The notes under the pieces were generated by a model. That model saw only the letters and a list, made by a program, of their open reading frames with translations. It ran no database searches and had not been told where the DNA came from. This document shows, piece after piece, positions 1 through 56,422 of a DNA stretch of 56,422 nucleotides; the stretch's first letter is position 1; each line of letters starts with the position of its first letter. The stretch comes from Clostridia bacterium (GTDB lineage Bacteria; Bacillota; Clostridia; UMGS1883). The position numbers and the translations under genes were made by a program. The stretch lies in contig JAFQQD010000071.1 in the NCBI GenBank assembly GCA_017411435.1, positions 1 to 56,422 of the forward strand, given 5' to 3'.

Positions 1-2
1 AG

Positions 3-176
3 ATTGCAAGAACTGTTGACGGCACACAAAGAAGAAGTTACGACGATAAGAATAAGAATATTCCATCAGACCTTCAATACTTCCTGCAGTCACAGATTAA
101 AAAGATACCGTGGGCATCGCAGAATCTTGAGCCTTATGTGGGTCGGTTTGGGGACGGGGCATTTTTTGTACAGTGA
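3..176 (+). CDS. 3' end of an unidentified protein (partial at left edge)
   Basis: The reading frame beginning at base 3 stays open for 57 codons to a TGA at 174-176. The translated text (…IPSDLQYFLQSQIKK… then …PWASQNLEPYVG…) has the composition of a real soluble protein. The last dozen residues (RFGDGAFFVQ) are encoded by a copy of repeat family A, so the present C-terminus appears to be supplied by the repeat. An intrinsic terminator follows directly. The family is not recognised; the upstream part lies outside the window. The frame at 4-228 is also open but its translation looks like a shadow. Confidence 0.45.
   Translation: MARTVDGTQRRSYDDKNKNIPSDLQYFLQSQIKKIPWASQNLEPYVGRFGDGAFFVQ
147..169 (+). 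repeat. Repeat family A core copy
   Basis: TTTGGGGACGGGGCATTTTT matches the core found at 18400-18428, 18496-18524 and 39315-39340, with one change (CAC to CAT). It overlaps the end of the partial reading frame. Confidence 0.7.
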
Positions 177-184
177 CTCGAAAA

Positions 185-220
185 CAAAAGAGCAGTTCAA
201 TCGAACTGCTCTTTTGTTTA
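185..220. terminator. Bidirectional intrinsic terminator
   Basis: A 14-bp perfect stem (185-198 with 203-216, arm CAAAAGAGCAGTTC) with an AATC loop. A T-rich tail lies on both strands. It separates the partial plus-strand gene from the convergent esterase gene. Confidence 0.85.
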
Positions 221-230
221 TTCTATAAGA

Positions 231-2192
231 TTATTTTGTTTTAATAATAACTGTCTGGGTTTCTCCGTCCCAGTCAACTGTGCAGCCGAACGCTTCCGCA
301 ACTGCTCTTGCAGGAATCATTGTGCGGCTGTTTATAATCTGAGCCGGAACATCAAGAGCTTTCTTTTCAGCATTGATACCGATAAATTTCTCGCCGATTA
401 CGAATGAAACTGTCTTTCCATCCTTAACGCCTGATGCGGTGGATGTTGCTCCATCCCAGCCTACCTCTGCGCCAAGCTTTTCGAAAATAGCACGCATCGG
501 TACGAGTGTTCTGCCCTCGATGATAACAGGGGGCTGGTCGCAAACGAGCTTTTCGCCATCGATAAGAATTGTTATTTCATCTGTTGCAGGAGTTTCGGGC
601 TGAACGGGAGTTTCAGGCTCAACAGGTGTTTCAACCTCTACGGGCATTTCAGTCTTTGCAGGCTTGGGGTCGCGCTTTACTGTATCAAGACGCTTGCCGA
701 TTGCTGCGAAGTTGGAGAAAGTCTTTTCGCGTCTTTCTTCTCCCGCTGTTATTGCAAACGGAGCCGCAGGAAGTCCCTCGGAGTTTACAAGGTTAACATC
801 GGGATATGTATTGGTTACTGCATCTTCAACAGATGTGTAGGGATACATATGCGCCTCTGTTGCGTATGAAACGAAGTTAATATCCTTAAGCCCTTCAGCA
901 GTAAGGCGGATTGTGTTTTCGTTAATAATTTCAGCCTTTGCCTCGCGGAGATTGTTTTCGGTCTTACCTACAAAGAAGCATCTGGGAGCCTGACCGTCAG
1001 TAGTCTTAAGTCCGCCGTAAGCGTAGCTGAATTCGATTTCAACTGCCTCGCCGTCCTTACGAGAAATCTTGTAGTGAGGGCTCTGCCAGTTCTGTACCTT
1101 TCCATATACGCTACCAAGAACTGCCTTACCAAGACGGATACCTGTCTGTCTCTTATCCTTCGGATGAAGCGGGTCGGAGTCAGTTGCCTGGGGAGGAAGG
1201 TCCATTGTTACGATGAACGCAGTGTTGGGGGTATTATAGTATGTTTCAATCTGACCAAGACGGGCAATACTCCAGTCTTCCATTATGTAAGAATTTGTCC
1301 AGCTTGCAAAATATTTCATGGGAGAGGGGTAACCTGTAATGAATACAAAGGGAAGGTCGTCGTCTCCTCTGTCAAGACGCCATGACTTGATAAGCTGATT
1401 AAAATCGCTTGCAAAATTTTCGTTTTCTCTGTCAGCGCTGAACTGATTCCACATAACACCGCGAACATTATAGTCAACAATTGCGGCGTATTTTGCGTTG
1501 TAGCCCTTTTTGCCTACGCCCCCCTTTGATGTGGGACCTGAGAAGTAGCTCATACCCTTACCGTCTACCGCAAAGCAGATACCGCCAACGGGAACATCAA
1601 GCTCGTCGTAAACAACCTTAAGTGCAAGGTAGCCGATTGCTGAATATTCAAGAACTGTTTCCTTGTCTGCAACAACCCACTTTCCCTCAACATTTTCAGC
1701 TCGTTCTGTCATAGGCTCGTCCTTGGTGTTGATGAAAAGACGGATGTCGTTGATTTTGCTTTCAGGAAGCATTTCCTGTGTGGAAAGAGATGCCTTTCTC
1801 ATACGGAGGGCCATATTACTTTGTCCGCCCTGAAGCCAAACCTCGCCAACCATTACATCTGTAACGGTTTTTGATGCGGATTCTGTTGAAAATTCGAGAT
1901 TATAAGGTCCTCCGGGAGGAATTGCACCAAATGTTATTTTGAATTTACCGTCATTGCCTGCAGTTCCTTTTGCTGTGAGGAGTGTTTTACCGCTTGCAGT
2001 AAGCTTAACGGTAACGGTTTCTCCTGCGCCTGCAGTACCCCAGAGAGTGCCTGCTTCGCCCTGCTGAATAAGCATATGGTCGCTGATGATGTCGGGCAGT
2101 GTTATTTCTGCCGCGTAGGAAACTACGGAAAGCATAAATATTCCGACAAGTACGATTGCAATAAAAATTGCTGATTTCAAAAACTTTTTCAT
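231..2192 (-). CDS. Secreted sialate O-acetylesterase-like SGNH hydrolase with C-terminal stalk (Cu amine oxidase N-like) domain
   Basis: 653 aa. Residues 1-27 form a signal peptide. An N-terminal beta domain is followed by the SGNH block GGQSNM (Ser about 125). The partner Asp/His block DSDPLHPKDKR lies near residue 340. This pattern fits the sialate O-acetylesterase family (DUF303/SASA), which removes O-acetyl groups from sialic acids or related glycans outside the cell. A proline/glutamate linker of repeated PVEPET units (about 530-555) leads to two copper amine oxidase N-terminal-like repeats (GRTLVPMRAIFEKLGAEVGW…, SRTMIPARAVAEAFGCTVDW…), common in clostridial surface proteins. AGAGGAG sits 7 nt before ATG. 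The substrate is inferred from the family only. Confidence 0.85.
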   Translation of the reverse strand: MKKFLKSAIFIAIVLVGIFMLSVVSYAAEITLPDIISDHMLIQQGEAGTLWGTAGAGETVTVKLTASGKTLLTAKGTAGNDGKFKITFGAIPPGGPYNLEFSTESASKTVTDVMVGEVWLQGGQSNMALRMRKASLSTQEMLPESKINDIRLFINTKDEPMTERAENVEGKWVVADKETVLEYSAIGYLALKVVYDELDVPVGGICFAVDGKGMSYFSGPTSKGGVGKKGYNAKYAAIVDYNVRGVMWNQFSADRENENFASDFNQLIKSWRLDRGDDDLPFVFITGYPSPMKYFASWTNSYIMEDWSIARLGQIETYYNTPNTAFIVTMDLPPQATDSDPLHPKDKRQTGIRLGKAVLGSVYGKVQNWQSPHYKISRKDGEAVEIEFSYAYGGLKTTDGQAPRCFFVGKTENNLREAKAEIINENTIRLTAEGLKDINFVSYATEAHMYPYTSVEDAVTNTYPDVNLVNSEGLPAAPFAITAGEERREKTFSNFAAIGKRLDTVKRDPKPAKTEMPVEVETPVEPETPVQPETPATDEITILIDGEKLVCDQPPVIIEGRTLVPMRAIFEKLGAEVGWDGATSTASGVKDGKTVSFVIGEKFIGINAEKKALDVPAQIINSRTMIPARAVAEAFGCTVDWDGETQTVIIKTK

Positions 2193-2260
2193 TTTATCAC
2201 TCCTCTGCGATAAATTTTACCATAATTATCGTTTTAAAGCAAGTGGTTTAGAGGATTTTT

Positions 2261-3457
2261 TTAATTTTCCCGGAGCATATTTTCAATAAATATCCCATAA
2301 CCTCTTGTCGGGTCATTCACAAGCACATGTGTAACCGCACCGATGATTTTGCCATTCTGGATAATCGGGCTACCGCTCATTCCCTGAACGATTCCGCCTG
2401 TTTTTTCAAGAAGAACAGGATCGGTTATTCGTATAGCAAGTCCCTTTGTGGTGCTTCCGTAAGGCATCAGGCGGAGTATAGAAATCTTATATTCCCTGAC
2501 CTCTCCGTCAACCGTGGAGAGAATAGTTGCATCGCCACATTCAGCCTGACTCATCACGCCTATTGGATACTCCTTGTAACAAGGCGCACTCGCAGGGAAT
2601 ATATCCCCGAAAATCCCTGCTTCGCAGTTTTTGCTGACGGTGCCGATTAATTCGTCAGCACCCTGAAAACTTCCGCTTATCTGACCGGGACTTCCGCGTT
2701 TCCCTTTCTTGATTGAAAGGACGCGGCTGTTTTCAATAGTGCCGTGAGAAACATCAAACATCACTCCGGTATCATTATCGCTTATGCCGTGGCCTAATGC
2801 GCCATAGGTAAGAGTGTCGGGTGAAAGATATGTCACAGTTCCCACTCCTGCACTGCTGTCGCGCACCCACAGTCCGAGGCGCAATGTGTTGCTTTCATCA
2901 TCTACAACAGGCGAGATATTGACGCTTTTTATAGAATTATTGCGTCTTACCGTAAGTGTGGAGGTTTTTTCCAGAAGAGCAGGCACATCCTCGCTTCCGT
3001 TTGGCGCAGTGCCGTTAATGTCAAGAATTACATCGCCAGGCAAAATGCCTGCAGACTGGGCAGGAGAAACTTCTTTCCCTCCTGAAAGCACAGGTGCAAG
3101 ATTTGTCACAATAAGCCCTTTGTTATGAATCCTGATTCCTACAAGACTACCCGATGCACAAAGACTTTTCGGCTGTGTCACTTTAAGGCGGATTGTCCTT
3201 ATCGGGATACTTCCAACCTTTAATTTGGCAGTGTAGGTTCCCGTTTTTATGGGGGTGACCTTATCGCCTTGGGAAGAAGCGAACACATCATCGGGAACAC
3301 CTGAAATGCGGGCTCCGACACCGAGCGCTGAATAATGAGCCTCGTTCTGATACATAGTTATATCAGAAGGGAAAGAGAGCAGTATATCGGTATAAATAAT
3401 ACTTCCCGAAATAAAAATTGAAAAAAGACAACATAAAATTTTTCTGGAAATTTTCAT
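2261..3457 (-). CDS. spoIVB: SpoIVB peptidase, stage IV sporulation protein B
   Basis: 398 aa from the ATG at 3457, chosen because AGGAG lies just upstream; an in-frame ATG at 3490 has no ribosome site. There is an N-terminal membrane anchor, a PDZ domain (SLVGIRIHNKGLIV… LPGDVILDINGTAP) and a C-terminal S55 serine peptidase domain. YGALGHGISD carries the candidate catalytic His, ITDPVLL the Asp, and GGIVQGMSGSP the Ser. In Bacillus subtilis the enzyme is made in the forespore, is exported to the intermembrane space and cleaves SpoIVFA to switch on SigK processing. Its presence argues for endospore formation. It lies next to pdaA, another sporulation-linked gene. Confidence 0.95.
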   Translation of the reverse strand: MKISRKILCCLFSIFISGSIIYTDILLSFPSDITMYQNEAHYSALGVGARISGVPDDVFASSQGDKVTPIKTGTYTAKLKVGSIPIRTIRLKVTQPKSLCASGSLVGIRIHNKGLIVTNLAPVLSGGKEVSPAQSAGILPGDVILDINGTAPNGSEDVPALLEKTSTLTVRRNNSIKSVNISPVVDDESNTLRLGLWVRDSSAGVGTVTYLSPDTLTYGALGHGISDNDTGVMFDVSHGTIENSRVLSIKKGKRGSPGQISGSFQGADELIGTVSKNCEAGIFGDIFPASAPCYKEYPIGVMSQAECGDATILSTVDGEVREYKISILRLMPYGSTTKGLAIRITDPVLLEKTGGIVQGMSGSPIIQNGKIIGAVTHVLVNDPTRGYGIFIENMLREN

Positions 3458-3512
3458 AGCACACACTCCTGCATTTATGTTGCCTTTCACACTTTGTAAT
3501 TATGTAAGGAAA

Positions 3513-4289
3513 TTAATTCTTATACTCATTAAGGCTACGGAAGACATAGCCTTCATTTTGAGCATAGTCAATAACTCTTCCAAGTGATTCGGCATTGCCT
3601 TTTGAAACTGCATGGAGAAGAAGCACACAACCTTTGTGAAGACCGCCTGTTATGCTTGTAAAAGCCTCTTCTTCCGAAACATCATCGTTCCAGTCGACAT
3701 ATGCCTGAGACCAGAAAACATTGGTATAACCCAGATCTCGTGTCAGTGCGAGTATGCGCTCACTGTATTCGCCCCTCGGCGCTCTTAAAAAAGTCGTATG
3801 TACACCGCACGCGCCGTAAACAAGACGGTCAAGCTCGAAAAGCTCTTCCTTTAATTTTTCACTTGAAATTTCTGGCAGGGAAGGATGATTAAGCGAATGA
3901 TTGCCAATAATATGACCTTCTTCTGCCATCCTTTTTATAAGGTCGGGATTTTCCCTGACATACTGCCCCGTCACAAAAAAAGCCGCCTTTACACCCTTTT
4001 CACGCAGAGTGTCTAAAATAAGGGAAGTGTAGCCTTTTTCATAACCCTCGTCAAATGTAAGGTAAATGTTTTTGCTTTTAGTATCCTCTTTGTAAATGCA
4101 TCCGTATTCGTTCATAAGGCGAACCTGGTCAGCGCTGAATTCAGGACCGCTTTCCGTCCTGCGAAATCCCCAGCCCTGCTTTTTATTTGAAAGGCTTTCG
4201 TACAAATTCACGCTGTTTCCCGTAGTGACCGAAGACGCGCATCCCGACAAAAATAAAATCAAACATAAAAATAAAGAAAGTTTTTTCAT
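3513..4289 (-). CDS. pdaA: Polysaccharide deacetylase, PdaA-like (spore cortex muramic-delta-lactam formation)
   Basis: 258 aa from the ATG at 4289. GGGTGA stands before this ATG, and the longer frame only adds an unlikely leader. A lipoprotein signal ends in LSGC. The NodB domain follows: TFDEGYEKGYT (first Asp), GNHSLNHPS (metal-binding His pair), RAPRGEYSE and a late LLLHAVS motif. The GWGF…TFD.GYE.GYT signature matches PdaA, which deacetylates N-acetylmuramic acid on the way to muramic-delta-lactam in spore cortex. B. subtilis PdaA is not usually a lipoprotein, so the lipobox is a mild variation. It is transcribed with the same polarity as spoIVB, 56 bp upstream of it. Confidence 0.88.
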   Translation of the reverse strand: MKKLSLFLCLILFLSGCASSVTTGNSVNLYESLSNKKQGWGFRRTESGPEFSADQVRLMNEYGCIYKEDTKSKNIYLTFDEGYEKGYTSLILDTLREKGVKAAFFVTGQYVRENPDLIKRMAEEGHIIGNHSLNHPSLPEISSEKLKEELFELDRLVYGACGVHTTFLRAPRGEYSERILALTRDLGYTNVFWSQAYVDWNDDVSEEEAFTSITGGLHKGCVLLLHAVSKGNAESLGRVIDYAQNEGYVFRSLNEYKN

Positions 4290-4304
4290 ATATTTCACCC
4301 AAAC

Positions 4305-4340
4305 AAAAAAAATAACACTGTGAAGATTCACAGTGTTATT
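4305..4340 (-). terminator. Terminator of the secD-secF unit
   Basis: An inverted repeat pairs 4311-4324 with 4327-4340 (arm AATAACACTGTGAA). On the minus strand a run of T follows the stem. It lies between secF and the pdaA ribosome site. Confidence 0.85.
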
Positions 4341-4366
4341 TTATTCACATATTCATTTTATATGTC

Positions 4367-5245
4367 TTATTTCTTTTCAGTATTCTTCCACCAAGCCCAG
4401 AAGGGAGCAGCGATGAAAAGTGAAGAGTAAGTACCTGCTACGATACCTACGATAATGGGAAGAGCAAATTCCTTTATTGAGTCAACGCCCATCACATAAA
4501 GAACACCGATTGTAAGAAGTGTTGTGATAGATGAGTTTATAGCTCTGTAATAAGAATTTGTGATAGCATCGTCAGCAATATCATTATTTGTAGTGTTCTT
4601 CTTCGCAAAACGAAGGTTTTCACGAACACGGTCAAATACAATGATTGTTGCATTGATTGAATAACCTACAATTGTAAGGATAGCAGCAATAAAGCTCGTG
4701 CTTACAGTGAACTGGAATATTGAATAGAAACCAAGCATAATGATAACATCGTGCGCAAGAGCGAGCACAGCGCTTGTACCTGAACGGAAGTCGAAACGCC
4801 ATGTGATGTAAAGAAGCATAAGAACAATTGCAAGGGCAATAGCCTTAAGAGAATCTGTGATAAGTCTTCCGCTTACACTACCTGAAACCTTATCGTTTGC
4901 AAGAACCTGCTTCTGCTCGAGCTTGAATTCCTTTTTAACAGCTTCGATAAGCTTATCGCTTTCTTCGTTAGTAAGCTCAACAGTTTTGATTGAAACGCCT
5001 GTATCACCGGTCTTCTGAACTGTGATATCATTTTTCTTAACTGTAGTTTTTACAATATCACGGATTGTGTTTTCAACATCAGCTGAATACTTTGTTTTTC
5101 CAAGGTCAAACTGTATTGTTGTACCGCCTGTAAAGTCGATACCGAAGTTAAGACCGCGGAAGCAAAGAGAAGCGATGCTGATAACAATAAGAACTATTGA
5201 AATAGTGAAAAAGATTTTACTTTTTGATGTGGGTGACTTAATCAT
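4367..5245 (-). CDS. secF: Protein translocase subunit SecF
   Basis: 292 aa. SecF is the second half of the SecDF proton-driven export accessory, which pulls substrate through SecYEG from the outer face. An N-terminal membrane helix is followed by the GLNFGIDFTGGTTIQF motif that opens the external P4 head. A C-terminal five-helix RND-like bundle contains GYSINATIIVFDRVREN, the usual SecF hallmark. The ATG overlaps the secD stop by 4 bp and has AGGAGGG inside the end of secD, showing translational coupling. Length is typical. Confidence 0.97.
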   Translation of the reverse strand: MIKSPTSKSKIFFTISIVLIVISIASLCFRGLNFGIDFTGGTTIQFDLGKTKYSADVENTIRDIVKTTVKKNDITVQKTGDTGVSIKTVELTNEESDKLIEAVKKEFKLEQKQVLANDKVSGSVSGRLITDSLKAIALAIVLMLLYITWRFDFRSGTSAVLALAHDVIIMLGFYSIFQFTVSTSFIAAILTIVGYSINATIIVFDRVRENLRFAKKNTTNNDIADDAITNSYYRAINSSITTLLTIGVLYVMGVDSIKEFALPIIVGIVAGTYSSLFIAAPFWAWWKNTEKK

Positions 5246-6558
5246 TCTGCATCCCTCCTTTTAGATAAACCGTAGAGAGCAGGATTTTTAATGCCGAATC
5301 CTACAATCTGCTTGAGTAAGAACTTTGTAAGAGTAACTGCTGTAAGCATACTTACAACGATACCGATGAAAAGAGTTATTGCAAAGCCCTTAACTGTACC
5401 TGTACCGAAGAGGTAAAGCACAACGGATGCGATGATAGTTGTAATGTTAGAGTCGATAATTGCAACAAGTGCACGCTTGAAACCGCCGTTTACTGAAGCG
5501 CCAACGCTCTTACCTGAACGAAGTTCATCCTTGATTCTTTCGAATATAACAACATTTGCGTCAACTGCCATACCGATAGAAAGGATAACACCGGCGATAC
5601 CCGGAAGTGTAAGTGTAACAATTCTCCATGAGGGAACGAAGAAGCCTGCCATGATAAGAGTTACAAGTGAAACATATGCAACAAGTGATACACTTGCAAC
5701 AAGACCGGGAAGACGGTATATGATAATCATAAACAGCATTACAAGAAGAATACCGATAAGCGCTGCCTTAAGAGATGTTGCAAGAGCTGTTGAACCGAGT
5801 GTAGGTCCAACGCTTCTGAGCTCAGCATCCTTAAGTGCAAAGGGAAGCTGACCTGAGTTAATAAGTGTTGCAACTGCCTCTGCGCTTTCGCTGTCGTAAT
5901 CACCTGTGATAACACAACTGTTGGAGTTGATAACTTCCTGAACGGTGGGAGCCATCTGAACTGCGCCGTCAAGAGCAATAGCGATGATGTTCTTTCCTTC
6001 GCCTGCAGCAACTGCAGCCTTTGTAGCCTCAGCAAATGTCTTCTGACCCTTCTTTGTGAAAGAAAGCTGTACATAGTGAACATTTCCGCCTGATTCTGTT
6101 ACAGGACCGTAGAGTGCAGTAGCACCCTTTATATTTTCCTTTGAACCGTCCATAATAGCCTTGCCGTCAGCATCAAGGAATTCAAGTTTTGCAGTAGCGC
6201 CGATCATCTTAACTGCTTCCTGAGGGTCATCAATCTCGGGAATTTCAACGCGGATGCCTGTCTTACCCTGACGGGAGATAGTAGCTTCTGCGAAATTCTT
6301 AGCATCAAGACGAGCGCGGATGATAGCCTCAGCAGAGTCCATATCCTTGCTTGAAACCTTTGAAAGGTCTTTTACATCGGGTTCAAATACGATGATAGAA
6401 CCGCCTACAAGATCAAGTCCCTGTCTTATACCTAACTCTTTGTCAAAGGTACTGGGAACTCGGAAATTGCCGATTTTAACATCAAATGCCGCAACATAAG
6501 CACATGCAACAATGATTGCCACAACCAGCAAGAATGAAATAACATTTTTTGCTTTCAT
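5242..6558 (-). CDS. secD: Protein translocase subunit SecD
   Basis: 438 aa. Helix 1 (residues 7-25) leads to IRQGLDLVGGSIIVFEP (SecD signature), then the external P1 head, then five C-terminal helices with SIGMAVDANVVIFERIKDE, the SecD-type RND motif. It is separate from secF, as in many Clostridia, whereas Bacillus has a fusion. AGGAGG precedes the ATG. A consensus promoter lies at 6595-6623. Just upstream is a paralogue that carries only the anchor and head. Confidence 0.97.
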   Translation of the reverse strand: MKAKNVISFLLVVAIIVACAYVAAFDVKIGNFRVPSTFDKELGIRQGLDLVGGSIIVFEPDVKDLSKVSSKDMDSAEAIIRARLDAKNFAEATISRQGKTGIRVEIPEIDDPQEAVKMIGATAKLEFLDADGKAIMDGSKENIKGATALYGPVTESGGNVHYVQLSFTKKGQKTFAEATKAAVAAGEGKNIIAIALDGAVQMAPTVQEVINSNSCVITGDYDSESAEAVATLINSGQLPFALKDAELRSVGPTLGSTALATSLKAALIGILLVMLFMIIIYRLPGLVASVSLVAYVSLVTLIMAGFFVPSWRIVTLTLPGIAGVILSIGMAVDANVVIFERIKDELRSGKSVGASVNGGFKRALVAIIDSNITTIIASVVLYLFGTGTVKGFAITLFIGIVVSMLTAVTLTKFLLKQIVGFGIKNPALYGLSKRRDAE

Positions 6559-6594
6559 TATTGTTCCTCCTTTGTTATTATAAATAACAGTACT

Positions 6595-6623
6595 ATTATA
6601 GTAAAAAAAGCTTCGTTAGTCAA
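6595..6623 (-). promoter_or_regulatory. Promoter of secD-secF
   Basis: On the minus strand, TTGACT, a 17-nt spacer, then TATAAT. It lies about 40 bp before the secD ATG. Confidence 0.8.
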
Positions 6624-6646
6624 TAGAAATTCACAATTATTTACTG

Positions 6647-7432
6647 TTAAGGATTAATGGTATAATACTTCTCAACCTTAAGAGTGAAGGGGAGAGAACC
6701 CGAATTTATAAGTGTTGCAAGCAATCGCGCACTTTCTTTGTCATAGTTACCGGTAATAATACAGGTGTCAGAATCTATTGCCTCGGTAACAGTAGGACTT
6801 GCCTGAATAACTTCGTCAAGCGCAATGGAAATTATATTTTTCCCCTCTTTTGCGACTAAGGCTATCTGGGTTGCTTTGTAAAACTCCTCCTGACCCTTTT
6901 TGGTAAATGACATCTGAACATAGTGTGTTTTTTTGCCTGTCTCATTTACAGGGCCGTAGAGTGCAGTAGCACCCTTTATGTTTTCTCTTGAACCGTCCAT
7001 AATTGCGTAGCCGTCAGCATCAAAGAATTCAAGCTTTGCGGTAGTGCAGAGCGTGCTTGCAATATTTATCGGGTCGTCACAATCGGGGATTTCAATACGA
7101 AAACCCGTATTACCCTCACGGGAAACAGTCGCCTCGGCAAAGCCTTCTGTATCAAGTCTTGTGCGGATTACGGCTTCTGCCGTATCCATATCTTCTTCTT
7201 TGATTGCAGCGGCGTCATCAACATCGGGCTTGAGTATAATGATACTGCCGACAGAAGACTCTTCTTTTTTGGGCTGCTTTTTATCCTTGTCAGAAAAATC
7301 TGACTCTTGTGAGTCATAATTGTTGTTTGTGCTTTTGAAATTATTTGATTTAGTGATAAATATGGCAACATACACACATGCGAGAACGGCTGCCATAACA
7401 AGTAAAAGTGCAACAACTTTTCTGGATTTCAT
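6647..7432 (-). CDS. SecD paralogue reduced to N-terminal anchor and external head domain
   Basis: 261 aa. The first 25 residues (MKSRKVVALLLVMAAVLAC…) align with SecD helix 1. A charged, Lys/Glu/Ser-rich insert (about 33-60) replaces the region before GSIIILKPDV. From there to GSLPFTLKVE the protein follows the neighbouring SecD head nearly block by block (DTAEAVIRTRLD, KLEFFDADGYAIMDGS, IKGATALYGPV). It then stops after a short tail (KYYTINP). The GLDLVGG motif and all five C-terminal helices are absent, so it cannot use the proton gradient as SecD does. It has its own promoter and an AGGAGG site, so it looks maintained rather than decayed. It arose by duplication of secD; function is unknown. 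Confidence 0.85.
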   Translation of the reverse strand: MKSRKVVALLLVMAAVLACVYVAIFITKSNNFKSTNNNYDSQESDFSDKDKKQPKKEESSVGSIIILKPDVDDAAAIKEEDMDTAEAVIRTRLDTEGFAEATVSREGNTGFRIEIPDCDDPINIASTLCTTAKLEFFDADGYAIMDGSRENIKGATALYGPVNETGKKTHYVQMSFTKKGQEEFYKATQIALVAKEGKNIISIALDEVIQASPTVTEAIDSDTCIITGNYDKESARLLATLINSGSLPFTLKVEKYYTINP

Positions 7433-7472
7433 GTATTTTCCTCCTTTGTTTTGCTATTAAAATGACAACTTT

Positions 7473-7501
7473 ATTATATTACTAAAAGTGTTTTTCGTCA
7501 A
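7473..7501 (-). promoter_or_regulatory. Promoter of the secD-like gene
   Basis: Minus strand TTGACG, 17-nt spacer, TATAAT, about 40 bp before the ATG. The arrangement mirrors the secD promoter. Confidence 0.75.
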
Positions 7502-7514
7502 TGGAGACAAGCGA

Positions 7515-7892
7515 TTATTTACTGTTTATTCCCAGTATTCCGCCAATACCTCCGCACAATACGGATAATCCGAAAACCTTTGTAAGTCTGAGCGTGAAAA
7601 TATTGCTGTTAAATATTAAAAAGCCCAGTAAAACAAGAATTCCTATGTAAAAAAATGAGGCTAAAGCGCCCGTAATAAAGCCGCGGCGTGAAGATGCTCT
7701 TGCACATAGGAAGGAAGCGATGAATCCCGACAACAGATAAGCATAGTCTGAAAAAAGATTCAAAACCCACTTGCTTGGCGGAAAGAATGAGAAAATGATG
7801 CTGCTGACGGAAAGTATTAAAAGTGTGATAAGAAACGCCAGCAAGAAAGAAACAATGTATTTTTTTACATTAAAATTTGAAATAAAGTTCAT
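7515..7892 (-). CDS. TIGR04086-type small membrane protein
   Basis: 125 aa, four predicted membrane helices (about 12-34, 47-63, 70-92, 100-122) and little else. Length, topology and position next to yajC and secD fit the TIGR04086 family of Firmicutes, whose role is unknown. The gene lies 42 bp after yajC and is probably co-transcribed with it. The assignment rests on topology and context rather than a catalytic motif. Confidence 0.7.
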   Translation of the reverse strand: MNFISNFNVKKYIVSFLLAFLITLLILSVSSIIFSFFPPSKWVLNLFSDYAYLLSGFIASFLCARASSRRGFITGALASFFYIGILVLLGFLIFNSNIFTLRLTKVFGLSVLCGGIGGILGINSK

Positions 7893-7934
7893 AAAAAAAC
7901 ACCTCCGAAATAAGATATTCGGGGGTGCTTTTAA

Positions 7935-8213
7935 TTATTCGTGGATTGTAAGAACTCGGCTTATTGCGTTCTTCTGGAATTTGATAGTTGATTTCTCTGC
8001 GCCTACGCCTGTTTCAATAACAACTTCGTCTTCCTTAATCTTTACGACCTTTCCGATGATTCCGCCGATTGTAACAATCTTGTCGCCCATCTGAAGGCCG
8101 TCAAGCATAGTTTGCATTGCCTGTCTCTGCTTCTTCTGGGGACGGAGAATTCCGAAATAGAGAATAAGAATAAAAGGAGCAAAAGTGATTACAAGAGATA
8201 AAATTGCTTCCAT
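7935..8213 (-). CDS. yajC: Preprotein translocase subunit YajC
   Basis: 92 aa. One N-terminal helix (about 5-23) leads into LRPQKKQRQAMQTMLDGLQ and GDKIVTIGGIIGKVVKIKED, the diagnostic YajC core. YajC associates with SecDF in the membrane. AAAGGAAG precedes the ATG. It stands upstream of the SecD-like and secDF genes on the same strand, completing an export cluster. Confidence 0.95.
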   Translation of the reverse strand: MEAILSLVITFAPFILILYFGILRPQKKQRQAMQTMLDGLQMGDKIVTIGGIIGKVVKIKEDEVVIETGVGAEKSTIKFQKNAISRVLTIHE

Positions 8214-8251
8214 AAAAAACTTCCTTTCTGTTTTGCTTTATAATAATAAAA

Positions 8252-8863
8252 TTATTCCTGAGTTAAAATATATCCGGCAATATTTCTGCCGTTTTTGCGG
8301 TTCTTGGTAAGTTCGCCACCACCCTTGGGATTTACTGCGGCGATATAAAGCCCTGTTACATCCTTAGCAAAGCCCAGCCTTTCCATAAACCTGGATTTGT
8401 CGAGAGAAACTGCATAGACCCTGCCGTCATCATCCTTTAGTGTATCAACAGGGAGCTTTGACAAATCTACATATTCGGAAGCCGTAACAAATACTGACTT
8501 ATCTTCGTATTTAGTAAAAGCTGTTTTTTCAGAAATGAAAATGTCCTGAGTGTCCTTGCCTACAATTTTCTCAAAAACTTCATGAAGGTCGCTTTCAAGG
8601 TCTACCGGATATGCGCTGATGGCGGAAAACTTCTCTCCGTCACCGTTAGCGTCATGCAAAAGAAGCTCAATCGTTTTTTTGTTGTCGTTAAATGTCTGCA
8701 CATTGATGTAATTTTTTCCGATATAGCATATTGAAATGTCAGGTTCTTTTTTCTGAGTCATATTTGAGAAGATGAAGCCTACACAAATTGCTATAAGCAC
8801 CAAAAACAAAATATGCCATTTGTAATACTGCCAGAGTCTTCGCCAGAAATGCTGTTTTCTCAT
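8252..8863 (-). CDS. Single-pass membrane protein of unknown function
   Basis: 203 aa from the ATG at 8863, which has GGAGA upstream; the longer frame from 8986 would run through the promoter. A basic N-terminus (MRKQHFWRRLWQYYKWH) precedes one helix (about 18-36), then an external domain of about 165 residues. It includes SAYPVDLESDLHEVFEKIVG and ends in KNRKNGRNIAGYILTQE. The layout resembles small clostridial YYKWH…-type membrane proteins. No enzyme motif is visible. It lies 38 bp upstream of yajC on the same strand and may lead that operon. Confidence 0.75.
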   Translation of the reverse strand: MRKQHFWRRLWQYYKWHILFLVLIAICVGFIFSNMTQKKEPDISICYIGKNYINVQTFNDNKKTIELLLHDANGDGEKFSAISAYPVDLESDLHEVFEKIVGKDTQDIFISEKTAFTKYEDKSVFVTASEYVDLSKLPVDTLKDDDGRVYAVSLDKSRFMERLGFAKDVTGLYIAAVNPKGGGELTKNRKNGRNIAGYILTQE

Positions 8864-8905
8864 TGTTTGTTCTCCATGTGTATAGAATAATAAAGTATCC
8901 AGTCC

Positions 8906-8943
8906 AATACTAGTATTATACACCAATAATTTCCTTTTTACAA
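8906..8943 (-). promoter_or_regulatory. Promoter of the 8252-8863 gene, with an overlapping palindrome
   Basis: Minus strand TTGTAA (8938-8943), 17-nt spacer, TATAAT (8915-8920). The 12-bp palindrome AATACTAGTATT (8906-8917) overlaps the -10 and the start-site region, so it could be an operator. Confidence 0.6.
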
Positions 8944-8999
8944 GTGTAAAATGTAAAATTTCAAATTCGTTCATAATTAAAATCAAGGGAGGTAATAAA

Positions 9000-10265
9000 G
9001 TGGCGGAGTCTCGTCAGAAATACGGGCTTATAACAGCAATTTCAATGGTTGTCGGAGCAGTTATAGGCAGCGGAGTTTTCTTCAAGACAGAGAATATAAA
9101 TCTTATCACAGGCGGAAGTGTGCTATTTTCCGTAATTGCGTGGGGCATCGGTGCACTTGTTATGATTATGTGTCTTCTGGCTTTTGCGTCAATCACAGGG
9201 AAAAAAGGTGCAGAAGGCGGACTTTACTCCATGGCAAAGGTGCTTTCCGGTGAGAAATATGCATACACAGTCGGCTTTTTTATGGCCGTGGTTTATTATC
9301 CGTCACTTATAAGTGTTTTGTCTTATCTCAGCGCAAAATATACTTTGTTGACTGTCGGTGGAGAAGAGAATGTTTTTTTATGTGTATCTCTTTCGTGTGC
9401 TTTCCTTGTGGCTTCTTTTTTGCAAAATGCCTTATCTCCGCGATTTTCGGGGAAGGTGCAGGTTGTCACAACGGCGCTGAAGCTTGTTCCGCTTATATTT
9501 ATGATTGCACTTGGGATACCAAAGGGTATGCTTCATGAAAACATTACCGCAGGAGGCAGTGTGCCGTTTAAGACGGCGTTTTTCCCTTCGGTAACGGCGA
9601 CACTTTTCGCATATGAAGGCTGGATAAGTGCGACAAGTATTGGAAAAAACCTTAAAAACAGCCGTAGAAATCTGCCGCTCGCACTTTTGATAGGCGGTAC
9701 CCTGATTTCCGCAGTTTATGTTTTATACTATCTTGGAATTATGGGCGCAGTAAAAAGTGAAACCCTCATCAATTACGGTAAAGACGGAATAAATATAGCT
9801 TTTTCAAATATTCTGGGAAGATGGGGGAATCTTCTTACCGCATTTGTTGCAATCTCCTGTTATGGCGCGCTCAATGCCCTTGTAATGGGATGTGGTCACG
9901 CGACAGAAGAAATTTTTGAAAAAAAGCCGACACACGCGTATTCTATAGGCTTTATAATAAGTCTTTTGTGGCTTGTATATCTTATTGGTCATCAGGAAAA
10001 TGTTTTGGCAAGATTCCGGTTTGACAGCACAGAGCTTCCCGTTGTGACTATATATGCGCTTTATATTCCGATTTTCCTCGGCTTTGCAAAAAGTGAAAAG
10101 AACCTTAAGACAACGATTTTGTGTGCAGGAGGAATATGCGCATCACTCTTTGCCGTATTGTGCGGAATACTGGCACATACAGAAGAAATTGTAAATTATG
10201 TAACGATGCTTTCTTCAATAATGATTTTCGGCAGCCTTTTTTACAAAAGCAAGCAAAACCCCTGA
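9000..10265 (+). CDS. APC-superfamily amino-acid permease
   Basis: 421 aa starting at GTG with GGGAGG eight bases upstream. About 12 membrane helices. The first carries GAVIGSGVFFKTENI, the substrate-binding unwound helix of APC transporters (basic amino acid/polyamine antiporter and LAT branches). The FAYEGWISATSIGKNLKN motif in helix 6 also fits. It likely imports or exchanges an amino acid across the cytoplasmic membrane; the substrate cannot be read from sequence. It is transcribed alone, divergent from the preceding gene, with a terminator overlapping its stop codon. Confidence 0.88.
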   Translation: MAESRQKYGLITAISMVVGAVIGSGVFFKTENINLITGGSVLFSVIAWGIGALVMIMCLLAFASITGKKGAEGGLYSMAKVLSGEKYAYTVGFFMAVVYYPSLISVLSYLSAKYTLLTVGGEENVFLCVSLSCAFLVASFLQNALSPRFSGKVQVVTTALKLVPLIFMIALGIPKGMLHENITAGGSVPFKTAFFPSVTATLFAYEGWISATSIGKNLKNSRRNLPLALLIGGTLISAVYVLYYLGIMGAVKSETLINYGKDGINIAFSNILGRWGNLLTAFVAISCYGALNALVMGCGHATEEIFEKKPTHAYSIGFIISLLWLVYLIGHQENVLARFRFDSTELPVVTIYALYIPIFLGFAKSEKNLKTTILCAGGICASLFAVLCGILAHTEEIVNYVTMLSSIMIFGSLFYKSKQNP

Positions 10266-10290
10266 AAATACGATTTTCAGGGGTTCTCTT
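10259..10290 (+). terminator. Terminator of the permease gene
   Basis: Stem CCCCTGAAAA (10259-10268) with TTTTCAGGGG (10274-10283), then TTCTCTT. The TGA stop lies inside the left arm. Confidence 0.8.
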
Positions 10291-10405
10291 ATGCATATGA
10301 AAGTTGTTTCTGCCTTTTAACAGTCAGTCAGGAATATCCGCTGCCTGGAAAAAATATCTATTTTTATATTTTGCTTGCAATTGACCGACTTTTTCAATGT
10401 CTGCT

Positions 10406-10999
10406 TTATTTCATTTCGCGTCTTCCTTCGATAGCGCGTGAAAGCGTCACTTCATCGGCATATTCAATATTTCCGTCCACGGGGATACCGTGAGCAATTC
10501 TTGTAACTGTTATTCCCATCGGTTTAAGAAGCCTTGCTATGTAAGTTGCAGTAGCTTCGCCTTCAATTGTGGGGTTGGTTGCCATAATAACCTCAGTAAC
10601 CTCACTCGTAAGACGGGGAAGAAGCTCCTTTATCTTGATGTCATCGGGGCCGATATTATCCATCGGGGAAATCGCTCCGTGAAGGACATGATAAAGACCG
10701 TTATACTCCCTTGTTTTTTCAAGAGCCGTTACATCCTTGGGACTTTCCATTACGCAGATAACATTTCTGTCACGCCTCTGAGAAGAGCAAATATCGCACA
10801 AATCCTTGTCCGTAAGATTCTGACATTCACGGCATAAATGGACACTGCTTTTTGCCTTGTTAATCGCGTCTATAAAACGCTGCGCCTTTTCCTGAGACAT
10901 ATTCATCATATGAAAAGCAAGCCTTACCGCGCTCTTATGCCCGATGCCGGGAAGCTTATTAAATTCGTCTATAAGTTCCTGTAATGAAACGGGATACAT
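10406..10999 (-). CDS. recR: Recombination mediator RecR
   Basis: 197 aa, normal for RecR. A helix-hairpin-helix ([16 protein letters not shown]) is followed by a four-Cys zinc finger (Cys56, 59, 68, 71) and a Toprim domain ([31 protein letters not shown]). RecR works with RecF and RecO to load RecA at gaps. It is the third gene of the dnaX-ybaB-recR series typical of Firmicutes, 38 bp after ybaB. Confidence 0.97.
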
Positions 11000-11037
11000 C
11001 TACCTCAGCTCCTGATAACAAAACTTTTGCTTCGAAA

Positions 11038-11391
11038 TTAAAATAAACCGGGAATACTCATTCCGCCTGTAAGCCCTTTAAGATTGTTTGCCTGCGCCTC
11101 ATCAGTTTTGCGAAGAACTTCGTTAACAGCAGAAACTATCATATCTTCAAGCATTTCCACATCATCGGGGTCAAGAGCATCGGGAGAAATCTTTATTTCA
11201 AGGATTTCCTTGCTGCCGCTTGCCTTTACACTTACTGCACCGCCGCCGACGCTTGCTTCAAATTCCTGAGCGTTAAGCGCCTCCTGTGCTTTAAGCATTT
11301 CTTCCTGCATTTTCTGGGCCTGCTTAATCATATTATTCATATTACCCATGCCGCCCATACCCATATTTCTGGGGAAACCGCCTTTTGCCAT
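11038..11391 (-). CDS. ybaB: YbaB/EbfC family nucleoid-associated protein
   Basis: 117 aa from the ATG at 11391 ([11 protein letters not shown]…), preceded by AAGGATG; the longer frame would overlap dnaX. A Gly/Met-rich N-terminus leads to [19 protein letters not shown] and a beta core with [24 protein letters not shown], the family hallmark. It forms a small DNA-binding dimer whose gene sits between dnaX and recR in most bacteria, as here. Confidence 0.95.
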
Positions 11392-11419
11392 ATCAAAACA
11401 TCCTTTCTTAAGACAATAC

Positions 11420-12997
11420 TTATTCAATATTAGTTATAGGGAGATTCATTATATCATCCAACGGGTCGTGTTCTTTTTTCTGCATGGTGAAGGCGAAATC
11501 GCTCTCAAGCCTTGCAATTGTATTTGCATCAAGACCTGTATGCGCCTTTACCGCATCGTTAATCTGGTCAATTCCGTCCTGTACCATATCGCAAAATGCC
11601 CTGCCACCGTCATCGGGGAAGGTAAGCGCGAGTTTTCCTTTCTCCTCACGAAGAGTTGCATTTCCAAGTGCCGTAAAAAGAAGTATGCTTCCCGAAAGGT
11701 CGTTTAATACCTCGGGCCACGCACTTTTAATCTTTGAGAGAAACTCGCTTGGGAGAATTTCCTTTTTGGGAGCAGGCTTTACAGCCTCTTCCTTTTTCTT
11801 TTCCTCAGTCTTTTTCTTCGGTGCAGTATTTACAGGAGAGGAAACATTTACAGCTCCGCTTTCTATTTTCCTTTCAAGCTCAGCAATTCTTGATAAAAGT
11901 GCGTCAACACTTATATCATTGTTTTTGGTGCAAAGCTTTATAAGTGCACTTTCAAAAACGGTTCTGGGACTTGTCATATACCTTGCAACGGAAATCGCCT
12001 CGGAAAGGACTTTTATCGCGTAAAGAAGTCTTTCGGTTGAAAAGCCCTTTGCAATAGCCGTAAGCCTTTCGTACTCATCCTCATCAAAATCACTTTTGCT
12101 TGTTCCTGAAACAGATATGATAAGCATATCACGCATTGCGCGGATAAGCGTTTCCATAAAGGGCGAGAGGTTTTTACCGCGTGAGCATACATTATCTATA
12201 CATTCGATAACCCCGGTAACACTGTAAGAAGAAATATGTGAGCAAAGCTCAATTGCCGTATCGTTTTCCGCTCTGCCAAGGAAATCAGACACAAATTCCG
12301 TGTCAATCTCCCTGCCCGATGCGATACACGGCTCAAGAGCACTGAGCGCATCTCTGAGCGACCCGTCAGCGTGCGAGGCAATCATACGCAGAGCCTTTTC
12401 CTCTGCCATAATGCCTTCTGCGTTACAGATGTATTCAAGTCTGTTGTAAATATCCTCAGGCGTAATTCTCTTAAAGTCAAAACACTGACATCTTGAAGAA
12501 ATTGTGCCTAAAACCTTATTCGCCTCAGTTGTAGCGAGGACGAATTTAACATGTGCAGGAGGTTCCTCAAGCAATTTCAAAAGTGCATTGAATGCATCAC
12601 GGCTGAGCGCGTGCACTTCGTCAATGATGTAAACCTTGTATTTTGTAATTGCGGCAGTATAGCTTGCTTCTTCGCGAAGAGTTCGTATGTTGTCGACACC
12701 GCTGTTGCTTGCCGCATCAATTTCGATTATATCCATAATACTGCCATTTTCAATGCCTTGACAGGTAGCACATTTATTGCAGGGGTTACCGTCAATGGGG
12801 CTTTCACAGTTTATGGCTTTGCTGAGTATTCTTGCAGTAGAGGTTTTACCCGTTCCGCGCGTTCCGCAGAAAAGGAAAGCATGGCCACATACATTATTCT
12901 TTATTTCATTTTTAATGGTCTGGGTAACATGCTGCTGCCCGACAACATCATCAAAAGTTTTCGGACGCCATTTTCTGTAAAGAGTCTGATGCTCCAT
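11420..12997 (-). CDS. dnaX: DNA polymerase III subunits gamma and tau
   Basis: 525 aa from the ATG at 12997, which has GGGAGG seven bases upstream. [20 protein letters not shown] opens the AAA+ clamp-loader module. [12 protein letters not shown] is Walker A, the Cys block CNKCATC binds zinc, [19 protein letters not shown] is Walker B, and ATTEANKV and SRCQ give sensor 1 and the arginine finger. A Lys/Glu/Pro-rich linker (about 390-415) leads to a shorter tau-like end. The gene follows the SRP RNA, the standard Firmicutes order. No clear frameshift signal was found. Confidence 0.97.
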
Positions 12998-13022
12998 GCC
13001 AATACCTCCCTTATGTAAATTA

Positions 13023-13165
13023 AGGGATAAAACCAAGCCGTTTTTATCCCTCGAAATCTATAAAATTCGTCAAAAACGGGGGCGTGTACCTCGTTTTTGA
13101 CTCCTTGAAAGGGCTGGCACGGTGAGTGCCGCGCGAGCGAAAGCCCTTCACTCGAAGCGAATGCT
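13023..13165 (-). other. Structured spacer between SRP RNA and dnaX
   Basis: Three inverted repeats lie here. GTCAAAAACG (13069-13078) pairs with 13092-13101. A GGGATAAAA-type stem at about 13023-13051 lies just before the dnaX ribosome site. Two nested hairpins occupy about 13105-13150 (GGCAC/GTGCC within AAGGGCT/AGCCCTT). On the minus strand the first could be a terminator or leader element. No gene was found. Confidence 0.45.
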
Positions 13166-13169
13166 TTTA

Positions 13170-13230
13170 GGGGGACGGGGACATTATTGTAAGCCGCAGG
13201 CGTAACAAAAATTGACCTGTCCCCAAACTT
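13170..13230. repeat. Diverged inverted pair of repeat family A
   Basis: GGGGGACGGGGACATTATTG at 13170 on the plus strand faces its relative on the minus strand at 13205-13230 (TTTGGGGACAGGTCAATTTT). Both resemble the family A core at 18400-18428. Confidence 0.5.
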
Positions 13231-13248
13231 AAAACTTTTGCTTCGAAA

Positions 13249-13268
13249 GGATGGCGTTGCCATCCGGA
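13249..13268 (-). terminator. Possible terminator of the SRP RNA
   Basis: Hairpin GGATGGC-AAC-GCCATCC on the minus strand directly after the predicted RNA 3' end, followed by only three T. It is a weak candidate. Confidence 0.45.
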
Positions 13269-13272
13269 TATT

Positions 13273-13541
13273 TGCCGTACACCCCGAAATCGACATTCTC
13301 TTATATGCGGAAATCATCCAGTTAGCTCGGATCAGGCACCCTCACGGCACATGACGGAAACCGCTTATTGCTGCTCGGTTCCCCGCCTGACAAGGTTCAC
13401 GGGCCGCCATTGCGCGAGACCCAATCGTCAACACCACTTAAATGCTCCAGCCAGACAAAAAAATGCCTCAATCGGGGACATAACCTCCGCTATAGCGGGT
13501 TGCGGATACAGGGCACCGCTACCTCCCCGGCCGGTACAGCC
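13273..13541 (-). ncRNA. ffs: Signal recognition particle RNA, large Firmicutes type with Alu domain
   Basis: About 269 nt, close to the 271 nt of B. subtilis scRNA. Read on the minus strand, the 5' part has GGGGAGGTAGCGGTGCCCTG and CCGCTATAGCGG, the conserved Alu-domain blocks. The middle has TGTCAGGCGGGGAACCGAGC followed by AGCAATAAG, the helix 8 segment that binds Ffh. Near the 3' end stands GGTGCCTGATCCGAGCTAAC. The end GGTGTACGGCA resembles the Bacillus 3' end. The RNA forms the SRP with Ffh for cotranslational targeting. A consensus promoter and the dnaX position agree. Exact ends are estimates. Confidence 0.93.
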
Positions 13542-13546
13542 CCATT

Positions 13547-13575
13547 AGTATAACATAAAGGACGAAATTTATCAA
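13547..13575 (-). promoter_or_regulatory. SRP RNA promoter
   Basis: Minus strand TTGATA (13570-13575), 17-nt spacer, TATACT (13547-13552), about seven bases before the predicted RNA 5' end. Confidence 0.85.
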
Positions 13576-13594
13576 TAGTTTTTAGATAAAAAAC

Positions 13595-13623
13595 TTTACT
13601 AACTCACTTTTTTGTGGTACAAT
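13595..13623 (+). promoter_or_regulatory. Promoter of the 13677 gene
   Basis: TTTACT, 17-nt spacer, TACAAT, divergent from the SRP RNA promoter 20 bp away. Confidence 0.7.
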
Positions 13624-13676
13624 ATCATAAATAAAAGTGTAAGTTACTACCAATCAACATATTAAGGAGTGTTACC

Positions 13677-13961
13677 ATGAGCGCAGAGCAGACAATTTTT
13701 ACCTATAAGGGGAAACCCATGGTTCGCCGCGGAGATGTAATCTACTACGGCGATTTGAAGGAAAAATATATCATTATCTTCACAATCAAGTCAAAGAAAA
13801 AGGTAGGCGACCTTGAAGTTGCTGACAGCATAACAATCGATTTGTGCACAAATCGTGGCGTTGGCAAGGAGAAGGTTATAAAGAAGGCAAACCGCGAAAG
13901 CCTTTTTGAAGCAATTGACATTGCTGAATTCTGGCTTGAGGATGCGATAGAAAACGGCTAA
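13677..13961 (+). CDS. Small conserved-looking protein of unknown function
   Basis: 94 aa with a strong ribosome site (AAGGAGTG) and its own promoter and terminator, so it is a real monocistronic gene. The N-terminal half is beta-rich (FTYKGKPMVRRGDVIYYGD, KYIIIFTIKS). The C-terminal half is charged and helical (KEKVIKKANRESLFEAIDIA, EFWLEDAIE). No signal peptide, membrane helix or known motif is seen. Its place beside the SRP RNA does not by itself suggest a role. Confidence 0.8.
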   Translation: MSAEQTIFTYKGKPMVRRGDVIYYGDLKEKYIIIFTIKSKKKVGDLEVADSITIDLCTNRGVGKEKVIKKANRESLFEAIDIAEFWLEDAIENG

Positions 13962-13971
13962 AAGATAATGT

Positions 13972-14010
13972 GCCAAAATCGAGGTCACGCCCCGATTTTG
14001 GCTATTTTAG
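13972..14010 (+). terminator. Terminator after the 13677 gene
   Basis: Stem GCCAAAATCG (13972-13981) with CGATTTTGGC (13993-14002), then TATTTTAG. Confidence 0.75.
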
Positions 14011-14065
14011 CATTAAGGGGAGGACCCTTCTAATAATCCCCTTTTGTAAAAGGAAGTGTTTTCAG

Positions 14066-15508
14066 ATGTTAAAAGAACAAAACTACACAATGCTTGCCGA
14101 TTTTTACGAGTTTACAATGGCAAACGGATACTTTATGAATGACTACTCGGAAAAAATCTGCTATTTCGACCTTTATTTCCGGTCTGTTCCCGATGACGGG
14201 GGATTTGCCATTATGGCAGGCACCGAGCAGGTAGTGGAATATCTCAATAATCTTAAATTTGATGATGACGATATTGAGTATTTCAGGAGCAAAAACCTTT
14301 TTGATGAAAAGTTTTTGGAATACCTCAGAAACTTCAAATTCCAATGTGATGTCTGGGCAATGCCCGAGGGCACACCGGTGTTCCCGAACGAGCCTCTTGT
14401 AATCGTTCGCGGCCCTGCTATTCAGGCGCAGCTCGTTGAAACAATGCTGCTTCTTCTCGTAAACCATCAGACGCTTATCGCGACCAAGACCAACAGGATT
14501 GTCCGTGCTGCAGACGGACGGGCAGTTATGGAATTCGGCTCACGCCGCGCCCACGGTGCAAGCAGTGCAATCCTCGGTGCAAGGGCGGCATATATCGCAG
14601 GCTGCGTAGGTACTGCTAATACTTTAAGCGACGAGCTTTATGGAATTCCTGCACTTGGTACAATGGCACACAGCTGGGTGCAGATGTTCCCCACAGAATA
14701 TGACGCATTCCGCGCATATGCCGAGGTTTATCCGTCAAGCTGTACGCTGCTTATCGACACATACAATGTTCTTAAAAGCGGACTACCCAACGCTATCCGT
14801 GTTTTCAAGGAGGTTGTTGTCCCCAAGGGCTTCAGACCCAAGGGCGTTCGTATTGACAGCGGTGACATCACATATCTCACTAAGAAAATCCGCAAGGAGC
14901 TTGACCGCGAAGGGTTTGAGGACTGTGCAATCGTAGTGTCAAACTCTCTTGACGAATATATCATCCGCGATACCCTTTCACATGGAGCGCAGATAGATTC
15001 TTTCGGTGTAGGCGAGAGGCTTATTACCGCAAGAAGCTGGCCTGTTTTCGGCGGTGTGTATAAACTTGTGGGCGTTGAGGAGGGCGGAAAAGTCGTTCCC
15101 AAAATCAAGATAAGCGAAAATGCCGCGAAAATCACGACTCCCGATTTTAAGCAGGTTTACAGACTTTACGACAACGAAACGGGCAAGGCTATTGCCGATG
15201 TAATGACTCTTCACGATGAAGAAATTGACGATACAAAACCCTGCGAAATCTTCCACCCCATTCACACATGGAAGAAAAAGACTGTAACTAACTTTACCGC
15301 AAGAAAACTTCTTGTGAAGATTTTTGAAAACGGAAAACAGATTGCACGGCTTCCTGAACTTTCCGAGATTCGTCAGTACTGCAAAGAGCAGGTTGATACA
15401 ATATGGGACGAAGTAAAGCGCTTTGAAAATCCGCATACTTATTATGTGGATTTGTCGCCTGAATTGTGGAAAGTAAAACACGAGCTGTTAGAAAAGTACT
15501 CCAACTAA
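14066..15508 (+). CDS. pncB: Nicotinate phosphoribosyltransferase
   Basis: 480 aa from the ATG at 14066 (MLKEQNYTMLADFYEFTMAN), with AAAGGAAG upstream; the longer frame runs through the terminator. The enzyme converts nicotinate and PRPP to nicotinate mononucleotide in NAD salvage, using ATP through a phosphohistidine. Motifs: MEFGSRRAHG, GTMAHSWVQMF (the His is the usual phosphorylation site) and RIDSGDITYLTKKIR (phosphate binding). The length fits the clostridial group. rsmA starts 18 bp downstream and is likely co-transcribed. Confidence 0.96.
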   Translation: MLKEQNYTMLADFYEFTMANGYFMNDYSEKICYFDLYFRSVPDDGGFAIMAGTEQVVEYLNNLKFDDDDIEYFRSKNLFDEKFLEYLRNFKFQCDVWAMPEGTPVFPNEPLVIVRGPAIQAQLVETMLLLLVNHQTLIATKTNRIVRAADGRAVMEFGSRRAHGASSAILGARAAYIAGCVGTANTLSDELYGIPALGTMAHSWVQMFPTEYDAFRAYAEVYPSSCTLLIDTYNVLKSGLPNAIRVFKEVVVPKGFRPKGVRIDSGDITYLTKKIRKELDREGFEDCAIVVSNSLDEYIIRDTLSHGAQIDSFGVGERLITARSWPVFGGVYKLVGVEEGGKVVPKIKISENAAKITTPDFKQVYRLYDNETGKAIADVMTLHDEEIDDTKPCEIFHPIHTWKKKTVTNFTARKLLVKIFENGKQIARLPELSEIRQYCKEQVDTIWDEVKRFENPHTYYVDLSPELWKVKHELLEKYSN

Positions 15509-15526
15509 AATTAACGGAGGACAAGC

Positions 15527-16381
15527 ATGTACGAACTTACCGACCCGAAAATAATTAAATATCTGTGCCAGAAGTACGGCTTCACATTTTCCAAAAGCAT
15601 GGGACAGAACTTTATTACAGACCCGTCTGTGCCGCTTGCTATGGCGCAGGATGCTACCGAAACTGCGCAGGGTGTTATTGAAATCGGCCCCGGTTTCGGT
15701 ACGCTTACCGCACCTCTTGCAACGATGGCAGAAAAAGTTATCTCAATCGAACTCGATAAACGGCTACAGAAAGTTCTTTCCGAAACACTTGCAGGCTTTT
15801 CAAATGTGTCTTTTATATGGGAAGACTGCCTTAAAGTAAACCTTAGTGAACTTATTGAAAAAGAGTTTCCGGGTATGGATGTAAGCGTAGCGGCAAATCT
15901 TCCGTATTATATAACGACTCCTATCATAATGAACCTTCTTGAAAGCAGACTTCCTTTCAAAAAAGTGGTTGTTATGATTCAGAAGGAAGTTGCAGAGCGT
16001 CTATGTGCAAAACCGGGAAGTAAAGATTACGGTGCGATAAGTATTGCAACCCAGTATTTTTCAAGACCGCAAATCATAAAGCATGTTCCTGCAGGAGCAT
16101 TTATCCCTGCACCTAAGGTTGACAGTAGCGTTGTGAGTATGGAAATACTTCCCAGACCGTCTGTTGCACCCCGTGACGAAAAACTTTTCTTCAAACTTAT
16201 AAAGGCGGCGTTTTCACAACGCAGAAAGACGCTTGTAAATGCACTTTCAAGCAGCGGAGCATTCGGCTCGAAGGAAGAAATACAAAAGGCGATAGAGAAG
16301 CTTTGCTTTCCTCCGTCAATACGCGGAGAGGCACTTTCAATCGAGGAATTCTGTGCATTAAGTGATTATTTTACAAAGTGA
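15527..16381 (+). CDS. rsmA: 16S rRNA dimethyladenosine transferase RsmA (KsgA)
   Basis: 284 aa. SAM-dependent dimethylation of the two adjacent adenines in the 3' helix of 16S rRNA. QNFITDPSV and GVIEIGPGFGTLTAPLA (motif I) are followed by the acidic end of beta 2, ISIELDKRL. NLPYYITTPIIM is the catalytic NLPY motif. The C-terminal helical domain contains AAFSQRRKTLVNALS. GGAGG precedes the ATG. Length is normal and a strong terminator follows. Confidence 0.97.
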   Translation: MYELTDPKIIKYLCQKYGFTFSKSMGQNFITDPSVPLAMAQDATETAQGVIEIGPGFGTLTAPLATMAEKVISIELDKRLQKVLSETLAGFSNVSFIWEDCLKVNLSELIEKEFPGMDVSVAANLPYYITTPIIMNLLESRLPFKKVVVMIQKEVAERLCAKPGSKDYGAISIATQYFSRPQIIKHVPAGAFIPAPKVDSSVVSMEILPRPSVAPRDEKLFFKLIKAAFSQRRKTLVNALSSSGAFGSKEEIQKAIEKLCFPPSIRGEALSIEEFCALSDYFTK

Positions 16382-16384
16382 TGA

Positions 16385-16426
16385 TTAGCGAGTAACCTTT
16401 ATTTTGGTTGCTCGCTAAATTTTTTT
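16385..16426 (+). terminator. Terminator of pncB-rsmA
   Basis: A 13-bp stem (16385-16397 with 16406-16418, arm TTAGCGAGTAACC) followed by ATTTTTTT. Confidence 0.92.
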
Positions 16427-16446
16427 GCTAAAATACAAAAAAACAG

Positions 16447-16475
16447 TAGACAAATATCGATTTATACTATATAAT
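16447..16475 (+). promoter_or_regulatory. pckG promoter
   Basis: TAGACA, 17-nt spacer, TATAAT, 42 bp before the pckG ATG. Confidence 0.75.
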
Positions 16476-16517
16476 GTTAAGCAGGGAAATTTGAGTTTTT
16501 GAAAGGAGAAATATAAT

Positions 16518-18287
16518 ATGACAGAGAACAAAAAGGTACTTACCTGGCTTGAAGAAATGAAAGCTCTTTGCAAGCCCGAAAAGGTAGTTTGGATTGATGG
16601 CAGTGAGGAGCAGCTTGAAGCTCTTCGCGCAGAAGCAGTAGCAACAGGAGAAATGATTAAACTCAATCAGGAAAAGCTTCCCGGTTGTTACTATCACAGA
16701 ACAGCAGAAAACGATGTAGCCCGTGTTGAAGACAGAACATTCATCTGTACTGAAACAAAGGAAGAGGCAGGTCCCATCAACAACTGGATGGCTCCTTCCG
16801 AAATGTATGCTAAGCTTAACGCCCTTTATGACGGAAGTATGGCAGGCAGAACAATGTATGTTATTCCTTACTCAATGGGTCCTGTGGGTTCACCTTTCTC
16901 AAAAATTGGTATCGAGCTTACAGACAGCATCTATGTTGTTCTCAACATGGATATTATGACAAGAGTGGGCAAGGCAGTTATCGATGCTCTTGGAAAAGAC
17001 GGTGATTTCGTTAAGTGTCTTCACGCTAAGAAAGATGTAAATCCTGATGAAAGATATATTGTTCACTTCCCTCAGGACAACACAATTATGTCGGTTAACT
17101 CCGCTTACGGCGGTAATGTGCTTCTCGGCAAGAAGTGTTTTGCACTCAGAATTGCTTCTTATCAGGGTATGAAGGAAGGCTGGATGGCAGAGCATATGCT
17201 CATCCTCGGTCTTGAAAATCCCCAGGGTGAAGTTAAGTACATCTGTGCTGCATTCCCCTCAGCTTGCGGTAAGACAAACCTCGCTATGCTTATTCCTCCG
17301 GAATTTCTTAAAGAAAAAGGATACAAGGTTTGGACAGTTGGTGACGATATCGCTTGGCTCCGTGTCGGCGAAGACGGCCGTCTTTACGCAATCAATCCTG
17401 AGGCAGGTTTCTTCGGCGTTGCTCCCGGTACAAGCGAAAAGACAAACTTCAACGCACTTGCTGCTACAAAGAAGAACACAATCTTCACAAATGTTGCTAT
17501 CAACGAAGACGATATGACAGTTTGGTGGGAAGGCCTTGACAAGAATCCTCCTGAAAACGCAATCGAGTGGAAGGGTGCAAAGGTTAACGGTAAGGAATAT
17601 ATCGCAGAAGGTAACAAACTCGCTCATCCTAACTCAAGATTTACTGCTCCCGCAGTAAACTGCCCCTGCATTTCCAAGGAATTTGAGAATCCTCAGGGTG
17701 TGCCGATTAGCGCAATCGTATTCGGCGGCCGCAGAGCTAAGACTGCTCCGCTTGTATATCAGGCTCGCGATTGGAATCACGGTGTGTTCGTAGGTGCTAC
17801 AATGGCATCTGAAACAACTGCTGCAGCTGCAGGCGCAGTAGGTGTTGTAAGACGCGACCCCATGGCTATGCGTCCCTTTGTAGGCTACAATATGGCTGAT
17901 TACTTCCAGCACTGGATTGATATGGGTAAGAAGATTTCCAATCCCCCCCAGATTTTCAATGTAAACTGGTTCCGTCTTGATGACGAAGGACATTTCATGT
18001 GGCCCGGCTTCGGCGACAATATGCGTGTCCTTAACTGGATTATCGACCGTTGCGATGGCAAGGTTGATGCAAACGAAACAGCAATCGGTTTTGTTCCTAA
18101 CAAGGAAGACCTTCAGCTTGAAGGTCTTGATATCGATGATGCTACTCTTACCGAGCTTCTTTCAATCGATAAGGAAGTCTGGAAGGAAGAAGTAAAGGAT
18201 CAGAGAGAATTCTTCGCACAGTTCGGTGATAAGCTTCCCAAGGAAATCAAGGACGAAGTAGACAATCTCGAAAAGAAACTTTCTTAA
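16518..18287 (+). CDS. pckG: Phosphoenolpyruvate carboxykinase (GTP)
   Basis: 589 aa, the length of the GTP class rather than the shorter ATP class. It interconverts oxaloacetate and PEP with GTP/GDP in the cytoplasm; in fermenting anaerobes it often works towards oxaloacetate. AAFPSACGKTNLAML is the P-loop with the active-site Cys. ENPQGVPISAIVFGGRR and NWFRLDDEGHFMWPGFGDN complete the GTP-type signature. AAAGGAG lies before the ATG. It is a single gene with its own promoter and terminator. Confidence 0.97.
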   Translation: MTENKKVLTWLEEMKALCKPEKVVWIDGSEEQLEALRAEAVATGEMIKLNQEKLPGCYYHRTAENDVARVEDRTFICTETKEEAGPINNWMAPSEMYAKLNALYDGSMAGRTMYVIPYSMGPVGSPFSKIGIELTDSIYVVLNMDIMTRVGKAVIDALGKDGDFVKCLHAKKDVNPDERYIVHFPQDNTIMSVNSAYGGNVLLGKKCFALRIASYQGMKEGWMAEHMLILGLENPQGEVKYICAAFPSACGKTNLAMLIPPEFLKEKGYKVWTVGDDIAWLRVGEDGRLYAINPEAGFFGVAPGTSEKTNFNALAATKKNTIFTNVAINEDDMTVWWEGLDKNPPENAIEWKGAKVNGKEYIAEGNKLAHPNSRFTAPAVNCPCISKEFENPQGVPISAIVFGGRRAKTAPLVYQARDWNHGVFVGATMASETTAAAAGAVGVVRRDPMAMRPFVGYNMADYFQHWIDMGKKISNPPQIFNVNWFRLDDEGHFMWPGFGDNMRVLNWIIDRCDGKVDANETAIGFVPNKEDLQLEGLDIDDATLTELLSIDKEVWKEEVKDQREFFAQFGDKLPKEIKDEVDNLEKKLS

Positions 18288-18298
18288 AACCAAAATTT

Positions 18299-18327
18299 AA
18301 GAGTCCGCATTAGCGGACTCTTTTTTG
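18299..18327 (+). terminator. pckG terminator
   Basis: Stem AAGAGTCCGC (18299-18308) with GCGGACTCTT (18313-18322) and an ATTA loop, then TTTTG. Confidence 0.93.
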
Positions 18328-18428
18328 TTGCACAGTTTGGGGGTGATTTCCCGGTAGCGGGGAAAATGTCCGAAGGACAAAAGGGGCACGCCTCGGGTAA
18401 CACAGTTTGGGGACGGGGCACTTTTTGT
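18328..18428 (+). repeat. Repeat family A, long copy
   Basis: About 100 bp beginning TTGCACAGTTTGGGG. It includes a GCGGGGAAAATGTCCGAAGG segment and ends in the core GGGGACGGGGCACTTTTTGT. The first 72 bp are nearly identical to 37581-37655. Internal palindromes include TGTCC-GAA-GGACA. Confidence 0.85.
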
Positions 18429-18524
18429 GCAGCAATCAAGCAAATATAGAGCAGGGGGGAATTTACACCTGCTTTTTTGTTTGCAAACCTGTGTAACAAA
18501 AAGTGCCCCGTCCCCAAACTGTGT
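18400..18524. repeat. Perfect 29-bp inverted pair of repeat family A cores
   Basis: 18400-18428 and 18496-18524 are exact reverse complements. Each contains GGGGACGGGGCACTTTTTGT. The 67-bp middle holds a small CAGG…CCTG hairpin followed by a T-run. Such head-to-head units resemble REP pairs mobilised by REP-associated tyrosine transposases; no transposase gene is present in the window. Confidence 0.85.
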
Positions 18525-18655
18525 AGCAGGATTTTGTTTGGCGACAGGAGAGCCTGTCGATTATATTATAGGTGTTATAATCAAACTTGTTAAGGGGATA
18601 TAATCCCCAGAATTTATAAAAACTGTGTGGATATGCGAAGGCAGGAAAGTTTAGA

Positions 18656-18728
18656 TGCAGAATGTGCAAACTGAGGTCCGCAGGACGCCCCGACGCTGTA
18701 CTAAGTACTGCGAGGCGAAGTTTGCGCA
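18656..18728 (+). repeat. Repeat family B, copy 1
   Basis: It begins TGCAGAATGTGCAAACTGA. The arms GCAAACT (18666-18672) and AGTTTGC (18719-18725) pair, with a GA next to each arm facing the other. The related copy is at 48214-48269. The rest of 18529-18860 shows only a 12-bp inverted repeat (18731-18742 with 18826-18837) around a terminator, and no credible gene. Confidence 0.6.
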
Positions 18729-18743
18729 TAGTTCGTTGTAAAT

Positions 18744-18778
18744 TGAAAAAAGAAACCCGTATTTTTGCACGGGTTTCT
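18744..18778 (-). terminator. Terminator of the murA-walJ-rlmH unit
   Basis: Stem AGAAACCCGT (18751-18760) with ACGGGTTTCT (18769-18778). On the minus strand TTTTTTC follows. Confidence 0.88.
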
Positions 18779-18862
18779 ACAAGAAAAGGAAAGTTAAGTT
18801 TATTGGAAAACTGAAATAATATACTTTTACAACGAACGCTCTGCGCTAAAATCTTCTGCCTT

Positions 18863-19339
18863 CTACTTATGATAGGTTTCGTTGGCATTAATCTTAAATG
18901 CTCTGTATATCTGTTCCTCAAGCATCAGCCTTGCAATTCGGTGAGGGAAGGTCATCGCGCTCATAGAAAGCCTGAGGTCTGCTCTTTTTTTAACCTCATC
19001 CGAAAGTCCAAGAGAGCCTCCAATTATAAAATCAATCGTAGAGCTGCGCATCTGAAAATCTGCTATCTTTTCGGCAAGCTCTTCGCTTGATAACATCTTT
19101 CCCTCGATACACATCGCAACAACAATATCGCCTTTGCCGATTTTTCTCATTATCTGTTCGCCCTCTTTTTGAAGTACGGCGTTACACTCTGCGACCGAAG
19201 GGTTGTCAGGTATACTTTTATCATCAAGGCATATAACATTGAAATTGCAAAAACGGCTGAGTCGTTTCTCGAATTCAGCCGTTGCTTTTATAAAATAATT
19301 TTCTTTAATTTTCCCTACGCAAATAATGTTAACAGTCAT
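18863..19339 (-). CDS. rlmH: 23S rRNA pseudouridine-1915 N3-methyltransferase RlmH
   Basis: 158 aa from the ATG at 19339 (MTVNIICVGKIKENYF). It is a SPOUT-class SAM methyltransferase that modifies helix 69 of 23S rRNA in assembled ribosomes. FIIGGSLGLSDEVKKRAD and the C-terminal MTFPHRIARLMLEEQIYRAF are the family signature. It begins one base after the walJ stop, so it is probably co-transcribed. The walJ-rlmH pairing is common in Firmicutes. Confidence 0.96.
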   Translation of the reverse strand: MTVNIICVGKIKENYFIKATAEFEKRLSRFCNFNVICLDDKSIPDNPSVAECNAVLQKEGEQIMRKIGKGDIVVAMCIEGKMLSSEELAEKIADFQMRSSTIDFIIGGSLGLSDEVKKRADLRLSMSAMTFPHRIARLMLEEQIYRAFKINANETYHK

Positions 19340-19340
19340 A

Positions 19341-20138
19341 TCAGTAAATAAGCTCCTCACTCACGCAGTATCTTTCAGCAACAAAAAGAGAAATTTCATC
19401 GCCTACACTAAATCCTGCCGATTCGATGCTGCATTTAACCGCCTCATATGCTCTGCGAGGCGTATTGTTATCCGTGCTTAAATGCCCCAGCATAATCTGA
19501 CGGAGATTTCCCTCCCGCACAAGCTTTGCACAAAGGGCACCGCACAATCTGTTTGAAAGGTGTCCGTGGTCAGAAAGTATTCTTTCTTTCAGATGCTGAG
19601 GATAAGGCCCTGCCATAAGCATCTTTTCATCATGATTTGCTTCTATCATCGCAATAGTGCAGGGGAGCAGCAGTTCAAATATATGCTTTGACACCGTACC
19701 CAAATCGGTAGCAAGAGCACCGTACTTATCGCCCTTTGAAAAAACAAGACCTATGCTTTCAGCCGCATCGTGAGATGTTGAAAACGGATGAAATTTCGTC
19801 CCCTTAATCTCAAATGGTACTTCCGCCGCAATATAGCGGATAAGAGCCGGGTCAATCTTGCCAAGTGAATTTATCATTGACTTCCAGGTTCCAAGCGTTG
19901 CATACACGGGTATTTTGTAGCGTCTGCACATAACGCCGACTCCGCTGATGTGGTCAATATGCTCATGCGTTACAATAATTGCATCAATATTTTCAGGCGA
20001 AATACCTGCGTGGGCGAGTTCATTTTCTGCCGCCTTTCCTGTGATGCCGCAATCAACGAGTATCGCGCAATTTTCACTTCTTAAAAGTACGGCATTACCG
20101 CTACTTCCCGAAGAAAGTGGACAAATGGAAATATTCAT
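19341..20138 (-). CDS. walJ: MBL-fold metallohydrolase, WalJ/YycJ type
   Basis: 265 aa. The metallo-beta-lactamase motif THEHIDH gives ligands His58, His60, Asp62 and His63; further ligands occur in ALATDLGTV and SDHGHLSN. The SSGSSGNAVLL start and IEANHDEKML are typical of YycJ/VicX/WalJ. The family is predicted to be a nuclease-like hydrolase linked by gene order to the WalRK cell-wall system in bacilli; no WalRK genes are here. It starts 3 bp after murA. Confidence 0.9.
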   Translation of the reverse strand: MNISICPLSSGSSGNAVLLRSENCAILVDCGITGKAAENELAHAGISPENIDAIIVTHEHIDHISGVGVMCRRYKIPVYATLGTWKSMINSLGKIDPALIRYIAAEVPFEIKGTKFHPFSTSHDAAESIGLVFSKGDKYGALATDLGTVSKHIFELLLPCTIAMIEANHDEKMLMAGPYPQHLKERILSDHGHLSNRLCGALCAKLVREGNLRQIMLGHLSTDNNTPRRAYEAVKCSIESAGFSVGDEISLFVAERYCVSEELIY

Positions 20139-20141
20139 CTT

Positions 20142-21401
20142 TTAATCCGCCTCAAAAATACGCTCTATCTTAACACCTATTGAACGCAGCCTGCGTTCAA
20201 TATCGGAATATCCGCGGTCGATATAATGTGGAGAAGCAATTTCTGTCACACCGTCTGCCGCCGCACCGGCAATTATAAGTGCCGCGCCTGCACGAAGGTC
20301 TGTTGCAGTGACTTCAGCACCGTGGAGTTTTGCGCCTGTTATCTTGGCGCGTCTGCCTTCAACCTTTATATCTGCACCCATAGCGAGCAGCTGGTCAATA
20401 TACTGGAATCTGTTATCCCATACATTTTCCTGAACAGAGCTGTTTCCGTCAACTGTAGAAAGAAGCGCAACCATCTGCGGCTGCAGGTCTGTCGGGAAAC
20501 CGGGGTAGGGCATGGTTTTTACCGATACACCGTGAAGCTCCCCATCACGCTCAATCCTTATAGAGTCATCATATTCAGTCACGCCAATGCCCATTTCCTC
20601 AAGCTTGGAAGTCAGGCAGTTCATATGTATTGGGATAATATTTCTTACAAGTACATTGCCGCCTGTTGCTGCTGCGAGCAGCATAAATGTACCTGCTTCA
20701 ATCTGGTCGGGGATGATGCTGTAACTGCCGCCACGCATCTGCTCTACGCCTGTTATACGGATAACATCTGTACCTGCACCGCGGACATTAGCGCCCATCG
20801 CATTAAGGAAGTTTGCAACATCAACGATGTGAGGCTCCTTAGCCGCATTTTCGATAACAGTTCTGCCCTTGGCAAGCACAGCGGCAAGCATAATATTTAT
20901 CGTAGCGCCCACACTTACGGTATCAAGATAGATAGTGTTGCCGGCAAGCTCCTGTGCATCAGCAAAAACGATTCCGTCTTCAATGCTGACCTTTGCACCG
21001 AGTGCACGAAAACCTTTCTCATGAAGGTCTATCGGACGGGTACCGAAATTACAACCACCGGGGAGAGAAACCTCCGCCTTTTTCATTCTGCCGATAAGCG
21101 CACCAAGAAGATAATAACTCGCACGCATACGGCTGGCAAGGTCGCAAGGAGCAATGTGGGTTTTAAGATTAGAGGAATTAACCTCAATTGTAGTGTCGTT
21201 TACATATGTAACACTTGCACCAAGCTGAACAAGCATATCTATAATCAATCTGACATCTTTGATATCGGGAACATTTTCAATTCGGCACACCCCATCAACG
21301 AGAAGAGCCGCAGGAATAATTGCAACTGCCGCGTTTTTCGCACCGCAAACTGCAATTTCACCGAAAAGCTGATTTCCGCCTGTTATTTTCAGTTTTTCCA
21401 A
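20142..21401 (-). CDS. murA: UDP-N-acetylglucosamine 1-carboxyvinyltransferase MurA
   Basis: 419 aa. First committed step of peptidoglycan synthesis: transfer of enolpyruvate from PEP to UDP-GlcNAc in the cytoplasm. GAKNAA contains Lys22 and Asn23. LPGGCNFGTRPIDLH carries the catalytic Cys (117), so fosfomycin-type sensitivity is expected from the active site. DQIEAGTFM and PGFPTDLQPQ are further conserved blocks. It is the first gene of a tight three-gene unit with walJ and rlmH. Confidence 0.97.
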   Translation of the reverse strand: MEKLKITGGNQLFGEIAVCGAKNAAVAIIPAALLVDGVCRIENVPDIKDVRLIIDMLVQLGASVTYVNDTTIEVNSSNLKTHIAPCDLASRMRASYYLLGALIGRMKKAEVSLPGGCNFGTRPIDLHEKGFRALGAKVSIEDGIVFADAQELAGNTIYLDTVSVGATINIMLAAVLAKGRTVIENAAKEPHIVDVANFLNAMGANVRGAGTDVIRITGVEQMRGGSYSIIPDQIEAGTFMLLAAATGGNVLVRNIIPIHMNCLTSKLEEMGIGVTEYDDSIRIERDGELHGVSVKTMPYPGFPTDLQPQMVALLSTVDGNSSVQENVWDNRFQYIDQLLAMGADIKVEGRRAKITGAKLHGAEVTATDLRAGAALIIAGAAADGVTEIASPHYIDRGYSDIERRLRSIGVKIERIFEAD

Positions 21402-21506
21402 AAATCACACCTCTTTTGCAAAAATCTGTAAAAGACCACATTAAATTATACAACATATATGAATAAAAAGCAATGATTTTCTGAAAATAAACGGCATATT
21501 TGCAAA

Positions 21507-21533
21507 TGAAAAGAGCACTCAAATCGAGTGCTC
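21507..21533 (-). terminator. Terminator of the AraC-type regulator
   Basis: Stem GAGCACTC (21513-21520) with GAGTGCTC (21526-21533). TTTTCATTT follows on the minus strand. Confidence 0.8.
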
Positions 21534-21536
21534 CTA

Positions 21537-22364
21537 CTATTTGGAATTGACTTTTTTGTATTTAAGCGGTGATGTCCCCTTAAGCCTTTTGAAAATCTTG
21601 CTGTAATAAGATGCGCTTGAAAAACCGACCTTCTGGGAAATTTCCTCCATGGATAAATCAGTCTTTATTAAGTATTCGATTGATTTTTCAACGCGTTTCT
21701 GGTTTATGTACTCACTTATTGTACAGTTGAAATAGGAATGGAATTTGTTATAAAGTACAGTCTTTGAAACATTTACCTGCCTTGAAATCGACTTTATTGT
21801 GAGCTTCTTTTCAAGATTTTCCTCTATAAAGTTTATGGCTCCCTGAACACTCTTTTCGATATTGGGCTTAAGCATATTTTCAAGCAGGATATATTTAACC
21901 AGCATATCAGCAATGTTTGAGACGCTCTGTATTTTGTCAGAATCGTAAAATGGAATTTTGTTATAGTGATACTGCATCATCTGAGTGTCGAGGCCAAGGC
22001 TGTGAATATATTTTTCAAGCTTTGTGAAACTGCTGTCTGCTCTCATCTGCCCGAAAATGATATACCCGATTATTTCATTATCGTAAATAATAGGGGAAAC
22101 CATATCTAAAAGACCTGCATGGCATATGTGCATCTGCGTCTCTTTTGTGCTTTTGCACTTTTCAAGAAGCGCCAGCTCAGACTTTTTGCAGGCATTTTCC
22201 CCTTTTGGGTTTTCCCTGATGCACCTGCAGTATTTGTTGAATTCATACTTTGTATTACTGACCTTTGTAAAGTCGCTTTTCAAAAGGTCGATTGTAATAC
22301 CCGTTGCGTTGTAAAAATCAAAAAGCGCACGGTTTGTTTTGTCGACATCATAGCTAAAAACCAT
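21537..22364 (-). CDS. AraC-family regulator with N-terminal PocR-type sensory domain
   Basis: 275 aa from the ATG at 22364, which has GGTGA upstream; the longer frame adds a leader with no ribosome site. Residues about 5-160 form a Cys-containing sensory domain (YCRCIRENPKGENACKKSE, HICHAGLLDMVSPI, IIGYIIFGQM), the PocR pattern. The C-terminal part has two helix-turn-helix motifs (TIKSISRQVNVSKTVLYNKF and SMEEISQKVGFSSASYYSKI) ending in FKRLKGTSPLKYKK. PocR domains sense small molecules, for example propanediol in Salmonella. It is divergent from the SLH protein gene and is the natural candidate to control it. Confidence 0.92.
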   Translation of the reverse strand: MVFSYDVDKTNRALFDFYNATGITIDLLKSDFTKVSNTKYEFNKYCRCIRENPKGENACKKSELALLEKCKSTKETQMHICHAGLLDMVSPIIYDNEIIGYIIFGQMRADSSFTKLEKYIHSLGLDTQMMQYHYNKIPFYDSDKIQSVSNIADMLVKYILLENMLKPNIEKSVQGAINFIEENLEKKLTIKSISRQVNVSKTVLYNKFHSYFNCTISEYINQKRVEKSIEYLIKTDLSMEEISQKVGFSSASYYSKIFKRLKGTSPLKYKKVNSK

Positions 22365-22468
22365 TTCAATCACCAATAATAAGTATATCAAACGAGAAGT
22401 TTTTGTCAATAAATTTGCAAAAAAAGGAATATAGTTACAAAAATAAGGAAATACTTCTCTTTTTTTGA

Positions 22469-22498
22469 TTGCACTATATATTACAGTTATGCTATAAT
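22469..22498 (+). promoter_or_regulatory. Possible upstream promoter in the divergent region
   Basis: TTGCAC, 18-nt spacer, TATAAT. If used, the leader would include the 19-bp direct repeats. Confidence 0.4.
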
Positions 22499-22510
22499 AT
22501 AGAAAAACAA

Positions 22511-22548
22511 GTTTCAAAAAATCCATATGGTTTCAAAAATTCCATTTA
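22511..22548 (+). promoter_or_regulatory. Tandem 19-bp direct repeats, candidate AraC-type operator
   Basis: 22511-22529 and 22530-22548 share 16 of 19 bases, beginning GTTTCAAAAA and centred on TCCAT. The second copy overlaps the -35 at 22545. Two same-face half-sites abutting -35 is the usual layout for an AraC-family activator. Confidence 0.65.
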
Positions 22549-22573
22549 CTTACAAAAGACTCTTATTTATAAT
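22545..22573 (+). promoter_or_regulatory. Probable promoter of the SLH protein and NagB-like genes
   Basis: TTTACT, 17-nt spacer, TATAAT (22568-22573). The -35 is poor, as expected for an activator-dependent promoter. Confidence 0.6.
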
Positions 22574-22604
22574 AGAGGCAGGATTATAAAAAGGGGGAAT
22601 TTTT

Positions 22605-25415
22605 ATGAAAAACAAAAAAATCACGGCATTGCTTCTGGCAATGGTAATGGTAATCAGTTGTGCATTTACAGGATTTGCATTTACTGATGTTGCAGAAGAC
22701 GATAAGTATACAGCGGCTATCCGCGAACTTGCCGAAATGGGCATTGTAAAAGGTTACAATGAAGCAACATTCGGTGCAAACGATGTTTGTACAAGAGAAC
22801 AGTTTATAACTTTCCTTTACAGAGCGTCAGGTTCACCTGCAGTTACTGAAAAGGCTGCATTTACAGATGTTGACAATAATGCTTACTATGCAGATGCTAT
22901 CGCGTGGGGTAATGCAAACGGCATTATAAAAGGCTTTGAAGACGGTACAATCGGTATCGGCAAGGCTGTTGACCGTGAACACGCGGCATATTTCCTTTTC
23001 AACTGGGGAGTAATGCAGAATAAAGCCGACCTTAAAAACGGCGTAGTTCTTAATGAATATACTGATGCAGCTGAAATCGGTCTTTACGCACGCCATGCAT
23101 TTGCCTGGGCTATGAGAAAAAGACTTTTTGAAGCACAGGACAACAAACTTCTTCCAAAGGAAAATGTTACACGCGGTTGGGTTGCATACGCAGTAAGAAC
23201 TGTTCTTACCACTCATGTTTGCAACTGGCAGGACTGGAAGGATAACGGAAATGGTACTTGCACACGCACCTGTGCAATCGACAACGGTCACACAGAAGAA
23301 GGTCCTCATAACTATAACGACGGCGAACTTACAAAGAAAGTAACCGCTACAGAAGACGGCGAAATTACATACACCTGTAAAAACTGTCTTAATAAAAAGG
23401 TTGAAAAAGCACCCGCAGGAACTGAAATCGTAACTCGTGCTGACCTTGAAACAGCTATTGCTAACGGTGCGTGGGCTTACTATGTGAAGAATCCTTATAT
23501 GCAGTACGATTCTTCAAGTGTTACATATCTTCATAGATATGCCGGCGGCACATCAAGAGCTTCAGCTGAAATGCCTCCCGAATTCGCAACAGAAGATATG
23601 AACTTCTATTCAGTATGTTCTGACTACGCATATCAGACATATTTTGAAACACTCAATACCAGACTTATGGGTGAGAGAAATGCTGCCTTCGGACTTTCTT
23701 GTCAGGAACTTCACTTCAGCGGTGAAAATCAGCTTGAAAGAAAATTCTCTCTCGTATCAGTTAACGAACCCTGGACTGAAAACGATGTTGACTGCGTAGT
23801 TGCAAAGTGGATTGACTATGACTATTATCTTGAAAAGAGCAAGATTTCCAAGGTTTCTCAGTTTGTAGCATTCAATTACTTTGATTCAACACATTTTACC
23901 GACTACACAGATGGCCTTTACTTCAAGGAAGACGGCTTTGACGGAGAACTTCATTACTCCTACTACGATGCAGAAGGCAACAGACTCGACCCCGAAAAGG
24001 TAGAGGATGACTACTTCTACGCATTCACAGATAATTATAAGGAAAATCTCCGCCCCGGCGACCTTCAGATTTCAAACTCACATACAACAGTTTATGTAGG
24101 CTCAAACCTTACACTTCACTGCTCATACCCCACAGGTGGCGGTAAAATCGGTGCTGACGGCGACAAGGCTGAACCCGATGGCGCAATCTTTGCTGATTTT
24201 AATTGTCTCAGAGATAAGTTTGGTGCAAGCAGAAAGCAGGCTCTTATAGTTATGCGTCCTCTTAATCTTATCGTAGCGCCCGGCTATGATGAAGACTGGG
24301 GCAACGATATTGCAATGGATATTGAAATTCCCGAGGATACAAAAACTCGTGAACAGTATCCTGCGATGTCTATCGAAAGAACAGTTGATATTACACACTA
24401 CGGCACAGCAGTAGCCGGCGAAAACCTTACATATGCAGTAAAGATTTTCAACAAGACAAATAACGAAAACTACATTAAGTGGGGCGCAGACTTCGACCAC
24501 GGCAAGAAGGAACCCGTAACATACAAGGGTCTTGTTGTAACTGAAACAGTTCCCGAAGGAACCCAGCTTGTAGCAGAATCTGTTACAGCAGGTGGCGTAG
24601 TTGAAGGTAACAAGATTACCTGGAACCTTTCTGACATCGCTCCCGGTGAAATGGCTGAAGTTTCATACAGCGTTAAGGTAACTGCACCTGTTGGAACTGT
24701 TATAGAAAACGGCGGCGGTTTTGTAGGAAACATTCCTTCAAATGTGATCAAAAACACAGTTGGCGGAAAGAAACTGGCTGATAATGAGAAAACCTCACTT
24801 TCTTCTATCGCAGCAGGTGGTGTTGAAGGTCTTAAGGAACTGGGCACAGACACAGACTTTGCTGAAGCAATCTATAACAAGATGGGAAAGGAAATTTCAC
24901 TTCCCTCAACACTTGACCTTGCAATGAACCTCTTTACACCTGAGACATTCATTCCCGGTGAAGGTTATACTTTAGAGGGCGGTATCTACGCCGGGTTGTA
25001 TAAAGAATATACAACCTATACAAGAAGATATGAAACAAGTGAAGAATATAGGCCCTATCTCGGAATGCTTGTTGACCGTCTTTACGGCGGACGCAGCTTC
25101 TATGCAGGTCACGACAAGAAGTGGGAATATGCTACAAAGACAGTTCTCGATTTCAGACCCGAACATCTTGAAGAGGGCGATATCGTAATTTACTTCAAGG
25201 CTAAGGGTCAGACAATGGAAGATATGTCAGGCGAACTTGAAAAAATCAGCATTATGGTTTATGATGGAGAAAACCTTCTCGTTTCAAATAAGGCTGAGGA
25301 AACAACATACGAAATCATCGGGAAGGATGAAACATACAAGCGTCTTACACAACTTATTTCATGGGATGACGCACAGCTCTTCTTCGTGCTCCGTCCCTCA
25401 CAACTTGACAAATAA
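22605..25415 (+). CDS. S-layer-type surface protein with SLH repeats, NlpC/P60-like module, DUF11-like domain and a second degenerate module
   Basis: 936 aa, AAGGGGG upstream. A signal peptide (1-25) is followed by two SLH repeats and a weaker third (about 26-200). A Cys/His-rich segment (about 205-265) carries paired Cys. A module at about 270-560 has [10 protein letters not shown] (candidate catalytic Cys, about 336) and [18 protein letters not shown] (candidate His, about 491), an NlpC/P60-like layout. A DUF11-like beta domain (about 590-720) follows, with [12 protein letters not shown] and [12 protein letters not shown]. The final module (about 795-936) repeats the layout ([26 protein letters not shown]) without Cys or His. 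SLH repeats bind secondary cell-wall polymer, placing it at the cell surface. The peptidase-like reading is inference. Confidence 0.8.
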
Positions 25416-25435
25416 TAAAAAAGGAGATAAAGACT

Positions 25436-26374
25436 ATGGATTTTTTAACAACAGTAAAAGGAAGTCTTCTTGACGGCTTCTATCCCAAGGGTTGGGACAT
25501 GGAAAAAATTGACGCATGCTGCGAAAAAGGTGTAGCACGCGAAGATTTCTGGCACAAGGACTTTAGTCCCGTTGAATGTGAAAACATCTACGAGTTTGAC
25601 ACACTTATGGGCCACGAAATCGCACTTGCAATCAAGAATGCCCGTGAAAACGGCGAAAAGCTTGCAATGATTCTTCCCGTAGGTCCTATGGGTATGTATA
25701 AGTGGGCAGTTTACTTCCTTACAGAATGGAATGTGAAGTGCGACCATGTTTACACCTTCAATATGGACGAATGGTCAGATTCTGAAGGTAACACACTTTC
25801 AAACGACAACCCTGCATCATTCGAGTACAGCATGAAGGAAGCTTTCTTCGACAAACTCGGAGAAAACACAATTCCTGCTTCTCAGCGTAACTTTGCTACA
25901 AAGGAAAATCTTCCCACATACCCCGAAAAGATTGCTGCTCTCAAGGCTGAAGGTGCAAAACTCATCGTTATTTTCGGTATCGGAAGAATGTGCCATATTG
26001 CATTCTGGGAACCCCAGTTTGCTGACGAGTTCTCATCAGTTGAAGAATGGAAAAAGCAGAATTACCGCATTGCGGCAAAGCTTCATCCGCTTACAATTGA
26101 GCAGAACGCTATCACAAGCTTCAAGAGCCGTACAACTCTTGTACCTTGCCGTGCTAACACAATCGGACCCGGCCTCTTCCTTCAGGCAGACTACATCATC
26201 GGTGGTTGTGACGGTGCTCTCGGTCGCGGAATGGGTTGGCAGGGAATGAGCTTCCTTACAACTCTTCACTACGGTCCCGATATGAATATTACATCAACAT
26301 TCATGCCTACATTCCCCGGTAAACTCTTCTATCTTAAAGAGCTTGCAGGTCCGCTTACAGCAGAATGTAACTAA
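25436..26374 (+). CDS. Glucosamine-6-phosphate deaminase-like (NagB superfamily) protein
   Basis: 312 aa, AAGGAGAT upstream, 20 bp after the SLH gene and likely co-transcribed. The fold signature of NagB is visible: [13 protein letters not shown] near residue 109 (NagB FNMDEY, Asp72) and [13 protein letters not shown] at about 181-193. Classical NagB has GxGxDGHIAFNEP, with Asp141 and His143 catalytic. Here the position of Asp141 is Met, while the His and Glu are kept. The C-terminal [20 protein letters not shown] replaces the usual ALTVGVGTLLDAEE block. It may therefore act on another sugar phosphate or be non-catalytic. Cytoplasmic, no signal peptide. Confidence 0.75.
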
Positions 26375-26380
26375 AAGAAA

Positions 26381-26418
26381 ACAAAAGGCATTTGGTTCCC
26401 CCAAGTGCCTTTTTGTTT
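26381..26418 (+). terminator. Terminator of the SLH/NagB-like operon
   Basis: Stem CAAAAGGCATTTGG with CCAAGTGCCTTTTTG (26382-26395 and 26401-26415), then TTTTA. Confidence 0.85.
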
Positions 26419-26440
26419 TAATTTGGACTAAGTGGCACGC

Positions 26441-27976
26441 TTACATCAGCGGTGCAAAAAGCCTTAAAACGGCATTCAGGATTTTTCTAAGGGGATGCAT
26501 TTTATTACAATGTTCAATTGTGATTCTTTCACATTTTGAAAGAGTATTTATAAAATCCTCTTTAACATCGGTGCAAATCTTACTGCCTAAAAACCATGCT
26601 GCACACTCAAAATGAAGATATAAACTTCTGTAATCAAGATTTATGCTTCCCACAACCGAAATCTCATCATCGCTTACAAATGTCTTGCCGTGGATAAAGC
26701 CGGGAGCATATTCATAAAGCTCGATTCCGGCATCGGTAAGCTCTTTATAATAACTGTATGCAACTGCGCGCGCATACCAGTGGTCTGCAATTCTCGGGCA
26801 TATTATTTTAACATCAACACCGCTGTATGCCGCATTTTTAAGTGCAACCGTCATTTCGTGGTCGAGTATCAGATAAGGCGTTGAGATATAGATATAATCT
26901 TTAGCTTTGTTTATTATATCAAGGTATATAAATTCTCCGACCTGATACTTATCCTGCGGTATGTCTCCGAATGGCATCACAAAACCGTTGCCAGCGGATA
27001 TTTCCGCGTCTGTAAAATGAGGCTCAAAATCCTTTATATCCTCTTTTGTCCAGGAGTTGTGCCACCACAGATGAAGGAACATCCTTGCAAAGCTGAATGC
27101 AGCTTCGCCCTTTACTAAAACCGCCATATCCTTCCAATGACCATGGGGATAATCCACATTTATATATTCATCAGAAAGATTTATACCACCCGTATAGGCA
27201 ACCTTTCCGTCAATAACGAGGATTTTCCTGTGGTCGCGGTTATTCTGAAGCGCTGAAAGAAAGGGCGTAAACGGGGAGAAAACACGGCATTTTATACCGT
27301 AGCCTTCAAGGACCTTCGGGTATTTAAGGGGCAGCGGAGCAAGACTTCCCATACCGTCATACATAACGCGGACATCTACACCTTCTGCCGCTTTTTTCTT
27401 GAGAACTTCCAGTATTGAATCCCAGAAAACACCCTCTTTAATAATGAAAAATTCGAGGAAAATATATCTTTCTGCCTTTTCAAGCTCTTTAAGAATACTT
27501 TTGTGCATATCTTCGCCAAGCGGAAAATACTCCGCCTCGCCCGTGCGGTAGGCATTCATTCGTGACACATTATTGACATATCTGACAGTAGTTTTCCTTT
27601 GTGGAAAAGTCTCCTCTATTTCCGACAGGACATCTTCGCTTTGTGGATATTTTTCGTTTATCTCTTTTTCCGAATTTGCAAGCTTTTTGAAATAATACTT
27701 AGTATGCATCTGACCCGTTATAAAAAGATAAAAAAGCCCCCCGAAAAGCGGGAAAATCAGTATCGGGATAACCCACGCCAGCTTATATGACGGGTTTGAG
27801 TGACGGTTTATAATTATGATAACTGTCACAGCGCTGATTACTTTCAGGAAAATGTCGAAATATACAAAGTATTCACTTATGCGCAAGAGTGATGCAAGTA
27901 CTACGAGTAACTGTAATATCAGAAGAAAGCTTACAATAGCAACCTGACTGAACATCAGTTTGAGTAACTTTCGCAT
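26441..27976 (-). CDS. cls: Cardiolipin synthase
   Basis: 511 aa from the ATG at 27976 (MRKLLKLMFSQ). An ATG five codons earlier contains the GGAGG of this start, which decides the matter. Two N-terminal helices (about 8-60) and a short PLDc_N-type segment precede two HKD phospholipase D motifs: HRKILVIDGKVAYTGGIN (about 245) and HGKTFVSDDEISVVGSIN (about 430). The enzyme condenses phosphatidylglycerol to cardiolipin at the membrane. It is a single gene, divergent from nothing close by and followed by a convergent terminator. Confidence 0.95.
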   Translation of the reverse strand: MRKLLKLMFSQVAIVSFLLILQLLVVLASLLRISEYFVYFDIFLKVISAVTVIIIINRHSNPSYKLAWVIPILIFPLFGGLFYLFITGQMHTKYYFKKLANSEKEINEKYPQSEDVLSEIEETFPQRKTTVRYVNNVSRMNAYRTGEAEYFPLGEDMHKSILKELEKAERYIFLEFFIIKEGVFWDSILEVLKKKAAEGVDVRVMYDGMGSLAPLPLKYPKVLEGYGIKCRVFSPFTPFLSALQNNRDHRKILVIDGKVAYTGGINLSDEYINVDYPHGHWKDMAVLVKGEAAFSFARMFLHLWWHNSWTKEDIKDFEPHFTDAEISAGNGFVMPFGDIPQDKYQVGEFIYLDIINKAKDYIYISTPYLILDHEMTVALKNAAYSGVDVKIICPRIADHWYARAVAYSYYKELTDAGIELYEYAPGFIHGKTFVSDDEISVVGSINLDYRSLYLHFECAAWFLGSKICTDVKEDFINTLSKCERITIEHCNKMHPLRKILNAVLRLFAPLM

Positions 27977-28000
27977 AAAATACGCCTCCATGAAAATGTG

Positions 28001-28033
28001 TAAAATTCGCCTGTGTTATAAACACAGGCGAAT
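28001..28033 (-). terminator. Terminator of the LRR protein gene
   Basis: Stem ATTCGCCTGTGTT (28005-28017) with AACACAGGCGAAT (28021-28033). TTTTAC follows on the minus strand, just upstream of cls. Confidence 0.85.
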
Positions 28034-28042
28034 CTTTTCTAT

Positions 28043-29455
28043 TTAATCTGTTAAGACTACAGTTCTTGTTTTTTCATCCCAACCAACCTGCACATTTACC
28101 GCTTCTGCAATAACGCGGGCTGATACAAGATTTGAGCCGTTTATATTTATTGGCGGAGCAACTGTGGGGGAAATTACCCCGTTCACGCTTATCTGACCGT
28201 CAGGGGTAATTACAACTGTGCGGTCTGCCTTTATACAGGTAACATTCCCTGTGGCGCTGTCCCACGAAACTGAAAATCCCATCAGCTCCATAAGAGTGCG
28301 AAGAGGAAGATATGTCCTTTCATAATATATGATGGGCACAGCGTTATCGAAATATACTTTTTTTCCGTTGTAGCTTACATATACTTCTGTGCTGAAAGGC
28401 ATTTCCATATATTCAGCGTATTTTTGTGAATATGAGTCCAAACTTCCGTGAAGGGTCAGATTGATGCATCCTGCAAACGCATATTCGTCAACCCATTCCA
28501 CACTCGGAGGGATGTTTATAAGTCTTACAGATGAACAACCGCCAAACGCCATTGAATCGATGTAAAGAACACTTGAAGGAAGATGTGCACTCAGAAGATT
28601 GTCATTTGCCATAAATGCACCACTTCCGATGGCTGTTATTCCATCAGGGATTTCAACATGCCTGTCTGTTCCTTTATAGGAAATAAGAATTCCGTTTACA
28701 ACCACAAAATCAGATGCCTGATTATACATCCAGATAGTATCATCGAAAGCACCTGCACCGATATGAGAAACAGTGGAGGGAATATTTATTTTTTCAAGAC
28801 TGTAGCAATGAACGAATGCATTATCGTCTATTTTTTCTACAGTATCGGGGAGTATAACCTCCTTAACAGTTGAATTGTACGCAAATGCATTTGAATCAAT
28901 TTCCTTAACCCCGTTTGGAACGGAAACAACTTCGGCACTACCGTTATATTTAAGGAGAATAGTTCCTCCGAATGTTACAAATTCCTGTGAAGAATTGCTA
29001 AGCATCGCCGTGTTGTAGAAAGCGTCACTTGCAATAGCTTCGTTTTCAAGAAAACCCTTGAAAATAACATTTGTGAGATTCTGGCAGTTTGCAAATGCCC
29101 TTGAGCCGATATATGACACGCTGGAGCCTATCTCAACACTCTTAAGATTAGGGCAGGAAGCGAAAGCCTCTGCAGAGATAAGATTAATCCCCTCGGGAAT
29201 GGAAACAGTGCTCAGCGTAGACGATTCTGCAAACGCCCGACTGCCGATAGAAAGAACCTTGTAACCGCCAAGCGAGGTGGGGATTACAATATCTTTAGGC
29301 TCGCCTGCAAAACCTGTAATAGTTCCCGACGCCTTATCAAGGAAATAGTAAACATTTCCCACTTTATAAACGGGAATTCTCGGTGCGGCAAACACACTTG
29401 CCTGCGAAATTATAAGAACAAGAATAAGCGTAATTATTATCTTTGCTTTCTTCAT
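28043..29455 (-). CDS. Secreted leucine-rich-repeat (BspA-like) protein with C-terminal stalk domains
   Basis: 470 aa. The signal peptide ends near VFA-AP (residue 24). About ten LRR_5 units follow from residue 45 to 345; examples are VLSIGSRAFAESSTLSTVSI and VEKIDDNAFVHCYSLEKINI, with the usual I.. .AF..C..L... IP rhythm. Two copper amine oxidase N-terminal-like repeats end the protein (PIIYYERTYLPLRTLMELMG, GSNLVSARVIAEAVNVQVGW). BspA-like LRR proteins act in adhesion or matrix binding. Surface location is inferred from the signal peptide; no LPXTG or SLH is present. Single gene with AGAGGTG upstream of the ATG. Confidence 0.88.
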   Translation of the reverse strand: MKKAKIIITLILVLIISQASVFAAPRIPVYKVGNVYYFLDKASGTITGFAGEPKDIVIPTSLGGYKVLSIGSRAFAESSTLSTVSIPEGINLISAEAFASCPNLKSVEIGSSVSYIGSRAFANCQNLTNVIFKGFLENEAIASDAFYNTAMLSNSSQEFVTFGGTILLKYNGSAEVVSVPNGVKEIDSNAFAYNSTVKEVILPDTVEKIDDNAFVHCYSLEKINIPSTVSHIGAGAFDDTIWMYNQASDFVVVNGILISYKGTDRHVEIPDGITAIGSGAFMANDNLLSAHLPSSVLYIDSMAFGGCSSVRLINIPPSVEWVDEYAFAGCINLTLHGSLDSYSQKYAEYMEMPFSTEVYVSYNGKKVYFDNAVPIIYYERTYLPLRTLMELMGFSVSWDSATGNVTCIKADRTVVITPDGQISVNGVISPTVAPPININGSNLVSARVIAEAVNVQVGWDEKTRTVVLTD

Positions 29456-29557
29456 TTTATCACCTCTTTTGAAGTTTCAAAAAGAGATTATACAGTAAAA
29501 CAGGCGTTTTGTCAAATCAGGGGCACTTTTCATACAATATATGGAAGGAGTGATTAT

Positions 29558-30298
29558 ATGCCCAGAATTTATTTAAGCCCCTCTACTCAGGAGGGAAATA
29601 TGTATGTTACAGGCGGCAGTGAAGAGTATTATATGAACCTTATTGCCGATGCAATGGAGCCGTATCTGGTGTCAAGCGGAATCCAGTATACACGCAATTC
29701 TCCAGATATGACTGCCTCAGATGCCATAAGAGAGTCAAATCGCGGAAACTACGATTTGCATGTTGCTCTTCATTCAAATGCTGCTCCTGAGGGACAGTAC
29801 GGCACCTACACGGGGATAGATGTTTATTATTCCCCCATAAGCACGCGCGGGCGCCGTGCGGCACAGATTTTTGTGCGTAATCTTAAAACCATATACCCCA
29901 ATCCGTCAAAGGTACGGGTGCTTACAACAACCACAATCGGTGAAGTTACTCAGACAAGAGCGCCTGCAGTTTTCCTGGAGCTTGGCTATCACGATAATGT
30001 GTCCGATGCCAATTGGGTAACTGGAAATATAGAAAGAATTGCGGCAAACCTGGTGCTTTCGCTCACCGAATATTTCGGAATTCCTTTTATAGAGCCAATG
30101 GGGATAAGACGCGGTGTGGTAAGAGTTTCAAGCGGCACACTTAATCTTCGCGAAAAACCGTCACGCACATCACGCATTATAGCATCAATTCCAAACGGAG
30201 CACCCCTTACAGTAGTAGGACAGTGGCAGGGATGGTATGTCGTAAATTACCGCGGACTTGTAGGATATGTTGATTCGAGATATGTGAATATACCTTAA
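29558..30298 (+). CDS. N-acetylmuramoyl-L-alanine amidase-like (Amidase_3) protein with SH3b domain, no signal peptide
   Basis: 246 aa, GGAAGGAGTG before the ATG. Residues 1-170 follow Amidase_3: GGSEEYYMNLIADAMEPYL (Glu ligand), YDLHVALHSNAAPEG (second His ligand) and APAVFLELGYHDN (catalytic Glu). The usual DPGHGG motif with the first zinc His is replaced by YLSPSTQEGN. A bacterial SH3 domain occupies about 185-246 (LNLREKPSRTSRIIASIPNG, GYVDSRYVNIP). There is no signal peptide. Similar leaderless SPSTQE amidases are, as I recall, widespread in Clostridia, so this is probably a subfamily trait. It may be released on lysis or act in the mother cell. Confidence 0.85.
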   Translation: MPRIYLSPSTQEGNMYVTGGSEEYYMNLIADAMEPYLVSSGIQYTRNSPDMTASDAIRESNRGNYDLHVALHSNAAPEGQYGTYTGIDVYYSPISTRGRRAAQIFVRNLKTIYPNPSKVRVLTTTTIGEVTQTRAPAVFLELGYHDNVSDANWVTGNIERIAANLVLSLTEYFGIPFIEPMGIRRGVVRVSSGTLNLREKPSRTSRIIASIPNGAPLTVVGQWQGWYVVNYRGLVGYVDSRYVNIP

Positions 30299-30348
30299 CG
30301 ACCGACGCTGAAGGCGGTTCGAGGCGTCTTCAGTGTCGGTTGTTAAGG
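30293..30348 (+). other. Long imperfect hairpin at the end of the amidase gene
   Basis: 30293-30313 pairs with 30328-30348 over 21 bp with a few G-T pairs. It includes the stop codon but is not followed by a T-run. It could be a processed 3' end or a terminator that does not need a U-tract. Confidence 0.5.
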
Positions 30349-30417
30349 CTATAGTCTGAATTCGCTTGCAAAAATAACTCCTGTGATGTATAATTGAAGT
30401 GAACAGGAGCTGATTAT

Positions 30418-31092
30418 ATGACAATGACTTTAATTATGATGTTAGGCAGTGCGACAATTCTCATTTACGCATTGCTGGTAAGCATAAACGGATTCATTCC
30501 AAAAAGAGGAAGATGCATAGATGTTGACGGCGATGAAATAATTGCCACCATTACAAATACAAACAAAAAAGCCGATAAACCCTCCACAATAAAAGCAATT
30601 GACGAAAGCGGCAGAAAATATGCCGCAAAGCTTCGTCCGACTGAGGCGAAATTGTGGATAAAGGGCGATAAAATAAAAATAACTCTTACAAAAGATAAAA
30701 AGAATTACCGTATTCATTTTCACGAGTATTTCAGGGAAAATGAGGAGCGCATCCGTGAGGAAGCTCTTTCTCGACTTGAAAAAACCGTAAAATTTTATTT
30801 CATCGCCGCAAAAATGACAAACTATAAAAAAGAAAGCCTTGAAGCACTTCGTGCATCCAAGGCTGACGCGCATACTATTTTCGCTTTTACGACTTATATG
30901 AGCTCTATCGACAAATATTTTATAATTGCAGTCGTATCGGCAATTTTGTTTGTCCTTTTCTTTATGGAAGAAAAGCTGCAGATGTTTGAACTTCTGATTC
31001 CTCTTATAATAGTAATCGTGATGTTCCTCTCAGTAAGCGCTACTGCAAAACTTTGCACAAAAATATACGAAAAGGCTACGAAACAGGGGTAA
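30418..31092 (+). CDS. Membrane protein of unknown function
   Basis: 224 aa, ACAGGAGCTG upstream. An N-terminal helix (about 4-26) is followed by a small beta domain (GRCIDVDGDEIIATITNTNK, KAIDESGRKYAAKLRPTEAK) that looks like a DUF3592-type module. A charged helical segment (about 100-150) comes next, then two C-terminal helices (about 163-182 and 188-208). No enzyme motif is recognised. Its end overlaps the convergent tmcAL end by 17 bp, with no terminator visible between them. Confidence 0.75.
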   Translation: MTMTLIMMLGSATILIYALLVSINGFIPKRGRCIDVDGDEIIATITNTNKKADKPSTIKAIDESGRKYAAKLRPTEAKLWIKGDKIKITLTKDKKNYRIHFHEYFRENEERIREEALSRLEKTVKFYFIAAKMTNYKKESLEALRASKADAHTIFAFTTYMSSIDKYFIIAVVSAILFVLFFMEEKLQMFELLIPLIIVIVMFLSVSATAKLCTKIYEKATKQG

Positions 31093-32200
31093 AATCAAAT
31101 TCCTTACCGCCATCAATACCGCGAACAAGGTTATACACATCGGTAGCGCGACATTCAAGGTTAAATACAGGGTCGTCTTTAAGCACAGCACCCCTTGCAG
31201 CCACAGGCAGTGAGGCGGTGCTTTTCATTTTGCGCAGAATTTCGCTTCCTTTCTTATTAAACGCAAGAGGACGGATATATGTGGGTGAAGGAAGCGTTTT
31301 GAAGTTGTTCCCGATAATCATGCTGCATAAAACACGGCGTATACGACTTTGGGTATAGCGCTTACACGAAGCATTTTCAAGAATATCAGAAAATGTATTG
31401 TATAAAGATGCGCTCTTAAGGCGCGAAGCAATCTCATCATTACAGTCAGGGAGAGAGCAGAGCTCCTCCTTTGAAATTGCCTTAAGACGCGATGAAACGA
31501 TAATGTCAAAATCTTTCATAAAAACAGGGGAAGAGAAAGAGGAAAGCATAAAATCATTTGCATTTTTGCCGTTTTCGATGAGCTTTCTTATGGCCGATGC
31601 AGACGGAATTTTGCCGATCACATCTGTGTCATTATATCCTGCACCTACTCTTTTAATTGTGTGTGGTGTAATTTTACTTTGCAGCTTTTTTAATGCGCGC
31701 ACATATTCAACTGCAAGGATGTTGTTGGGCATATCAAGAATATTTCCCTCGGGCAGAACGCTTTCAAGCGCTTCCTGACGCGCCCTGGGGAAGCTGAGCC
31801 CATCTGCAAGCTTTTCGGCAAGGACCTTTGAAAAATCTTCGCTTTCGCTGTTCAATGCATCTGCGCAGAGCGAAATTTTTTCAATATCACCGCACTCGCT
31901 GCCAAAATAGAGGCTGTCTACACATCCGCACGCGGAAAGTATATTGACACTGCCCCGTGCAAACCCTTCAGCGGAGGCAAGAGAGTACACCGCAGGCAGC
32001 TCAAGCACAAGGTCAACACCGCACCCTGTCGCCGCTTTTGCGCGCTCGCCTTTTTCAAAGATTGCACATTCGCCTCTCTGCACGAAATTGCCGCTCATAA
32101 CGGCAATAACGGCATCATTTTCCCGCTTCATTTCATCGATAAGGATTTTATGACCTGCGTGTATGGGGTTAAATTCTGCAATAACAGCGCTTATTTTCAT
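31076..32200 (-). CDS. tmcAL: tRNA(Met) cytidine acetate ligase TmcAL (YlbM)
   Basis: 374 aa from the ATG at 32200, with AAGGAGGG just upstream. ISAVIAEFNPIHAGHKIL is the nucleotidyltransferase HIGH-like motif, and VMSGNFVQRGECAIFEKGER is the family block. It makes N4-acetylcytidine at the wobble position of elongator tRNA-Met from acetate and ATP. The neighbouring divergent pta-ackA genes handle acetate; this may be chance, but a local acetate pool is consistent. Length is typical. Confidence 0.93.
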   Translation of the reverse strand: MKISAVIAEFNPIHAGHKILIDEMKRENDAVIAVMSGNFVQRGECAIFEKGERAKAATGCGVDLVLELPAVYSLASAEGFARGSVNILSACGCVDSLYFGSECGDIEKISLCADALNSESEDFSKVLAEKLADGLSFPRARQEALESVLPEGNILDMPNNILAVEYVRALKKLQSKITPHTIKRVGAGYNDTDVIGKIPSASAIRKLIENGKNANDFMLSSFSSPVFMKDFDIIVSSRLKAISKEELCSLPDCNDEIASRLKSASLYNTFSDILENASCKRYTQSRIRRVLCSMIIGNNFKTLPSPTYIRPLAFNKKGSEILRKMKSTASLPVAARGAVLKDDPVFNLECRATDVYNLVRGIDGGKEFDFTPVS

Positions 32201-32228
32201 AAAAATCCCTCCTTTTGGCAAAAAAATG

Positions 32229-32257
32229 TTGAAAATTGGATATTTCTATTATATACT
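32229..32257 (+). promoter_or_regulatory. pta-ackA promoter
   Basis: TTGAAA, 17-nt spacer, TATACT, 38 bp before the pta ATG. Confidence 0.8.
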
Positions 32258-32294
32258 ATATTAATGGAAAAATAAAGATTTTGGAGGAATAAAA

Positions 32295-33296
32295 ATGAGT
32301 AAATTTTTAGATTCTATTAAAGAAAGGGCAAGAAGCGACAAGAAAACTATCGTTCTTCCCGAATCAATGGACAGACGCACATGGGAAGCGGCTGAAGCAA
32401 TTCTTAAAGAAGATATCGCAAATCTTATCATTATTGGTACTCCTGAAGAAGTAAACGAAAATTCAAAGGGACTTGATGTTTCAAAGGCTACAATCATCGA
32501 CCCCTTCAAATATGAAAAAACAGAAGAATACCTTAACCTCTTCGTTGAACTTAGAAAGAGCAAGGGTGTTACATACGAGCAGGCAAAGGAAATCGTTCTC
32601 GGCGACTATATGTACTATGCATGTCTTATGGTTAAGGCAGGCGATGCAGACGGTGTTGTATCAGGTGCTTGTCACTCAACTGCAAACACACTTCGTCCCT
32701 CTCTTCAGATTATCAAGACAAAGCCCGGCGTAAAGCTCGTATCAGCTTTCTTCCTTATGGTTGTTCCGGATTGTGAATACGGTGCAAACGGCACATTCGT
32801 ATTTGCTGACAGCGGTCTTGTGCAGAACCCCGACAGCGAAGAGCTTGCTGCAATCGCAGCATCTTCAGCAGAGAGCTTTGAGCTTCTCGTTCAGAAAAAC
32901 GCATATGTTGCAATGCTTTCTCACTCTACAAAGGGTAGTGCTGCACATGCAGATGTTGACAAGGTAGTAGAAGCTACACGCATCTGTAAGGAAAACAATC
33001 CCCAGCTTAATGTTGACGGTGAGCTTCAGCTCGATGCTGCAATCGTTCCCTCAGTTGGTCAGTCCAAGGCTCCCGGCTCAACAGTTGCAGGCAGAGCAAA
33101 TGTACTTGTTTATCCCGACCTTGATGCAGGTAACATCGGTTACAAGCTTGTTCAGCGTCTTGCAAAGGCTGAAGCATACGGCCCCGTTACTCAGGGTATT
33201 GCAATGCCCATCAATGACCTTTCTCGCGGATGTAGTGCAGAAGACATCGTTGGCGTTGTAGCAATCACTTGCGTACAGGCTCAGGCACAGAAATAA
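32295..33296 (+). CDS. pta: Phosphate acetyltransferase
   Basis: 333 aa, the short single-domain Pta type. It converts acetyl-CoA and phosphate to acetyl phosphate. KTIVLPESMDRRTWEAAE opens the domain. DGVVSGACHSTANTLRPSL and LDAAIVPSVGQSKAPGS are the PTA_PTB active-site blocks, and PDLDAGNIGYKLVQRL is near the end. GGAGG precedes the ATG. With ackA it forms the main ATP-yielding acetate branch. Confidence 0.97.
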   Translation: MSKFLDSIKERARSDKKTIVLPESMDRRTWEAAEAILKEDIANLIIIGTPEEVNENSKGLDVSKATIIDPFKYEKTEEYLNLFVELRKSKGVTYEQAKEIVLGDYMYYACLMVKAGDADGVVSGACHSTANTLRPSLQIIKTKPGVKLVSAFFLMVVPDCEYGANGTFVFADSGLVQNPDSEELAAIAASSAESFELLVQKNAYVAMLSHSTKGSAAHADVDKVVEATRICKENNPQLNVDGELQLDAAIVPSVGQSKAPGSTVAGRANVLVYPDLDAGNIGYKLVQRLAKAEAYGPVTQGIAMPINDLSRGCSAEDIVGVVAITCVQAQAQK

Positions 33297-33332
33297 TTGA
33301 AGCTAATTTATTCTGAAAGGAAGTTTTTTATA

Positions 33333-34526
33333 ATGAAAATTCTTGTTATTAACGCAGGTAGTTCGTCTCTTAAGTATCAGCTTATTGATATGGAAGAAAA
33401 GAAGGTTCTTGCAAAAGGCCTTTGCGAGAGAATCACTCTTGAAGGAAGCAAACTTAACCACACTCCTGCAGGTGGCGAAAAGGTTGTTATTGAAAGTCCC
33501 ATGCCCACTCATGCAGAGGCAATCAAGCTCGTTATCGATGCGCTCGTTGACAAGAACCACGGCGTTATCGGTTCCATGAGCGAAATCGGCGCAGTTGGTC
33601 ACCGTGTAGTACACGGCGGCGAAAGCTTCAGCGGAAGTGTTGTTATCGATGACGAGGTTAAAAAGGCACTTCAGGATTGTGTTGAACTTGCTCCTCTTCA
33701 TAACCCCGCAAACATTATCGGTATCGAGGCTTGCGAAAAGGTTATGCCCAATGTTCCCCAGGTAGGTGTATTTGATACAGCATTCCATCAGACAATGCCC
33801 GAGGAAGCATACCTTTACGGTATTCCTTATGAATATTATGAGAAATACAAAATCCGCCGTTACGGCTTCCACGGCACAAGCCATAACTATGTATCAGGCA
33901 AGGCTGCAGAGCTTCTCGGTAAGGATATCAAGGATATTAACATCGTAACATGCCATCTTGGCAACGGTTCATCAGTTGCAGCGGTTAAGGGCGGCAAGGT
34001 TATCGATACAACAATGGGTCTTACACCTCTTGCAGGTATCCTTATGGGTACAAGAAGCGGTGACATCGACCCTGCAATTGTTACATTCCTTATGGAAAAG
34101 GAAAACCTCGGTATCAAGGAAATCAACAACCTTCTTAATAAGGAAAGCGGTGTTCTGGGCGTAAGCGGTGTTTCAAGTGACTTCCGTGACCTTAGTGCAG
34201 CAGCAGAAGAAGGTAACAAGCGCGCAGAAGCAGCACTTAAGATGTTTTCTTACGGTATCAAGAAATATATCGGCAGCTACGCAGCAGCAATGGGCGGTGT
34301 AGATGCAATCGTATTTACAGCAGGTGTTGGCGAAAATGACTGTGATACCCGTAAAAATATCGTTGAAGGACTTGAGTTCCTCGGTGTTAAAATTGACGCA
34401 GAGAAGAATAAGCTTCGCGGTCAGGCAATCGATGTTTCAGCAGAGGGTGCTACTGTAAGAACTCTTGTAATCCCCACTGACGAGGAAATGATGATTGCTA
34501 TCGAAACCGAAAGATTGGCAAAATAA
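33333..34526 (+). CDS. ackA: Acetate kinase
   Basis: 397 aa from the ATG at 33333 ([16 protein letters not shown]), with GAAAGGAAG upstream; the longer frame is unlikely. ASKHA fold: the NAGSSSLK phosphate loop, [19 protein letters not shown] and [10 protein letters not shown] (active-site His), [16 protein letters not shown] (adenosine binding). It makes ATP and acetate from acetyl phosphate. It lies 36 bp after pta, in one operon. Confidence 0.98.
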
Positions 34527-34529
34527 TTG

Positions 34530-34558
34530 TTGACAAGACAAAAAATCGATAGTATAAT
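34530..34558 (+). promoter_or_regulatory. yceD-rpmF promoter
   Basis: TTGACA, 17-nt spacer, TATAAT, a near-perfect consensus only 3 bp after the ackA stop codon. Confidence 0.9.
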
Positions 34559-34603
34559 GATTAGGCGCCTTTATTAGAAGCATTTGAGAGTAGGTGTTTT
34601 TAT

Positions 34604-35104
34604 ATGAAGATAAATATTGCATCTGTACTCAGGAATGACGGTGCTTCAAAAGCGTTTTCCGGTGAGTTACCGCTTGAATCGTTTGATTATATTGGCAGCA
34701 CACTTTCGTTTGAAAAACCTCTCAAAATAGAAGGACAGGTTAAAAATATCGGCGGCGCAATCGAAATATCCGCGCTCATCACGGGGGAGTATAAGACAGA
34801 CTGTTCCCGTTGCGGAAAGGAAGTTTGCGAAAAACTCACTGCGGAGCTTTTTGAAAGTTTAGATAGCGAGTTTTCCGAAATTGACGAAGAGTGTATAACT
34901 GTATCGGGTAATGTCATTGACATTTCCGGCAGTATAGAGGCGTCTGTATTTGGCAGTATTCCTATGCAGTTTCTGTGCAGGGATGACTGTAAGGGACTTT
35001 GCCCCGTTTGTGGCATAGACCTTAATGAAAATGAATGCAATTGCGAAGTTGAGGTCTATGACCCGAGATTCGCCATCTTTAGAAATCTAAGTAAAGAGGT
35101 GTAG
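34604..35104 (+). CDS. yceD: YceD family (DUF177) protein
   Basis: 166 aa. DCSRCGKEVCEKL in the middle and CRDDCKGLCPVCGIDLNENECNC near the end give the two Cys clusters typical of YceD. The family is encoded directly before rpmF in most bacteria and has been linked to 23S rRNA accumulation or processing. The gene ends 3 bp before rpmF. The start has a weak ribosome site (GTAGGTG). Confidence 0.93.
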   Translation: MKINIASVLRNDGASKAFSGELPLESFDYIGSTLSFEKPLKIEGQVKNIGGAIEISALITGEYKTDCSRCGKEVCEKLTAELFESLDSEFSEIDEECITVSGNVIDISGSIEASVFGSIPMQFLCRDDCKGLCPVCGIDLNENECNCEVEVYDPRFAIFRNLSKEV

Positions 35105-35107
35105 AAA

Positions 35108-35290
35108 ATGGCAGTTCCAAAGAGAAGAACTTCTAAGGCAAGAAGAGATAAAAGAAGAGCTAATTGGAAACTTGAAGTACCCGGTATGATCAAGTGCTCA
35201 AACTGCGGTGAGCTTATTAAGGCACACATCGTTTGCAAGCACTGTGGTTATTACAAGGGCGTTCAGGTTGTTAAGAAAGCTGAAAACTAA
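35108..35290 (+). CDS. rpmF: Ribosomal protein bL32
   Basis: 60 aa. [20 protein letters not shown] is the universal start. [20 protein letters not shown] supplies a CxxC…CxxC zinc site, so this is the zinc-dependent form. AAAGAGGTG precedes the ATG. Co-transcribed with yceD. Confidence 0.98.
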
Positions 35291-35302
35291 TCACAAAAGA
35301 AC

Positions 35303-35340
35303 AATTTACCGCCTCAATTTCGAGGCGGTAAATTAATTTG
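35303..35340 (+). terminator. yceD-rpmF terminator
   Basis: Stem AATTTACCGCCTC (35303-35315) with GAGGCGGTAAATT (35322-35334). Confidence 0.85.
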
Positions 35341-35352
35341 CCTTAAAAAAAT

Positions 35353-35427
35353 GCCCCCATAGTTAAATGGATATAACGAGTCCCTCCTAAGGACTAGTTG
35401 CGTGTTCGATTCACACTGGGGGTGCCA
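35353..35427 (+). tRNA. tRNA-Arg (anticodon CCU)
   Basis: 75 nt with encoded CCA. Acceptor GCCCCCA pairs with TGGGGGT (G-T at the first pair). The anticodon stem AGTCC/GGACT encloses CTCCTAA, so the anticodon is CCU, reading AGG. The T-loop is TTCGATT. The T-stem GCGTG/CACAC has one C-A mismatch. It is a single tRNA gene, not part of a cluster. Confidence 0.93.
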
Positions 35428-35468
35428 AAAATCGGCAAGATTCGTCAGAGTCTTGCCGATTTTATTTA
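35428..35468 (+). terminator. tRNA-Arg terminator
   Basis: Stem AAAATCGGCAAGA (35428-35440) with TCTTGCCGATTTT (35451-35463), then ATTTATT. Confidence 0.92.
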
Positions 35469-35637
35469 TTATCTATTCCTTTTCGCTATTACCTGAAAAA
35501 ACTTGTCGATTTTTTGTGAAATATTATATCCATTATTCCTACAATATAATCAATCGAGGTTTTATTATAAATCAGGGGCATAAGGATATTTTCTTTATTT
35601 TATTGAAAAAATTAATGATGTACACATAAACTTACCG

Positions 35638-35672
35638 TTTGTAAACAGAAAAAAATGATGCATATTTACAAA
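35638..35672. promoter_or_regulatory. Inverted repeat upstream of the Lrp-type gene, possible operator
   Basis: TTTGTAAA (35638-35645) and TTTACAAA (35665-35672) are perfect inverse copies 19 bp apart in A/T-rich DNA, about 36 bp upstream of the -35. The rest of 35469-35707 is A/T-rich with no gene. Confidence 0.4.
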
Positions 35673-35707
35673 AAAACAAAAAATAATTTTGAATTATTAT
35701 GAAGCTA

Positions 35708-35735
35708 TTTACATTTTTTTCGCATTTTGTATAAT
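35708..35735 (+). promoter_or_regulatory. Promoter of the Lrp-type regulator and symporter
   Basis: TTTACA, 16-nt spacer, TATAAT, 18 bp before the start codon. Confidence 0.7.
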
Positions 35736-35752
35736 ATAACCGAGGTGATATG

Positions 35753-36205
35753 ATGGATATTATCGATTATAAAATACTAGAAAGTCTGAAGGAAAACTCC
35801 AGAGAGAATGCTACTACTATTGGTGCGAAGATTAATCTTTCTACATCTGCAGTAATTGAGAGAATTAAAAAGCTGGAAAGTTGCGGTTTAATTGAAAAAT
35901 ATACTACTCTTATCAATCAAAGTATGCTCGGACGCGAAACTATTGCGTTTATCAATGTGAGCCTGGAGCATCCGAAGTATAATGAAGAGTTTATAAGCAA
36001 GGTAAAGGAAAATGCTTCAATTACAGAGTGCCATTATATCGCCGGTAATTTTGATTTTATTCTGAAAGTGGTTACTAAAAACGGAAAGACACTTGAGGCA
36101 ATTTTGAATTACATTAAATCAATTAAAGGAATATCGCTGACGCGCACATCAGTGGTGCTTTCTACAAATAAGTGCGAAGTCAGTATTTTACCTGAGGTTG
36201 AATGA
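35753..36205 (+). CDS. Lrp/AsnC family transcriptional regulator
   Basis: 150 aa from the second of two adjacent ATGs; GAGGTGAT is better spaced for it than for the ATG at 35750. The N-terminal winged helix-turn-helix (MDIIDYKILESLKENSRENA, LSTSAVIERIKKLESCGLIE) is followed by the RAM ligand domain (ITECHYIAGNFDFILKVVTK). Lrp/AsnC proteins sense amino acids. The stop overlaps the beginning of the symporter region, so both are one operon. It likely regulates that alanine/sodium carrier. Confidence 0.94.
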   Translation: MDIIDYKILESLKENSRENATTIGAKINLSTSAVIERIKKLESCGLIEKYTTLINQSMLGRETIAFINVSLEHPKYNEEFISKVKENASITECHYIAGNFDFILKVVTKNGKTLEAILNYIKSIKGISLTRTSVVLSTNKCEVSILPEVE

Positions 36206-36216
36206 GGGGCCCTATA

Positions 36217-37575
36217 ATGATGGAATGGATTTTATGGATTAACGGAAAAATTAATGATATTGTATGGGGCCCGATTATGTTAAGCCTGCTGATTTGTACA
36301 GGCTTGTTCCTTTCGGTAAAAACGGGCTTTTTGCAGTTTGGAAAATTTGGTTATATGATGAAAAACACTCTTTTGAGTATTTTCTCTTCAAATCAACGGC
36401 AAAAGGATGAAGCAGGTGTCAGCCCGTTTCAGGCAGTAGCAACAGCAATGGCGGGAACCATTGGTACAGGCAGTATTGCAGGATTGGCAACTGCCATTGT
36501 TTCAGGTGGTCCGGGTGCAGTATTCTGGATGTGGATCAGCGCTTTGTTAGGCATGGTGACGAAATATTCCGAAATTGTGCTGTCACTGAGTTACAGAGAA
36601 AAGAATAAAAAAGGTGAGTGGGTCGGAGGCCCAATGTATTACATAAAAAACGGTCTTAATGCAAAATGGCTTGCGGGACTCTTTGCAATTTTTGCAATGA
36701 TAGCATGTTTGGGTACAGGAAATGCAACACAGTCAAATTCTATCTCAGTTGCATTGGAAAGTACAGTGGGTATCCGCCCGTGGATTACAGGTGTTGTCTT
36801 AACCGTTCTTGCAGCTGCTGTTATTTTGGGCGGTATGCGCAGAATTGCATCGGTAAATGAAAAACTGGTACCTTTTATGGCAGTTTTCTATGTAGCAGCT
36901 TCTGTAATAGCTCTTATTGTGAATGCAGATAAGATTCCCGGGGCATTTGCCTTGATTTTCAGAGAAGCATTTAATTTCAAAGCAGCGGCAGGCGGTGTGA
37001 CCGGTTATGGAATTATGCTTGCAATGCACTACGGATTCTCGCGAGGTGTTTTTTCAAATGAGGCAGGCCTTGGCAGTGCGCCTATTGCACATGCTGCTTC
37101 CAGCACCAAAGACCCGGTTCAGCAGGGCTTGTGGGGAATGTTTGAGGTGTTTTTCACAACAATCATAATTTGCACATTTTCAGCTCTGATTATTTTAACA
37201 ACGGGAATTTGGGAACAAGGAACATTGTCCGGCTCAGCGCTGAGCATTGCTTCGTTTAATCACATTTTGCCTGGCGTGGGCGGCTTTGTTATTACTATGG
37301 CGACCATATTTTTTGCGTTGTCTACCATCCTTGGTTGGGCATATTACGGGGAAGTCTGCATAGGTTTCCTGACACGCAATTCAAAAGCAGCCGTTCTTAT
37401 TTACCGCTGTGTCTATGTTTTGTTTGTGTTTATCGGTGCCGTAGGCAGTCTGGATCTGATCTGGAGCATTTCTGAGACCATGAATGGACTGATGGCAATC
37501 CCTAACCTCATTGGTATTATCGGATTGAGTAAAGTTATAACAAAAGCTACAAAAGAGCATTTTAACAGACAATAA
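36217..37575 (+). CDS. Sodium:alanine symporter, AGCS family
   Basis: 452 aa from the ATG at 36217; GAGGGG lies seven bases upstream, so the in-frame ATG at 36202 is not favoured. About 10-11 helices. AVATAMAGTIGTGSIAGLAT is the family signature in helix 2-3, and GPGAVFWMWISALLGMVTKYSE and YGFSRGVFSNEAGLGSAPIAHAA follow. The carrier imports alanine or glycine with Na+. It is coupled to the Lrp-type regulator. Close to family length. Confidence 0.95.
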   Translation: MMEWILWINGKINDIVWGPIMLSLLICTGLFLSVKTGFLQFGKFGYMMKNTLLSIFSSNQRQKDEAGVSPFQAVATAMAGTIGTGSIAGLATAIVSGGPGAVFWMWISALLGMVTKYSEIVLSLSYREKNKKGEWVGGPMYYIKNGLNAKWLAGLFAIFAMIACLGTGNATQSNSISVALESTVGIRPWITGVVLTVLAAAVILGGMRRIASVNEKLVPFMAVFYVAASVIALIVNADKIPGAFALIFREAFNFKAAAGGVTGYGIMLAMHYGFSRGVFSNEAGLGSAPIAHAASSTKDPVQQGLWGMFEVFFTTIIICTFSALIILTTGIWEQGTLSGSALSIASFNHILPGVGGFVITMATIFFALSTILGWAYYGEVCIGFLTRNSKAAVLIYRCVYVLFVFIGAVGSLDLIWSISETMNGLMAIPNLIGIIGLSKVITKATKEHFNRQ

Positions 37576-37580
37576 AAATG

Positions 37581-37670
37581 TTGCACAGTTTGGGGTTGAT
37601 TTCCCCGACAGCGGGGAAAATGTCCGAAGGACAAAAGGGGCACGCCTCGGGTAGAGGGGGGCACTTTTTG
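37581..37670 (+). repeat. Repeat family A, second long copy (with internal deletion)
   Basis: It starts TTGCACAGTTTGGGG and stays nearly identical to 18328-18399, including GGCACGCCTCGGGTA. It then joins GGGGGGCACTTTTTGT, lacking about 12 bp of the core present in the first copy. Confidence 0.85.
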
Positions 37671-37687
37671 TTTAATGATTTTACAAC

Positions 37688-37716
37688 AAAACAGCGGACT
37701 GAAAATTCAGTCCGCT
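37688..37716 (-). terminator. Terminator-like hairpin, duplicate of 39358-39384
   Basis: Stem AGCGGACTGAA (37693-37703) with TTCAGTCCGCT (37706-37716). TGTTTTGTTG follows on the minus strand. It was the terminator of the now broken HTH gene copy and may also end the symporter transcript. Confidence 0.7.
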
Positions 37717-37872
37717 TTTACTTTCTCAAATAGTATCGTTCTGTCTACAATATAGTCAATCGATGTTTTATATAAATCTGCAAGCTTTATCAGTATAGAA
37801 ACGGGAATTTCCCGCAACCCTCTTTCACATCTTGCATAAACCTGACGATTACACATCAGATAGTCAGCAACC
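37707..37872 (-). pseudogene. Truncated duplicate of the HTH regulator at 39392-39595
   Basis: The minus strand still reads VADYLMCNRQVYARCERGLR followed by EIPVSILIKLADLYKTSIDY, nearly identical to residues 20-60 of the intact protein. The first 19 codons are missing; similarity stops abruptly at 37872. The reading frame at the 3' end has changed (IVDRTILFEKVKAD against IAGRTDNI). One Tyr in the recognition region is now Cys. No start codon or ribosome site remains. Confidence 0.88.
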
Positions 37873-37899
37873 TATTGTATTCTTCTGCGTACTTGCTGT

Positions 37900-38985
37900 T
37901 TATTCAGGCATATATGAACCATATGTTGAAACATAAATCATATTATATACAGGATCCCAGTTAACCTCAAAATTAAATGCCTGTGCAAGGTCACGAAGCT
38001 TGAAATAGTTGTTTCCGTCTATGTTATATGCTGCCAGATTAACCTTTACACCGTCAATGTATATTTCAGATGTTGTAGGAATTGCCACCTTTGCCTGTCT
38101 TACTTTCTTTTCTCCATTAAGAATAGCATCCCAGTAAGATTGAGGCCAGTCGCTCAACTCGACATCCCAGCCGCCGCACTCACCGCCTACGGCTGTATAT
38201 TTCTTGTTGGATATAAGATTTATTGCATTCTTTTCGCTATCCCAGGTTACATCAAACGGACGGAGCGCATCCTCGTATGTAAATGCAAATGCAAGGTCGC
38301 GGAGCTTGAAATAGTTGTTGCCGTTGATGTTGTATGCATCAAGCAACCATGAACCTTTTTCCACCACCAGTTCAGAATCTGTCGGGAATGCGATTACCGA
38401 GCCTTCCGTAACAGAAATTTCGGGTATGTCAGAAACTGATTCATCGTCAGCATAAACAGGAATATAATCAAGCGGATTATCCGTAACTACCTGCTCGCTC
38501 ACAATTCCTGCGATTTCAGCATCATCAGCAGGTACAACTCTTATAAATCCATCCAGATTGCTGTTACGATAAATTTCATAAACGCCCTCCTGATTTAATG
38601 TATATGTTGTTCCGGGCATTATACCGTGAGAAGGTTCTTCGGCAAAACCATCAGGATAGATACCGCCAACATACTCCGTTCCATCTGCAGTTATTTTGTG
38701 ATACCCTATTGAAAGGCTATTTAACGGCTGCAAAACCGTTATAGTGGTTCCGACAGGACATTTCGTTTCTTTGATATAGCCATATAACTTTCCTGACATT
38801 GCCTTTCTTGTGTTCGATATAGTGTAATAAACTGTACCATCCACTTCAACAGGCTCGTTATAGGCTTCAAAATAATAGGTGTTAATTTCCGATTTTGCCG
38901 GATGATAGCCCACCATCTTTGCGAATGCACTTGTTGATGCCAAAAGCATCGCTGCGCACATAATAAGTGATACTGCTTTTTTCAA
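37900..38985 (-). CDS. Secreted protein with two copper amine oxidase N-like (stalk) repeats, function unknown
   Basis: 361 aa from a TTG at 38985 (MKKAVSLIMCAAMLLASTSAFA); the ATG five codons upstream is part of its GGAGG ribosome site. A signal peptide ends near residue 22. The middle (about 30-175) is beta-rich and Tyr-rich without known motif. Two C-terminal repeats share YNINGNNYFKLRDLAFAFTY and YNIDGNNYFKLRDLAQAFNF, each followed by a DVTWD or EVNWD turn, the pattern of the stalk domains. It lies between the broken and intact HTH copies, behind a 220-nt leader. Confidence 0.8.
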   Translation of the reverse strand: MKKAVSLIMCAAMLLASTSAFAKMVGYHPAKSEINTYYFEAYNEPVEVDGTVYYTISNTRKAMSGKLYGYIKETKCPVGTTITVLQPLNSLSIGYHKITADGTEYVGGIYPDGFAEEPSHGIMPGTTYTLNQEGVYEIYRNSNLDGFIRVVPADDAEIAGIVSEQVVTDNPLDYIPVYADDESVSDIPEISVTEGSVIAFPTDSELVVEKGSWLLDAYNINGNNYFKLRDLAFAFTYEDALRPFDVTWDSEKNAINLISNKKYTAVGGECGGWDVELSDWPQSYWDAILNGEKKVRQAKVAIPTTSEIYIDGVKVNLAAYNIDGNNYFKLRDLAQAFNFEVNWDPVYNMIYVSTYGSYMPE

Positions 38986-39039
38986 ATTTTGTTCCTCCAT
39001 TTCAAATTTTATAGTTCACAATAAGGAAACGCACCTGAA

Positions 39040-39119
39040 AAATGCAAACTCCTATTGTAGTCACACAATTCTCGACAAATCAGGATGCTCTCCTATATGC
39101 TAAGCGGAATTTGCATTTT
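39040..39119 (-). promoter_or_regulatory. Inverted repeat in the long leader of the 37900-38985 gene
   Basis: AAAATGCAAA near 39040 and TTTGCATTTT near 39119 are perfect inverse copies about 60 bp apart. Between and after them lie smaller palindromes such as GGGTATATATCCC. The leader from 39209 to 38986 has no open reading frame of note. Confidence 0.45.
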
Positions 39120-39215
39120 GCCTATTCAAACTCAGCATACGGAAAAAGGGTATATATCCCTATAAAAGCAGAGAGTTATCTCCTAAAATTGTTGATTGAA
39201 TTATGAGGCGCTTAT

Positions 39216-39244
39216 ATTCTATCACGATTTTACAGGAATAACAA
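39216..39244 (-). promoter_or_regulatory. Promoter of the 37900-38985 gene
   Basis: Minus strand TTGTTA, 17-nt spacer, TAGAAT. Confidence 0.6.
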
Positions 39245-39289
39245 TACATTTTATAAAGTTTCAGCAAAATGACAATAAATATTTGTTAT

Positions 39290-39340
39290 ACAGTTTGGTA
39301 CAGTTTGGGGACTACAGTTTGGGGACGGGGTACTTTTTGT
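39290..39340 (+). repeat. Repeat family A, staggered partial copies
   Basis: TACAGTTTGG, then TACAGTTTGGGGAC, then TACAGTTTGGGGACGGGGTA with CTTTTTGT follow one another, each extending further into the core. This looks like repeated incomplete duplication. Confidence 0.7.
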
Positions 39341-39351
39341 TTAATAATTTT

Positions 39352-39384
39352 ACGAAAACAGCGGACTGAATTTCAGTCCGCTGT
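39352..39384 (-). terminator. Terminator of the HTH regulator
   Basis: Stem ACAGCGGACTGA (39358-39369) with TCAGTCCGCTGT (39373-39384); TTTTCG follows on the minus strand. Same sequence as the copy near 37700. Confidence 0.85.
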
Positions 39385-39391
39385 TGCTTTC

Positions 39392-39595
39392 CTAAATATT
39401 ATCTGTTCTACCTGCGATATAGTCAATCGATGTTTTATATAAATCTGCAAGTTTTATCAGCATAGAGACGGGAATTTCCCGCAATCCTCTTTCATATCTT
39501 GCATAAACTTGTCGGTTGCACATCAGATAATCAGCGACTTGTTGCTGAGTAAAATCGTGGTCGTTTCGCAAGTCATATAATCTTTTGAAATACAT
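39392..39595 (-). CDS. Small HTH (XRE/Cro-like) transcriptional regulator
   Basis: 67 aa from the ATG at 39595, with AGAGGTGG six bases upstream. The whole protein is one helix-turn-helix domain: FTQQQVADYLMCNRQVYARY is the helix-turn-helix and IPVSMLIKLADLYKTSIDYI the following helices. Such single-domain proteins often repress their own promoter. Palindromes lie in the divergent spacer to the 77-aa gene. A truncated copy exists at 37707-37872. Confidence 0.9.
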   Translation of the reverse strand: MYFKRLYDLRNDHDFTQQQVADYLMCNRQVYARYERGLREIPVSMLIKLADLYKTSIDYIAGRTDNI

Positions 39596-39620
39596 TAAAA
39601 CCACCTCTTGATTTTAATGT

Positions 39621-39657
39621 TACCATATGGTATTATAATATTATGAAAATGGTACCA
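39621..39657. promoter_or_regulatory. Paired palindromes in the divergent HTH/77-aa promoter region
   Basis: TACCATATGGTA (39621-39632) and TGGTACCA (39650-39657) share ACCA/TGGT half-sites and flank TATAAT (39634-39639). They are candidate operators of the adjacent HTH protein. Confidence 0.5.
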
Positions 39658-39686
39658 AACGGCAACTTCTCAAAAGGAGGAAAGTT

Positions 39687-39920
39687 ATGAATATAAAAAT
39701 GGAATTATTAAGAAGCGGAATTGCAGATTTTATAACAAGTAATTTAGAAAGTTCTGAAGTCGATGTAAATAAAATTACCTATACTGTTGCGATAAATATG
39801 TTAGCCGAAATCCAGCAGGTAATAAGGAATGAAAATCATTCTGATTTTGATGCTATCGAGAAAATAGTTTGTATATTTGAAAAATACAATATTGATTTTG
39901 GCTTTCGTCACGACTTTTAA
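39687..39920 (+). CDS. Small protein of unknown function, divergent from the HTH regulator
   Basis: 77 aa, AAAGGAGG upstream. Acidic and mostly helical ([58 protein letters not shown]). No signal peptide, membrane helix or known motif. It shares a 90-bp control region with the HTH gene and has its own terminator, so it is a genuine gene likely under that regulator. Confidence 0.75.
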
Positions 39921-39928
39921 CAAAAAAC

Positions 39929-39955
39929 CACCTGCCTCGCAGGTGCTTTTTTATG
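39929..39955 (+). terminator. Terminator of the 77-aa gene
   Basis: Stem CACCTGC (39929-39935) with GCAGGTG (39939-39945), then CTTTTTT. Confidence 0.88.
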
Positions 39956-39986
39956 CACTTTTTTCGCAAAAAAAAGATATTATATC

Positions 39987-40015
39987 TTGAAAAGTGCCCC
40001 AAGTTGTTGTATAAT
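39987..40015 (+). promoter_or_regulatory. guaB-fhs promoter
   Basis: TTGAAA, 17-nt spacer, TATAAT, 42 bp before the guaB ATG. Confidence 0.8.
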
Positions 40016-40057
40016 AACAAAAATACAATAAATTTTTATTATGGGGGAGATATTACC

Positions 40058-41560
40058 ATGGCATATTATTTTAACGAACCTTCACGCACATTCAGCGAAT
40101 ACTTACTCGTTCCGGGCTACACAGGACCCGACTGTATTCCTTCGAATGTCAGCCTTAAAACACCTCTTGTAAAATTCAAGAAGGGCGAAACACCCAAGTA
40201 CAGCCTTAATATTCCTATGGTATCTGCTATCATGCAGTCTGTATCGAACGATACTATGGCTATTGCGCTCGCAAAGGAAGGCGGTATCTCCTTTATTTAC
40301 GGTTCTCAGTCTATTGAGGATGAGGCAGCTATGGTTTCCCGTGTAAAGGGCTACAAGGCAGGCTTTGTTGTATCTGACAGCAATCTTAAGCCTGACGATA
40401 CATTGGCTGATGTTCTGGCTCTTTTCGAGGCTACAGGTCACAACACAATGGCTGTTACAGAAGACGGAACTGCAACAGGTGTCCTTCTCGGAGTTGTTAC
40501 AAGCCGCGACTATCGTGTAAGCAGAATGACAACAGATATTAAGGTTCGAGATTTTATGACTCCCTTTGAAAAGCTTGTGTGTGCTCCCGAGAATACTACT
40601 CTCAAGGAAGCAAACGACATCATCTGGGAAAATAAACTTAACTCTCTTCCTATTATTAATTCTAAAAACGAACTTAAGTACTTTGTATTCAGAAAGGATT
40701 ACTCAACTCACAAGAGCAATCCTAACGAAGTTCTCGATGATAAAAAGCGTTACCTTGTAGGCGCAGGTATCAATACTCTCGACTATGAAAAGCGTGTTCC
40801 CGCACTTGTTGAGGCAGGTGCAGATGTTCTTTGTATCGACTCATCAGAAGGATATACTGCTTGGCAGGCAAAGACAATCTCTTTCATCCGTGAAAAATAC
40901 GGTGACGATGTAAAGGTTGGCGCAGGTAATGTTGTTGACCGTGAAGGCTTTATGTTCCTTGCAGAAGCAGGTGCTGACTTTATCAAGGTTGGTATCGGTG
41001 GTGGCTCAATCTGTATTACCCGTGAAACAAAGGGTATCGGCCGCGGACAGGCTACAGCAGTTATTGAAGTTGCAGCAGCTCGTGACGAATACTTTGAAAA
41101 GACAGGTATCTATATCCCGATTTGCTCGGACGGTGGTATCGTTCACGACTATCATATGACACTCGCACTTGCGATGGGTGCTGATTTCCTTATGCTCGGC
41201 AGATACTTTGCACGCTTTGACGAAAGCCCCACTCCCAAGCTTAACATCAACGGAACATATGTTAAGGAATACTGGGGAGAAGGCAGTAACCGTGCCCGCA
41301 ACTGGCAGCGTTACGACCTCGGCGGAAAAACAAAGCTTTCTTTTGAAGAAGGCGTTGACTCATATGTTGTATATGCAGGTTCTCTTCAGGACAATGTTGC
41401 AAAGAGCCTTTATAAAGTGGCATCTACAATGTGTAACTGCGGAGTACTCACAATCCCCGAACTTCAGAAAAATGCCAAGATTACACTTGTTTCAGCAACA
41501 AGTATTGTTGAAGGCGGTTACCACGATGTAACACTTAAATCAAGCGTTGGAAAGGATTGA
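40058..41560 (+). CDS. guaB: Inosine-5'-monophosphate dehydrogenase
   Basis: 500 aa from the ATG at 40058 with GGGGGAG upstream. It oxidises IMP to XMP, the first step towards GTP. A TIM barrel is interrupted by two CBS motifs (about 95-220: [23 protein letters not shown]). [16 protein letters not shown] has the catalytic Cys (about 318) and [20 protein letters not shown] the phosphate site. It has the N-terminal [20 protein letters not shown] start of the long clostridial form. fhs follows at 5 bp. Confidence 0.95.
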
Positions 41561-41565
41561 TTTTG

Positions 41566-43236
41566 ATGTATAAATCAGACATTGAAATCGCACAGTCAGT
41601 AGAAATGAAACCAATCTCCGAGATTGCAAAAACCGCAGGCGTTGACGAAAAATATCTTGAATACTACGGAAAATATAAGGCAAAAATTGACCTTTCAATC
41701 TTAAAGGATAAAGATTATAAGGATGGAAAACTTATCCTTGTAACTGCAATTAACCCCACCCCTGCGGGTGAGGGTAAGACAACCACAACAATCGGTCTTG
41801 CTGACGGTATGCGTAAAATCGGCAAGAATGTGCTCGTGGCACTTCGTGAGCCGTCACTCGGTCCGGTTTTCGGTGTTAAAGGCGGAGCGGCAGGCGGTGG
41901 CTATGCACAGGTTGTTCCCATGGAGGATATTAACCTCCACTTCACAGGTGACTTCCACGCAATCGGGGCGGCAAACAACCTCCTTGCGGCTATGCTCGAT
42001 AACCATATCTATCAGGGAAATACCCTTAACATTGACCCCAGAAGAATCGTCTGGAAAAGATGCGTTGATATGAACGACCGTCAGCTTCGTTTTGTAACGG
42101 ACGGCCTCGGCGGAAGAGTAAACGGTGTTCCTCGTGAGGATGGCTATGATATCACAGTTGCATCTGAAATTATGGCAATACTCTGCCTTGCAAATTCTAT
42201 CACAGACCTTAAGGAAAGACTTGGCAGAATTATCGTAGGCTACACCTATGACGAAAAACCCGTTACGGCGGCAGACCTCAAGGCACATGGAGCTATGACT
42301 GCACTTCTCAAGGATGCGATTAAGCCTAACCTTGTGCAGACTCTTGAAGGAACACCTGCATTTGTGCACGGTGGCCCGTTTGCAAATATTGCTCACGGAT
42401 GTAACAGTGTAACTGCAACCAAACTTGCGATGAAGCTCGGCGATTACGCAATTACAGAAGCAGGATTTGGCGCAGACCTCGGTGCTGAAAAGTTCCTTGA
42501 TATCAAGTGCCGTATGGCAGGACTTCGACCCTCGGCAGTAGTTATCGTTGCTACTATCCGTGCTCTGAAAATGCATGGCGGTATGGCAAAGACTGAACTG
42601 GGCGAAGAAAATACCCAAGCACTTCTACGCGGTATTCCCAATCTTCTGCGCCATGTTTCAAATATCAAGGATGTTTACAAGCTTCCCTCTGTGGTAGCTA
42701 TCAATAAATTCCCCACCGATACAGACCGTGAAGTACAGGTAATTATTGACGAGTGTAAAAAACTCGGCGTAAATGTTGTTCTTTCGGATGTATGGGCAAA
42801 GGGTGGCGAAGGCGGAATTGAGCTTGCAAAAGAAGTTGTTCGTCTTTGTGAAGAGAAAAATGACTTCACATTCTGCTATGAAGATAATCTTTCAATTGAG
42901 GGAAAGATTGAAGCAATTGTAAAGAAAATCTACGGTGGCAGCGGTGTAATATTTGAAAAGAATGCGCAGAAACAGCTCAAAACATTAACCGACCTTGGTT
43001 TTTCAGATATGCCTGTATGTATGGCGAAAACGCAGTACAGCTTTTCCGATGACATGACAAAAATCGGTGCGCCCGAGAACTTTACTGTTACAATCCGTAA
43101 CATTAAGGTAAGCGCAGGTGCTGGCTTTATCGTAGCTCTCACAGGCGAAATTATGACAATGCCCGGACTTCCAAAAGTTCCCGCGGCAGAAAAAATTGAT
43201 GTCGATGCAGACGGAAAAATAACAGGACTTTTCTAA
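41566..43236 (+). CDS. fhs: Formate--tetrahydrofolate ligase
   Basis: 556 aa from the ATG at 41566, with AAGGA nine bases upstream. It makes 10-formyl-THF from formate, THF and ATP for purine synthesis, and belongs to the methyl branch of one-carbon metabolism. [20 protein letters not shown] is the ATP-binding P-loop; [20 protein letters not shown] and the [11 protein letters not shown] segment are conserved. Co-transcribed with guaB, joining two steps that feed purines. Length matches the family. Confidence 0.97.
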
Positions 43237-43337
43237 AAAAGAAGCGTGCCGCTTCACCCATTTCGCGTTCTGACTAAACTAAAAATCAACAAATGTTGCT
43301 CGCGATAAAAACACGCAATTTCCTATGCGGTAAAAAA
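43235..43337 (+). repeat. Repeat family C, copy 1
   Basis: About 103 bp. GCTTCACCCATTTCGCGTTC near the start and TGCTCGCGATAAAAA near the end match 46011-46113 with scattered changes. TCGCG and CGCGA in the two parts can pair. Confidence 0.85.
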
Positions 43338-43339
43338 TT

Positions 43340-43385
43340 AAGGCTATGTGAATCTGACTGTGGCCAGATTCACATAGCCTTTTTA
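43340..43385 (+). terminator. guaB-fhs terminator
   Basis: A 17-bp perfect stem (43340-43356 with 43365-43381, arm AAGGCTATGTGAATCTG) then TTTT. It lies after the repeat. Confidence 0.92.
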
Positions 43386-43414
43386 TCTTAAAACAGCTAA
43401 TTCTCGACAAAATA

Positions 43415-43443
43415 TTGAAAACAGGAAAAGTTTGTGATATACT
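43415..43443 (+). promoter_or_regulatory. Promoter of the VanY/SH3 cassette
   Basis: TTGAAA, 17-nt spacer, TATACT. It rules out translation starts before about 43450. Confidence 0.85.
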
Positions 43444-43498
43444 AAACTCATATCAATTGAACGCGTATTTATACATGCAAAAGAAAAGTGGTGCAGTT

Positions 43499-44491
43499 AT
43501 GAACCTGTTGGAAGAAAAACAGCTTGAAAAAGAAGAAAATGAGCAAATACTCAGGCAAAAGTCCCGTGAAAGATTACTGGAGGTTGCCAGAAAGAAAAGA
43601 AAGAAAAAACGCATGAGAAAAATTATTCTCACGACATCACTTCTTATCGCGGCAGCAGCTACGGTGACTCTTTGCTTTGTTTTTGCTGAAACTATACTTC
43701 AGGATATGACAGATGTGGAAGTTGATTATTCTGCAAATAACACCCCTGTCAATGAAAAGGCTCCGAAAGAAGATGTACCTGAATTTGTATCTTCCGGATA
43801 TGACCATATTGAGTATAGCGATGCAAGTAAAAACAGCAGATATGATTCATACAAAATGCAAAACCCTGAGCTTAGTGATGAGGAAATCGTGTGGAGAGTA
43901 AACGCTAACCTTGATAAGCCCATGTATGAATTTGACATACCTGTATCAGGGTACGATGACCCGTATATTATAGTAAATAAGTATTATACAGTTCCGGAGG
44001 GTTACCGTCCGCCGGACCTTGAAGATTTTGGCGGAGGACAGCTTCTGCGCGAGGAAACAGGAAACGCATATGTGAAAATGCGTGAAGATGCGCAGAAGGA
44101 AGGGCTTAATATCCGTCTGGTATCAGGCTACAGAACGGTTGAATATCAGGAAGGCTTGTATAACAGATATCTTGGAAGCGACACACAGGAAAATGTTGAC
44201 CGTTACAGTGCGCGTCCCGGACACAGTGAACATCATACAGGCATGGCTATGGATATCTTCGGCTCGCAGGACGGATTGCGGAATTTTGAGAATACTCCCG
44301 AATATCCGTGGGTAAGAGATAACTGCCACAAATACGGCTTCATTATCAGATATCTCAAGGAAACAGAATCCATAACAGGATATGAGGCAGAGCCGTGGCA
44401 TCTTCGATATGTAGGTGTGGAAGTAGCAACCGATATGAAGGAGAAAAACATAAAAAGCTTTGAAGAGTATCATGCTAAATATATAGGATAA
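43499..44491 (+). CDS. VanY-type D-alanyl-D-alanine carboxypeptidase, membrane anchored
   Basis: 330 aa from the ATG at 43499 (MNLLEEKQLEKEENEQIL). A highly charged cytoplasmic stretch (1-40, ending RKKRKKKRMRK) precedes one helix (about 42-62), so the enzyme faces outward. The M15B zinc peptidase domain has YSARPGHSEHHTGMAMDIFG (His and Asp ligands, about 244-256) and EAEPWHLRYVG (His, about 300). LVSGYRTVEYQ is another VanY block. It trims the terminal D-Ala of peptidoglycan peptides. No vanR/S or vanHAX genes are nearby, so wall remodelling rather than glycopeptide resistance is likely. First gene of a three-gene unit. Confidence 0.9.
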   Translation: MNLLEEKQLEKEENEQILRQKSRERLLEVARKKRKKKRMRKIILTTSLLIAAAATVTLCFVFAETILQDMTDVEVDYSANNTPVNEKAPKEDVPEFVSSGYDHIEYSDASKNSRYDSYKMQNPELSDEEIVWRVNANLDKPMYEFDIPVSGYDDPYIIVNKYYTVPEGYRPPDLEDFGGGQLLREETGNAYVKMREDAQKEGLNIRLVSGYRTVEYQEGLYNRYLGSDTQENVDRYSARPGHSEHHTGMAMDIFGSQDGLRNFENTPEYPWVRDNCHKYGFIIRYLKETESITGYEAEPWHLRYVGVEVATDMKEKNIKSFEEYHAKYIG

Positions 44492-44505
44492 AGGGAGAAT
44501 ATAAA

Positions 44506-45186
44506 ATGAGAGAAGATTCGGGTAATAGAACAGTTATGGTAGCAATCATTACCATTCTCAGCGTTTTCCTTATCGCAATTATAGGCTTTATTGCTTATTT
44601 CGCAATAAGTGGTAATTCAGAAAATAAAGCAAATAAAAAAACCAATCCGCCGGTAATAAATATTACATCCTGTCCGCAACAGGTAACTTCTGATGACCCA
44701 AATGTAACAGTAGAAGGGATATTACTCAGTGATGCACCTTTCTGTAACCTTTCGATAAACGGAGAGGTTGTCGCAACTACAACTTCGCAGGAAGTACAGA
44801 AAAAGTGGAGCAAAACATATACACTTTCTCCCGGGGAAACAAAACAGTTAACCATAGAAGCGAAGGATTCAAATGATGTTGTGACAGAAGAGCAAAGAAG
44901 TGTTTACTGTCAGCAGCTTAATAAAAAGAAGAAGCTTGCACCTATAACTCCTGGATGTACTCTTGTAAAAAAGAAGTCGGGCGGACTTAATATCAGGGCA
45001 TATGCAGGAACAAGCTATATGGTAGTTGATTTTATAGACAGAAATGATTATACTTCTGAAATGACATTTACAGGACACTATGAGGTTGATTATCAGGGAT
45101 ATACTTGGTATGAAATAATTTCCCCCAGAGGCAAGCATGGGTATGTAAGAAGTGACCTCGTAAAATCAAATACATATGTTGATTAA
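44506..45186 (+). CDS. Membrane-anchored protein with Ig-like and SH3b domains
   Basis: 226 aa, AAAGGGAGA upstream, 14 bp after the vanY-like gene. One N-terminal helix (about 10-32) is followed by a beta sandwich (about 50-130: NVTVEGILLSDAPFCNLSIN, TLSPGETKQLTIEAKDSN) and an SH3b domain (about 150-222: TLVKKKSGGLNIRAYAGTSY, GYVRSDLV). SH3b domains often bind peptidoglycan or protein partners. It is a paralogue of the next protein. Role probably connected with the carboxypeptidase. Confidence 0.8.
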   Translation: MREDSGNRTVMVAIITILSVFLIAIIGFIAYFAISGNSENKANKKTNPPVINITSCPQQVTSDDPNVTVEGILLSDAPFCNLSINGEVVATTTSQEVQKKWSKTYTLSPGETKQLTIEAKDSNDVVTEEQRSVYCQQLNKKKKLAPITPGCTLVKKKSGGLNIRAYAGTSYMVVDFIDRNDYTSEMTFTGHYEVDYQGYTWYEIISPRGKHGYVRSDLVKSNTYVD

Positions 45187-45209
45187 TAATTAAAAGAGGA
45201 GAGAGTTGC

Positions 45210-46004
45210 GTGATTTGTAAAAATTGCGGTAGAGAAATAAATGAAAGCGTTACTTATTGTCCCGGATGCGGAATATATCTTGATCAGCAGGGAAACGCTC
45301 CGCACCCGACACCCAGCGCAGACCCCTATTTTGGAGGTATGCCGGAAAGATACGAAACACCGGAAAGACTTGAAATCCCCCGGGATAAGGCAAGCTCAGG
45401 CTTTGGAATCAAAGTGGCATTGATAGCAGTAATTGCGACTGTTCTGATAGTAATGGCGTGTTTGATTTTTGCTTTTATGCCTTCTATGGGAGGCGGAGGA
45501 GAGCTTAGCCTTAATTTGGATAACTACCCCTCGTCTACGAAAGCTACATATTATGAACTCACCGGAGACGCAAGTTCTCCAAAATATAACGCAACAATCA
45601 CTATAAACGGTGAATTTGTCGCCAATATCAGCGGAAATGCTTCAGAGCAGAAGTGGTCAAAGGAAGTTTCTTTGAAGAGGGGCGATAATACATTTTTGGT
45701 AACTATCGTAAATTCTGAGGGTGAGTCGATTACAGAAACTGTTGAGATACTATGTAATCAGAGCGTAACCTATGAAAAAGGAACAATCCTGGTTAAAAAG
45801 AATTCTTCCGGCGTATATATAAGACCTACTCCGCAAATCAGTGATAAGTTTGTTCTTCTTATAAACCAGAACGATTACAAATCTCAGTTTGTGTGCACTG
45901 GAGAAGAAACTACAGATTCAGAGGGATATTTATGGTGCAAGGTGCAAACTCCTGCCAATGGATTGGGCTGGGTGCGCACTGACCTTATGAGAGTGCTTGA
46001 ATAA
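45210..46004 (+). CDS. Zinc-ribbon membrane protein with Ig-like and SH3b domains
   Basis: 264 aa from a GTG with AGAGGAGAGAG upstream. An N-terminal zinc ribbon (MICKNCGREINESVTYCPGC) lies in the cytoplasm. After a Pro-rich linker, one helix (about 68-92) leads to an external Ig-like beta domain (about 110-190) and an SH3b domain (about 200-262: GTILVKKNSSGVYIRPTPQI, GWVRTDLM). The last 160 residues parallel those of the gene upstream. A cytoplasmic zinc ribbon joined to an external wall-binding domain is unusual but recurs in clostridial membrane proteins. Confidence 0.8.
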   Translation: MICKNCGREINESVTYCPGCGIYLDQQGNAPHPTPSADPYFGGMPERYETPERLEIPRDKASSGFGIKVALIAVIATVLIVMACLIFAFMPSMGGGGELSLNLDNYPSSTKATYYELTGDASSPKYNATITINGEFVANISGNASEQKWSKEVSLKRGDNTFLVTIVNSEGESITETVEILCNQSVTYEKGTILVKKNSSGVYIRPTPQISDKFVLLINQNDYKSQFVCTGEETTDSEGYLWCKVQTPANGLGWVRTDLMRVLE

Positions 46005-46010
46005 GAATAT

Positions 46011-46113
46011 AAAAAAGAAGAGTGCTGCTTCACCCATTTCGCGTTCCAGCAAAACTTAAAGTCCATAAATGCTGCTCGCGATAAAAATACGCAATTTCCT
46101 ATACGGTAAAAAA
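46011..46113 (+). repeat. Repeat family C, copy 2
   Basis: Direct repeat of 43235-43337, sharing CTTCACCCATTTCGCGTTC and ACGCAATTTCCTAT with about 85% identity. Like copy 1 it sits between a stop codon and a terminator. Confidence 0.85.
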
Positions 46114-46140
46114 ACGGCTATGAATTCATAGCCGTTTTTT
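46109..46140. terminator. Bidirectional terminator between the SH3 cassette and the ECF S gene
   Basis: A 32-bp perfect palindrome AAAAAACGGCTATGAA/TTCATAGCCGTTTTTT. It serves both convergent transcripts. Confidence 0.92.
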
Positions 46141-46631
46141 TAATTTACAATATCACTTTTCTTAAATATTTTTACAAGCATAATTCCAAGGATAATCCCC
46201 ACAATACCCTGAATGGCATTAAGAGGAATATTTACTGCCGATGCAATAAATCCGTACATAAATCCCTCAAATATGTAGTAACCTCCGACCATTACAATTT
46301 CGGCAAGGATGCCGCTTGTAATTCTTGAAACAAAAGGTTTTTTCTTAAACAATTTCAGTCCGTAACAACATATAAGTGCCATAAAACCCTTTATTAGAAA
46401 GGTTACAGGTGCGTATATTACATAACCCGAAAAAATATCGGCAAGCAAACTTCCCACACCTGCAGTAAGAAACGCATACATGGGGGAGAGTATCCAACCC
46501 GAAAGAAGCACCACGCAGTCACCCAGGTTAATGTATCCCTTAAAAGTCTGGATTTTTATTATCATAGTCGCAACGCATATAAGTGCAGCAAGAAGCGAAG
46601 ACAGTACAATTTTTTGAGTTTTGTTTTTCAT
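46140..46631 (-). CDS. ECF transporter S component (vitamin uptake)
   Basis: 163 aa from the ATG at 46631, with AGGAGG eight bases upstream. Five to six helices and a KIQTFKGYINLGDCVVLLSG block after the first helix, the usual S-component N-terminal pattern. GVGSLLADIFSGY and a C-terminal IVGIILGIMLVKIFK continue it. S components bind a vitamin and share a common ECF module that is not in this window. The substrate is unknown. Divergent from the next S component with about 150 bp between. Confidence 0.88.
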   Translation of the reverse strand: MKNKTQKIVLSSLLAALICVATMIIKIQTFKGYINLGDCVVLLSGWILSPMYAFLTAGVGSLLADIFSGYVIYAPVTFLIKGFMALICCYGLKLFKKKPFVSRITSGILAEIVMVGGYYIFEGFMYGFIASAVNIPLNAIQGIVGIILGIMLVKIFKKSDIVN

Positions 46632-46780
46632 AAATATCAACCTCCTTACGACATTTTATACCTAGGAAGATAATTCTTCAAGAGTTTTTCATAAAAAAAC
46701 TTTACAAATTGAAAGAACAGTAGTATTATAATTGCGTATTGTATCTCCCCAAGGAGAATAATAACAAGGAGGAATTTAAT

Positions 46781-47380
46781 ATGGAAAGAAAGAAAATGTC
46801 AACGAGGACCATGGTAACAGGTGCATTGTTGACGGCGCTGGTAGTTGTTTTGCAATTTGTCAGCATGTCAATCAGGACGGGAACTTTTTCAATCACATTG
46901 TCGCTGGTACCGATTGTAATTGGTGCTGTAATTTGCGGAAAAGGCATGGGGGCTTGGCTTGGATTTACCTTTGGAGTTACAGTCCTTGCAACAGGTGACG
47001 CTGCTCCGTTTATGGCAGTAAATGTTTTTGGAACGATTCTTACGGTGCTTCTTAAAGGAACGGCATGTGGGTTTGTTTCCGGACTTGTTTATGAAGTTAT
47101 TAAAAAAATCTTTTGCAAAAACAAGAGCACTTCTTATGTAGGTGCCATTATTTCTGCAATAGCATGTCCTGTTACCAATACAGGGGTTTTCCTTTTGGGG
47201 TGTCTTGCGTTTTTTATGGAGACACTGGCTCAGTGGGGAGCAGGTCTTGGATTTGGCTCTAATGTTGGAAAGTATATGATTGTCGGACTTGTAGGTACAA
47301 ACTTCCTTATTGAAATGGCAGTTATTATAGTATTTGCTCCCGCGATTGTCCGCATTATTAAGGTGGCTTTTAAGAAATGA
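46781..47380 (+). CDS. ECF transporter S component, probably for pantothenate
   Basis: 199 aa from the ATG at 46781, with AAGGAGG upstream. About six helices; LTALVVVLQFVSMSIRTGTF opens the fold, LVPIVIGAVICGKGMGAWLG and AVNVFGTILTVLLKGTACGF follow. Its stop overlaps the coaX start by 4 bp (ATGA), giving translational coupling to pantothenate kinase. That context makes a pantothenate (PanT-like) carrier the best guess. No ligand motif can be read. Confidence 0.85.
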   Translation: MERKKMSTRTMVTGALLTALVVVLQFVSMSIRTGTFSITLSLVPIVIGAVICGKGMGAWLGFTFGVTVLATGDAAPFMAVNVFGTILTVLLKGTACGFVSGLVYEVIKKIFCKNKSTSYVGAIISAIACPVTNTGVFLLGCLAFFMETLAQWGAGLGFGSNVGKYMIVGLVGTNFLIEMAVIIVFAPAIVRIIKVAFKK

Positions 47381-48141
47381 TTTTAGTTATAGATATCGGT
47401 AATACAAATATCGTTGCAGGTTGTGTAGAGGGAAAGGAAATCCTTTTCCGCGAGCGCCTTTCAACTGCGCACAGGGCAACAATGCTTGAATACAGCGTTC
47501 TTTTCAAAACTGCATTTGAAATGAACGGCATTGACTATAAAAAAATTGACGGCGCCATAATTTCATCTGTTGTTCCGTCAGTTACAAATGTTGTTAAAGA
47601 AGCAATTTTTAAGCTTTGCTCAGTTCATCCGATGATTGTCGGCCCCGGTGTGAAGACGGGTATCAGTATAGTGATTGATAACCCTGCTCAGCTCGGAAGT
47701 GACCTTGTCGTTGACGCCGTTGCAAGTGTGGAGGAATACAGTGTTCCGCAGATTGTAATCGATATGGGAACGGCAACAACAATTTCCGCAATTGACTCGA
47801 AAAAACAGTTCCTCGGCGGCGCAATTCTTCCCGGTGTTGCAGTATCTCACGATGCACTTATCGGCAGAACATCACAGCTTCCCAAGGTTGCTTTTGAAAA
47901 ACCGAAAAAGATTATCGGCAGTAACACCATTGATTCCATCAAAAGCGGTATTATGTACGGAAACGCAGGTGCGATAGAGGGGATAGTGGACCGCTTCGAA
48001 GAAGAACTCGGCGAAAAATGCACAGTCATCGCAACGGGAGGTCTGGCAAAAGCGATTGTTCCCCTTTGTAAACGAGATATAATAGTTGATGAGGATTTGC
48101 TTCTTAAGGGGTTAATGCTTATATACGAAAAGAATAAATAA
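47377..48141 (+). CDS. coaX: Type III pantothenate kinase CoaX
   Basis: 254 aa. It phosphorylates pantothenate, the first step of CoA synthesis, and needs a monovalent cation. ASKHA motifs: LVIDIGNTNIVAG (phosphate 1), LGSDLVVDAVASV (the usual GADR is GSDL here), IVIDMGTATTISAID (phosphate 2) and GGAILPGVAVS. Coupled to the S component upstream. coaE, the last CoA step, lies 2 kb further but in another unit. Confidence 0.95.
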   Translation: MILVIDIGNTNIVAGCVEGKEILFRERLSTAHRATMLEYSVLFKTAFEMNGIDYKKIDGAIISSVVPSVTNVVKEAIFKLCSVHPMIVGPGVKTGISIVIDNPAQLGSDLVVDAVASVEEYSVPQIVIDMGTATTISAIDSKKQFLGGAILPGVAVSHDALIGRTSQLPKVAFEKPKKIIGSNTIDSIKSGIMYGNAGAIEGIVDRFEEELGEKCTVIATGGLAKAIVPLCKRDIIVDEDLLLKGLMLIYEKNK

Positions 48142-48158
48142 ATGCAAAATGCAAAATT

Positions 48159-48193
48159 AAAACGGAATTCACAATTGTGAATTCCGTTTTTGC
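48159..48193 (+). terminator. coaX terminator
   Basis: Perfect palindrome AAAACGGAATTCACAA/TTGTGAATTCCGTTTT followed by TGC; effective on both strands. Confidence 0.88.
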
Positions 48194-48213
48194 TAAGGGC
48201 GAAGAGGAAATGG

Positions 48214-48269
48214 TGCAGAATGTGTAAACTGAATCCGTAGGTGTATAAAGATACTCCGCGGATGAAGTT
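48214..48269 (+). repeat. Repeat family B, copy 2
   Basis: Begins TGCAGAATGTGTAAACTGA like 18656. AACT-GA-ATCCG (48227-48237) faces CGGAT-GA-AGTT (48259-48269), leaving a tandem G-A/G-A internal loop in the stem. Confidence 0.6.
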
Positions 48270-48298
48270 AAAGAAGGGTATGCACAATGTGCATACCC
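48268..48298 (-). terminator. rpsT terminator
   Basis: Stem GGGTATGCAC (48276-48285) with GTGCATACCC (48289-48298); TTCTTTAACTT follows on the minus strand. Confidence 0.8.
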
Positions 48299-48321
48299 TG
48301 GTTTTAAGCAATCAAAAAAAC

Positions 48322-48585
48322 TTATGCCAATTTAGCAATAGCCTTAGCGAGCTGGCTCTTCTTGCGGCTAACAGTATTCTTGTGGTAAACACCCTTAGCT
48401 GCTGCCTGGTCAAGCTTCTTTACGCAAACTGTGTAAAGTTCGTTTGCTGCGTCCTTCTTGCCTTCGCTAACTGCTGCTTCAAACTTCTTAAGCTCTGTCT
48501 TGATAGCGGATTTAACCATACGATTTTCAAGAGTCTTCTTTTCGATAACGAGAACTCTTTTCTTAGCTGATTTAATGTTAGGCAT
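48322..48585 (-). CDS. rpsT: Ribosomal protein bS20
   Basis: 87 aa. MPNIKSAKKRVLVIEKKTLE opens a wholly helical, Lys/Ala-rich protein (VKSAIKTELKKFEAAV, GVYHKNTVSRKKSQLAKAI), typical of S20. It binds the 5' and 3' minor domains of 16S rRNA. GGAGGTG precedes the ATG. A single gene with its own terminator. Confidence 0.96.
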   Translation of the reverse strand: MPNIKSAKKRVLVIEKKTLENRMVKSAIKTELKKFEAAVSEGKKDAANELYTVCVKKLDQAAAKGVYHKNTVSRKKSQLAKAIAKLA

Positions 48586-48679
48586 TATATTTTCACCTCC
48601 AAAACATCATGAAACAAATGGATTATAGCATATATTATTTCAAAATGCAAGTTTTTTTTAACAAAATAATTATTTTTTT

Positions 48680-49621
48680 CTATTTGTATGCCAAACTGTA
48701 TTTTTCCGCGAAACCTTTTGTGGTAGCTGTGTTCAAATCTTTTCTTATTATAATGGCATCGGTATGGGGGAATTCTTCACACAATGAAAGAGCATCCTCG
48801 CCCAGAATATATATCGATGTTGAAAGTGCATCCGCCACCATGGATGACGGCGAAACCACCGTAACAGAGAGAATATCGCCATCTGACGGGTAGCCCGTTC
48901 TGGGGTCTATTATATGGTGGTATCTTTCGCCCTCGTAATCAAAGTATCTCTGATACGCACCGCTTGTAACAGCACTTTTGTCCTTTAGATGAATTACGGC
49001 AAAAACCTCATCAGGTTTTTTGGGGTTTCTTATCCCTACGCTGTGCTCTCCTACAAGCGCCACATTTCCGCCCAGGTCTATTATGACATCGTCTGCACCT
49101 TTTTCTTTGAAATAGTCAACCAATCTGTCGGCAATATATCCTTTGGCAACGGCACCCATATCAAGACTTGCCTTGCCAAGTGAAAACGGAGCCGAAGAGA
49201 TATTTTCATAACCGACATTTTCCTTTGCCTTTTCTATCTCTTCGGATGATGGGGGAGCAGTTCTTTTATTAACATCCCACAAATCTACAAGCGGTGCAAC
49301 TGTTACATCAAAAGCACCGTCTGTTTTTTTAGACATATCAAGCGAAAATTCAAGGACTTCCTTGATTTCTTTTGACGGTAAAACAGAAACCTTGTTATTT
49401 ATTTTATAAAGCTCGCTTTCCTTATTTGTCCTGCTGAAAACTTTTTCATAACCCTGACACATACGAAAAGCCTCGGAGATTTCTTCATTATATTTTTCGT
49501 CTGCGGTAATATTCAGAACCGTATCAAAAGCAAAGCTCTGTCTTGTGACCTTTGTTTCTGTGCAGGATGAAAAAAGTGTTACAAGTGCAAGTAACATAAA
49601 AAGCGGTAAAAATTTTTTCAT
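48680..49621 (-). CDS. apbE: FAD:protein FMN transferase ApbE
   Basis: 313 aa. A lipoprotein signal ends in LFSSC (Cys20). The ApbE domain follows: TDGAFDVTVAPLVDLW, LDMGAVAKGYIADRL, DLGGNVALVG, GIRNP, SAVTSGAYQRYF and HHIIDPRTGYPSDGD, then SSMVADALSTSIYILG. It attaches FMN to a Thr or Ser of Rnf/Nqr-type or flavin reductase proteins outside the membrane. No target gene is in the window. The ATG overlaps the coaE stop by 4 bp. Confidence 0.95.
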   Translation of the reverse strand: MKKFLPLFMLLALVTLFSSCTETKVTRQSFAFDTVLNITADEKYNEEISEAFRMCQGYEKVFSRTNKESELYKINNKVSVLPSKEIKEVLEFSLDMSKKTDGAFDVTVAPLVDLWDVNKRTAPPSSEEIEKAKENVGYENISSAPFSLGKASLDMGAVAKGYIADRLVDYFKEKGADDVIIDLGGNVALVGEHSVGIRNPKKPDEVFAVIHLKDKSAVTSGAYQRYFDYEGERYHHIIDPRTGYPSDGDILSVTVVSPSSMVADALSTSIYILGEDALSLCEEFPHTDAIIIRKDLNTATTKGFAEKYSLAYK

Positions 49622-50190
49622 TTTATCACACTCTCATATACGGAAAGGATTTTTTTTCGAAGCTCTTCCTCATTTGCGTTGTTTTCAATTATAACTGCAT
49701 CTTTTGAATAATCTTTCTGGCTTCTCATTCTCCTGAGTGCAGTTTCTTTGTCGATTCCGTCACGCGCCATAATTCTTTTGAGGCGCACATCCTCGTCAGA
49801 GACGGTTACAAGCATAATATCACACTTTGTGTCAGCACCGCTTGACTCGAGCTCGCTACCGTCAATAAGACAGATGTCACTTCCCGAATTTTCGCAAAGT
49901 GCAAAGCATCGCTTAAGGATTGCACCGTGAACAATGCCGTTAAGCACGCGGAGTTTTTCACTATCGGCAAAAACAATTTCACCAAGCTCCTTACGGGCAA
50001 TATTTCCGTCTTTATCAAGAATTGCATCCGAAAATGCATCAACAAGCGCCACTTTAACATCATTGTCAAAAAGAACCTCGTGAGCAACCTTGTCACAGTC
50101 GACACAGAAAACGCCAAGCTCTTCAAATATTTTCGCGACACTTGATTTGCCGCTGCCTGTCCTGCCTGTAAGACCAATCAGCTTTTTCAT
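49618..50190 (-). CDS. coaE: Dephospho-CoA kinase
   Basis: 190 aa. LIGLTGRTGSGKSSVAKIF is the P-loop; FCVDCDKVAHEVLF follows as the DxD-type substrate block. CLIDGSELESSGADTKCD corresponds to the lid-adjacent region. VTVSDEDVRLKRIMARDG is conserved in CoaE. It phosphorylates dephospho-CoA to CoA. It sits between polA and apbE on one strand, with 15 bp after polA, as in many Firmicutes. Confidence 0.93.
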   Translation of the reverse strand: MKKLIGLTGRTGSGKSSVAKIFEELGVFCVDCDKVAHEVLFDNDVKVALVDAFSDAILDKDGNIARKELGEIVFADSEKLRVLNGIVHGAILKRCFALCENSGSDICLIDGSELESSGADTKCDIMLVTVSDEDVRLKRIMARDGIDKETALRRMRSQKDYSKDAVIIENNANEEELRKKILSVYESVIK

Positions 50191-50205
50191 AAAAACACAT
50201 CTCCG

Positions 50206-52701
50206 TTATTTCGTTTCGAACCAACTACGCCCGACCTTTACATCTGCACGCAGAGGTACGGAAAGTTTTACTGCATTTTCCATTTCTTTTCTTAATATTG
50301 CAGCCACTTTCCGAGCATCCTTTTCGGGCACCTCGCAAATCAGTTCATCATGCACCTGAAGAATGAGCCGCGCCTCGGGACATTCTTCCGCAAGTGCTTT
50401 TTGAACCTTTACCATGGCAATTTTAATAATATCCGCTGCCGTACCCTGAATGGGGGCATTCATGGCAACTCTCTCGCCGAATGAACGGAGGTTGAAATTA
50501 CTGGCCGCAAGCTCGGGAATGTACCTTCTTCTGCCGAAAACAGTTGTGACAAACCCTGATTTCTTAGCCTCAGCAATAGTTTTTTCCATATATCCTTTTA
50601 CACCGCTGTAATGCGCAAAATAGCTTTCAATATATTCCTTTGCCTCCTTGCGCGTTATTTTAAGCTCGCCTGCAAGCGAGAATTCGCTCTGCCCGTAAAT
50701 TATACCGAAATTAACAGTCTTGGCACGCGAACGCATATCATCTGTTACAAGGAAATCAGGCACCTTGAACACCTGAGTAGCAGTTATCGTATGAATGTCC
50801 GCATCGGTGTTGAACGCCTGTTGCATAATCTTATCCTCTGCCATATGCGCAAGAACACGCAGTTCAATCTGCGAATAATCGGCACCGACTAAAAGATGCC
50901 CCTCTTTTGCAACGAACATTTTTCTTATTTCGCGACCTATCTCCGTACGCACGGGAATGTTTTGCAGATTCGGTTCGGTTGAGCTGATTCTGCCCGTTGC
51001 GGTAACTGTCTGATTGAGTGTGCTGCGGATTCTGCCCTCATCGTCAAGCAGGGGCAAAAATGCATCTGCATAGGTGGACTTCAGCTTTGCAAGATGGCGG
51101 TATTCGATAATTGAATCAATTATTTCGTGCTTGCCGCGCAGCTTTTCAAGTACGGATGAATCGGTGGAATATCCCGTCTTCGTTTTTTTCACTACGGGAA
51201 GTCCCATATCTTCAAAGAGAAGTTTTCCGAGCTGTTTGGGAGAATTTATATTTATCTCTCCGCCTGCCATAAAGTATATCATGCTCTCAAGCGCAGCAAT
51301 CCTCTCGCCAAGCATCTTGCCGAATTTTGCAAGCTCATCACGGTCAATCTTAAATCCTGAAACTTCCATATTATAAAGAACATCGGAAAGCGGAAGTTCA
51401 ATCTCATTAAGAAGTGAAAGCTGCCCTCTTTCTTCTAATATTGCCGTCTGCTTTTGGCAAAGAGACTTCATTGACACAACTGACGGAGAAAGGGAATATG
51501 AAACCAGAATCTCGTCAATGTTGTAGTCGCTTCTTGACGGGTCAATTATATATGCCGCAATCTCGCTGTCGTAAAAATCCCCTGCAAGGGAAATTCCCAT
51601 ATCAGAAAGCGTGTGACGCTCTTTTTTGTATCCGTGGGTGTATTTCTTTATGCTTGCATCTTCAAAAATTTCACGCAGCGCATAGGCATCTGCAATAAAT
51701 TCCTTTCCGCACGATGCAAAATGCACACCGTCTTCTTTTAATATAAAGGAAAATTCTTTTTCGCTTTTTACATTTTTAATAGCATCTTCGGTTGCGGTTA
51801 AAACTTCAATCTCTTCAAAAGCTTCTTTGGGGGCTGTGCAAAGCCTCTGCGAAATCTTCCTAAGCTCAAGCTCTTCTAATTTATTAAAGAGTATATCGTT
51901 ATTTGCTTCCTTGTATAAAGCGTCATCAATGGCAAATTCAATAGGAACATTTTTTTCGATAGTGCAGAGCTTATGACAAAGGTAAGCATCCTCTTTCCCT
52001 GCAAGAAGTTTTTCACGAGCTGCCTTTTTAATATGCTCGCTTTCAATGTCTTCGTAAATTTTGTCAAGTGAATGAAATCTTGCCAGAAGGTCAAACGCCG
52101 TCTTTTCGCCAATGCCTTTTACCCCGGGAATGTTGTCGGATGAGTCGCCCATCAGAGCTTTCACACTGATAAATTCTTCAGGAGTAACTCCGTACTTTTG
52201 GAATACGCCGTTCTCGTCAAGTTCTTCGGTAGTGGTTTGTCCCATGCGGGTTGTGGTCAGGAGCACACTTGTATTTTTGCTTGCAAGCTGTAAATCGTCC
52301 TTGTCACCTGTTACAATATAGCATCGGGTATTATTTTCATCACAAATCCTGCTGACAGTACCGATAATATCGTCAGCCTCATAACCCTCAAGCGAAAGCT
52401 GGAGGATATTCATTGCGGAAAGCACCTCTTTTAAGTGCGGCATCTGCTCAGCAAGGTCATCGGGCATACCTTTACGCTGTGCCTTGTATTGTTCGTACAT
52501 CTTATGGCGGAAGGTAGGAGCCTTAAGGTCAAATGCCACGCAGATATGACTCGGATTGTACTCTTCAATATATTTAAGCATAATATTCATAAATCCGTAA
52601 ATCGCGTTGGTGGGAATTCCCGTCTTTGTAGAAAGCGGTCTAACCCCGTAATACGCGCGGTTTACTATGCTGTTGCCGTCTATTATAATAAGATTTTTCA
52701 T
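50206..52701 (-). CDS. polA: DNA polymerase I
   Basis: 831 aa. Residues 1-290 form the 5'-3' exonuclease (IIDGNSIVNRAYYGV, ALMGDSSDNIPGVKGIGEKT). The middle domain (about 310-440) lacks the DxE motif of a working 3'-5' exonuclease, as in Taq and many Clostridia. The polymerase domain is intact: VGADYSQIELRVLAHMAED (motif A, about 607), SRAKTVNFGIIYGQSEFSLA (motif B, about 665) and LQVHDELICE (motif C, about 782). It fills gaps and removes RNA primers. First gene of polA-coaE-apbE. Confidence 0.97.
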   Translation of the reverse strand: MKNLIIIDGNSIVNRAYYGVRPLSTKTGIPTNAIYGFMNIMLKYIEEYNPSHICVAFDLKAPTFRHKMYEQYKAQRKGMPDDLAEQMPHLKEVLSAMNILQLSLEGYEADDIIGTVSRICDENNTRCYIVTGDKDDLQLASKNTSVLLTTTRMGQTTTEELDENGVFQKYGVTPEEFISVKALMGDSSDNIPGVKGIGEKTAFDLLARFHSLDKIYEDIESEHIKKAAREKLLAGKEDAYLCHKLCTIEKNVPIEFAIDDALYKEANNDILFNKLEELELRKISQRLCTAPKEAFEEIEVLTATEDAIKNVKSEKEFSFILKEDGVHFASCGKEFIADAYALREIFEDASIKKYTHGYKKERHTLSDMGISLAGDFYDSEIAAYIIDPSRSDYNIDEILVSYSLSPSVVSMKSLCQKQTAILEERGQLSLLNEIELPLSDVLYNMEVSGFKIDRDELAKFGKMLGERIAALESMIYFMAGGEININSPKQLGKLLFEDMGLPVVKKTKTGYSTDSSVLEKLRGKHEIIDSIIEYRHLAKLKSTYADAFLPLLDDEGRIRSTLNQTVTATGRISSTEPNLQNIPVRTEIGREIRKMFVAKEGHLLVGADYSQIELRVLAHMAEDKIMQQAFNTDADIHTITATQVFKVPDFLVTDDMRSRAKTVNFGIIYGQSEFSLAGELKITRKEAKEYIESYFAHYSGVKGYMEKTIAEAKKSGFVTTVFGRRRYIPELAASNFNLRSFGERVAMNAPIQGTAADIIKIAMVKVQKALAEECPEARLILQVHDELICEVPEKDARKVAAILRKEMENAVKLSVPLRADVKVGRSWFETK

Positions 52702-52820
52702 GCTAATTCCTCCGCATAAAACTTCATTTTATATTATACAATATTTACCCGAAAAAATCAAGCAAACTCCCCGATAACAATGAGCAAAAGAAAGAAATTT
52801 GAAAAAAATAAAAAAAATAC

Positions 52821-52849
52821 TTGCTTTTTTGGATTTTATCTGTTAGAAT
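52821..52849 (+). promoter_or_regulatory. rpmB promoter
   Basis: TTGCTT, 17-nt spacer, TAGAAT, about 58 bp before the rpmB ATG. Confidence 0.7.
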
Positions 52850-52907
52850 AACCTATGCACGAAAAAAAGTATGTAATTGTAAGAAATCTCTAAGGAGGGA
52901 AATAGAT

Positions 52908-53096
52908 ATGGCTAAATGTGATGTATGCGGTAAGGGTGTTACTTTTGGTATTAAGGTAAGCCACTCTCACAGAAGATCAAACCGTGCTTGGAAGCCCAAC
53001 ATCAAAACTGTAAAGGCTGTTGTTAACGGTTCTCCCAAGACAATCCATGTTTGCTCTCGTTGCTTGAGAAGCGGAAAAGTTGTAAGAGCTATCTGA
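52908..53096 (+). CDS. rpmB: Ribosomal protein bL28
   Basis: 62 aa from the ATG at 52908 (MAKCDVCGKGVTFGIKVSHS), with AAGGAGGG upstream; the longer frame begins within the promoter. CDVCGK and VCSRCLRSGKV supply a zinc site. SHRRSNRAWKPNIKTVKA is the L28 hallmark. A component of the 50S subunit, transcribed alone. Confidence 0.97.
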   Translation: MAKCDVCGKGVTFGIKVSHSHRRSNRAWKPNIKTVKAVVNGSPKTIHVCSRCLRSGKVVRAI

Positions 53097-53117
53097 TTTC
53101 TCTCGTATAAAATTGCA

Positions 53118-53158
53118 AATACAAAAATCCACTTGCATTCGCAAGTGGATTTTTTGTT
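53118..53158. terminator. Bidirectional terminator between rpmB and uraA
   Basis: Stem AAAAATCCACTTGC (53123-53136) with GCAAGTGGATTTTT (53141-53154) and an ATTC loop; T-rich on both strands. Confidence 0.9.
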
Positions 53159-53182
53159 GTTTGAATTCTCGTTGATTGTTGA

Positions 53183-54529
53183 TCAAACCTTGAAGTTAAC
53201 TGATGTATCGCCTTGTTGATCTGTGCCAAATTCATAATCCTTGCCGGGAAGAATTGCGTTAAGAATAATACCAACAAGTGCTGCTACTGCAAGACCTGAA
53301 AGGCTGATAGTAATTGAGCCAACGGGAATGTTGATTGCGCCTGCTGCAGAATACTTAATGCCAATAGAAAGAACAAGGATGAGTGCTGCAATGATAACAT
53401 TTCTTGAGTTTGTGAAGTCAACCTTGTTTTCGACAACATTTCTTACACCAACTGCAGAAATCATACCGTAAAGAACGAGTGAAACACCGCCTACTACGGG
53501 AGCGGGCATTGAGTTGATAAGTGCTGCAAACTTGGGAGAGAAGGAGAAGAGAATTGCAAAGTACGCTGCAAGGCGGATAACCTTGGGGTCATAAACCTTT
53601 GTAAGTGCAAGTACGCCTGTGTTCTCGCCGTATGTTGTGTTTGCAGGAGCACCGAAAAGTGCTGCAAGTGATGTTGCAAGACCGTCACCAAGAAGTGTTC
53701 TGTGAAGGCCGGGTTCTTCAATATAGTTCTTTTCAACAGTAGAACTGATTGCGCAAACATCGCCGATATGCTCGATGATTGTAGCAATAGCAATAGGAAC
53801 AATTGCCACAATTGATGTAATCACAACGGAAACATCAGCACCCTTGATAAGAGAGAATGCGGTATTTTCCCATACAACAGGAAGACCAATCCAAGCTGCT
53901 TCCTTAACTGCTGTGAAATCAACCTGCTTTGTAACTGCTGCTACTGCGTATGAAACAACAACGCCTAAAAGAATGGGAACAATCTTAACCATACCCTTGC
54001 CCCAGATGTTGCAGATGATAATTGTAAGAATAGCAACGATAGCAAGCCACCAGTTACCCATGCAGTTGTCAATAGCTGACTGTGAGAGAATAAGACCGAT
54101 TGCAATGATGATAGGACCTGTTACAATCGGGGGGAAGAAACGCATAACCTTCTTAGCACCGAATACCTTAAAGAGAATTGAAAGTATTACATAAAGAAGA
54201 CCTGCACATGCAACGCCTACGCCTGCATAAGCAGAGAAGTTTTCAAGGCCTGCATTCTTACAAATTTCTGCAATTGCGAAATAGCCGCCGAGGAATGCAA
54301 ATGATGAACCTAAGAATGCGGGAACTTTACCCTTTGTAAGAAGGTGGAACAAGAGGGTTCCAAGACCTGCAAAAAGAAGAGTTGCAGAAACGCTGAGACC
54401 TGTCAGAAGGGGTACAAGAACTGTTGCACCGAACATAGCAAACATATGCTGAAGTCCGAGAACAACCATTCTGCCGCCACCTAATTGACGAGCGTCATAA
54501 ATAGGACCTTCGATTTTTGTCTTTGCCAA
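53183..54529 (-). CDS. uraA: Uracil permease, NCS2 (UraA) family
   Basis: 448 aa from a TTG at 54529 (MAKTKIEGPIYDARQLGG), eight bases after AGGAG; the GTG at 54538 is part of that ribosome site. About 14 helices. LGLQHMFAMFGATVLVPLLT is the NCS2 opening. SSFAFLGGYFAI is helix 3. IATIIEHIGDVCAISSTVEK and FGAPANTTYGENTGVLALTK are the UraA-type substrate and proton-coupling blocks, favouring uracil over xanthine. It lies alone, with no pyr genes beside it. Confidence 0.94.
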   Translation of the reverse strand: MAKTKIEGPIYDARQLGGGRMVVLGLQHMFAMFGATVLVPLLTGLSVSATLLFAGLGTLLFHLLTKGKVPAFLGSSFAFLGGYFAIAEICKNAGLENFSAYAGVGVACAGLLYVILSILFKVFGAKKVMRFFPPIVTGPIIIAIGLILSQSAIDNCMGNWWLAIVAILTIIICNIWGKGMVKIVPILLGVVVSYAVAAVTKQVDFTAVKEAAWIGLPVVWENTAFSLIKGADVSVVITSIVAIVPIAIATIIEHIGDVCAISSTVEKNYIEEPGLHRTLLGDGLATSLAALFGAPANTTYGENTGVLALTKVYDPKVIRLAAYFAILFSFSPKFAALINSMPAPVVGGVSLVLYGMISAVGVRNVVENKVDFTNSRNVIIAALILVLSIGIKYSAAGAINIPVGSITISLSGLAVAALVGIILNAILPGKDYEFGTDQQGDTSVNFKV

Positions 54530-54557
54530 AACTATCACTCCTAATATTAAATTTTGT

Positions 54558-54577
54558 CACAAGCACCACCGCTTGTG
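54558..54577 (-). other. Small hairpin in the uraA leader
   Basis: CACAAGC (54558-54564) pairs with GCTTGTG (54571-54577). No T-run follows. It is too small to identify as a PyrR site or riboswitch. Confidence 0.35.
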
Positions 54578-54676
54578 CTTTATTATTTACATACTACCAT
54601 ATATTTGGTAATTTGTAAAGAAAAATGTCGCAATATATATTAGGAAAAAACAATTTTTCGAAAAATGAAAAAATAC

Positions 54677-54705
54677 TTGACAAAATCCTCTCTTCATTAT
54701 ATAAT
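54677..54705 (+). promoter_or_regulatory. rpsF-ssb-rpsR promoter
   Basis: TTGACA, 17-nt spacer, TATAAT, full consensus. Confidence 0.92.
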
Positions 54706-54711
54706 TACAAG

Positions 54712-54780
54712 GCATTTTTATGTAAAATGCTATCCTTGCTCCGAAAAAGTCCGGGGCCAAAGTCCAAAAGGAGGTGTAGA
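54712..54780 (+). promoter_or_regulatory. rpsF leader, candidate S6:S18-binding autoregulatory element
   Basis: The 70-nt leader holds GCTCCGAAAAAGTCCGGGG, then CCAAAGTCC and the AAAGGAGGTG ribosome site. rpsF leaders in Firmicutes often carry an RNA motif with a CCG bulge that binds the S6-S18 pair. Similarity here is by position and the CCG element only. Confidence 0.4.
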
Positions 54781-54782
54781 AA

Positions 54783-55079
54783 ATGGCTGAAATTATCAAC
54801 AAGTATGAAACCATTTTTGTTCTTGATGCTGCGCTTGAGGAGGAGAAGATTACTGCTCTTTCTGAAAAGTTCCAGAAGCTTATCGCTGATAATGCAACTG
54901 TTGAAAGCGTAGATGTATGGGGTAAGAGAAAGCTTGCTTATCCTATCGATTTCAAGACAGAAGGTTACTATGTTCTTGTGAACTTCGCATCAAATCCTGA
55001 ATTCCCCAAGGAACTTGAGAGAATTTACGGTATTACAGACGGTGTTATGCGTACTATCACAATCCGTAAGGAGGCGTAA
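54783..55079 (+). CDS. rpsF: Ribosomal protein bS6
   Basis: 98 aa. INKYETIFVLDAALEEEKIT starts the alpha/beta fold, VESVDVWGKRKLAYPIDFKT is the S6 hallmark, and ITDGVMRTITIRK ends it. It binds S18 in the 30S platform. AAAGGAGGTG precedes the ATG. First gene of the classic rpsF-ssb-rpsR operon. Confidence 0.97.
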   Translation: MAEIINKYETIFVLDAALEEEKITALSEKFQKLIADNATVESVDVWGKRKLAYPIDFKTEGYYVLVNFASNPEFPKELERIYGITDGVMRTITIRKEA

Positions 55080-55083
55080 AGAA

Positions 55084-55509
55084 ATGCTTAACAAAGTTAT
55101 TTTGATGGGCAGATTTACTCGCGACCCCGAACTTCGCAGCACACCGCAGGGAATCAGCACTTGCAGTTTCTCTATCGCGGTAGACCGCAACTTCGTTCGT
55201 CAGGGCGAAGAGCGTAAGGCAGATTTCATCAACTGCGTTGCATGGAGACAGACTGCGGAGTTTATTTCTAAATACTTCAGAAAAGGCAGCATGGTTGCCC
55301 TTGAAGGAAGTATTCAGACTCGTACCTGGGACGATCAGGACGGAAAGAAGCGTTATGCAACAGATGTTGTTGTAAGTCAGGTTTACTTTGCTGAAAGTAA
55401 GCGTGATTCACAGCCTGCAGGAGAAGAATCATTCTCACAGGTGTCTGACTTTGGTACGCTTCCCGAACCTATTTCTCCTATGGGTACAGATGATGATTTA
55501 CCATTCTAA
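55084..55509 (+). CDS. ssb: Single-stranded DNA-binding protein
   Basis: 141 aa from the ATG at 55084 (MLNKVILMGRFTRDPELRST), with AAGGAGG upstream overlapping the end of rpsF. The OB-fold contains CSFSIAVDRNF, DFINCVAWRQTAEFISKYFR and KGSMVALEGSIQTRTWDD. The C-terminal tip DDDLPF is the acidic contact for partner proteins. Co-transcribed with rpsF and rpsR. Confidence 0.97.
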   Translation: MLNKVILMGRFTRDPELRSTPQGISTCSFSIAVDRNFVRQGEERKADFINCVAWRQTAEFISKYFRKGSMVALEGSIQTRTWDDQDGKKRYATDVVVSQVYFAESKRDSQPAGEESFSQVSDFGTLPEPISPMGTDDDLPF

Positions 55510-55527
55510 GATTAGGAGGTTTTAGCC

Positions 55528-55779
55528 ATGATGGAAAAAGAAAAGACAGAAAGACCTTTCAGAGCAAGAAAAGCAAAGAAAAAGGTTTGCCAGTTCTGTG
55601 TTGATAAGGTTACTGATATCGACTATAAAGATGTAGCAAAGCTTCGCCGTTATGTTTCAGAGAGAGCAAAGATTCTTCCCAGAAGAATTACAGGCACATG
55701 TGCAAAGCATCAGCGTCAGCTGACAATCGCTATCAAGCGTGCTCGTCACATTGCACTTCTTCCTTTCTCTGCTGAATAA
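55528..55779 (+). CDS. rpsR: Ribosomal protein bS18
   Basis: 83 aa, AGGAGG eight bases before the first of two adjacent ATGs. [18 protein letters not shown] and [20 protein letters not shown] give the S18 core; the CxxC and later Cys/His point to a zinc-binding form. It pairs with S6 in the small subunit. Last gene of the operon. Confidence 0.97.
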
Positions 55780-55802
55780 GTAGCCGAGCAAGTATAAAAA
55801 AA

Positions 55803-55842
55803 GCCCTTTTGGAATAGAAATATTCCGAAAGGGTGTTTTTTT
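55803..55842 (+). terminator. rpsF-ssb-rpsR terminator, overlapping the ribosome site of the next gene
   Basis: Stem 55803-55816 with 55821-55834 and a GAAA loop, then seven T. Its 3' arm carries AAAGGGTG, seven bases from the ATG at 55843. Confidence 0.85.
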
Positions 55843-56226
55843 ATGAAAAAATATTTGTTGCTTATTATTGTCTCGCTTGCAGTTGTTTTGCTTATCCGCA
55901 GTTATACTCCTGAAAACACCTCTGCATTTTCGCAGATAGTCAGGGAAATGGGCTATGACGATGTATCAGAAAAGCCCTACGAGGTTGTGGAATTTACTAT
56001 CCCCGAAACTTTTAATGCGGTCTATGAGCGCTACAACAATCTCTTAAAAGAAAGTGGATACGACCTCTCGCCGTACAAAGGGAAAAAGTGCAAACGCTAC
56101 ACTTATCTCATCCCCTCAGAAAATGCGCGTGCAAATATAATCGTATACGATGGAAAAATAATCGGCGGAGATATCTCAGGTATAACGATAGATGGAATTA
56201 TGCTTCCTATAAAAAGCAAAGGGTAG
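55843..56226 (+). CDS. Membrane-anchored DUF4830-like protein
   Basis: 127 aa. An N-terminal helix or signal (MKKYLLLIIVSLAVVLLIRS) is followed by a small external domain. VVEFTIPETFNAVYERYNNL, LSPYKGKKCKRYTYLIP and ANIIVYDGKIIGGDIS match my memory of DUF4830, a domain of unknown function in Clostridia. It starts right after the rpsR terminator and its only ribosome site is inside that hairpin. It has no visible promoter of its own and may depend on read-through. Confidence 0.78.
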   Translation: MKKYLLLIIVSLAVVLLIRSYTPENTSAFSQIVREMGYDDVSEKPYEVVEFTIPETFNAVYERYNNLLKESGYDLSPYKGKKCKRYTYLIPSENARANIIVYDGKIIGGDISGITIDGIMLPIKSKG

Positions 56227-56243
56227 ATTTTTGCCGAAATTTG

Positions 56244-56278
56244 TGATATAATAAAAACACATAAGAAAAACAGGAAGT
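56244..56278 (+). promoter_or_regulatory. Promoter and ribosome site left in front of the IS insertion
   Basis: TGATATAAT (extended -10, TATAAT at 56247-56252), then AGGAAG at 56272-56277. The insertion element begins within a few bases, so the gene they served lies beyond it or is lost. Confidence 0.55.
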
Positions 56279-56281
56279 GAT

Positions 56282-56422
56282 TGAACCGACCCCCAAAAGT
56301 TAGACCTAAAATCTAACGATTGGGAGGTCGGTTTTTTCATGGCAAAATATAGTTATGAATTTAAAATCAAAATTGTTCGAGCATACTTAAACGGCGAAGG
56401 AGGGTATATCTATCTTTCGAAA
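56282..56422 (+). mobile_element. Left end of an IS3-family (IS150-like) insertion sequence
   Basis: TGAACCGACCCCCAAAAGTT and the next bases TAGACC match the terminal repeat type of IS150-group elements. A hairpin follows (CCGACC…GGTCGG with GTTAGA/TCTAAC inside), then the start of orfA. The right end is outside the window. Confidence 0.85.
56339..56422 (+). CDS. IS3-family transposase OrfA, 5' part (cut by window edge)
   Basis: 28 codons are visible: MAKYSYEFKIKIVRAYLNGE followed by GGYIYLSK. This is the start of the helix-turn-helix of IS150-type OrfA (…YS.EFK..IV..YL.GE.…). The rest, and the overlapping OrfB integrase, are beyond the edge. No good ribosome site is seen; the upstream hairpin may limit translation of read-through transcripts. 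Confidence 0.85.
   Translation, partial: MAKYSYEFKIKIVRAYLNGEGGYIYLSK

Follow-up and report, generated by a model that had tools for sequence, protein, structure and literature searches.

Upstream of secD in a Clostridia bacterium lies a shortened tandem copy of that gene, which encodes a membrane anchor and the extracytoplasmic P1 domain and has been retained by purifying selection. The gene, named HEAD here for a head-only SecD paralogue, was analyzed within a window of 56,422 nucleotides, positions 1 to 56,422 of contig JAFQQD010000071.1; "head-only" serves as shorthand, and "anchor plus P1" is the exact description. The best explanation for HEAD, to which we give about an even chance, is a selected tandem duplicate that would act at the Sec exit as a tethered head binding polypeptides without proton coupling; its location, its ligand and its effect on export are what we infer. 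Rather than junk, HEAD is probably a genuine accessory component of the export machinery.

HEAD followed the adjacent SecD through helix 1 and P1, as an earlier note on this DNA had claimed, with 55% identity over 252 aligned residues. Both P1 Pfam models were matched above their gathering cut-offs of 27, SecD_1st (PF21760) with 45.1 bits (6.5e-12) and SecDF_P1_head (PF22599) with 53.9 bits (2e-14), and the Pfam search gave no match in HEAD to the SecD_SecF_C membrane domain (PF02355). The earlier note was also correct that the GLDLVGG motif and the C-terminal helices are missing: the alignment placed EESSVGS at the position of the motif, TM2–TM6 were absent, and the open reading frame, intact as had been stated, ended with LKVEKYYTINP immediately ahead of the expected start of TM2. 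Against the SecD model TIGR01129, HEAD scored 78.9 bits, under the curated cut-off; by this cut-off and by its predicted anatomy, HEAD is not a SecD.

The insert described earlier as Lys/Glu/Ser-rich was recovered as a 32-residue linker, for which the AlphaFold model gave pLDDT values of 31–44 over most of its length. The same model corrected the description of the protein as an anchor and external head only. The anchor and the head were present, but the base is also kept, and residues 61–259 formed a complete P1 domain of base and head with pLDDT mostly above 90. The best solved match of the model was 3aqo_C (Z 21.0, rmsd 1.9 over 184 residues), from the crystal structure of the isolated P1 domain of Thermus SecDF. 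The VLAC sequence ending at C19 fits a PROSITE-type lipobox, but the hydrophobic stretch runs on where polar residues would be expected to follow, and the neighboring SecD, with the same C19, fits the pattern too. Sequence analysis and the structural model together show that the predicted protein has an extracytoplasmic P1 domain tethered to the membrane through a flexible charged linker, and that it lacks both the motif and the helices by which SecD is coupled to the proton gradient. The features of the locus are collected in Table 1.

Table 1. Features of the HEAD locus (window positions) and of two relic loci in other genomes
Feature	Position	Strand	Remarks
secF, 292 aa	4367..5245	-	PF02355, Sec_GG
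secD, parent gene, 438 aa	5242..6558	-	TIGR01129 331.9 bits, cut-off 244.4
secD promoter, TTGACT-17-TATAAT	6595..6623	-	own promoter
Second copy of AACAGTAAATAA, 3' end of HEAD	6637..6648	-	first two bases within HEAD stop codon; duplication junction
HEAD (head-only SecD paralogue)	6647..7432	-	261 aa, intact ORF
HEAD residues 249-261, final base strand of P1 (251-259), followed by stop	6650..6688	-	alignment and AlphaFold
HEAD residues 132-248, P1 head subdomain	6689..7039	-	PF22599; omega 0.129; SecD's known substrate-binding subdomain
HEAD residues 62-131, P1 base N-terminal part	7040..7249	-	PF21760; relaxed, omega 0.225 vs 0.099 on other branches
HEAD residues 29-60, K/E/S/D/N-rich linker	7253..7348	-	replaces SecD stretch containing GLDLVGG; predicted disordered
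HEAD residues 5-28, single TM helix (SecD TM1)	7349..7420	-	predicted helix; best 19-mer hydropathy 3.0
HEAD ribosome-binding site AGGAGG	7440..7445	-	7 nt before ATG
HEAD promoter, TTGACG-17-TATAAT	7473..7501	-	11/12 consensus match; homologous to secD promoter
Last 12 nt of DUF3792 gene (AACAGTAAATAA)	7515..7526	-	upstream end of duplicated unit
DUF3792 gene, upstream neighbor	7515..7892	-	PF12670; donor of duplicated unit's 5' end
yajC	7935..8213	-	PF02699
Relic copy upstream of secD (G009, G014; first of two loci)	L036:3042-3350	-	homologous to G010 copy
Relic copy upstream of secD (G009, G014; second of two loci)	L039:1-370	+	homologous to G010 copy

The DNA homology between HEAD and secD started within the final 12 nt of the upstream DUF3792 gene, spanned the promoter and the ribosome-binding site, and stopped after about codon 245 of secD. 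The alignment of the two upstream regions scored 77, compared with 21.6 ± 3.7 for shuffles (maximum 36). The AACAGTAAATAA tail, the promoter and the ribosome-binding site also precede secD in the congener G001, and the promoter and ribosome-binding site, with variants of the tail, precede it in G002 and G003. On sequence grounds, these comparisons show that tandem duplication of a unit comprising the end of the DUF3792 gene, the secD promoter and ribosome-binding site, and secD codons 1 to about 245 gave HEAD; the origin from secD proposed earlier is thus shown and the duplicated unit is delimited. The consensus promoter and AGGAGG site that had been credited to HEAD were both present, but they lie within the duplicated unit and recur before secD, and are not an invention of HEAD. 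Because secD has its own promoter, it is independent of the HEAD promoter. Codon bias, judged against 134 sampled genes, placed SecD at the 91st percentile and HEAD at the 58th, which is average and predicts that HEAD expression is probably ordinary and lower than that of SecD.

A branch codon model of 171 P1 codons gave an omega of 0.153 on the HEAD branch and 0.150 elsewhere, and omega = 1 was rejected (2ΔlnL 34.9). The HEAD neutrality test gave 2ΔlnL 35.9 without the near-identical tract described below and 19.5 with HEAD placed outside the genus, and neutrality was also rejected for the copies of genomes G007 (35.1) and G008 (6.5, p = 0.011). The earlier note had held that a dN/dS near 1 would mark a decaying duplicate; with a dN/dS of 0.15 and neutrality rejected, the retention that it proposed is borne out. 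The TM1 of HEAD, with only 28 codons, had an omega of 0.78 that was not different from 1. When P1 was split, the base was under tighter constraint than the head on the other branches (0.099 vs 0.172), whereas on the HEAD branch the base was looser (0.225) and the head tighter (0.129), a shift supported by the LRT (p = 5.5e-5). In all eight copies of this kind found in Clostridia (see below), the head was closer to the parent SecD than the base was (sign test p = 0.008); the contrast was individually significant in seven and not significant in G043. SecD–SecD pairs within a family showed the opposite, with the base more conserved than the head, and distant pairs were about level. HEAD kept 27 of the 27 family-invariant SecD positions of the head and 14 of the 21 of the base, compared with 0 of 8 in the linker and 0 of 5 in TM1. 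These data show statistically that purifying selection maintains HEAD and is concentrated on the head subdomain, while TM1, the linker and the base drift.

Gene conversion from secD may inflate the conservation of the head: HEAD residues from about 138 to 159 were near-identical to SecD at the DNA level, and codon identity in the heads was above random. Base and head had similar codon identity in G043, G206, G414 and L190, and conversion therefore does not account for the contrast in these four copies. The synonymous branch leading to HEAD was 5–6 times as long as that of its SecD sister, partly because SecD is strongly codon-biased and HEAD is not, and the duplication may be older than the pairing with SecD suggests. 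Alternative tree placements of HEAD were 8–12 lnL units worse with the full alignment, and several were not rejected by the AU test at 5%.

The source genome is that of an uncultured clostridial gut bacterium, and its nearest named relatives are MAGs, several of them from ruminant gut (sheep, goat, roe deer). No copy of HEAD was present in the five congeners with a readable locus (G001, G002, G003, G004 and G006). The gap between the DUF3792 gene and secD was 85–96 nt in G001, G003 and G004; in G006 it held an unrelated small ORF, and in G002 a different gene lay upstream of secD. A direct scan of the named genomes with HEAD found no encoded relative, and a search of a plasmid collection gave distant matches only, mostly full SecD. 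The earlier note had taken absence from relatives as a second sign of decay, and HEAD is indeed absent from its congeners; the copy is, however, lineage-specific and not decaying, and equivalents arose independently elsewhere. Among the 31 genomes of the genus of G206, a copy beside secD was found only in G206 and G414, and G043 is the single genome of its genus that could be compared. Relics of head-only copies, homologous to the intact copy of G010, lie upstream of secD in G009 and G014. Given these relics and the absence of HEAD from its congeners, such copies are dispensable over longer times.

The same design was found 5' of secD or at an old secD site in eight Clostridia lineages or copies, HEAD included; these come from samples, not a census, and all from MAGs or draft genomes. 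Outside the genus, copies lay 5' of secD in G007 and G008 of the sister genus, in G043, G206 and G414 of other families, and in JAFQHW010000047 (L190), and in G010 the copy stood at the old secD site behind a SCIFF maturase gene, with secD relocated. The count omits the free P1 heads unlinked to secD in G199, G131, G289 and G104, and the G031 hit is a SecD that breaks off where its contig ends. Copies paired in the tree with the SecD of their own genome: HEAD with support of 95/91 (98/94 in an earlier tree), G007 with 89/94, G008 with 100/100, and G043, G414 and L190 each with 100/99. The G206 copy did so (100/99) in the first tree only, where G206 was the sole member of its genus, and the G010 copy was placed near the SecDs of its family without a clear partner. 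On the tree, the eight copies required 8 changes of label, and well-supported branches forced at least seven of these. A single ancient HEAD family was rejected, since the copies group with the SecD of their own genome, although gene conversion could mimic part of this pattern.

The copies differ greatly in age. All of them end 11 to about 25 residues past the LPF motif, ahead of TM2, at the P1/TM2 junction. Lipoprotein signals were found in five, by the PROSITE pattern in G008, G206, G414 and L190 and by eye in G043 (CFSAC); the G007 copy has a TM or signal segment and the G010 copy a signal peptide. TM1 was replaced by a lipoprotein signal independently in G008, G043, G206, G414 and L190, so that the surface tether was kept and TM1 was not.

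The P1 head of SecD holds a substrate-binding pocket, is moved by the proton motive force and contacts the anchored chaperone PpiD (PMC11470409). HEAD, derived from the adjacent secD, shares the P1 fold and the head residues with SecD (P1 of SecDF; 3aqo, 3aqp, 5xam, 5xan) but lacks the GG motif, TM2–6 and the proton pathway and has a new charged linker. We propose that HEAD would provide, at the external opening of the Sec channel, an extra polypeptide-binding head that is independent of the proton motive force. It would hold emerging chains, stopping their back-sliding or aggregation, or would hand them to SecDF. This mode would be comparable to that of anchored chaperones at the translocon exit such as PpiD, a parvulin-type protein. 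HEAD and PpiD/YfgM-type chaperones have in common a single anchor and an extracytoplasmic module proposed to bind emerging chains, but the HEAD domain is unrelated and the analogy would lie in the proposed mode of action only. That all 27 invariant head residues are unchanged suggests the same kind of ligand as for SecD, and the shift of constraint from base to head speaks more for a head that binds a substrate or ligand than for a partner in contact with SecF. Gene order is the sole physical tie of HEAD to SecYEG/SecDF, and the same order would follow from tandem duplication by itself.

More broadly, and with slightly less than even confidence, we suggest that Clostridia have repeatedly, at least seven times, uncoupled the SecD head from its proton motor and placed it next to SecDF with an anchor or a lipid tail of its own, where it would serve as a passive translocation ratchet or holdase, an undescribed convergent accessory factor of the Sec exit. 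Targeted searches of open-licence papers turned up neither secD paralogues nor free P1 domains that had been described before. Natural, selected, motor-free heads of many origins would allow a direct test of the shares that simple capture of chains by the P1 head and proton-driven pulling have in the effect of SecDF, by asking whether a motorless head aids secretion and which ligand it binds. The copies would also form a recognizable class of accessory factors, ones that would be labeled truncated SecD by automatic annotation.

It is unlikely that HEAD is an envelope protein independent of SecDF, in which the P1 head would have been co-opted as an all-purpose surface module for binding peptides or ligands, unrelated to Sec. 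P1 heads do occur on other scaffolds away from secD, with SLH domains in G104 and the copper amine oxidase N-terminal domain in G199 and G131, and the drift of the base, TM1 and linker and the average codon bias of HEAD beside the strong bias of SecD would fit such a role; the gene lies, however, directly 5' of secD here and in most other cases, and its invariant head residues are all unchanged. The fold and head surface shared with SecD and the position in the SecD gene cluster would also suit a regulator or competitor, a free P1 that occupies a partner (SecF P4, YidC, the SecY exit or a PpiD-like chaperone) and so tunes SecDF. We find this quite improbable: in 8/8 pairs the diverging part is the base, the portion that SecDF structures show packed against SecF P4, and in G010 the copy stayed at the old site when secD moved off. 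In other Clostridia, P1-head fusions with S-layer homology or copper amine oxidase N-terminal (Cu_amine_oxidN1) domains were observed at L107:1902-2924 (+), L104:2207-3097 (+) and L105:1934-2890 (+). Like HEAD, they carry a P1 head outside SecD, but they have different anchors, are unlinked to secD and are far more divergent; by these fusions, Clostridia use the P1 head as a mobile module of the cell surface.

A decaying or transient duplicate without function would explain the absence from congeners, the relics in G009 and G014 and the very different ages of the copies, but there is very little chance of it given an omega of 0.15, neutrality rejected for three separate copies, 261 codons still open after synonymous saturation, a good promoter and ribosome-binding site, and at least seven origins with the same end point. 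HEAD as a pseudogene was ruled out by omega and the intact frames. We give hardly any credence to a secretion monitor of the VemP/SecM/ApdA type, an upstream ORF whose translation arrest controls secD. Arrest-peptide surveys have collected uORFs (<300 aa) that lie upstream of secDF and have no known function, and HEAD, like the known monitors treated in the part of the survey covered here, lies directly upstream of secD and has an N-terminal export signal; no SecD-like uORF was seen in that part (PMC10987492). VemP, ApdA, ApdP and other arrest peptides share with HEAD an exported ORF directly upstream of secD, but HEAD has a folded, conserved P1 and lacks an arrest motif. It has no RAPP-like C-terminus, no C-terminal motif is common to the eight copies, selection acts on the folded head and not on the tail, and the RNA of the HEAD-secD junction folds no better than shuffles (z -0.37). 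An arrest-peptide uORF was rejected on the missing motif, the lack of a hairpin masking the SD and the separate promoter of secD. The tethered, proton-uncoupled head at the Sec exit is the reading that we prefer.

Other genes were observed upstream of secD among the relatives. In G002, the usual place of the DUF3792 gene directly upstream of secD is taken by a gene for a protein of 1034 aa (L043:2007-5111 (-)), which carries a P-loop (GDPGSGKS) and looks NACHT/STAND-like by eye. The small ORF of G006 between the DUF3792 gene and secD encodes 117 aa and is apparently exported (L046:2899-3252 (+)); an ORF of similar size was seen at L048:4015-4368 (-). The source genome's genus has no SCIFF-maturase-like gene at the secD locus. 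By contrast, a radical-SAM gene resembling the SCIFF maturase lies directly upstream of secD or the head-only copy in the sister genus and in other members of the family, between it and the DUF3792 gene where the latter is present (L035, L036, L038, L041, L047 and L049), and a SCIFF peptide gene is visible in L047 and L049.
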